Below are positions 1 through 37,146 of a stretch of DNA of 37,146 nucleotides, piece after piece; position 1 is the first letter of the stretch, and each line of letters opens with the position of its first letter. A program made the position numbers and the translations under genes. The notes beneath the pieces were generated by a model, which did no database searches, was not told the origin of the DNA, and saw only the letters and a list, made by a program, of their open reading frames with translations. Source of the stretch: Sulfuricurvum sp. (lineage in GTDB: Bacteria > Campylobacterota > Campylobacteria > Campylobacterales > Sulfurimonadaceae); NCBI GenBank assembly GCA_011391735.1, contig JAABPY010000037.1:1-37146 (forward strand), written 5' to 3'.

Positions 1-777
1 ATTGTAGGGATTCATCCCTACCTCAATGCCCAAAAAACATTTCTTGCCTACGAACCGATTGTTCATTATCTTGAAGAAAATGTAAAAGGGGCTCATTTTC
101 GTCTTGAAACCTCTTTGAATTATGCCGATTATGAGCGCAAACTTTATAGCGGTCATTTCGACATAGCACTCCCTAACCCTTACCAAACGTTAAAAGCACT
201 CGAGCATGGGTATCGCATTGTCGCGAAGGTGAAACCCGACAGCGAATTTCGGGGAATTATTGTTGCACGTAAAGAGAGTCATATCCGTTTTGTCGAACAG
301 TTGCGCGCAGAAGCGATCAGTTTTCCGGCATCCACTGCATTGGCAGCAACGATGATGCCCAAATGGTTTTTATATGAGAGAGGGTTAAATGTAGACAGAG
401 ATTCATATCCTCGCTATGTTGGTTCACAGTACTCCTCGATTATGAATGCCTATAGTGGTGATACCATTGCGGCAGCAACATGGCCAAGCCCTTGGAGAAC
501 ATGGCAACAAGAAAATCCTGATAAAGCGGCACAGATGGAGGTGATTTGGAAGACCCCTATCTTAGTTAACAACGGTTTGGTTGTCCGCTCAAATCTAAAT
601 GCCTCAACCGTTCACAAGATCGTCGAGTCTCTTTGTGCCCTTGATAGAGATGCCAATGGGAAAAATCTTCTTAAAAGTACTGGATTTGAAGGATTTGAGA
701 GAGCATCGGATAGGACATACGCCCCCGTAAAAGAGTTCTTACAGCGTTATGAAAAAACATTAGGATTGCCAAAATGA
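1..777 (+). CDS. PhnD-like phosphate/phosphonate-type periplasmic solute-binding protein (5' truncated by window edge)
   Basis: Frame 1 is open from base 1 (IVGIHPYLNAQKTFLAYEPIVHYLEENVKGAHFRLETSLNYADYERKLYSGHFDIALPNPYQTLKALE...), so the ATG at 115 is internal. The PhnD/SsuA-like fold is suggested by FDIALPNPYQ, followed by a later domain (VIWKTPILVNNGLVVRSNL) and C-terminal YAPVKEFLQRYEKTLGL. Confidence 0.75.
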   Translation: MVGIHPYLNAQKTFLAYEPIVHYLEENVKGAHFRLETSLNYADYERKLYSGHFDIALPNPYQTLKALEHGYRIVAKVKPDSEFRGIIVARKESHIRFVEQLRAEAISFPASTALAATMMPKWFLYERGLNVDRDSYPRYVGSQYSSIMNAYSGDTIAAATWPSPWRTWQQENPDKAAQMEVIWKTPILVNNGLVVRSNLNASTVHKIVESLCALDRDANGKNLLKSTGFEGFERASDRTYAPVKEFLQRYEKTLGLPK

Positions 778-2864
778 AGAGAGTGAAACTATTTTTTATG
801 TCGCTTAAATGGCAGCTTTTTATCGGTGTAATCGTTTTGCATGCGGTTCTCATGGGGATATTTGTATACGATCTTATCCAAAGAGAACGACAGTTTATCG
901 ACAATCAGGCACTTGCAAAAGCTCAGGAGCTAAGCAGATTGATCGCCTCAAATGCCTCTTTTGGAATTGTCAATAACGATATTGTTGCATTGGATGAGTT
1001 GGTCAGTCAGATGAAAAATGTTGAGGATATTGATTTGATTTTTCTTATGGATAAGAATTATCGTATCCGCTCCTCCAACAATTCAGCATATTTCAACCAA
1101 ATATTTACCGATCGATGGAGTTTAGAAATTCAAAAAGAGTTGTACCAAAGCGGTTCTACGATGGTTCAAAAGCGGCATGATGGTATTATTGATACGAATC
1201 TCCCCATCCATCTTGGGACGAAAACAGTCGGATATATTCGGATGCTTTCCACGACGTATAGGGCTGATCATCAAATTGAAGTACTTCGCAATAAGGGGTT
1301 GTTCTATCTTTTTCTTGCCATTGTCAGTGGTGGTTTTGTTGCATGGATGATTGTCCGTCATCTAACATCTCGATTAACCCTTCTCTCACAAGCAGCATTG
1401 GAAGTGGCGAAGCACAATTATGAGATTATTCTCCCCCCTTTTCAGGGTGAAGATGAAATCGCACAAATGGGACGAGCCTTTAGTGCTATGATTGAATCGA
1501 TCCATAATCAGGTGCAGGCATTATCATTTGAAATTTCTCAAAGAAAAGAGACGCAAGAGTTATTGGACTATAAAGCACATCATGATGAGTTGACCCATCT
1601 CTCTAATCGTACGTTATTCTTAGATCGATTGGAACATGCGATTAAAAAAGCAAAACGGCAAGAGGGTATGCTGGCTGTTTTGTTTATCGATCTTGATCGC
1701 TTTAAAGAGATTAACGATTCACTAGGGCATGAAACTGGGGATAGGGTTCTTATTGAGGTTGCTAAGCGATTAAGTGAAAATTTACGGGAGATCGATACGA
1801 TTGCCCGTTTGGGCGGGGATGAGTTTACGTTGATTGTCGAGGATATTGAAGGAAATGATAAAGTCAATGAGATTGCCTCCAGAGTATTGACACTGTTGCA
1901 GCAGCCTATTCAAATAGATCAACATCAGCTCTATGTAACTAGCAGTATCGGTATTAGTTTCTATCCTCTTGATGGAGCGGATGCTCAGAATCTTTTGCGA
2001 AACGCTGATTCTGCAATGTATAAAGCTAAAATAGAGGGGCGTAACAGCTATCAGTATTATACGCAAGAGTTGACTGCACGTGCATACGAAAGGGTTTTAC
2101 TGGAGTCAAATTTGCGTCGGGCGATTGAAAATCAAGAATTTATTGTCTATTATCAGCCGCAAATGGATGGTGTGAGTGGAAAAATGATCGGTATGGAGGC
2201 GTTGGTTCGATGGCAACACCCGCAAATGGGGCTTATCTCCCCTGCTACTTTTATCCCAATTGCCGAAGAGACGGGTTTGATTGTCCCCATTGATCAGTTG
2301 GTGATGAAAAGTGCACTAAAACAGATTGTACAATGGCGTAATGAGGGGTTAAACCCTGGAATTCTATCGTTGAATTTAGCGATGAAACAGTTGTGGCAGG
2401 AGAGTTTTATTGAGACGTTGCAATGGATGTTGGAAGAGAGTGGTTGCAAGCCCGAGTGGATTGAGTTGGAAGTGACAGAGGGGGAGGTAATGAAAAACCC
2501 CGAAATGGCAATTGGTATTTTAAAACGATTACATGATATTGGGGTAGCACTGGCAATTGATGACTTCGGTACGGGGTATTCATCACTATCGTATCTCAAA
2601 CGTCTTCCGCTAGATCTATTAAAAATCGATCAATCCTTCGTTCGAGGTATCCCTGATAATAATGAAGATATAGCGATTGTGCGAGCTATTATTGCATTGG
2701 CAAAAAGTATGGGGATGCGTGTAATTGCTGAGGGGGTAGAGAGCATTGAACAGAAAAACTTTTTGGTCGAAAACGGATGTCGTGCTATTCAAGGATATTT
2801 TTACAGTCGTCCTATCCCATCTGTTGAAATGGGCGATTGGATGCGTGCAGCACTAAAGGAGTAA
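774..2864 (+). CDS. Membrane-bound GGDEF/EAL (c-di-GMP cyclase/phosphodiesterase) protein with periplasmic sensor and HAMP region
   Basis: N-terminal TM, ~140 aa periplasmic segment, second TM (GLFYLFLAIVSGGFVAWMIV), HAMP-like region, RLGGDEF with REID I-site five residues upstream, EALVRWQHP, ELEVTEGE, DDFGTGYSSL, AEGVES. ATGA overlap with the upstream gene. Confidence 0.95.
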   Translation: MKRVKLFFMSLKWQLFIGVIVLHAVLMGIFVYDLIQRERQFIDNQALAKAQELSRLIASNASFGIVNNDIVALDELVSQMKNVEDIDLIFLMDKNYRIRSSNNSAYFNQIFTDRWSLEIQKELYQSGSTMVQKRHDGIIDTNLPIHLGTKTVGYIRMLSTTYRADHQIEVLRNKGLFYLFLAIVSGGFVAWMIVRHLTSRLTLLSQAALEVAKHNYEIILPPFQGEDEIAQMGRAFSAMIESIHNQVQALSFEISQRKETQELLDYKAHHDELTHLSNRTLFLDRLEHAIKKAKRQEGMLAVLFIDLDRFKEINDSLGHETGDRVLIEVAKRLSENLREIDTIARLGGDEFTLIVEDIEGNDKVNEIASRVLTLLQQPIQIDQHQLYVTSSIGISFYPLDGADAQNLLRNADSAMYKAKIEGRNSYQYYTQELTARAYERVLLESNLRRAIENQEFIVYYQPQMDGVSGKMIGMEALVRWQHPQMGLISPATFIPIAEETGLIVPIDQLVMKSALKQIVQWRNEGLNPGILSLNLAMKQLWQESFIETLQWMLEESGCKPEWIELEVTEGEVMKNPEMAIGILKRLHDIGVALAIDDFGTGYSSLSYLKRLPLDLLKIDQSFVRGIPDNNEDIAIVRAIIALAKSMGMRVIAEGVESIEQKNFLVENGCRAIQGYFYSRPIPSVEMGDWMRAALKE

Positions 2865-2865
2865 G

Positions 2866-3219
2866 ATGAGATGGATCGTAATCATGATTGGATTGACAAT
2901 CGTAGGATGGGGTTGTACGGGTGATTGTATGACCTGTCACCCCGCATTACTCAAAACAATTGATACCGATTTGCGACATAAGCCTATGGTGACGTGTATC
3001 AAATGTCACAGTGCCGACCCTGCTAAAATGGCAGATTGCGGAAGTGATTGTTTTGCCTGTCACCCCATAGCAAAAATCGAGGGGGCAAGAGTAGCTGAGC
3101 ATACCGTCATACGTGAATGTCGTGACTGTCATATGAAGCTTAAAGGACGATTGGAGATTGACATACTCCCAAAAGGGCAATCGAATGGTTCAACCTTAAG
3201 GGATTTCTTGATCCCTTAA
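2866..3219 (+). CDS. Small periplasmic tetraheme c-type cytochrome
   Basis: Hydrophobic N-terminal signal and four CxxCH motifs (CMTCH, CIKCH, CFACH, CRDCH). Starts 2 nt after the GGDEF/EAL stop. Confidence 0.85.
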   Translation: MRWIVIMIGLTIVGWGCTGDCMTCHPALLKTIDTDLRHKPMVTCIKCHSADPAKMADCGSDCFACHPIAKIEGARVAEHTVIRECRDCHMKLKGRLEIDILPKGQSNGSTLRDFLIP

Positions 3220-3220
3220 G
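3195..3220. terminator. Perfect 10-bp inverted repeat spanning the overlapping stop codons of two convergent genes
   Basis: cttaagggat-ttcttg-atcccttaag. Stops of 2866..3219(+) and 3216..3740(-) both lie in the right arm. No clear U-tract on either side. Confidence 0.5.
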
Positions 3221-3740
3221 CATACATAGGTTCAAAAAGGGTGTCGAATCCATCGATAATTTTTTGCATCAATTTTTGAGCTTCATTAAGTATATTTTCA
3301 TTTATTTTGATAGGCTTAATCGCATTATCAAAGAGGTCAACAACCCCCTTTTTTGCTAAATTCTTGATGGTATCATCACTGTGTTTCAAATCTCCAATAA
3401 GTTTTGTAACATCTGAAGCAACTTTGTTGATAGGGGACGTTTGATTTTGATCTTCGAGTTCTTTCATGAATTTATCAATAAAAGGTTGGGCTTTTTTCAT
3501 AAAATCATTAATTTCTTTCTGATCTTGTTCGCTAATACCGTTAGTGTCAATATTAAATGAAAACGCTTGAAGAGAAGAGAAAGAGAAAGATTGCTCTTTT
3601 CCATCAGAGGATATTTTTTCATTAAGAGAAAGCTCATTTGAATTTTCAAAATTAAGAGAGAGGGTGTCCCCTGAGCTTGTTTTCATCTGGATGTCTAGCG
3701 TGTGTGAACGGTATGCATTAAGAGAAGCGGTAGTAGTCAT
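3216..3740 (-). CDS. Hypothetical protein (174 aa)
   Basis: Long ORF with plausible start, low-complexity Ser/Asn-rich N-terminus and helical C-terminus. No recognised family. Confidence 0.7.
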   Translation of the reverse strand: MTTTASLNAYRSHTLDIQMKTSSGDTLSLNFENSNELSLNEKISSDGKEQSFSFSSLQAFSFNIDTNGISEQDQKEINDFMKKAQPFIDKFMKELEDQNQTSPINKVASDVTKLIGDLKHSDDTIKNLAKKGVVDLFDNAIKPIKINENILNEAQKLMQKIIDGFDTLFEPMYA

Positions 3741-3843
3741 ACGAATGCCTTTATTTGGGTAAGGTGTGAAATACTAAATCGGACTTTTTTGCGATTAGTT
3801 TAGTAAAAAATTATTCAACCTAATAGCACTTTAAGTAAGGTTT

Positions 3844-3852
3844 TGCTATTAT
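3844..3852 (+). promoter_or_regulatory. Candidate extended -10 element (TGCTATTAT) upstream of rpmH
   Basis: Extended -10-like TGnTATTAT about 32 nt before the rpmH ATG, in an AT-rich intergenic region. Motif reading only. Confidence 0.35.
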
Positions 3853-3883
3853 TGCAAGCTAAAAATATATAAGGGGAATGGCT

Positions 3884-4018
3884 ATGAAAAGAACATACCA
3901 ACCGCATAATACGCCACGTAAACGTACACATGGTTTCCGTGCACGTATGGCTACAAAAAATGGTCGCCGAGTATTGAATGCTCGTCGTGCTAAAGGCAGA
4001 AGCAGATTGGCTGTCTAA
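3884..4018 (+). CDS. rpmH: 50S ribosomal protein L34
   Basis: Manual translation: [44 protein letters not shown]. Not in the ORF track because it is short. Confidence 0.97.
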
Positions 4019-4029
4019 ACAGTCACTCG

Positions 4030-4374
4030 ATGTTGAAGCTCAACTCTGAGTTTCAACGAGTTTATAAGCGGGGGAGAAGTGCTCACAGTACTTCTGTCGC
4101 GCTGTTTTACCTCCCCCTAGAGGGAGAGCTGAAGATTGGATATACCGCCAGTAAAAAGGTGGGGAATGCCGTCGTCCGTAATCACTGTAAAAGACGATTG
4201 AGAGCTCTTGTAAGAGAGCTACCGGATCAGCTTTCCAGTGGTTGGTATGTATGGGTAGCAAAATTGCCGTTGCATGTCAACGAGTTTGAAGATGTACGGC
4301 GAGATTTTAAATATATTTTAAAACGCTCAAATGCCTTGATAGTGAATGGTGATGATAAGAAAACTCTTTCTTAA
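4030..4374 (+). CDS. rnpA: Ribonuclease P protein component
   Basis: RVYKRGRSAHS...GYTASKKVGNAVVRNHCKRRLRALVRE is the RnpA signature. Immediately follows rpmH. Confidence 0.95.
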   Translation: MLKLNSEFQRVYKRGRSAHSTSVALFYLPLEGELKIGYTASKKVGNAVVRNHCKRRLRALVRELPDQLSSGWYVWVAKLPLHVNEFEDVRRDFKYILKRSNALIVNGDDKKTLS

Positions 4375-4684
4375 GCTTTTATGGCTCTATCGCCATTCCT
4401 TCTCCTTGGTGACGCGCGGTTCGTGTCGTCACTACCCCTCATGTTCCGAATATGCCCTTTGGCAATTTGAATGCAACTCCCTTCCCACCGCTTTTGGTAC
4501 TACTTTTTTACGTATTTGTCGATGCAATCAACTTTTTCGTGGCGGTATTGATTATCCGCTTATTGGAAAACCTCCATTAAAACCATCCAAACTGACGATA
4601 ATTACGGTAAAATATTGGTTCGTTCCTTACAAGCAGAAATATTTTCTGATTAAAAATTTTAAGTACAAAGGGTTCAAGTGTTAG
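4346..4684 (+). CDS. yidD: Membrane protein insertion efficiency factor YidD
   Basis: GSCRHYPSCSEYALWQFE...RCNQLFRGGIDYPLI. Overlaps rnpA. The start could instead be the ATG at 4352. Confidence 0.92.
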   Translation: MVMIRKLFLKLLWLYRHSFSLVTRGSCRHYPSCSEYALWQFECNSLPTAFGTTFLRICRCNQLFRGGIDYPLIGKPPLKPSKLTIITVKYWFVPYKQKYFLIKNFKYKGFKC

Positions 4685-6282
4685 AAAAATTCTCTCCCAA
4701 TCAACGTTTGTTGCTTGCCGTAGCGCTTTCATTCGCTTTTTTTATCGGCTATACAACACTCTTTCCTCCCAAGACAGCTGTGAATACGGATGTCAACAGA
4801 TCCATTCCTGTAGCGACGAAAATCCCTTTAGCAACAGCGCCAAGCGCAACAGAGGTAAATGCAAGTAGCTATACGAATGTTAAAACTATGACGACTGATA
4901 CCCTTACAACGGTGAATGCAAAAGAGTTTACGCTCAAAGTAGATACTCTTGGACGAATCTCCTCTGTTGTATTAAAAAATGCTAAGCATAATGGAAAAGA
5001 CGGGAAACTTTCAGAGCTGATCTCAGCAACAGGTGCAAAACCGCTATTTATCCGTTTTGAAGATGAAATAGTTAATGAAGTAGCATCTAAAACTCCGTAT
5101 TCATCGAGTATGGACAACATCATTTTGGGTGAAAATGGAAAAGCATCGGTCATATTGACGCAGAATATGCCTAATTTAACAGTGACAAAAACATTAACAT
5201 TTTATGCCGATGGTCATTATGATGCTAAAGTAGCTCTCTCCAATGAAAAGCGTTATTATGTTTATTTAGGACAACATCCTCAAATTGTAGAACAAATGAT
5301 GACCGTTGTGGGGGGTATGGTCTATGCAGGTGATAATCTAACGACAATTTTTGAAGATGGCGATGTAGAGGGACGCTCTATTTTTACCGATGTTCATCTT
5401 GCCTCTGCGTTTGATCAGTATTACGCATCGATTATGTACGGGTTTAGCAAAGAGACTCAAGTTATTGTGGAGCGTGATAACGATAATAATCCAGTGACCT
5501 ATCTTGAAGGAAAGAATAATTTCACCTTTAATGGGTACATTGGACCCAAAGAGTATAAAACCCTTGAAGCCATTAATCCTGTCCTTGTACACTCTATTGA
5601 GTTTGGTTTTTTCACCTTTGTTGCTGAGCCTATCTTTAAAGTCTTGATGTGGTTACACGGATTGTTAGGTAACTGGGGATGGTCGATTGTTGCCCTTACG
5701 GCACTTATTCGTATTTTTCTTTACCCTTTGACCCAAAAAGGGATGGTCTCAATGCAGAAGATCAAAGAGATTGCCCCCCGTATCAAAGAGGTACAAGAGA
5801 AATACAAAGGGGATCCTCAGCGTATGAATGCAGCGGTGATGGAGATGTACAAAAAGCATGGTGCCAATCCACTTGGCGGATGTTTGCCGTTGTTACTCCA
5901 AATCCCTGTATTCTTCGCCATCTATCGTGTGTTACTTAATGCTGTAGAGCTACAAGGGGTTCCATGGATATTGTGGATTAATGACTTGTCTCGTATGGAT
6001 CCTTATTACATCTTGCCAATTATGATGGGGGCTACGATGTTTTTACAACAACGCATCACTCCGAGTAATTTTACCGATCCGTTGCAAGAGAAAATATTTA
6101 AGTATTTACCCGTTATTTTCACATTCTTTTTCTTCACGTTCCCCGCAGGACTTGTCTTGTATTGGTTTGTAAATAACCTTTTCTCAATCGCTCAACAGTA
6201 TCTTGTTAACAAACAATTTGAAGCAGCGCGTATTATGCGTCACGAAGCACATCTTGCGGAGAAACATCATGAAAAAAATTGA
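4678..6282 (+). CDS. yidC: Membrane protein insertase YidC
   Basis: GTG start at 4678. N-terminal TM, periplasmic domain, and YidC core (GNWGWSIVALTALIRIFLYPLTQKGMVSMQKIKEIAPRIKEVQEKYKGD). Confidence 0.97.
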   Translation: MLEKFSPNQRLLLAVALSFAFFIGYTTLFPPKTAVNTDVNRSIPVATKIPLATAPSATEVNASSYTNVKTMTTDTLTTVNAKEFTLKVDTLGRISSVVLKNAKHNGKDGKLSELISATGAKPLFIRFEDEIVNEVASKTPYSSSMDNIILGENGKASVILTQNMPNLTVTKTLTFYADGHYDAKVALSNEKRYYVYLGQHPQIVEQMMTVVGGMVYAGDNLTTIFEDGDVEGRSIFTDVHLASAFDQYYASIMYGFSKETQVIVERDNDNNPVTYLEGKNNFTFNGYIGPKEYKTLEAINPVLVHSIEFGFFTFVAEPIFKVLMWLHGLLGNWGWSIVALTALIRIFLYPLTQKGMVSMQKIKEIAPRIKEVQEKYKGDPQRMNAAVMEMYKKHGANPLGGCLPLLLQIPVFFAIYRVLLNAVELQGVPWILWINDLSRMDPYYILPIMMGATMFLQQRITPSNFTDPLQEKIFKYLPVIFTFFFFTFPAGLVLYWFVNNLFSIAQQYLVNKQFEAARIMRHEAHLAEKHHEKN

Positions 6283-7165
6283 AGCCCCCTCATTAGAACT
6301 TGCGTATGCGCAAGCATCGAAAGAATTTGGGTGTTCAGTAACCCAGCTTCAGGTGGAAATACTCCAGTTTCCTTCCAAAGGGATCATGGGTCTTTTTAAG
6401 AAACCAGCAATTATTGTTGCCAATTTACCTCTAGTAAATACTCCTGTAGTAGAAGTTCCTTCTCCTGTAGTGAAAACTCCTGTCGTTGAGGAAATTGTTT
6501 CTACGGAGTCTTCCGTCGTTGAAGAAGTACCCGCTTTTATTGCTACTGCTGACGTTACAGTACCTGCTGAAATTATGGTTCACAGCAAAGAGGAGGAGGT
6601 CGATGATATGAAAAATGAAGAACTTTTTGCCCTTCCTGAAGAAGAGGACGAAGAGGAACTTTATGATGATTATGCGATGGAAGTGGCATACGATGAGATG
6701 CCAATCGAAGAGTGTGCCGTTGATGTAAAAGCCAAAATAAATGATCTTTTTAAATCAACGTGTTTTGATCTTAATGAGATTGATGTGCGCGTCTATGATG
6801 ACCATACGTTGTTAGTTGAGTTAGGTGGTGCAGATTCAGCGTTGATGATCGGAAAAGAGGGGTATCGCTATAAAGCACTCTCTTACATGCTTTTCAATTG
6901 GATCAATGCGACCTACGGATTGCAATTGCGCCTTGAAATTGCGGAGTTTTTGAAAAATCAAGAAGAGTCAATAGGACGCTATTTGGTAGGTATTTATGAA
7001 ACCGTTGATAAAGAGGGGCGTGCTCAAACCAAACCACTTGATGGTGTCTTGGTACAAATTGCTTTAACGCAACTTCGTAACCGTTATCCTGACCGTTATG
7101 TTGCGATTCGCTCAACCCGTGACGGTGGTAAATTTATCATCATTAATAGCTACCACGAGTATTGA
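6269..7165 (+). CDS. jag: Jag/SpoIIIJ-associated RNA-binding protein
   Basis: Jag-N-like start MKKIEAPSLELAYAQASKEFGCSVTQLQVEILQFPSKGIMGLFKK, acidic/Val-rich linker, KH-like LMIGKEGYRYKALSYML, and R3H-like C-terminus. ORF track start 6203 is upstream; ATG at 6269 preferred. Confidence 0.92.
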   Translation: MKKIEAPSLELAYAQASKEFGCSVTQLQVEILQFPSKGIMGLFKKPAIIVANLPLVNTPVVEVPSPVVKTPVVEEIVSTESSVVEEVPAFIATADVTVPAEIMVHSKEEEVDDMKNEELFALPEEEDEEELYDDYAMEVAYDEMPIEECAVDVKAKINDLFKSTCFDLNEIDVRVYDDHTLLVELGGADSALMIGKEGYRYKALSYMLFNWINATYGLQLRLEIAEFLKNQEESIGRYLVGIYETVDKEGRAQTKPLDGVLVQIALTQLRNRYPDRYVAIRSTRDGGKFIIINSYHEY

Positions 7166-7171
7166 TTCTTT

Positions 7172-8515
7172 ATGACCTCTACTATTGCAGCCATCGCTAC
7201 GGCGCATGGCATGGGTTCGGTCGCTATTGTTCGTCTGAGTGGCAAAAATGCCCTCTCTATTGCCATTGAGCTTTCTCAAAGAGAAACATTAACTCCCCGC
7301 CATGCGACATTAACCCCCCTTTATACCAATGATAAAACTCTCATTGATGAAGCCATTGTCCTTTATTTTCAAAACCCAAAAAGTTTTACTGGGGAAGATG
7401 TCGTTGAATTTCAGTGTCACGGGGGGATGATTGTTGCCCAATTAGTGTTATCAGCAACACTTGAATTAGGTGCAAAACTAGCACAACCAGGAGAGTTTAG
7501 CAAACGGGCATTTTTAAACGGTCGGATGGATTTGACGCAAGCTGAAGCAATAGCCTCCCTTATCGAAGCACGCAGTGATGGTGCTGCTCGTATTTTGGCA
7601 CGTCAAATGAAGGGGGAGTTGCGTGGCTATGTGGAAACTATCCGTGACGCTTTGCTAGAAATTTTAGCCTATTCAGAAGTGGTGATCGATTATGCAGAAG
7701 AGGATTTGCCAGCCGATGTCGTCGATCAGATTTTTCATAAACTCGAAAACATAAAAAAAGAGCTCTCCCGTACCCTCGAATCAAGCCGTCGCCGTAGCGG
7801 TCTTATGCAAGGGTATCGCGTGGCAATCATCGGTAAACCCAATGTGGGGAAAAGTTCTCTACTAAATGCACTTCTTGATTATGAACGGGCGATAGTCAGT
7901 GAGATTGCAGGGACAACGCGTGATACCATCGAAGAGCAAGTGCGCATTGGAACCCATCTACTACGTCTTGTTGATACCGCAGGTATCCGAAACGCTCATG
8001 ATGAGATTGAGCGTATTGGGATCGAACGCTCTATCGCTGCTATTGAAAATGCCGATGTGGTGATTACCCTATTTGATTCAAGCCGTCAGATGGATGAAGA
8101 AGATCGTGTTATTATTGATTTGATTGCACAGTACCATCACCAAAAACCTTTTATTTGTATACTAAATAAATCCGATTTACCTCAATGCTTTGAAACGAAA
8201 GTGATTGAAAAATATCAGCCGATTTCGTTGAGTTGTAAGGATGAGATGCAAATTCTTATCGACGCATTAAGTGCTTTGATGGATCAGGATAACGACAGTG
8301 AAGAGATGATGCTCATATCCCAGCGTCAGATTAGTGCAACCGCCGACACGGTAAAGGCTATTGATGAAGCGTATGAACCGTTGTATGACGGCGAGTTGGA
8401 ACTCTTTTCTTTTCATATCAACCAAGCCATCCGTTCCCTCTCTTCCATCAGCCGACCGTATCAACTTGATGAGATGTTTGATAAGATGTTCGGTCAATTT
8501 TGTTTGGGGAAATAA
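7172..8515 (+). CDS. mnmE: tRNA uridine-5-carboxymethylaminomethyl(34) synthesis GTPase MnmE (TrmE)
   Basis: TIAAIATAHGMGSVAIVRLSG, GKPNVGKSSLLNALL, DTAGIR, NKSD, C-terminal FCLGK. Confidence 0.98.
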   Translation: MTSTIAAIATAHGMGSVAIVRLSGKNALSIAIELSQRETLTPRHATLTPLYTNDKTLIDEAIVLYFQNPKSFTGEDVVEFQCHGGMIVAQLVLSATLELGAKLAQPGEFSKRAFLNGRMDLTQAEAIASLIEARSDGAARILARQMKGELRGYVETIRDALLEILAYSEVVIDYAEEDLPADVVDQIFHKLENIKKELSRTLESSRRRSGLMQGYRVAIIGKPNVGKSSLLNALLDYERAIVSEIAGTTRDTIEEQVRIGTHLLRLVDTAGIRNAHDEIERIGIERSIAAIENADVVITLFDSSRQMDEEDRVIIDLIAQYHHQKPFICILNKSDLPQCFETKVIEKYQPISLSCKDEMQILIDALSALMDQDNDSEEMMLISQRQISATADTVKAIDEAYEPLYDGELELFSFHINQAIRSLSSISRPYQLDEMFDKMFGQFCLGK

Positions 8516-8904
8516 TGACGATTATTGCAATAGATTTAGGATTAAAACGAATTGGTTTGGCATTAAACGCAGGCTCTGGAATCGTTATGCCCTTACCAGC
8601 GGTTGAGCGTAAAAATCGTGATCAAGCTGCTAATGATGTTAAAAAAGTGTTAAATGAGTACGAAGCGACTACCGTTGTCATTGGTATACCGATGGGAAGC
8701 ACCACAGAAGATGAGATGCGTCGACGGGTGGCACACTTTATGAACCTTGTGGATTTCAAAGGGGAGATCGCTTATCAAGATGAGTCCTACAGCTCCCAAG
8801 AAGCTGAATCACTGATGAAAGGGGAAATCCGTTACAAGCGTGACGGACGGATTGACTCTCTCTCGGCGAAGATTATTTTGGAGCGGTATCTTAAATCGCT
8901 TTAA
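8515..8904 (+). CDS. ruvX: Holliday junction resolvase RuvX / YqgF-family
   Basis: IIAIDLGLKRIGLAL, VVIGIPMGSTTED, YQDESYSSQEAE, DSLSAKIILERYL. ATG overlaps the mnmE stop. Confidence 0.92.
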   Translation: MTIIAIDLGLKRIGLALNAGSGIVMPLPAVERKNRDQAANDVKKVLNEYEATTVVIGIPMGSTTEDEMRRRVAHFMNLVDFKGEIAYQDESYSSQEAESLMKGEIRYKRDGRIDSLSAKIILERYLKSL

Positions 8905-9529
8905 AAAACTCCGCCGCTTCTTTTTCATCATCGCTTAGAGTGGCAAATTCATCATCATTAGCTATTTTATCCTTGATGATGTCGGCACAATACTTAAACC
9001 CCAGTTTTTGCGCCACTTCCATATCGAAGAGAAATCCCAAACCGCTAAACTGATACGGCTCCTCTTGTTCAATACACAATAAAATTCCCTCACACTCCTT
9101 TTCAAAGAGATCAACAAGCTCACGATATTTAATATGAAACTCTGTCGCATGCCACCCAATGGTTTCAAGTGTTTTGTCAGAAAATTCAGCAATCCCATCC
9201 CCTGATGTATCATCGTATAAGGCGCGACGTTGATTGAAGCTGATAATGTTTTGCCACGCACCTGAAGCTTTGATAAGGATTCGATTCCCATCTTCAACAA
9301 TTCGGTACTCTTTTCCCAAAATTTCGGTGATAGGACGGGCAAGATTGGTGGAGAGAGGTGATACAGGGGGGATTGTCCCCTCATAAATGGAGATAAGATC
9401 ACCAGTAAAAGGTTCATACACAATAGTACCGTTGTAGCTGATGGCAAATTTCTTAGAAGAATTGAGGGCATGGAGTAAACTAGAGCGTTCTACAACGATA
9501 ATTTCTTTAAATAAATTAAACTTTTTCAT
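8891..9529 (-). CDS. Conserved-looking hypothetical protein (212 aa)
   Basis: Long ORF starting MKKFNLFKEI. 3' end overlaps ruvX convergently. No recognised domain. Confidence 0.75.
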   Translation of the reverse strand: MKKFNLFKEIIVVERSSLLHALNSSKKFAISYNGTIVYEPFTGDLISIYEGTIPPVSPLSTNLARPITEILGKEYRIVEDGNRILIKASGAWQNIISFNQRRALYDDTSGDGIAEFSDKTLETIGWHATEFHIKYRELVDLFEKECEGILLCIEQEEPYQFSGLGFLFDMEVAQKLGFKYCADIIKDKIANDDEFATLSDDEKEAAEFFKAI

Positions 9530-9645
9530 GGATGAATCCTTACTTTTTGTGTGAATTGTACCGTATGGTTTATCGAAAAGGCTAAAGAGAAAATTTAAGC
9601 GATGAGACTAAGGGGATACTTATCTTATTTTTTAGGTAATTGGGG

Positions 9646-9651
9646 TATAAT
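9646..9651 (+). promoter_or_regulatory. Candidate sigma70 -10 box (TATAAT) for ilvC
   Basis: ggggTATAATccgc about 45 nt upstream of the ilvC ATG in AT-rich sequence. Confidence 0.5.
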
Positions 9652-9665
9652 CCGCAAAATTTTAA

Positions 9666-10718
<1,053 letters not shown>

Positions 10719-10729
10719 GTCTATTCTAA

Positions 10730-10749
10730 AAGCACCTTTTGGGGTGCTT
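10730..10749 (+). terminator. Hairpin downstream of ilvC
   Basis: AAGCACC-TTTTGG-GGTGCTT, 12 nt after the ilvC stop, followed by only a short AT-rich tract. Confidence 0.5.
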
Positions 10750-10771
10750 ATTTCACTATAAGTTCTCTTCC

Positions 10772-11803
10772 ATGCACAAATCTCTTTTTTCCTTTCAGCG
10801 TCTTTTTTCCCTTAAAAATTTAGCCCTTTTTTTGTCTTTTTTTATCCTTATGGTCACCGTTGGACTTATTGGATACACGATTGGTCTCAATCAAACGCAA
10901 ACCAAGCTTGATGATGAGCATCAAGAAAATCTTATGTTGAGAGAAAAAATCAAAAAAAGTGCTACCACTGACACGCAAACTAATATGCTTCAAGAGGGTG
11001 AAGCTAAAAAACACGATGATGAAATTCGTCATTTAAAAGAGAAACTCAAGCAAGTATGCTTGGAGAAAAAAATGGTGGAAGCCAATCACGAATATGCCCC
11101 TAAAGATAAAAATGCACTACCACCCAAGGCAGAGATAAAAGTACTTCCCACAACTAAACCTTCCAATGCAAAATTAGTGATTATTATGGATGATATTTCG
11201 TATGCACGTGACGTGAAAGCAATTCATGCTTTGGGATTACCGCTGGTCATGTCCTTTTTACCACCCAGTGCTTGTCATCCTGAGTCGGCTAAATTAGCGG
11301 CTAAAGAGAGTGGTTATATGGTTCATTTTCCGATGCAAGCGGTTGCATTTAACGATGAAGAACCTGATACTTTACACGTTGGTGACAGTGAAGAGAAAAT
11401 TGCCGCTCGGATTGCGCAGCTAAAGCATCTTTATCCAAAAGTGCGCTATATGAATAATCATACAGGCTCAAAATTCACCTCCGATACGGCATCGATGGAG
11501 AAATTAATGCCACTTTTGAAAAAAGAAGGGATTGTCTTTGTCGATAGTCGTACGATTGGAACGACAAAGGTGCCACAGGTTTCTAAAGCATTGGGATTGC
11601 GCTATTTGGGGCGTGATGTTTTTTTGGATGATCAAGATGGAGTGGCGAACATCAAAAAACAAATACGTGAGGCAGTTGCATTAGCAAAACGTCATGGAAC
11701 GGCGATTGCCATAGGGCATCCCCGTCCCGATACGCTAAAAGCACTAAGGGAGTCCAAAGTACTTTTAGGGGAAATTCAGTTGGTAAGTATCGATAAAATT
11801 TAA
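10772..11803 (+). CDS. Divergent polysaccharide deacetylase family protein
   Basis: N-terminal TM, coiled coil, then KLVIIMDDISYARDVKAIHALGLPLVMSFLPPSACHPESAKLA...YMVHFPMQA...MNNHTGSKFT...FVDSRTIG...AIAIGHPRPDTL. ATG at 10772 preferred to ORF-track start 10739. Confidence 0.85.
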   Translation: MHKSLFSFQRLFSLKNLALFLSFFILMVTVGLIGYTIGLNQTQTKLDDEHQENLMLREKIKKSATTDTQTNMLQEGEAKKHDDEIRHLKEKLKQVCLEKKMVEANHEYAPKDKNALPPKAEIKVLPTTKPSNAKLVIIMDDISYARDVKAIHALGLPLVMSFLPPSACHPESAKLAAKESGYMVHFPMQAVAFNDEEPDTLHVGDSEEKIAARIAQLKHLYPKVRYMNNHTGSKFTSDTASMEKLMPLLKKEGIVFVDSRTIGTTKVPQVSKALGLRYLGRDVFLDDQDGVANIKKQIREAVALAKRHGTAIAIGHPRPDTLKALRESKVLLGEIQLVSIDKI

Positions 11804-11811
11804 TTTTTATG

Positions 11812-11817
11812 TATAAT
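11812..11817 (+). promoter_or_regulatory. Candidate -10 box (TATAAT) for ppk2-sulP
   Basis: tttatgTATAATataatag between the deacetylase stop and the PPK2 ATG at 11845. Confidence 0.4.
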
Positions 11818-11844
11818 ATAATAGAACTAAAAAAAGGGGATACA

Positions 11845-12774
11845 ATGGGTGCAAAAAATTCTATGCTCAAAGATGAAGTGGTTGAAGTTATGAATATTGA
11901 CGAGATCGCACATGATGATCGGCGTAAAACGGCAGAAGAGAATGCGCTAGAGCGGCGGAAAAATGCCGAAAAAGAGGAGCGTGTCCCTGTTTGGATCAAG
12001 AAATCGGTATTAGAGTATGAAAAAGAGCTCAAAGAACTTCAAATTGAGTTATTAAAACTTCAAAATCACGTCAAAGATCAAGGTTTAAAAGTACTAATGA
12101 TTTTTGAAGGGCGTGATGCTGCGGGTAAGGGGGGGACGATTAAGCGGATGACGGAGCATCTCAACCCACGGGGTGCTCGTATCGTTGCCCTTGATAAACC
12201 CTCGGATATTGAAAAAACACAATGGTATTTTCAGCGCTACGCCAACCACCTTCCTGCTGCTGGCGAAATCGTTTTTTTTGATCGCAGTTGGTATAACCGT
12301 GGTGGTGTTGAACCGGTAATGGGGTTTTGTACAGACGAACAGCATAAAGAATTTTTGGATCATGTAGGTGAGTTTGAAAAAATGTTGGTTCGATCTGGGA
12401 TAATTCTTTTTAAATTTTATTTCTCTGTCTCTAAAAAAATACAAGCAGAACGGTTCAAAGGGAGAAAAACAGATCCACTAAAACAGTTCAAACTCTCTCC
12501 TGTGGACGAATCATCTCAAGATTTATGGGAAAAATATACGACGGTAAAGCTCTCGATGCTCAAAGCCTCTCATACAGGGACGGCTCCATGGATTATTATC
12601 CGTTCGGACAATAAGAAAAAAGCTCGTATCAACTGTATCAAACATGTTTTATCAACGGTTCAATATCCTACTAAAAGTAAACTTGATCTTAAAACATCCA
12701 AAAAAATTCTGATTTGGGGTGATGAAGAGATTATGCTTATGGAAACAAAAACAGACAGTCATGCTCGGGCTTAA
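11845..12774 (+). CDS. ppk2: Polyphosphate kinase 2 family protein
   Basis: VLMIFEGRDAAGKGGTIKRMTEHLNPRGARIVALDKPSDIEKTQWYFQRYANHLPAAGEIVFFDRSWYNRGGVEPVMGFCT. Confidence 0.94.
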   Translation: MGAKNSMLKDEVVEVMNIDEIAHDDRRKTAEENALERRKNAEKEERVPVWIKKSVLEYEKELKELQIELLKLQNHVKDQGLKVLMIFEGRDAAGKGGTIKRMTEHLNPRGARIVALDKPSDIEKTQWYFQRYANHLPAAGEIVFFDRSWYNRGGVEPVMGFCTDEQHKEFLDHVGEFEKMLVRSGIILFKFYFSVSKKIQAERFKGRKTDPLKQFKLSPVDESSQDLWEKYTTVKLSMLKASHTGTAPWIIIRSDNKKKARINCIKHVLSTVQYPTKSKLDLKTSKKILIWGDEEIMLMETKTDSHARA

Positions 12775-14962
12775 ATCTCAAAATATCCTTGCCGATTTTT
12801 GGGGGGGGACGGCTGCTATGTTGGTGGCACTTCCTTCTGCTATTGCTTTTGGGGTAACGATTTATGCGACGATTGGGGGGCATTATGGGGCGTATGGAGC
12901 AATCGCAGGTATCTTGGGCGTTGCGACGATTGGGATTATCGCTTCTGCTTTAGGGGGGACAAACCGTCTTATTTCAGCACCCAGTGCCCCTGCCGTAGCG
13001 GTACTTTCTGCCTTTGCCCTTACGTGTGTTTCCCAAGATCTTGGAGCGGATCTTATCTTTGTAATGTTGATGATTGTCGCATTATTAGCGGGTATTTTTC
13101 AATTGCTGTTTGGTTTTGTTGGATTGGGGAGACTGATCAAATATATGCCGTTTCCTGTTGTAAGTGGGTACCTTAGTGGGGTAGGTCTCTATATTTTTGC
13201 ATCTCAAACACCTAAGTTTTTAGGGCTCCCTTTGGGTGCCCATTTTTGGGAATCGCTGCATGCTTACACCTCTTGGCAATGGGAGAGTATTGTTATTGGT
13301 TTGATGACGATGGTAACTATGGTGTATGCAAATAAGTTTTTCAGTGCTATCCCTGCCGTTGTTGTCGCTTTGATAGCGGGGAGTGGAGTATACGGGATAT
13401 TGGGGATGGTCGATTCTTCATTATTTATCCCTAATAATTCGTTAGTTATCGGTGATCTTAGAGGTTCTGGAGGGGTGGATTTTATCCAAATGTTTGTAGG
13501 GCGTTTTGAAATACTAAAACATTTTACCCTTGATGATATAAGGTTCCTTTTTTTTCCTGCATTGACGTTGGCAGTGCTTCTTTCGATAGATACCCTCAAA
13601 ACGTGTGTGATACTTGATTCAATGACCCACTCTTTTCACGATTCTAATAAAGAATTGATTGCGCAAGGTTCTGCTAATATCGTCTCCTCCTTGATCGGGG
13701 GGACGGCGGGATCGGGGTCGATGGGACCTACGATGGTTAATCTCTCCAGTGGTGCGCAAACCTCTTTATCAGGGGTTATCGAAGGGGGGATGGCAATTGT
13801 TGCATTTGTTGTGTTAGGGACATTTATCGGATGGATTCCTGTTGCAGCATTGGCGGGTATTTTGATGGTCATTGGATTGAGAATGATTGATCGACACAGT
13901 CTGAAATTACTCAAAACTTCCAAAACGGCTTTCGATTTTTTGATTATTGTCATTGTTGCGATAACGGCACTCACCGTAAGCCTCATTGCAGCAGCTGGAG
14001 TTGGTTTACTTTTGGCGATTGTTTTATATATTGTGCAACAAATTGGTGCATCGGTCGTATACCGTCAGTTTGATGGGACGGAGGCAAAAAGTAAAATTAT
14101 CCGATCCAACGATGAGGAGTCACTCTTACGAGAGAGAGGGGGTGAGTATTCGCTCTACGAGTTGCATGGAAGTTTATTTTTTGGAACCGCCAATCAGCTG
14201 TATACAATGCTTCAACAAGATTTACAATATAAAAAATACATTATATTGGATATGAAACGGGTACAAACCGTTGATCTAACAGCGGCTCATATTCTTCTCC
14301 AAATCAAAGATATTCTTCATGATCACAATGGGTATTTAATTCTCTCTCGTTTACCCCATAAACTCCCTAGTGGTGATGATATGGAAAATTATTTCAATCA
14401 CGTAGGACTTCTAAAACATCTTAGCCCCATCAAAGTTTTTGATGCTATTGACGATGCTATTGAGTGGGTTGAGGATAAGATTTTATATGAAAATGTTCTT
14501 GAACAGCAGCAAGAAAGAGTGCTAGAATTGAATGATTTTGATCTCTTTAAGGGGCGAAAATTGGATACGTTAGCGGAGATAGAGACCCTTTTAGAACTTA
14601 AATCGTTTAAAAAAGGGGAAGTGATTTATTCACAAGGGGATTCAACTGGGGAAATATTTTTGATTCGGCGGGGTTTAGTACGGCTGATGCTCCCTTATAA
14701 TGCGCAAAAGAATGTTCACCTAAGTACATTGACGCAAGGGAGTTTTTTTGGAGAGTTTTCATTTCTGGAGGGGAGTCCCCATTACACCGATACCATTGCT
14801 GCTAGTGATACTGATCTTTACATGATTTCTCGGGATTCGTTTGACCGCTTTTCAGAACATCATAAAAAAGCCTCACTGCACTTTATGCAAAGTCTCGCTA
14901 CTGTCCTCGCCCAAAGGCTCAAAGTAACACGAACAGAATTGGCAGAAGAGTATGATGTATGA
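12761..14962 (+). CDS. SulP-family anion transporter with STAS domain and C-terminal cyclic-nucleotide-binding-like (CNB) domain
   Basis: SulP core (FWGGTAAMLVALPSAIAFGV...), STAS (YSLYELHGSLFFGTANQLYTML...YIILDMKRVQTVDLTAAHIL), CNB (FKKGEVIYSQGDSTGEIFLIRRGLVRL...GSFFGEFSFLEG). Start 12761 overlaps ppk2 by 14 nt. Confidence 0.92.
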   Translation: MLGLKSQNILADFWGGTAAMLVALPSAIAFGVTIYATIGGHYGAYGAIAGILGVATIGIIASALGGTNRLISAPSAPAVAVLSAFALTCVSQDLGADLIFVMLMIVALLAGIFQLLFGFVGLGRLIKYMPFPVVSGYLSGVGLYIFASQTPKFLGLPLGAHFWESLHAYTSWQWESIVIGLMTMVTMVYANKFFSAIPAVVVALIAGSGVYGILGMVDSSLFIPNNSLVIGDLRGSGGVDFIQMFVGRFEILKHFTLDDIRFLFFPALTLAVLLSIDTLKTCVILDSMTHSFHDSNKELIAQGSANIVSSLIGGTAGSGSMGPTMVNLSSGAQTSLSGVIEGGMAIVAFVVLGTFIGWIPVAALAGILMVIGLRMIDRHSLKLLKTSKTAFDFLIIVIVAITALTVSLIAAAGVGLLLAIVLYIVQQIGASVVYRQFDGTEAKSKIIRSNDEESLLRERGGEYSLYELHGSLFFGTANQLYTMLQQDLQYKKYIILDMKRVQTVDLTAAHILLQIKDILHDHNGYLILSRLPHKLPSGDDMENYFNHVGLLKHLSPIKVFDAIDDAIEWVEDKILYENVLEQQQERVLELNDFDLFKGRKLDTLAEIETLLELKSFKKGEVIYSQGDSTGEIFLIRRGLVRLMLPYNAQKNVHLSTLTQGSFFGEFSFLEGSPHYTDTIAASDTDLYMISRDSFDRFSEHHKKASLHFMQSLATVLAQRLKVTRTELAEEYDV

Positions 14963-15024
14963 CATAGTGCCATATTTTACCCCTTTTTTTTCGATAACGA
15001 TAAGATGGTGAAAAAAGAGGAGAG

Positions 15025-15804
15025 ATGATGGCAAACGCTGTCCCATTTTCGATTAGTGAACTCCAATCGATCAAAAAATATCCTGAAACGTTGTATTATA
15101 AAGGGTCGTTAGATCTTCTATATCGCCCTAAAATTTCTATTGTGGGTACTCGTAGACCCAATCCCTACACCCGTGCATTGACTCTTGAGCTTTCAAGAAA
15201 GCTTGCCAACGCAGGGATGGTGATTGTAAGCGGAGCTGCTGCTGGGGTGGATGCACTCTCTCACGATGGGGCAGGTGTTGCCAACACGATAGCGGTTCTT
15301 CCGTGCGGTATTGATATTCGTTATCCTGTCCGTAACGGGGCTTTGATTGAAGCAATTGAAAATAATGGATTGACTCTCTCTCAATTTGAACCCGATTTTA
15401 CTGCTAGGGAGTGGAGTTTTGTCGTCCGAAATGAAATCGTAGTAGCATTGGGGGAAGCCCTTATCGTCACCGAAGCAGACATAGGAAGTGGAAGTATGCG
15501 CTCGGTAGGGTATGCACTGGAGATGGGGAAGCAAATTTATGTTCTTCCCCATCGCCTACGAGAAAGTGGAGGAACGCAACGACTATTGGCGCAAGGAAAA
15601 GCAATTGCTATTGAAGATATTGATTCATTTGTAGCGACCATTACGAAAACAGCACACAATACAATGAGTGATACCCCATTTTTAGCCTATTGCCGATCAA
15701 TGCCGACGTATGAAGAGGTGATAGGACGATTTCCTTCAGAAATTTTTGAAGCGGAACTCAGTGGCGTTATTGATGTTGTAAATGGGAGAGTAATCGTGGT
15801 GTAA
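15025..15804 (+). CDS. dprA: DNA processing protein DprA
   Basis: YPETLYYKGSLDLL...ISIVGTRRPNPYTRALTLELSRKLANAGMVIVSGAAAGVDALSHDGA...GSGSMRSVGYALEMGKQIYVLPHR. Confidence 0.93.
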   Translation: MMANAVPFSISELQSIKKYPETLYYKGSLDLLYRPKISIVGTRRPNPYTRALTLELSRKLANAGMVIVSGAAAGVDALSHDGAGVANTIAVLPCGIDIRYPVRNGALIEAIENNGLTLSQFEPDFTAREWSFVVRNEIVVALGEALIVTEADIGSGSMRSVGYALEMGKQIYVLPHRLRESGGTQRLLAQGKAIAIEDIDSFVATITKTAHNTMSDTPFLAYCRSMPTYEEVIGRFPSEIFEAELSGVIDVVNGRVIVV

Positions 15805-15814
15805 TCAGGAGAGC

Positions 15815-16138
15815 TTAATGCCCTGCTGATGTACTTTCATATCCGTAGTGTTTGACGAGATAGTTAACAATGGTTTGTTGATCCTCTTTGGGAATGGGTG
15901 CTTTGAACTCATTGACCATTTTAGACACCGTCCCTGTCCAATAAGGGCGGCTTTTTTGCCCTTGGTTGAGGATGTAACCAAAAGAGTGACAGATAAGGCA
16001 GTATTGTTGTACCACTTCATCATGATCCCCTTTTGCTATTGGATAATCAACGTAGGGCATCTCGATAGGTTTAGCCACTTGTGCAAATACGGCTGTAGCG
16101 CTTAGTAATAGTGTTGCCACTAATAATGTTATCTTCAT
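15815..16138 (-). CDS. Monoheme cytochrome c, SorB-like subunit of sulfite:cytochrome c oxidoreductase
   Basis: Signal peptide MKITLLVATLLLSATAVFA; CLICH heme motif; immediately downstream of a SorA-like gene. Confidence 0.85.
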   Translation of the reverse strand: MKITLLVATLLLSATAVFAQVAKPIEMPYVDYPIAKGDHDEVVQQYCLICHSFGYILNQGQKSRPYWTGTVSKMVNEFKAPIPKEDQQTIVNYLVKHYGYESTSAGH

Positions 16139-16149
16139 CTTCTTCCCCC

Positions 16150-17373
16150 TTACACTATTTTTACATTAACAGCATCTACGCCATTGTATTGATATCCGCC
16201 TGCATTCCAGCCGATCTCATCGGGCATTGGTTGAATATTACCAATACGGTTGATCGCACGAACCATAATGGTATACTCCCCCTTGGCTTTGGGTTCCCAG
16301 CTGTAGTTCCATTGGCGATAGGCGTATTTGCCATTGTCTTTTTGAAGAGTGGTCGCACCCCAACTCTTGCCACTATCAAGGGAGATCATCACCTCTTTAA
16401 TCCCTTTTCCTTGGTCAAAGGCGATTCCCGTTACGTTAATGCGAGACCCTTTTTTGATGACGGTATTAGGGGTAGGATAGCCAATAACTGATTTAACTTT
16501 CATCACAGCGATGGGCTTACGTTTGTATTCGAAATCTCCCCCTGAGATGACACATTCACAGTCATTATCGGGGACAGTGTAGGCGACATCCATAAAGAAA
16601 CTTTTGCGATACTCATCCATAACGGTGATTTCAGAGAGCATTTTGACCCAACTGTCTGAGAAATGCCCCGGAATGATCAGCTTGAGAGGAAAGCCATTGA
16701 GATAAGGGATATCTTCCCCATTCATCGAGTAAGCAACAATAATGTCACCGCTAAGAGCTTCATCAATTTCCATTTCGCGGAAAAACTTCGGAGTTTCATC
16801 GACTGCTGGTTTTTCGAGTCCATTGAGACCGACAAATTTAGCGGTTGCTTGAACCCCTGCCATAGCGAGGATGTCTTTGAGTCTGGCCCCTTTCCATACG
16901 GCACACCCCATTGCTCCATGACCCCATTGAACACCGTGAGTTGCTTGACCCGAACTGGCGTAAAATTTACGGCTATTTCCACCGCACTGGAGTACGCTTG
17001 TGATCTCTACGGGTTCAAATTTGGATTTCAAATCATCAACGCTAAGGGAGAGTGGTTTCTCAACAGAGCCTTTGACTTCAAGACGAAACGTTTCAAGATC
17101 AATATACATCGGAATATCCGGCATATGCCATCGGACGAAAAACTGATCATTAGGGGTAATGGTTTTAGTGAAAATATCACGAGAAGATTCCAAAAGTGGA
17201 GGACGATCCGAAATCGTTTTCATCGGTTTCTTCTCTGGGAACGCAATAACGGGAGGGACAAACTCTCCTGTAGTATCTGTTATGATTTTTTTGGAGCTTT
17301 CCTTACCCAACAGAGTTGATGCGCCAAGAAGCAGTCCAGCACCTAAAAAATTTCGTCGATTAATTTTATTCAT
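16150..17373 (-). CDS. Periplasmic molybdopterin sulfite dehydrogenase, SorA-like
   Basis: Tat-type signal (NRRNFLGAGLLLGAST); SUOX-like core (TSVLQCGGNSRKFYASSGQATHGVQWGHGAMGCAVWKGARLKDIL); Mo-co oxidoreductase dimerisation-like C-terminus. Confidence 0.92.
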   Translation of the reverse strand: MNKINRRNFLGAGLLLGASTLLGKESSKKIITDTTGEFVPPVIAFPEKKPMKTISDRPPLLESSRDIFTKTITPNDQFFVRWHMPDIPMYIDLETFRLEVKGSVEKPLSLSVDDLKSKFEPVEITSVLQCGGNSRKFYASSGQATHGVQWGHGAMGCAVWKGARLKDILAMAGVQATAKFVGLNGLEKPAVDETPKFFREMEIDEALSGDIIVAYSMNGEDIPYLNGFPLKLIIPGHFSDSWVKMLSEITVMDEYRKSFFMDVAYTVPDNDCECVISGGDFEYKRKPIAVMKVKSVIGYPTPNTVIKKGSRINVTGIAFDQGKGIKEVMISLDSGKSWGATTLQKDNGKYAYRQWNYSWEPKAKGEYTIMVRAINRIGNIQPMPDEIGWNAGGYQYNGVDAVNVKIV

Positions 17374-17421
17374 AAAAATGCCTTACAAGTTAATGGTGTA
17401 TTTTATCATAACTTGAGAGAT

Positions 17422-18462
17422 TTAGAGTATCAGCATCGCATCCCCATACGAGAAAAAGCGATATTTTTGATCGATTGCTTCGTCATAAATACGGTGTGTC
17501 TCTTCCAATCCAACAAAGGAAGCAACAAGCATCAATAATGTTGACTGGGGTAAATGAAAATTAGTAAGGAGATGATTGACTCTTTTGGGTGGATTATTGG
17601 GGTGTAAGAAGAGATTGGCTTCTCCGTGAAGTTCTCCTGAGCGGGCGTGGTATTCAATCGTTCGTGTTGAGGTTGTTCCCACACACAAAAGGGGAAGATC
17701 ACTTTGGATAAGGGTATGTGCCTCCTTGGAGATATTGAAATACTCCGAGTGCATAGGGTGATCGGTGATGACTTCGGCTTCGACGGGCTTGAATGTCCCT
17801 GATCCTACATGAAGGGTGACGAATGCGTTGGAGTGTGAAGCGCAAACTACCTCAAAAAGTTCATCGGTAAAATGTAGCGATGCAGTAGGGGCAGCAACAG
17901 CCCCCTCGTGGTGGGCAAAGACACTTTGATATTCCCGTTCATCTTCACTGTTGTCCTCACGTCCGAGATAAGGGGGTAATGGTATATGTCCAATACGCTC
18001 TAAGATAGGGAGAAGCTCTTCAAAACGGATAAGGGTATTTGAAAGATAAAAATTCACCTCACGTGAACCGTCGTCATTAAGGGCTATAATCGTTGCCGTA
18101 AGGTTTTCATCAAAAAGAAGGGTAAATCCCACTTTGACACGCCCTTTGATATAGACATTTAGGGTGTGGGCATCAAGAGGGCGATTGATGAGGAGTTCGA
18201 TGGTACCGCCACTGGCTTTTTTCCCATACAATCTCGCTTTAATAACTTTAGTATCGTTAAAGATGATGGCGCACTCTTGGGGTAAAAATTGCTCTAGTTG
18301 ATCGAACCTCGCATGGGTGATTGAGCTATCCTTTCGGTTATACACAAGCAATCGAGCATGATCTCGAGGATGGATGGGATGGGTCGCTATGAGCTCATGG
18401 GGGAGGGTGTACTCATAGCTAGAGGTAAGAAGTGGGTCTTTAATCAATGGTCTCTTCTTCAT
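17422..18462 (-). CDS. queA: S-adenosylmethionine:tRNA ribosyltransferase-isomerase
   Basis: YEYTLPHELIATHPIHPRDHARLLVYNR, FNDTKVIKARLYG, VGTTSTRTIEYH, NLFLHPN, NHLLTNFHLPQSTLLMLV. Start 18462 preferred; overlaps tatC. Confidence 0.95.
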   Translation of the reverse strand: MKKRPLIKDPLLTSSYEYTLPHELIATHPIHPRDHARLLVYNRKDSSITHARFDQLEQFLPQECAIIFNDTKVIKARLYGKKASGGTIELLINRPLDAHTLNVYIKGRVKVGFTLLFDENLTATIIALNDDGSREVNFYLSNTLIRFEELLPILERIGHIPLPPYLGREDNSEDEREYQSVFAHHEGAVAAPTASLHFTDELFEVVCASHSNAFVTLHVGSGTFKPVEAEVITDHPMHSEYFNISKEAHTLIQSDLPLLCVGTTSTRTIEYHARSGELHGEANLFLHPNNPPKRVNHLLTNFHLPQSTLLMLVASFVGLEETHRIYDEAIDQKYRFFSYGDAMLIL

Positions 18463-19219
18463 CTTCGATAAAGTGTTCCTCTTTGGGGGCAGGGTTGACG
18501 GCACGAACGATCAAGATGGAAAGTCCATACAAAAGTACCAATGGTGCTGCCATTAAGAGTTGGCTAATAACATCGGGAGGGGTTAAAATAGCGGCGATAA
18601 TAAAGATAATAACAACGGCATAACGGAAAAAATTAATCATCATTCTATCATCAATGAGCCCCAAAAGGGCAAGAAAATAACAGACAACGGGAAGTTCAAA
18701 GGCAAGCCCAAAACCAAAGAGAATTTTGGTAAAAAACTCAACGTATTCTCCGATGTTATACATCGGAACAAAAGAGGCACTCCCAAATTCGATGAAAAAA
18801 GCAAATCCAAGGGGGGTTACCAAATAATAGGCAAAAGCCGCCCCAACTAAGAACATTCCAGTACCACCGACAACGATGGGAATCATCATTTTTTTCTCAT
18901 TGGCATACAAGCCAGGGGCAATAAAGAGCCATATTTGGGATAATAATACAGGTAAGGCAGCAAGAAGCCCTGCAAACAAGGAAACCTTCATAGCGACAAA
19001 AAAGGCTTCCGATAGTTCTCGCGTAACGATCATCCCCATGGCTGCTTTAGGGGAAATTTTAGCGGTGGAGACCAATGCCGTTACCAAAGGTTTGGTAATC
19101 CATGCGAGGATAGCATCGTGGAAGTTCCACATCACAATAGACATAATAATGACAGCCACAACACTGATACCTAGCCGTTTTCGTAATTCGGCTAAATGGG
19201 GACGTATATCATCAAACAT
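18440..19219 (-). CDS. tatC: Twin-arginine translocase subunit TatC
   Basis: RPHLAELRKRLGIS..., multiple TMs, GFGLAFELPVVCYFLALLGLI, AAILTPPDVISQLLMAAPL. Confidence 0.97.
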   Translation of the reverse strand: MFDDIRPHLAELRKRLGISVVAVIIMSIVMWNFHDAILAWITKPLVTALVSTAKISPKAAMGMIVTRELSEAFFVAMKVSLFAGLLAALPVLLSQIWLFIAPGLYANEKKMMIPIVVGGTGMFLVGAAFAYYLVTPLGFAFFIEFGSASFVPMYNIGEYVEFFTKILFGFGLAFELPVVCYFLALLGLIDDRMMINFFRYAVVIIFIIAAILTPPDVISQLLMAAPLVLLYGLSILIVRAVNPAPKEEHFIEDEEETID

Positions 19220-19614
19220 TAAACATTCTCTTCAGGTGGATTGATGGGTCTTGGTTTGGGGGTAAAGGTGACCGCTTCAGGTTCTTTTGGAGCCATTGGG
19301 GTAACGATAGGTGCCTCAAGAGTAAGCTCTTGTTTAACACTTGCTATTTCAGAACCAATTTCTTTGAAGTCGGTAAGCCGTTCTAGTTCGCTACTGGCAT
19401 TGAGCAACTCATTCTTATACGCTAATGCCTCTTGTTTCATTTCGGAGAATTTCATCTCCTCTTCGATAGTCGCTTTGGCAGTATTGACTGTCCCTTTGAC
19501 GCTACGAAAAAACTTGGCGATACTCACCATGGTTTCTGGGAGTTTGTCTGGTCCCAAAAAGAGGACTGCAATAACCGCAATCAATAAAATTTCGCCGATG
19601 CCCATACCAAACAT
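19219..19614 (-). CDS. tatB: Sec-independent protein translocase TatB
   Basis: MFGMGIGEILLIAVIAVLFLGPDKLPETMVSIAKFFRSVKGTV. Overlaps the tatC start. Confidence 0.94.
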   Translation of the reverse strand: MFGMGIGEILLIAVIAVLFLGPDKLPETMVSIAKFFRSVKGTVNTAKATIEEEMKFSEMKQEALAYKNELLNASSELERLTDFKEIGSEIASVKQELTLEAPIVTPMAPKEPEAVTFTPKPRPINPPEENV

Positions 19615-19660
19615 AATTAGTCACTTCATTTTAAGATAGTGCAATTTTAGCGAAACTTTT

Positions 19661-20722
19661 TTAATATCCCTCAACACGCAGGGCTATTTCGTCGGCTAAC
19701 AAAAAATTAGGGTTAAAATAGCGACCATTTTGGTATTCGAGTATCTTTTCTCGTGTCAGTAAATCTGCCTCTTTTTTTTGTTGTAAGGTGAGATTTTTTT
19801 CATCTACCCCGACACAACTGCGAAATCCTAAAAAAAGTTTTTCACTTAAAAGTGCCTCGGGGGTTAAATTCTCTTCGGTAATTTCCAAAGGGTGCTTGAT
19901 GTAATGTTCAATATTAGTGAAGGGGTAGAAGCGTGTAGTGTCTAAAAATCCAACCGCACCTGCCCCTAAACCGATGTAGTTTTTTCCCTCCCAATAGCCA
20001 AGATTATGGGCGGATTGTGTTTTTCCAAAGTTGGAAATTTCGTACTGCTGAAATCCACGTGACTCTATTTCTTCAAACAGCCATTGGGTCATTTCAAGTT
20101 CTTCACGGGCAAGTTCAGGGGTTTTTTCAAAGGCTGTGTGTTCTTCGATGGTGAGGGAATAGAGGCTAATGTGATCGATAGGGAGGGAAAAAGCTTCTTG
20201 TAGGTCATTGTACAATAGCTCTTTTGTATCTCCTGCAACCCCATAGATGAGATCAAGAGAGAGGTGTTTAAACCCTATCTTTGAGCCGTTTTTAATCGCT
20301 TCGAGTGCGTGTACCGTGTTATGGGCACGTCCCAAAACTTTGAGTTTTTCATCATTAAAACTTTGTACCCCAAAACTGATCCGATTGACTCCTAGCGCAT
20401 ACATCCCCTCTAGCCATTCGTAGGTGGCACTGTTGGGATTGGCTTCGGAGGTGATCTCTGCATTGGGGGCTAAAAAAGGGGCAATGGTCTCAAAAATATT
20501 CTTATAGAAAATGGGGTCAACGGTAGAGGGGGTTCCCCCACCGATAAAGACAGTTTCGATGGTGTTGGTCTCGCTGACACCAAAACGTTCCAGCTCATAA
20601 GCAAGCTGCAAGGACAAAGCATGCATGTATTTTTCACGTTGAGAAAACTTATCAACGTAGGAATTAAAAGCACAATAGGAGCATTTGCTGTCGCAAAAAG
20701 GGATATGTATGTATAAAAGCAT
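19661..20722 (-). CDS. hemW: Radical SAM HemW/HemN-like protein
   Basis: LYIHIPFCDSKCSYCAFNSY (CxxxCxxC), VFIGGGTPSTVD, EANPNS, NRISFGVQSFNDEKLKVLGRAH, LDLIYGVAGDT. Confidence 0.92.
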   Translation of the reverse strand: MLLYIHIPFCDSKCSYCAFNSYVDKFSQREKYMHALSLQLAYELERFGVSETNTIETVFIGGGTPSTVDPIFYKNIFETIAPFLAPNAEITSEANPNSATYEWLEGMYALGVNRISFGVQSFNDEKLKVLGRAHNTVHALEAIKNGSKIGFKHLSLDLIYGVAGDTKELLYNDLQEAFSLPIDHISLYSLTIEEHTAFEKTPELAREELEMTQWLFEEIESRGFQQYEISNFGKTQSAHNLGYWEGKNYIGLGAGAVGFLDTTRFYPFTNIEHYIKHPLEITEENLTPEALLSEKLFLGFRSCVGVDEKNLTLQQKKEADLLTREKILEYQNGRYFNPNFLLADEIALRVEGY

Positions 20723-20743
20723 CCGTTATTATACCAATTCTCT

Positions 20744-22555
20744 CTATTGAACGACTTGGTTACGTCCTTTTGCCTTGGCTTCGTATAATAAATCATCTAC
20801 CCGCTTTAATAACTCTTCGGAAGATTCGTTTTCATGCAACGCAACTGTACCGAACGAACAGGTGAGTTTTTCTATCGTCTCAAACGGTTTATTTTCAATA
20901 GCCAATCTCAGGGTTTCAGCAATCTTAACGGCTTCATCGAGATCGGTGTTGGGAAGTAAAATAATAAACTCTTCTCCCCCCCATCGGGCGACAATATCAC
21001 TTTTACGAATTTTCTTTTTCACTAATCCAGCAACTTGTTTTAGTACCGTATCCCCTATTAAATGACCGTGATGGTCATTGACCTGTTTAAAATGGTCTAT
21101 ATCAAAAAAGATAACCCCTAATGGTTTATGTTCACGACGTGCCACATTGATGGCATGCTCATAGATCATGGAAAAATGGAGACGGTTCGCAATACCCGTT
21201 AACTGATCGGTTATGGAGAGTGCTTGCATTGAAGAAATATCGGTAAAAATAACAACGTACCGAAACTGTTCTTGAAAATGTAATACGGAAAGTTTAACAT
21301 CGAAAATAGTGGTTACGTCGTTTATGGTGATTTTGGCTTTGTGATGGATGCTGGGGTGATTGCTGATATATTGGGTCCAACGCTGATCATTGTTCATTGG
21401 CATGAGAAAATCTTTGGTATCCCCCACTTCGAAATACTCACACACGCATTGGTGGTCACGCTGGAACGATTCAATGTTCTCATAGTGAAAATAGTGCAAA
21501 AAAGTTTGATTTGCGGCAATGAGTTTATTCCCATCAGTGACGATAACGGGGGAGGGGATCGCATCGAGGATAGTTTGGCTATACAATTCTTGAAAATTTA
21601 TGGTATCGGCAATTGTATTATAAGTACGGTTAATCACCAGTGCAAGTGTAATCATTAGGGTGAAGGTAATGAAGAGTGTTGCCAGAATCATATTCACAGC
21701 ATGTCTCCAAAAATCAGGAATTTCGCGGATAAACATAACTGCACCGATGGGTTGATTGAGGTAATTCATAATCGATACGCTACTTATGGCATAGGATTGA
21801 TTGTTGTATTTGACAGTAACGCTATCAAGAATTCGATGGTTACTTTTATATTGTTTCAACAACGGTAAAAATCTTGAGGGAACATTGATAGCGATATAAT
21901 CACCCATAGGAAAATAATGGTCAATGTGGGTAAATGTTCCTAATATATTCTGTCGAAGGAGAAAAAAAGAATCATACTCGGTGTATCGATGAATTTTTTC
22001 CGTCAAGTAGGGGGGGGCTATCCCAAATTCAACGGCACCCAAATACTCTCCATGATCGATAATGGGGACAAGGATCCGAAATGCAACCCCTTGCAATCCC
22101 CCTTCAAACCCTGAAATTTTTTTGTGATATTGGTGAATATGGGCGACCATCGAACGTTTGAGTGCAATTGAATCGCCATATTCGCTTGGTTGGTGCATTC
22201 GTAGGAGTGATGTTCCGTCTGCTTTATGAAATTGCAGAATAATCAAGGAAGGATTTTCATTTTTCAACACTTCCCAACGGGGTTGTATCAATCGATAAAG
22301 GGCATCATGATCCCCAGTTCGAATAGTATGGATAACATTAGGAGAATGGATATTGGCATTGGCTCTGGCAGTGTAAAACTGGATAGTATCGCCAATGATT
22401 TGCTCATAATTAATACGGACACTTTTATGGACTTCTGCCATACGCTTATCATCTTCTTGTTTGTCATGAAGAATATAGTATCCCATCACCACCGTTGCAA
22501 CACCAAGGATAATGAGGGTGAGTATGGATAAAATTTTTATTTTCAAATGTTTCAT
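20744..22555 (-). CDS. Diguanylate cyclase with periplasmic Cache-like sensor and PAS-like domain
   Basis: N-terminal TM, ~250 aa periplasmic segment, second TM, PAS-like region, GGDEF domain with GGEEF and RKSD I-site five residues upstream. Confidence 0.92.
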   Translation of the reverse strand: MKHLKIKILSILTLIILGVATVVMGYYILHDKQEDDKRMAEVHKSVRINYEQIIGDTIQFYTARANANIHSPNVIHTIRTGDHDALYRLIQPRWEVLKNENPSLIILQFHKADGTSLLRMHQPSEYGDSIALKRSMVAHIHQYHKKISGFEGGLQGVAFRILVPIIDHGEYLGAVEFGIAPPYLTEKIHRYTEYDSFFLLRQNILGTFTHIDHYFPMGDYIAINVPSRFLPLLKQYKSNHRILDSVTVKYNNQSYAISSVSIMNYLNQPIGAVMFIREIPDFWRHAVNMILATLFITFTLMITLALVINRTYNTIADTINFQELYSQTILDAIPSPVIVTDGNKLIAANQTFLHYFHYENIESFQRDHQCVCEYFEVGDTKDFLMPMNNDQRWTQYISNHPSIHHKAKITINDVTTIFDVKLSVLHFQEQFRYVVIFTDISSMQALSITDQLTGIANRLHFSMIYEHAINVARREHKPLGVIFFDIDHFKQVNDHHGHLIGDTVLKQVAGLVKKKIRKSDIVARWGGEEFIILLPNTDLDEAVKIAETLRLAIENKPFETIEKLTCSFGTVALHENESSEELLKRVDDLLYEAKAKGRNQVVQ

Positions 22556-22675
22556 CGTTACCTACAAATAATTTATATAATTAAAGCTTAAGTGTACTGT
22601 TGTTTTGTTTAACTGGTTAATAAAGGAAATAAAGAGATATTGAGTACGATTATGAAATTTTAATCCCAAATACTT

Positions 22676-22681
22676 TACAAT
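22676..22681 (+). promoter_or_regulatory. Candidate -10 box (TACAAT) for the rppH-lysC-hobA-holB-folP operon
   Basis: tttTACAATaccgc 21 nt before the rppH ATG. Motif only. Confidence 0.3.
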
Positions 22682-22701
22682 ACCGCTAAAAAAGACATAT
22701 A

Positions 22702-23172
22702 ATGAACCCACAAAAATTTTATCGTCCCAATGTTGCGGCGATTATTGTTTCTCATGAGTATCCCGATAAGAAAGAAATCTTTATCGCAGAACGTAATGAT
22801 ATGAACGATGTTTGGCAGTTTCCTCAAGGGGGTATCGATGAGGGTGAATCGGCTGAAGAGGCACTTTTTCGTGAACTCAAAGAGGAGATAGGGACAAAAA
22901 AAGTTGAGATTATTGCCCAGTATCCCGATTGGATTACTTACGATTTTCCCTCTCATGTTGCGCAACGGATGACACCGTTTGCGGGGCAGAAGCAACGTTA
23001 TTATCTCGTTCGGCTCAAAAAAGGGGCAAAAATTGATTTGGATACAAAACATCCAGAGTTTAAGCAATACCGCTTTGTTGGGATAGAGGGGTTGTTTGAC
23101 CATGTTGCCCATTTTAAAAAACCAGTTTATGAACAAGTAATTTCACATTTTAAAGCGGAGGGATATTTGTAA
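22702..23172 (+). CDS. rppH: RNA pyrophosphohydrolase (Nudix)
   Basis: [11 protein letters not shown]...[28 protein letters not shown] (Nudix box). Confidence 0.94.
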
Positions 23173-24383
23173 TGGTAATTGTACAAAAGTTCGGAGGAAC
23201 GAGTGTTGGGGATTTGGATCGTATCCAAAATGTTGCCAATCGTGTCTCCAAAACACTTAAAGAGGGGCACCAAGTTGTCGTCGTTGTATCGGCAATGAGC
23301 GGTGAAACGAATAAACTAATTGCGTATGCAGAGCATTACACCGCAACCCCTGAGCGCAGTGAACTGGATATGCTTTTAAGTTCGGGTGAGCGCGTTACAG
23401 CAGCGTTACTCTCAATCGCCCTTAATGCGATGGGGCACCCCTCGATTTCTATGAGCGGTCGTCGTGCGGGTATTGTCACCGACAGTGTCCATACGAAAGC
23501 GCGTATTGAGAGTATTGACCCTAGCATTATGCACGCAGAACTTGCTAAGGGTAATGTTGTCGTGGTTGCAGGATTTCAAGGGGTGAGTGAGGCAGGTCAA
23601 GTCACGACGTTGGGTCGTGGTGGATCAGATCTCTCAGCCGTTGCCCTTGCGGGTGCCCTTGAGGCAGATTTGTGTGAAATCTATACGGATGTTGATGGTA
23701 TTTATACCACTGATCCTCGTATTGAGCCAAAAGCACGTAAGATGGATCAAATTAGTTATGATGAAATGTTGGAACTAGCTTCTCTTGGAGCCAAGGTTCT
23801 TCAAAATCGTTCGGTCGAATTGGCAAAAAAACTCAATGTGAACCTCGTTACTCGCTCTAGTTTTAGTGATGCGGAGGGGACACTTATTACAAAGGAAGAG
23901 AATATTATGGAACAACCACTTGTAAGCGGCATTGCCCTTGATAAAAACCAAGCACGAGTATCTCTTGGAGGTGTGATTGATCGCCCTGGGATTGCGTCGG
24001 ATCTTTTCACCCGTTTGGCAGACAATAGCGTTAATATCGATATGATTATCCAAACACTAGGGCATGATGGTAAAACAAATCTTGATTTTACCGTCCCCAA
24101 AACCGAACTCATTGATGCCCAAACAATTGTTGAGCAGTTTGTAGCAGAGGGTGAAATATCTGAAGCAAGTTACGATGAGAACATTTGTAAAGTCTCTATC
24201 GTTGGGGTTGGGATGAAATCGCATACGGGTGTTGCTGCCAAAGCATTTCAAACGATGGCACGTGAAAATATCAATATTATGATGATTTCAACCTCAGAGA
24301 TTAAAGTTTCGATGGTGATTGATGAAAAATATGCGGAGCTTGCCGTACGTTCATTGCATAGTGCCTACGAATTGGATAAATAG
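23172..24383 (+). CDS. lysC: Aspartate kinase
   Basis: [57 protein letters not shown], tandem ACT domains. Confidence 0.97.
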
Positions 24384-24935
24384 GTGCGAAAATTCGATCA
24401 GTGGACGCTAGACGCTATTCGCACTGAGGGTGCTTCTATGAGTTGGTTTGAAGAGCAACGGTACGAATGGATACCTCAGATTATCAGCGCCATGGATCAA
24501 ATCATGCAAGGGTATACGATTGTTTTGGTCACCGACCAAGAGCGGCAATGGTTTTCCCACTATATTATCGATACGATTAATAAGAAAACCAAAGAGCGTC
24601 CGATGATCCCTATTGTCAAGCTGAGTTCTTTCTATGGTCGTCTTGATCAGTCGATGGATACCGATGCGATGGATATGCTTAGTGATATGCTCGATCTCTC
24701 TTTTAAGGGAGAGTACTTCTTTTGGTATATTGGCAAGGGGGGGGATGAACGACGTGCCGATTTTGTGAAGCGAAGTAACAATGCGTTGATGTGGATGATG
24801 GATGAAAATTATCCCAATGCCCTCTCGCTACGCTCCTACGAATCGCATATCGATATTAAATTGTTGCAACTGTACCGTTTGTTTGACCGTACCTTGGCTT
24901 CTGTCTTATTCGGGGAGATTGATGTTCACGCCTAA
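24384..24935 (+). CDS. hobA: HobA, DnaA-interacting replication initiation factor
   Basis: GTG start directly after the lysC stop. WTLDAIRTEGASMSWFEEQRYEWIPQ, ITDTINKKTKERPMIPIVKLSSFY-like region, YFFWYIGKGGDERRADFVKRS. Position between lysC and holB. Confidence 0.9.
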   Translation: MRKFDQWTLDAIRTEGASMSWFEEQRYEWIPQIISAMDQIMQGYTIVLVTDQERQWFSHYIIDTINKKTKERPMIPIVKLSSFYGRLDQSMDTDAMDMLSDMLDLSFKGEYFFWYIGKGGDERRADFVKRSNNALMWMMDENYPNALSLRSYESHIDIKLLQLYRLFDRTLASVLFGEIDVHA

Positions 24936-25545
24936 ACAGGGGGGGATACTCATTACGGAGCATTTTGAAGAGAGATCGTTAGAGATTGCGCAGGAGTTGT
25001 TGCCGTTGCGCAGTGTCCGTTTTGTGTGCGAAGATTTTAAAATCGAGGATGCCAAAGAGGTAATCGCCGAAGCGTACAAAAGCGAAGAGAAGACGAAAAC
25101 GTTAATTTTAGGGGCAAAAAGTTTTACGATCCCTGCCCAAAACGCTTTATTGAAAATTTTAGAAGAACCCCCTAGAAATATTATTTTTGTTCTAATGGCT
25201 CCCACGAAAAGTACTTTTTTACCGACCGTTCGCTCCCGTTTGTCTTTAAGTGTCGAGAGTACTCCTAAAAAACGTTTATCGCTGAATATTCATCTCTCCT
25301 CGTTGGAACTCAATGACCTTTTTGCGTTTGTCAAAGAACATGATCGTCTCAAAAAGCATGAAGCAAAAGAGCTTATAGAGGGGTTAATGTATCATGCCAG
25401 TTGTGTCGAAAAATTGCCATTAACAGCGCAACAGCTAGTGGGATTTGAAAAAGCATTTCGCCTCATTGAACTCAATGCCCGAATGCAAAGCGTTCTCGTT
25501 ATGCTACTAATGAATTTCCTAAAAGAGGTGAAACGTGATCATTGA
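24922..25545 (+). CDS. holB: DNA polymerase III delta'-like subunit
   Basis: AQNALLKILEEPPRNIIFVLMAPTKSTFLPTVRSRLSL is the clamp-loader signature. ATG at 24922 preferred; overlaps hobA. Confidence 0.85.
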   Translation: MFTPKQGGILITEHFEERSLEIAQELLPLRSVRFVCEDFKIEDAKEVIAEAYKSEEKTKTLILGAKSFTIPAQNALLKILEEPPRNIIFVLMAPTKSTFLPTVRSRLSLSVESTPKKRLSLNIHLSSLELNDLFAFVKEHDRLKKHEAKELIEGLMYHASCVEKLPLTAQQLVGFEKAFRLIELNARMQSVLVMLLMNFLKEVKRDH

Positions 25546-26674
25546 ACATCTCTCCTCGACGATAGATATCAGACATTTCCTACAAGAGTTGGGGGTTGAT
25601 GGCGGGGGACTTTCTATTTTAGAAGCCAAAGGGAAACTTCATCTCATCCGTATTAAGGATTTACACGTCGGTGCTGCTAATATTCTTAAGCAAGATGCCC
25701 TTAGTATTGGTGCTGATTTAGCGGTACCTAAGGGGACTGTGATCGCCTCTGAACCTCGTGTTAATGCCCTTTTGATCGCCAATGAACGGCAGTTACGCAA
25801 GTTGGTTCAAAAAGAGAAAGCACAACCGTTTGGACTGAAACAACTCTCTTCTGAACTGGAACGTTTTTGTGCGCATCATGTTTCACAAAAAATCGAAGTG
25901 ATGGGAATTATTAACGCCAATGAGGATAGCTTTTACCCCCATAGCCGTTTTCAAGAGAGTGAAGCGGTAGCAAAAATCAGTGAGATGATCCAAGAAGGGG
26001 CGGATATTATCGATATAGGGGGCGTTTCAAGCCGTCCGGGAAGTATTGCGGTAAGTGAAGCAGAAGAACTCAATCGTGTTCGCCCTATCATTGATACCCT
26101 TTATCGTGAAAAAATATATGAAAAAGTGCGCTTGAGTTTGGACAGTTATGCCCCTAGTGTTATAAGATATGCGTTGGAGAGAGGTTTTCATATTATCAAT
26201 GACATAACGGGATTGGCGAATGATGAGGTAGCACAATTATGTGGGGAGTATAATGCAACGGCGGTGATTATGCACGCGCAAGGAACTCCTGAATCGATGC
26301 AGCTAAACCCCTTTTATTCGTCGGTACTTAACGACGTGGAACTTTTCTTTCAAGAGCGGTTAGAAAAGGCAGAGAAATTTGGTATTGTGGATGTGATTTT
26401 GGATTGCGGTATCGGTTTTGGTAAACGATTGGAAGATAATTTAGCCCTTATAACCCATCAAAAACATTTTTTAGCGTTGGGTAAGCCGTTATTGGTCGGT
26501 GCAAGCCGTAAATCGATGATTAATACCCTATCCCCCTCTCTAAGTGACGATCGTTTGGGGGGGACGCTGGCAATTCATCTCAAAGCTATCGAAGAGGGTG
26601 CACGTATCGTTCGTGTCCATGATGTTAAAGAACATGTGCAGGCTATCGCATTGTGGCAAGCGTTGAAAGGTTAG
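25535..26674 (+). CDS. folP: Dihydropteroate synthase (with ~115 aa N-terminal extension)
   Basis: IIDIGGVSSRPGS, RLSLDSYAPSVIRYALERGFHIINDITG, ILDCGIGFGKRLEDNLALI, LLVGASRKSMI, RVHDVKEHVQAI. Confidence 0.93.
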   Translation: MIIEHLSSTIDIRHFLQELGVDGGGLSILEAKGKLHLIRIKDLHVGAANILKQDALSIGADLAVPKGTVIASEPRVNALLIANERQLRKLVQKEKAQPFGLKQLSSELERFCAHHVSQKIEVMGIINANEDSFYPHSRFQESEAVAKISEMIQEGADIIDIGGVSSRPGSIAVSEAEELNRVRPIIDTLYREKIYEKVRLSLDSYAPSVIRYALERGFHIINDITGLANDEVAQLCGEYNATAVIMHAQGTPESMQLNPFYSSVLNDVELFFQERLEKAEKFGIVDVILDCGIGFGKRLEDNLALITHQKHFLALGKPLLVGASRKSMINTLSPSLSDDRLGGTLAIHLKAIEEGARIVRVHDVKEHVQAIALWQALKG

Positions 26675-26675
26675 T

Positions 26676-27884
26676 ATGAGCAGCAGTGTCATTGTCATTA
26701 TTACGCTATCGTTGTTAGTGATGTTTTCCCCATTTTTATCGAGGGTGAGTCGACTTCCTGTAGTCGTCGTTGAAATATTATTGGGAAGTCTTGCTGCTTA
26801 TTTTGGTTTCTTAGTAGAAACCGAACTTTTTAAAATTATTGCGAAGGTGGGCTTTTTATATTTGATGTTTTTAGCAGGGATGGAGGTCAATCTCAAAGAG
26901 TTTGGCTTTGCAAAATCCTCTCTTTTACGTCGTACCATTATTTATTTTGTGATGTTGTATGTGGGAGCATTAACCCTCTTCTTTTATTTTGATCTAAGTG
27001 CTGTCTATTTGGTCACTATCCCTATTTTTTCGTTGGGTATGTTGATGGCATTAGTGAAAGAATATGGCAAAAATCAGCCGTGGCTTGCATTGGCCTTGAA
27101 CATTGGCATTATTGGTGAACTGACGAGTATTATGGCACTAACGATCCTTAGTGGTGGGCTAGAGTACGGCTATAATCGTCAATTTGCCTTTACCTTGGGG
27201 GGATTGTTTGCATTTATGATTGGATTCGTCCTCTTCTTTAAGGGAATTCGGATCCTTTTTTGGTGGTATCCGGGATTAAAAACGTTAATTATGCCCCATG
27301 AAGATGGCAAAGATCAAGATGTCCGTTTTTCGATGGCATTGATGTTTTTGATGATTGCGGTAATGCTCTATCTTAAAATTGATGTCGTTCTTGGGGCATT
27401 TTTAGCAGGGGTATTTATTGCAACCTACTTTAAACACAAAACGGAACTTCCTGAAAAACTCTCTTCCTTTGGATTTGGATTTTTAGTCCCTATCTTTTTT
27501 ATCCATGTTGGTTCTACTTTAGCATTGGAAGCATTTACCGAAACGAAAATTTTGATGGGAGCACTTTTTATTGCCAGTGCGATTATCGGGATTCGTCTTA
27601 TCAGCTCTTTTGTGGCATACAGTGGTTATTTAGGATGGAAAAATACGATCCTTTTTTCACTCAGTGATTCCATGCCGTTGACATTTACGGTGGCAATTGC
27701 GACATTGGGATATGAGGCAGCAGCAATCAGCCATGATGAATATTATGCTTTTATTGTAGCAAGCATGGGCAGTGGTATATTTTTGATGATTTTAATTAAA
27801 ATACTCTACACCTTTTTTTACCCAAAGGGTGTAACGGCAACTCTTTTCAGCGAAAAGAAGATACAATCAAGTTTTAATAAATAA
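26676..27884 (+). CDS. CPA2-type cation:proton antiporter
   Basis: About 12 predicted TMs. VVVVEILLGSLAAYFG and FLYLMFLAGMEVNL are typical of KefB/NhaS-like antiporters. Confidence 0.88.
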   Translation: MSSSVIVIITLSLLVMFSPFLSRVSRLPVVVVEILLGSLAAYFGFLVETELFKIIAKVGFLYLMFLAGMEVNLKEFGFAKSSLLRRTIIYFVMLYVGALTLFFYFDLSAVYLVTIPIFSLGMLMALVKEYGKNQPWLALALNIGIIGELTSIMALTILSGGLEYGYNRQFAFTLGGLFAFMIGFVLFFKGIRILFWWYPGLKTLIMPHEDGKDQDVRFSMALMFLMIAVMLYLKIDVVLGAFLAGVFIATYFKHKTELPEKLSSFGFGFLVPIFFIHVGSTLALEAFTETKILMGALFIASAIIGIRLISSFVAYSGYLGWKNTILFSLSDSMPLTFTVAIATLGYEAAAISHDEYYAFIVASMGSGIFLMILIKILYTFFYPKGVTATLFSEKKIQSSFNK

Positions 27885-27915
27885 CCTAAATATTGTGAAT
27901 AAGTAAGGATTCTGT

Positions 27916-28686
27916 GTGGATTTAACAACGATTCTAGGGATACTAGGGGCAATTGCTACTATTTCTATTGGGGATATAATGGAGGGGGGGAATCCCGTTC
28001 ACATTGTTCATATTACCTCTCTTATTATTATTATGCCAACAACATTGCTTGCTTCTATGGTAAGTACGGATGTGGAACACGTTAAGGGAGCTTTGAAAAA
28101 TGTTGGGATGAATTTTAAAAAATCACCCGTTAATTTGGAAGCACGTATTAAAGAAATTATCGATTTAGCGCTGATGGCACGGCGTGACGGATTACTTTCA
28201 TTGGAAAAAAAGGTCGCCGAATTGGACAATGAATTTTTGAAGCAAGGGTTGAGTATGGCGGTGGATGGCAACGAGATTGATACCATTGCCGAAACCCTTG
28301 AAGCGGTGATTGAAGAGACAGAACACTATTGGCATGGATGCGCCCACTATTGGATTTTAGCAGGGGAAACTTCTCCCGTTTTGGGACTTGTTGGGGCGGT
28401 TTTGGGGCTTATTTTGGCACTTCAAAAATTGGATAGCCCAGTTGAAATGGCGGAAGGGATTGCGGGGGCGTTTACGGCGACCGTTACAGGGATTTTCAGT
28501 GCGTACGTTTTGATTGGACCTATGGGGGCTAAAATGAAAGCAAAAGCACACCATATTGTCAAAGAACAAAAGGTGATGTTGGAGGGGATTATCGGTATTG
28601 TTCATGGTGATAATCCCCGTACCCTAGAAGCAAAGCTGCTCAACTTTCTCTCTCCTGCTGAAGAAAAACACAGCCAATTTACGTAA
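27916..28686 (+). CDS. motA: Flagellar motor stator protein MotA
   Basis: GTG start. VHIVHITSLIIIMPTTLLASMV, AHYWILAGETSPVLGLVGAVLGLILALQKLD, GIAGAFTATVTGIFSAYVLIGPMGAKM. Confidence 0.94.
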   Translation: MDLTTILGILGAIATISIGDIMEGGNPVHIVHITSLIIIMPTTLLASMVSTDVEHVKGALKNVGMNFKKSPVNLEARIKEIIDLALMARRDGLLSLEKKVAELDNEFLKQGLSMAVDGNEIDTIAETLEAVIEETEHYWHGCAHYWILAGETSPVLGLVGAVLGLILALQKLDSPVEMAEGIAGAFTATVTGIFSAYVLIGPMGAKMKAKAHHIVKEQKVMLEGIIGIVHGDNPRTLEAKLLNFLSPAEEKHSQFT

Positions 28687-28698
28687 GTGGGCGATTAG

Positions 28699-29535
28699 AT
28701 GGCGAGAAAGAAAAAATGTAAAAAGTGTCCAGAGTGTGCTGCTGGGGAGAAATGGGCGGTTCCAACAGCCGACTTTTTTAGTCTATTGTTGGCACTTTTT
28801 ATCGCCTTGTATGCTATTGCATCGGTTAATAAAGAAAAAATGGCAGCACTTAAAGAGGAGTTTGTCAAAATCTATGATTATGCCCCCGCACCCGAAGAGA
28901 TTAGCCCTGTTGAACCTATGAACCCTGAATCTTCAGATGATGCAACAAAGGAGAGTAGCGGAAAAGCTCCTGTTGCTAGTGGTGGAGCTGTGTTGGAATC
29001 TACTCCAACAACAACAGCACAAATAGAATCCAGTACAGAAGATGAAACAATGCAAAATGTTTCTGTAGGAGAGGGTGCTCTTGATGAGAGTATGGATGGA
29101 GCATTATTGAAGCTTCCTGCGACTATCCCTTTTCGGGGGTCGAATGCGACGATTGACGATGAGGAGATGCACCTCTTTATTAAGCGAGTAGCCGATATTA
29201 TCAAAACGCTCCCTTCGACGGTAGATATTTCGGTGAGAGGGTATACGGATAATCAAAACCTTCCACGAGGATCAGCCTATAGGGATAATTTGGATTTATC
29301 CAGTGCTCGTGCTGCCACAGTAGTACGAGAGTTAATGCAAAATGGTGTAAGTGCTGAGCGCCTCTCCAGTGCAGGTTTTGGTGCTGCAAAACCCTTGGCA
29401 TCCAATACCACTGAAGCTAACCGTGCTAAAAACAGACGAGTGGAGTTTTATATGTTTATTGCCAACAATAAAAAGCTAGATAAAGCGGCTCAAAAAAGTA
29501 TCTTAGATACAGTAGCGAAACTCCCTAAGGAGTAA
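28699..29535 (+). CDS. motB: Flagellar motor stator protein MotB
   Basis: WAVPTADFFSLLLALFIALYAIASVN (plug/TM with Asp) and C-terminal OmpA/MotB domain (VRGYTDNQ...SAARAATVVRELMQNGV...NRRVEFYM). Confidence 0.95.
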   Translation: MARKKKCKKCPECAAGEKWAVPTADFFSLLLALFIALYAIASVNKEKMAALKEEFVKIYDYAPAPEEISPVEPMNPESSDDATKESSGKAPVASGGAVLESTPTTTAQIESSTEDETMQNVSVGEGALDESMDGALLKLPATIPFRGSNATIDDEEMHLFIKRVADIIKTLPSTVDISVRGYTDNQNLPRGSAYRDNLDLSSARAATVVRELMQNGVSAERLSSAGFGAAKPLASNTTEANRAKNRRVEFYMFIANNKKLDKAAQKSILDTVAKLPKE

Positions 29536-29548
29536 CTTTCGCTTAGGG
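29515..29548. terminator. Nested/alternative inverted repeats between convergent motB and PPIase genes
   Basis: GCGAAA(29515-29520)/TTTCGC(29537-29542) encloses ACTCC/GGAGT. Alternative CCCTAAG(29523-29529)/CTTAGGG(29542-29548). Confidence 0.4.
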
Positions 29549-30073
29549 GAGAAGGGTTGCTTTAATAATCTTTTGCGTCTGAAGGGGCTTGTCCCCCTTT
29601 TGTTGACCATTGGTTTGAACATTATTAAGCTTGCTTAGGGTATCTTGCCCTTTGATTACCTTACCAAAAATCGTATGGTACCCATTAAGCCATGGAGTAG
29701 GGGCTGTCGTGATGAAGAATTGGCTTCCATTGGTACGAGGTCCCGCATTTGCCATCGCTAAAATACCAGCTTGGTTAAAAACAACCCCCGATTTAAACTC
29801 ATCTTTAAATGGTTTTTTCCAGATCGATTCTCCCCCTGCACCTGTTCCTGTTGGATCTCCCCCCTGAACCATAAAATTTTTAATAATACGATGAAAAGTG
29901 AGTCCATTGTAATACCCATTCTTAACATGGGTGGTAAAGTTTTCAACAGCTAGTGGGGCAACATCTTCATTGAGCTCAAGCTCCATATCCCCTTGGGTTG
30001 TTTGGAGCAAGACGTGAGGGTGAGCAGCAAATGCCAAGCTACTGCAAAGTAATAGGGCTAAAAGTGGTCGCAT
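29543..30073 (-). CDS. Exported cyclophilin-type peptidyl-prolyl cis-trans isomerase
   Basis: Signal peptide [78 protein letters not shown] at 30073 preferred to upstream GTG. Confidence 0.94.
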   Translation of the reverse strand: MRPLLALLLCSSLAFAAHPHVLLQTTQGDMELELNEDVAPLAVENFTTHVKNGYYNGLTFHRIIKNFMVQGGDPTGTGAGGESIWKKPFKDEFKSGVVFNQAGILAMANAGPRTNGSQFFITTAPTPWLNGYHTIFGKVIKGQDTLSKLNNVQTNGQQKGDKPLQTQKIIKATLLP

Positions 30074-30477
30074 TAAGATTCCTTGTTTCGTGGTGTAAAA
30101 TTGAGGCAGACAGAGTTGATACAATAGCGTAATCCTGTTGTTTGTGGTCCATCGGGAAAAACATGTCCTAGGTGGGCATCGCACGTAGCGCACACCACTT
30201 CAACACGAACCATTCCATGACTACTGTCACGATTTTCGATGAGTGCTTCAGAGGTGATAGGGGCATCGTAGCTTGGCCATCCTGATCCTGAGTCGTATTT
30301 GTTGCGTGAATCAAAAAGGGGTTCATTGCAACAAATGCACGTGTAGATGCCATCTCCTTTAAAAGAGGCGTATTCACCACTAAAAGCTCTTTCGGTTCCA
30401 TGGTGACGTGCTACGTCATACGCTTGCGGTGAAAGCTGATTTCGCCACTCTTCGTCCGTTTTAACGATTTTTATCAT
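30073..30477 (-). CDS. msrB: Peptide-methionine (R)-S-oxide reductase
   Basis: [57 protein letters not shown]. Confidence 0.95.
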
Positions 30478-31940
30478 TATGCCTCTCCTCTTTTTGGGTG
30501 AATTATATCGGAAATTAGTGTAACGCTCTCTGACGCACGGCTTAATGCAAGGGTGTAAAGCGGATCATCGGGATTTAAATTAATAAGAAAACAATGTTGA
30601 GCTTCAACTGCATTAATAAACTGTGGTGTAGAGAGGGTGATGGAATTCAAATTTTTATGCTGTAAACTAAAATCATTCGTGAGTATTTGAGCATTTAGAT
30701 GAAGATGGTTGTCGATAGACTCTTTGAAATCTGAAATTAAACATTCATCACAGAGGATGATAAGGATGGAATACTCTGTTTCCCATAGATTTTCGAACTT
30801 TTTTAATGATGTGAAGAGAGTGGGAAGAATCTCTTCTTGAAGGGGACAATAAAGATGGGTAATATGAGGAGAACGATAGCAATTTTGGAATTGAAATTCA
30901 GTGCCTTTATAAAGTAAGGTTGTGCTGCTAATGAATAGGGGTCGATCTCCTTGGTATGTGTAGATTGATGTGAGTGTATCGGTATTAAAAAGATGGGCAT
31001 CATCACATACGATAATGGATGATTCACGAAATATGCGAAGCGTTTCGATAGAGTTTTTGTGCAATGTTAGAGGTAAAAAGTGAATATTTGATAGATTTAG
31101 CGTAATAACAGAGAACTCTACAATCCGAACGATCTCTTCACGAAATATTTCTGCACTAAGGAGAGTTGGCGTTATAACTAGTACTTTGGAGTGTGGATGT
31201 TGAAGCAGTATATCAATGATTTTACGAATTAATACAGTAGTTTTACCACTTCCATATTCGCCATGTAGATGTATTGAAGCAGTAGTAAGGGGGGTATCTA
31301 AAAAAGTTTGTTGCTCTTGCGAAAGAAAAGCACCAAAAGGGTCTTGTGTAGTTGGCAAAAGAAGGGTGTGTGCCATCAGTGAACCTAGTACTTTGAGTGT
31401 AGAATGCGGTTGGCTTTGATAGGTTCCAATCGAAGCCAACTTGGTTTGGATTGTCTGAATGGTATCACTGTTGAAGATAACTCTATTTTTAGGTAAAAAT
31501 TCATGAAAAGAGTAATTGAGAGTGTCAAACTCAGATTCACTGAGATTTTCCATCCAAACAAAACGTTCAATAGGGGTAAAATTGAAGGATAAAACATCTT
31601 CAAGTTTTTGCTGGATCACCCCTTCGGTAGAGTTGAAGCGTGTTGTTGATTTTTTTGTTCCACCTTTACGAAACCGTTCTATTTTCGCATCGTGAAGTTC
31701 ATTTATTTTCCAAGAAATTTTTTCTCCTACGTAAAGTCCATAATGGGGCAAAAAGATAACGATGTCCAATAACGAGCTTTGATCACGATAGAAGAGGGTG
31801 AAATTTTCTAAAAATAGGCCATTAGATTTAAGTGTAGCATTTTTTAATGTCTCGGGTGACTTTTTAACTTTTTGGGTAGATGTTTTGGTTTTTGAAAGAG
31901 ATTTAGAGAAGTAAAAACGTGATAAGAATGAAAAAAACAC
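30477..31940 (-). CDS. Divergent SF1-helicase-like P-loop ATPase with possible NERD-like N-terminal domain
   Basis: Walker [17 protein letters not shown]; Walker B-like IVCDDAHLF; motif III/IV-like GDRPLFIS...NCYRSPHIT; motif VI-like [14 protein letters not shown]-terminus [21 protein letters not shown] resembles the NERD core. Confidence 0.6.
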
Positions 31941-32019
31941 GATAGACCTTTTTAAGGGAAAAGAAAAATTACAAATACAGCTTACTTAGAGGATTATAAA
32001 AGAAAATATGGAAGAAATA

Positions 32020-32035
32020 CCGAGGCGTACCTCGG
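32020..32035 (-). terminator. Hairpin downstream of HU gene
   Basis: On the minus strand CCGAGG-TACG-CCTCGG followed by TATTTCTTCC, 13 nt beyond the HU stop. Confidence 0.55.
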
Positions 32036-32048
32036 AGTACGGTAGGAA

Positions 32049-32333
32049 TTATTCTACGCCTGCAACACTGTCTTTAAGACTTTTGCCTGGTTTGAATTTT
32101 GGAACCATTTTATCTTCCGTTGTATACGTTTTATTAGTCCCCGGTACTGTGCCACTTTTACCTTTTTGCAATGTTGCAGCAAAGTTACCAAAACCTACTA
32201 ATGAGACCTCTTTTTTAGCAACAAGAGCCGCTGTAACAGCTTCTGTAAACGCTTTAATTGCTGTTTCAGCCTCTATTTTAGTTTTGTAACTACCACTTTT
32301 TTGTACCAATTCAACGAATTGTGCTTTATTCAT
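32049..32333 (-). CDS. hup: HU-family DNA-binding protein
   Basis: MNKAQFVELVQKSGSYKTKIEAETAIKAFTEAVTAALVAKKEVSLVGFGNFAATLQKGKSGTVPGTNKTYTTEDKMVPKFKPGKSLKDSV. Confidence 0.96.
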   Translation of the reverse strand: MNKAQFVELVQKSGSYKTKIEAETAIKAFTEAVTAALVAKKEVSLVGFGNFAATLQKGKSGTVPGTNKTYTTEDKMVPKFKPGKSLKDSVAGVE

Positions 32334-32451
32334 ATATGTCCCTTGGGTAAAGATCTGTTAAACTCGTTCATACTTTAATATCTCTTGGCTTAAATTTTTC
32401 TTGTTTTTACATAATATTGACTAAAAACCCTATTTTTAGAGCTTTTTATCC

Positions 32452-33105
32452 CTATAAAAGATCCGTATAGTCGTATTTTGAGAGATCAACATAGAACTCC
32501 CCCTCTTTTTGAATGATACGAATATCGCTTCCATAGGCTTGCGAAAAGCGATTTCGGATGATTTTACGCTCTTCGCTTCCTACTCCTATAAATTTAAGAT
32601 AACGTTTGAGTTCAATCACACCATTAGAGACAAGAGGAATAGGATTTTGAGGAGCAGTGGCTACAACATCGTGTACTGTATTGTCGTTGCGCAAGAGGAT
32701 GAGCTTGGTGCTTAAGACCTCTAAAACACTTTTGAGTTGCTCATCCTTGGCGGTGTAAATCTCTTCGATACGGTTGCGATCGGCAATAAGCATTTGTTCT
32801 TTGTCGTGAATGAGCGAATCAATTTTTGCTTCGAGCTCTTTAATTTTGAGCTTGAGATGGTGGTTCTCTTTTTGATAGAGGGAGATAACCATCCCTATAT
32901 TTGTTTTTACGGGAGGTGGTGGTGTAGAACCAGTTTTTTCTAAATTTTCCAATTTCAAATTTGTATTCATTGTTTTAGTGGGGACAATAATATAGGCAAT
33001 TCCCCCTTCGACGATATAATCAAGCTTTTTGGTACGAATTTTATTATGGATCATCTCTTTAGACATTTTAAACGTTTTGGCATACTCTTCAATACTATAA
33101 CGCAT
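32452..33105 (-). CDS. Hypothetical protein: N-terminal HTH-like segment, central coiled coil, distinct C-terminal domain (possibly DUF3972-like)
   Basis: MRYSIEEYAKTFKMSKEMIHNKIRTKKLDYIVEGGIAYIIVP resembles a MerR/excisionase-like HTH; long charged helix; C-terminus LKRYLKFIGVGSEERKIIRNRFSQAYGSDIRIIQKEGEFYVDLSKYDYTDLL. Start 33105 preferred; family name from memory. Confidence 0.6.
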   Translation of the reverse strand: MRYSIEEYAKTFKMSKEMIHNKIRTKKLDYIVEGGIAYIIVPTKTMNTNLKLENLEKTGSTPPPPVKTNIGMVISLYQKENHHLKLKIKELEAKIDSLIHDKEQMLIADRNRIEEIYTAKDEQLKSVLEVLSTKLILLRNDNTVHDVVATAPQNPIPLVSNGVIELKRYLKFIGVGSEERKIIRNRFSQAYGSDIRIIQKEGEFYVDLSKYDYTDLL

Positions 33106-33769
33106 ACTCTCTCCTTTTGGCTTCAAGCAGCCATTCTGCTTTTGGGGGGGGAATAATTCCCCCCTTACGCATCCAAATAAGATAGCCATGATGCTCTATA
33201 TTGTGTTTGTCGGCAAAGGTATGGCGTGAACTGTATTTGAATTCACACTCTTTTAAGAGCTGCGCAAAATCGGGATGATGGTTTAAGAAGCCTTGGAGGG
33301 ATTCAAAAGCGGTATCGGAGATAAAGACCGTACTCACCACAAGATTTTTGATTTCAACGTAGCGAGCACACTCATTGAGTCCATCTCCTACAAAATTGTC
33401 ATGTCCTAAAATATCTTCAAATTTATAAATCATCCCAGTATGGACAGCAACGCGTATGCCTTGGAAATAGGGGTACTCTCTGGCAATATAATCAGAAAAA
33501 TGGATAAACGATAGCCCAAGCAGAGGACCAAATCCTTTGAGGCTTGGGTGTAAAATACAGTAAAAACCATCCCCTGTAGGGATAATCCCTTGGAGCATTT
33601 TTTCCAGAGGAATCCCCGAATTTTGAAGCATCTTATGGATCATCTTCTTGTAGCTTTGAGAAAGATAGGTGATGAGTTCAAGCTGATGAGGCATGCTAAG
33701 ACGTGAAAAATCAATAATATCAACCAATACAATATCAGCTTCTATGGGTTTTATCTGCATAATGCTCAC
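33095..33769 (-). CDS. Stand-alone class III adenylate/guanylate cyclase homology domain protein
   Basis: VLVDIIDFSRLS, IIPTGDGFYCIL, GIRVAVHTGMIYKFEDILGHDNFVGDGLNECARYVEI, VVSTVFISDTAFESL align by eye with the class III cyclase domain. Confidence 0.75.
   Translation of the reverse strand: MSIMQIKPIEADIVLVDIIDFSRLSMPHQLELITYLSQSYKKMIHKMLQNSGIPLEKMLQGIIPTGDGFYCILHPSLKGFGPLLGLSFIHFSDYIAREYPYFQGIRVAVHTGMIYKFEDILGHDNFVGDGLNECARYVEIKNLVVSTVFISDTAFESLQGFLNHHPDFAQLLKECEFKYSSRHTFADKHNIEHHGYLIWMRKGGIIPPPKAEWLLEAKRREYAL
33146..33164. repeat. Perfect poly-G/poly-C inverted repeat inside the cyclase-like CDS
   Basis: GGGGGGAAT-A-ATTCCCCCC, 9-bp arms and 1-nt centre, part of G8-AATAATT-C6 (33144-33164). 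Confidence 0.85.
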
Positions 33770-33899
33770 ACCGTTTCTTAAATGAATATGGCGATCATTT
33801 TATACTATGCCACCTCTAAATTCGCTGAGAGTGATAGTTCCGAAATAAAAATATGTTACTATCGTGAAATAATATAGCGTTGAAAGGGAGATTACGAAT

Positions 33900-35351
33900 A
33901 TGACAAAACGGACAAAAATATTAGCAACAGTAGGTCCATCATCCCAAAGTGTAGAGATTCTTAGCGCAATGATTCGTGCTGGGGTTAATCTCTTTCGGTT
34001 GAATTTTTCGCACGGTACACACGATTATCATTTGGGTGTTCTCAATAATATCCGTCAAGCAATGGAAGAGACGGGTCAAATTGTAGGAATTTTGCAAGAT
34101 ATTAGTGGACCTAAAGTTCGTATTGATATGGTAGCTGAGGATTTTCATCTTCAAGGGGGAGATCGACTTGATTTTTACAAGCAGGAGAGGGTAGGGGAAC
34201 AGCTTCAGTCTCATCATTATACCTGCTCCCTTCATCCGAGTGAGATATTAGGGAAGCTCAAAATAGGGGATGCTATTTACCTTTGTGATGGGGCAATTGC
34301 GGCGAAAGTAGTGGCGCATGAAGAGCAGTATATTCAGGCAATTATCGAGAATAATGGGGTGTTAAGTTCCAAAAAAGGGGTGAATTTCCCCAATACCTCT
34401 CTTGGAATCGACGTTTTGACCCCCAAAGACAAAAAAGATATGGAGTGGGGGGTCGCTAATGGGGTTGATTTCATGGCAATCTCTTTTGTTCAAAGTGCTG
34501 CGGATATGATCCAAGCGCGTGAGATTATTATTGCTCACGGTGGGCGTGTGGAGCTCATTGCCAAAATTGAGAAATTTGATGCTGTTGAAAATATTGATGA
34601 AATACTCAAGCACTCCGATGGGATAATGGTCGCACGCGGGGATTTGGGGATTGAGATACCGTATCATGAAGTCCCAATGACCCAAAAAATGTTGATTCGA
34701 AAAGCCAATGAGGTCTCTAAACCCGTCATTACAGCCACCCAAATGCTCCTTTCAATGACCGAAAAAGAGACAGCGACACGGGCTGAAATTAGTGATGTGG
34801 CAAATGCCGTACTTGATGGTACCGATGCCGTGATGCTCTCTGAAGAGTCGGCGGTGGGACATAACCCTGTATTGGTTGTAGAGACGATGGTTAAGACGAT
34901 TCAGTCGATTGAAAAGATGTATCCCTTCGATAAATTTTCAGAATTCAAACACTATGATACAATGGATATTGTCAATGAATCAGCGGTACGTTTGGGAGAC
35001 GCTTTGCATGTACAGGCTATTATTGCGATGACTACCTCAGGGCAATCGGTCAAAAAACTTTCTCGATATCGCCCCGAAATGACCATCTATGCCGCAACGC
35101 ATAATGAACGTATTGCACGTACCTTAACTCTCGTATGGGGGGTAGCTCCTACTTTTCTAACGACAACACGAAACGTTGATGAAGCGCTTGAAGAGATTAT
35201 TGAGCAAGGATGTGAAAATGGTATTATTGATAAAACCCAAACCTATATTTTTACCGCAGGTGATCCTGTGGGAGTGCATGGAGCGACGAATTTAATTCGT
35301 ATTTTAGGTAAAAATGAACTTGATTTTTTTGGAAAAGGGGAAAAAGTTTGA
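33900..35351 (+). CDS. pyk: Pyruvate kinase
   Basis: TKRTKILATVGPSSQSVEILSAMIRAGVNLFRLNFSHGTH, IMVARGDLGIEIPYHEVPMTQKMLIRKAN, VITATQMLLSM, DVANAVLDGTDAVMLSEESAVG. Confidence 0.98.
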   Translation: MTKRTKILATVGPSSQSVEILSAMIRAGVNLFRLNFSHGTHDYHLGVLNNIRQAMEETGQIVGILQDISGPKVRIDMVAEDFHLQGGDRLDFYKQERVGEQLQSHHYTCSLHPSEILGKLKIGDAIYLCDGAIAAKVVAHEEQYIQAIIENNGVLSSKKGVNFPNTSLGIDVLTPKDKKDMEWGVANGVDFMAISFVQSAADMIQAREIIIAHGGRVELIAKIEKFDAVENIDEILKHSDGIMVARGDLGIEIPYHEVPMTQKMLIRKANEVSKPVITATQMLLSMTEKETATRAEISDVANAVLDGTDAVMLSEESAVGHNPVLVVETMVKTIQSIEKMYPFDKFSEFKHYDTMDIVNESAVRLGDALHVQAIIAMTTSGQSVKKLSRYRPEMTIYAATHNERIARTLTLVWGVAPTFLTTTRNVDEALEEIIEQGCENGIIDKTQTYIFTAGDPVGVHGATNLIRILGKNELDFFGKGEKV

Positions 35352-35457
35352 TTTTTGGACTACTTTTTGCTTTACTCTTCGTGTTGAGGGGGGAGCAAAA
35401 ATGTTGTTTCGTCGCGACCCCTCCCTCAAAAAGCTCTCTTTACGCTACAATTTCATT

Positions 35458-36174
35458 ATGAAAACCGATACCCTTTTTACAAAACCTATTTCGAAACAGT
35501 TTGAATTTGATGCCGATGTGGCTGCCGTCTTTGATGATATGTTAGGGCGTTCTGTCCCTTTTTATAAAGAGTCACAGCAACTCACCAAGCGTTTTTCCCT
35601 TAATGCCCTTGAAGATGGGGGACGGGTGATTGACTTGGGTTGCTCAACAGCCTCGCTTCTTTTGGAGATTGAGCGTGGGGTGAAATCACCCCAGCTTGTA
35701 GAGTTGATCGGGATTGATAACTCTAGTGCAATGATTGAGCATGCCCATAAGAAAATCGAAGCGTATCGTTCCAATATTGTATTGGTCGAAGGGGATATTT
35801 TGGAGTACCCTTTCGAGAAAACTCGTGTGATTATTTGTAACTATACCTTGCAGTTTATCCGCCCTATGATACGAGAGACATTGATACGGAAGATTTATGA
35901 CTCCCTTGAAGAGGGGGGGATTTTTATTTTCAGTGAGAAAGTTTTGAGCGAAAACAGTAAGCTTAACAAACAGCTCATCGACTGTTATTACGATTACAAA
36001 AAAGAGCAGGGGTACAGTGAATACGAAATCGTTCAAAAACGAGAAGCCCTCGAGAATGTCCTTATCCCCTATACCATCGCTGAAAACAGCGATATGGTGA
36101 AAAAAAATGGTTTTGAGAGTTGCGATGTCTTGTTCCAATGGGCGAATTTCGCAACGTTTATTGCCTGTAAGTAG
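35458..36174 (+). CDS. cmoA: Carboxy-S-adenosyl-L-methionine synthase
   Basis: FDADVAAVFDDMLGRSVPFYKESQQL, VIDLGCSTASLLLEIE, IGIDNSSAMIEHAHKKI, NYTLQFIRPMIRETLIRKIYDSLEEGGIFIFSEKV. Start 35458 preferred; 35401 possible. Confidence 0.93.
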   Translation: MKTDTLFTKPISKQFEFDADVAAVFDDMLGRSVPFYKESQQLTKRFSLNALEDGGRVIDLGCSTASLLLEIERGVKSPQLVELIGIDNSSAMIEHAHKKIEAYRSNIVLVEGDILEYPFEKTRVIICNYTLQFIRPMIRETLIRKIYDSLEEGGIFIFSEKVLSENSKLNKQLIDCYYDYKKEQGYSEYEIVQKREALENVLIPYTIAENSDMVKKNGFESCDVLFQWANFATFIACK

Positions 36175-36181
36175 CCACTTT

Positions 36182-36397
36182 TCACCACACCTTAGGTTTA
36201 ATATTCGATGAGGTGGGGAGTACTGCCCGCTTCAAATCTTTATATTCCACAACATTTTTATCACACTCCTTGTGATAATATCCTTGCAAATCGTAATATT
36301 CTTTGCAGTCATTGTAGTAACGTGCACTAATGCCACGTTCATTCATACACCCTGTAAAACCGAGGAGAAGGATTAAATAAATTATTTTTGGTACCAT
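36182..36397 (-). CDS. Small putative lipoprotein (71 aa)
   Basis: Hydrophobic N-terminus with lipobox-like LGFTGC followed by a short Cys/Tyr-rich mature region. Confidence 0.65.
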   Translation of the reverse strand: MVPKIIYLILLLGFTGCMNERGISARYYNDCKEYYDLQGYYHKECDKNVVEYKDLKRAVLPTSSNIKPKVW

Positions 36398-36517
36398 TTT
36401 TGGATTTTATCCTATCTGGGGTTAAGGATACTTTGAAAGCACCGTCTTAAGGTCTTCACCCTGATTTCACTGTATTTTAGGCGTAATTCCGATGGGTGGT
36501 TTTTTGAGTTTCATTGC

Positions 36518-37057
36518 TTATGCCGCTGATACAAAACTCTCAATAGTGTCACCTTCGCGTTGCAATACGGTCACTCCATTGGCTAATGCCATTTCTTTTA
36601 GGTCATCATAGAGCGAAAAAGTAGCTAAGACGAGATGGTGATTATAATCTTTGTACATCGGAAAAAGCTTTTTGAAATTTTCATATTTTTTGGTCAATAG
36701 TTTGTCTAAATCGCCTTCGTGAGTTTTGTATTTGACTTTAATGATCGCAATATCTTTGCCATTTACCATAACAATATCGTATTCATCTTGAATTTTATTG
36801 GCATTTGCTGTCATATTTTTGTACACAATATCGTAATGAATTCCTGCTAAGGTTTGAGTTTGTGCTAGGGAGTTGTAAAAGAACTCTTCGGCAACAGAGC
36901 CTTGATTATTGGAGATATTCCCCAATGTAATACCTATGCGTTCTAGTTTTTCGTCGGTGCGTTTCATTTGGGCATTAGTTTCAGCTTGCTGTGCATCTAA
37001 TCTATCTGATTTGATAGCCAATCCTGCGACTAACTCTTTTAATTCTTGATCGGTCAT
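36518..37057 (-). CDS. PD-(D/E)XK-nuclease-like hypothetical protein (DUF3782-like character)
   Basis: N-terminal coiled coil (DRLDAQQAETNAQMKRTDEKLERIG), GSVAEEFFYNSL, EYDIVMVNGKDIAIIKVKYKTH. Active-site-like E appears substituted by K. Confidence 0.65.
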   Translation of the reverse strand: MTDQELKELVAGLAIKSDRLDAQQAETNAQMKRTDEKLERIGITLGNISNNQGSVAEEFFYNSLAQTQTLAGIHYDIVYKNMTANANKIQDEYDIVMVNGKDIAIIKVKYKTHEGDLDKLLTKKYENFKKLFPMYKDYNHHLVLATFSLYDDLKEMALANGVTVLQREGDTIESFVSAA

Positions 37058-37146
37058 TTAAGATACCTTATTTACACACATTTTTTTGTATTTCGGTAAT
37101 TATACCCGAAGAAAGTTGCAGAAAAATATCGCCAGTTTAAGTTATC

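Follow-up and report, generated by a model that had tools for sequence, protein, structure and literature searches.

The DNA analysed here, hereafter the window, is a stretch of 37,146 nucleotides from Sulfuricurvum sp., which belongs to the Campylobacterales (contig JAABPY010000037.1 of assembly GCA_011391735.1). It represents an entire contig of its assembly, and base 1 is therefore a contig end at which the first gene is cut. The features near this end are collected in Table 1. An earlier reading of the sequence without database searches (the sequence-only reading) had pointed out the ATGA overlap of a PhnD-like gene with a GGDEF/EAL gene, a cytochrome gene with four CxxCH motifs close behind, and no permease or ATPase gene downstream of the three. 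Direct reading confirms the overlap and the cytochrome gene, a single base (2865) lying between the receptor stop and the cytochrome start, and the statement on the downstream region is likewise borne out. The same three-gene order is present in three genomes besides the window (G019, G022 and G040), and because of this recurrence the layout is not attributable to chance. A single-sequence scan of genome contigs gave only two near relatives; the named near relatives are MAGs designated 'Helicobacteraceae bacterium' and 'Campylobacterales bacterium'. Scans of the window for base composition and for promoters and terminators gave nothing above chance.

Table 1. Features at the beginning of the window and the basis of their assignment
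Feature	Coordinates	Strand	Basis and remarks
PhnD-fold substrate-binding lipoprotein (gene 1)	1..777	+	Pfam PF12974, orthologs, AF2 model; 5' end cut by contig end
Receptor, TM - periplasmic single Cache - TM - HAMP - GGDEF - EAL (gene 2)	774..2864	+	Pfam, model, motifs
ATGA stop/start overlap joining genes 1 and 2	774..777	+	Direct sequence reading; kept in at least 20 of 27 loci
Tetraheme c-type cytochrome, four CxxCH; neighbour outside the module, ancestral neighbour of clpB	2866..3219	+	Motifs, synteny
CiaI-like protein, resident of the clpB-cyt-rnpA locus, outside the module	3216..3740	-	NCBIfam CiaI, E 2e-8, far under cut-off; position conserved

The 258 residues that remain of the first gene product match the Pfam family Phosphonate-bd (PF12974) with an E value of 1.8e-47. 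The full-length protein in orthologs has about 302 aa (302 aa in G019 and G022) and carries a lipobox with Cys22; all 15 of the members that were aligned have this lipobox cysteine. An AF2 model of the ortholog at locus L034 (pLDDT 88) shows a complete bilobed binding protein, whose best PDB matches in Foldseek are ArrX, PhnD-type proteins and PtxB, with AioX and XAC2383 lower down. The protein thus has the fold and the Pfam family of the PhnD/PtxB binding proteins, and it is encoded beside a receptor and not beside a transporter, which is the arrangement of AioX and ArrX. Plasmid records contain only remote binding proteins, and the two that were inspected adjoin genes annotated as ATP-binding proteins. 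Searches of the open-licence literature on PhnD in combination with GGDEF gave no description of a relative of this lipoprotein family.

The receptor encoded by the second gene matches Pfam HAMP, GGDEF and EAL. Its N-terminus was modelled (pLDDT 85) as a single Cache domain flanked by two long helices, and the model resembles the sensor domains of WalK, CitA, DcuS and LuxQ in Foldseek; Pfam sCache_3_2 was matched by 10 of 13 receptor members, with E values up to 0.1. The motifs of both enzymatic domains are intact, namely GGDEF with an RxxD I-site (REIDTIARLGGDEF; REID..RLGGDEF), EALVRW and DDFGTG, and because these motifs are present, both synthesis and breakdown of c-di-GMP would be possible for this receptor.

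In all 27 genomes having the lipoprotein gene, which belong to five families of the order, the gene directly downstream on the same strand encodes a receptor whose N-terminus is recognisably of Cache type, and the exact 4-nt overlap recurs in most of these loci (Table 1). These 27 genomes are not independent events, since the clade of the window accounts for four of them, and some copies are fragmentary or broken (G012, G113). For example, at L036:8348-10535 (G012) the lipoprotein ORF is truncated and the receptor ORF is shortened to 430 aa, representing either a decaying copy or assembly errors. Conversely, wherever a receptor with a close Cache domain could be tested, the lipoprotein gene lay upstream of it. 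The genomic neighbourhoods of the pair otherwise differ among genomes, and the receptor outputs differ too: GGDEF-EAL with or without PAS/GAF, GGDEF alone (G542), or a histidine kinase of the HisKA-HATPase type (G017, G393, G523).

The distances of the lipoprotein and of the Cache domain are correlated with each other (r=0.71, n=26, Mantel p 2e-4), a value that stems in part from a split into two subfamilies, and the correlation is still found inside the main subfamily (r=0.58, n=19). The corresponding correlations with clpB are r -0.09 for the lipoprotein and 0.06 for the Cache domain (n=11 genomes). Since the distances of the pair track each other and not clpB, the pair behaves as a cassette. 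The co-divergence argument has a limit, because the nine main-subfamily genomes that also have clpB give a weaker lipoprotein-Cache signal (r 0.36, p 0.036), with Cache-domain distances that in part go along with those of clpB (r 0.51). On the whole, the binding-protein gene adjoins the gene of a membrane-bound c-di-GMP enzyme that has a periplasmic domain, as in XAC2383-XAC2382 and NspS-MbaA, and the two genes very likely encode a co-receptor pair.

We consider it highly probable that the lipoprotein and the receptor form a two-part co-receptor which steers the c-di-GMP balance and which has spread as a cassette with exchanged outputs. The sequence-only reading, which had proposed a ligand-sensing c-di-GMP pair analogous to NspS-MbaA, is supported on this point, and there is no ABC transporter at the locus. 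In the mechanism that we propose, the PhnD-fold lipoprotein, periplasmic and membrane-anchored, would bind a small ligand, and the ligand-loaded (or empty) protein would dock on the single Cache domain of the receptor. Docking may then shift, via HAMP, the balance between c-di-GMP synthesis by GGDEF and breakdown by EAL, in a direction that could be either. For the putative physical control of the enzyme by the lipoprotein, the observations are those of co-divergence and invariable pairing; the Cache domain could also bind a ligand on its own. During its spread the cassette would retain its periplasmic half while its cytoplasmic output is swapped among GGDEF-EAL, GGDEF and histidine kinase, and in the window it landed between clpB and the cytochrome gene with tight spacing retained.

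The nature of the ligand was examined by mapping the pocket positions of Escherichia coli PhnD on an alignment that comprised 26 of the lipoproteins, together with four PhnDs linked to ABC genes and nine relatives linked to kinases. In the lipoproteins, Tyr47 of PhnD is mostly kept and Tyr93 is replaced by Phe; Ser127-Thr128-Ser129 has become Ala-[Leu/Phe]-Ala in 26 of 26, His157 is Gln in all except two, which have His, and Asn175 is Trp in 26 of 26 (an assignment that depends on the alignment, the neighbouring Pro taking this position in a pairwise alignment). The Ser-Thr-Ser, His and Asn ligand residues of PhnD and PtxB are thus replaced in the lipoproteins, whereas the ABC-linked PhnDs of the same phylum, used as controls, keep all of Tyr, Tyr, Ser, Thr, Ser, His and Asn. 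The pocket of AioX includes Cys106, Ser161, Ser163 and His192 among others (PMC5908839). The equivalents of the latter three in the lipoproteins are Ala, Ala and Gln (His in two), and the only conserved cysteine is that of the lipobox, an equivalent of Cys106 being absent, so that the residues characteristic of AioX and ArrX are not found. Judging from these residues, binding of phosphonate, phosphate or an arsenic oxyanion in the manner of PhnD or AioX is not supported. The oxyanion/phosphonate-type ligand suggested in the sequence-only reading is therefore not supported either, and a phosphonate or arsenic oxyanion ligand taken from the family name was set aside as unsupported on the same basis.

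The replaced pocket also bears on an alternative in which the lipoprotein acts on the receptor without any small ligand, either as a YfiR-type inhibitor or as a membrane-anchored reporter of envelope stress. The conserved lipoprotein anchor and the lost PhnD pocket residues fit this possibility, and so do a weak CHASE8 match of the N-terminal part of the receptor and a match of its full sequence to the DgcN/YfiN model, which is under cut-off. However, positions around the former pocket are strongly conserved (F127, W205 and N234/N235 are invariant or nearly so), as expected of a working ligand site, and the fold is that of a complete bilobed binding protein; we regard a ligand-free action as improbable.

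Another possibility is that the PhnD-like protein serves an ABC transporter encoded elsewhere and that its place beside the receptor is incidental, since its fold and Pfam family are those of the transporter-linked PhnD and PtxB. The invariable receptor pairing argues against this, as does the fact that the lipoprotein family is separate from those PhnDs of the phylum that are linked to PhnC/PhnE and whose phosphonate pocket is preserved. The genomes themselves point the same way: no PhnE over the family cut-off was found in 12 pair-bearing genomes, where the weak matches listed stay below it, while as a positive control true PhnC-PhnD-PhnE loci were recognised in other genomes of the phylum. 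We therefore judge such a function to be very unlikely. Extension upstream of base 1, which the earlier reading had proposed as a check for ABC genes, was possible through orthologous loci. In these of G019 (L034), G022 (L035) and G040 (L040 and L041) the ClpB gene precedes the lipoprotein gene, with a spacing of only about 30 bases in L034 and L035, and no permease or ABC ATPase gene was found upstream of the lipoprotein gene. The adjacent PhnC ATPase and PhnE permease genes typical of PhnD and PtxB transporters are thus missing from these loci, which have clpB upstream and the receptor downstream, and an ABC transporter upstream of base 1 was rejected as a candidate.

The cytochrome gene is to be interpreted differently from the pair. 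Its ORF matches Cytochrome_C7 under the Pfam gathering score (23.4 vs 24.8 bits). The cytochrome is nearly universal in the genus (40 of 41 members) and occurs in 123 of 200 family members, while a close relative of the lipoprotein occurs in only eight genus genomes, and the ancestral gene order is clpB-cyt-(CiaI-like, opposite strand)-rnpA-yidD-yidC-jag-mnmE. When the immediate same-strand upstream neighbour of the cytochrome gene was listed for 63 loci, 54 of them had clpB in this place and four had the receptor (those of the window, G019, G022 and G040). Cytochrome distances follow those of clpB (r=0.91, p 2e-4) and neither those of the lipoprotein (r=-0.08) nor those of the Cache domain (r=0.00). 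Outside the window's clade, 14 pair-bearing genomes were tested for the cytochrome and 12 of these yielded no match; the sample was non-random, several of the 14 having been picked because an earlier cytochrome survey had found nothing in them. These observations show that the pair does not need the cytochrome, which is a vertically inherited resident gene outside the sensor module. On the basis of the synteny, distance and absence data, the cassette has been inserted between clpB and cyt in the window's clade, and the tight gene spacing has been kept.

Consequently, the 'added redox component' of the sequence-only reading proved to be a resident of the clpB-cyt-rnpA locus that usually occurs without the pair, and the survey of three-gene co-conservation, which that reading had set beforehand as the test able to refute it, came out against a three-part system. 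A module in which the tetraheme cytochrome reports the redox state to the sensor pair, or is regulated together with it, is already largely refuted by this evidence and can hardly be expected to hold, even though the three-gene order with near-zero spacing is shared by four related genomes and the pair of G045 (L128) also adjoins the cytochrome gene at the same locus, in reverse orientation. The G045 pair is probably an independent insertion because its lipoprotein is not specifically close to that of the window (its distance to the G019 lipoprotein is 0.73, against 0.66 for that of G056). We considered this pair as a second sign of linkage and set it aside as weak, since by a rough estimate there is a chance of about 10% that two of about 22 insertions share one of about 2000 junctions. 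Within L128:4768-9463 of this genome, an extra lipoprotein-like ORF of 174 aa (8488-9012) overlaps the start of the lipoprotein ORF. Other GGDEF/EAL-receptor-like genes are located just downstream of the cytochrome gene in L113, L116, L118, L123, L225, L227 and L232.

The two-gene plan of the proposed co-receptor is already known from XAC2383-XAC2382, NspS-MbaA and, with a kinase, AioX-AioS. In the first of these, XAC2383 is reportedly a periplasmic protein of PhnD fold whose partner is a c-di-GMP enzyme. Its structures 5ub3 and 5ub7 are among the Foldseek matches of the lipoprotein model, but in sequence it is only a remote relative (E 2.5e-4 to the lipoprotein profile), and the binding protein of the window differs in being a lipoprotein and in the overlap of its gene with that of the receptor. 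Judging from the title of the Xanthomonas citri study (Teixeira et al. 2018, doi 10.1074/jbc.RA118.003475, cited in PMC10380989), XAC2382 is a diguanylate cyclase, whereas the receptor of the window is GGDEF-EAL. NspS-MbaA resembles the pair of the window in that a binding protein is encoded beside a bifunctional GGDEF-EAL receptor with no transporter. NspS differs from the lipoprotein of the window in being a polyamine-type binding protein outside the PhnD family. The Vibrio cholerae system serves polyamine sensing (PMC8967002), and AioX-AioS, ArxX and ArrX serve arsenic sensing (PMC5908839). In the latter group a PhnD-fold binding protein likewise signals to a membrane receptor and not to a transporter, and ArrX is the best Foldseek match of the lipoprotein model; unlike in the window, however, the output of AioX-AioS is a histidine kinase, and Cys106, Ser161, Ser163 and mostly His192 of AioX are not kept in the lipoproteins. 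LuxP-LuxQ is comparable because a binding protein acts on a Cache/PAS-type periplasmic domain, and the Foldseek matches of the receptor include the LuxQ domain. LuxP belongs to another binding-protein class, and the output of LuxQ is a kinase.

What differs from these systems in the lipoprotein/Cache-receptor family is the lipoprotein anchor, the near-constant gene overlap, the altered pocket and the swapped outputs. We lean slightly towards the view that this is a widespread, horizontally moving sensor cassette of Campylobacterota, with an overlapping pair, a retained periplasmic half, swapped outputs (c-di-GMP synthesis/breakdown or histidine kinase) and a class of ligand that would be new to the PhnD fold. 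The external signals known to act on c-di-GMP networks are few, and according to a review in 2022, only SBP_bac_3 of the binding-protein clan had been studied in these networks (PMC8846402). In the present family the pair is cleanly free of a transporter and has an altered PhnD pocket; purified protein would allow a search for its ligand, and reporter chimeras are straightforward to build because outputs have been swapped naturally. The locus also advises caution in taking operon neighbours as partners, because the cytochrome seems coupled in one genome and the relatives show otherwise.

Two related arrangements can be mentioned in addition. In the genome of the window (G000:C128, L236:1-3273), a 611-aa ORF (L236:1438-3273) located directly behind a GGDEF-EAL ORF fuses a PhnD-like domain to GGDEF, and this fusion is a one-piece counterpart of the lipoprotein/receptor pair with the same logic. 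A second class of PhnD-like proteins, with a signal peptide, no lipobox and the motif FGVVPQQSP, is encoded directly before large receptors, several of which are then followed by a response regulator (L042, L043, L134, L141, L142, L143, L183, L184 and L186); this class has F-A and H at the Thr-Ser and His positions of PhnD.
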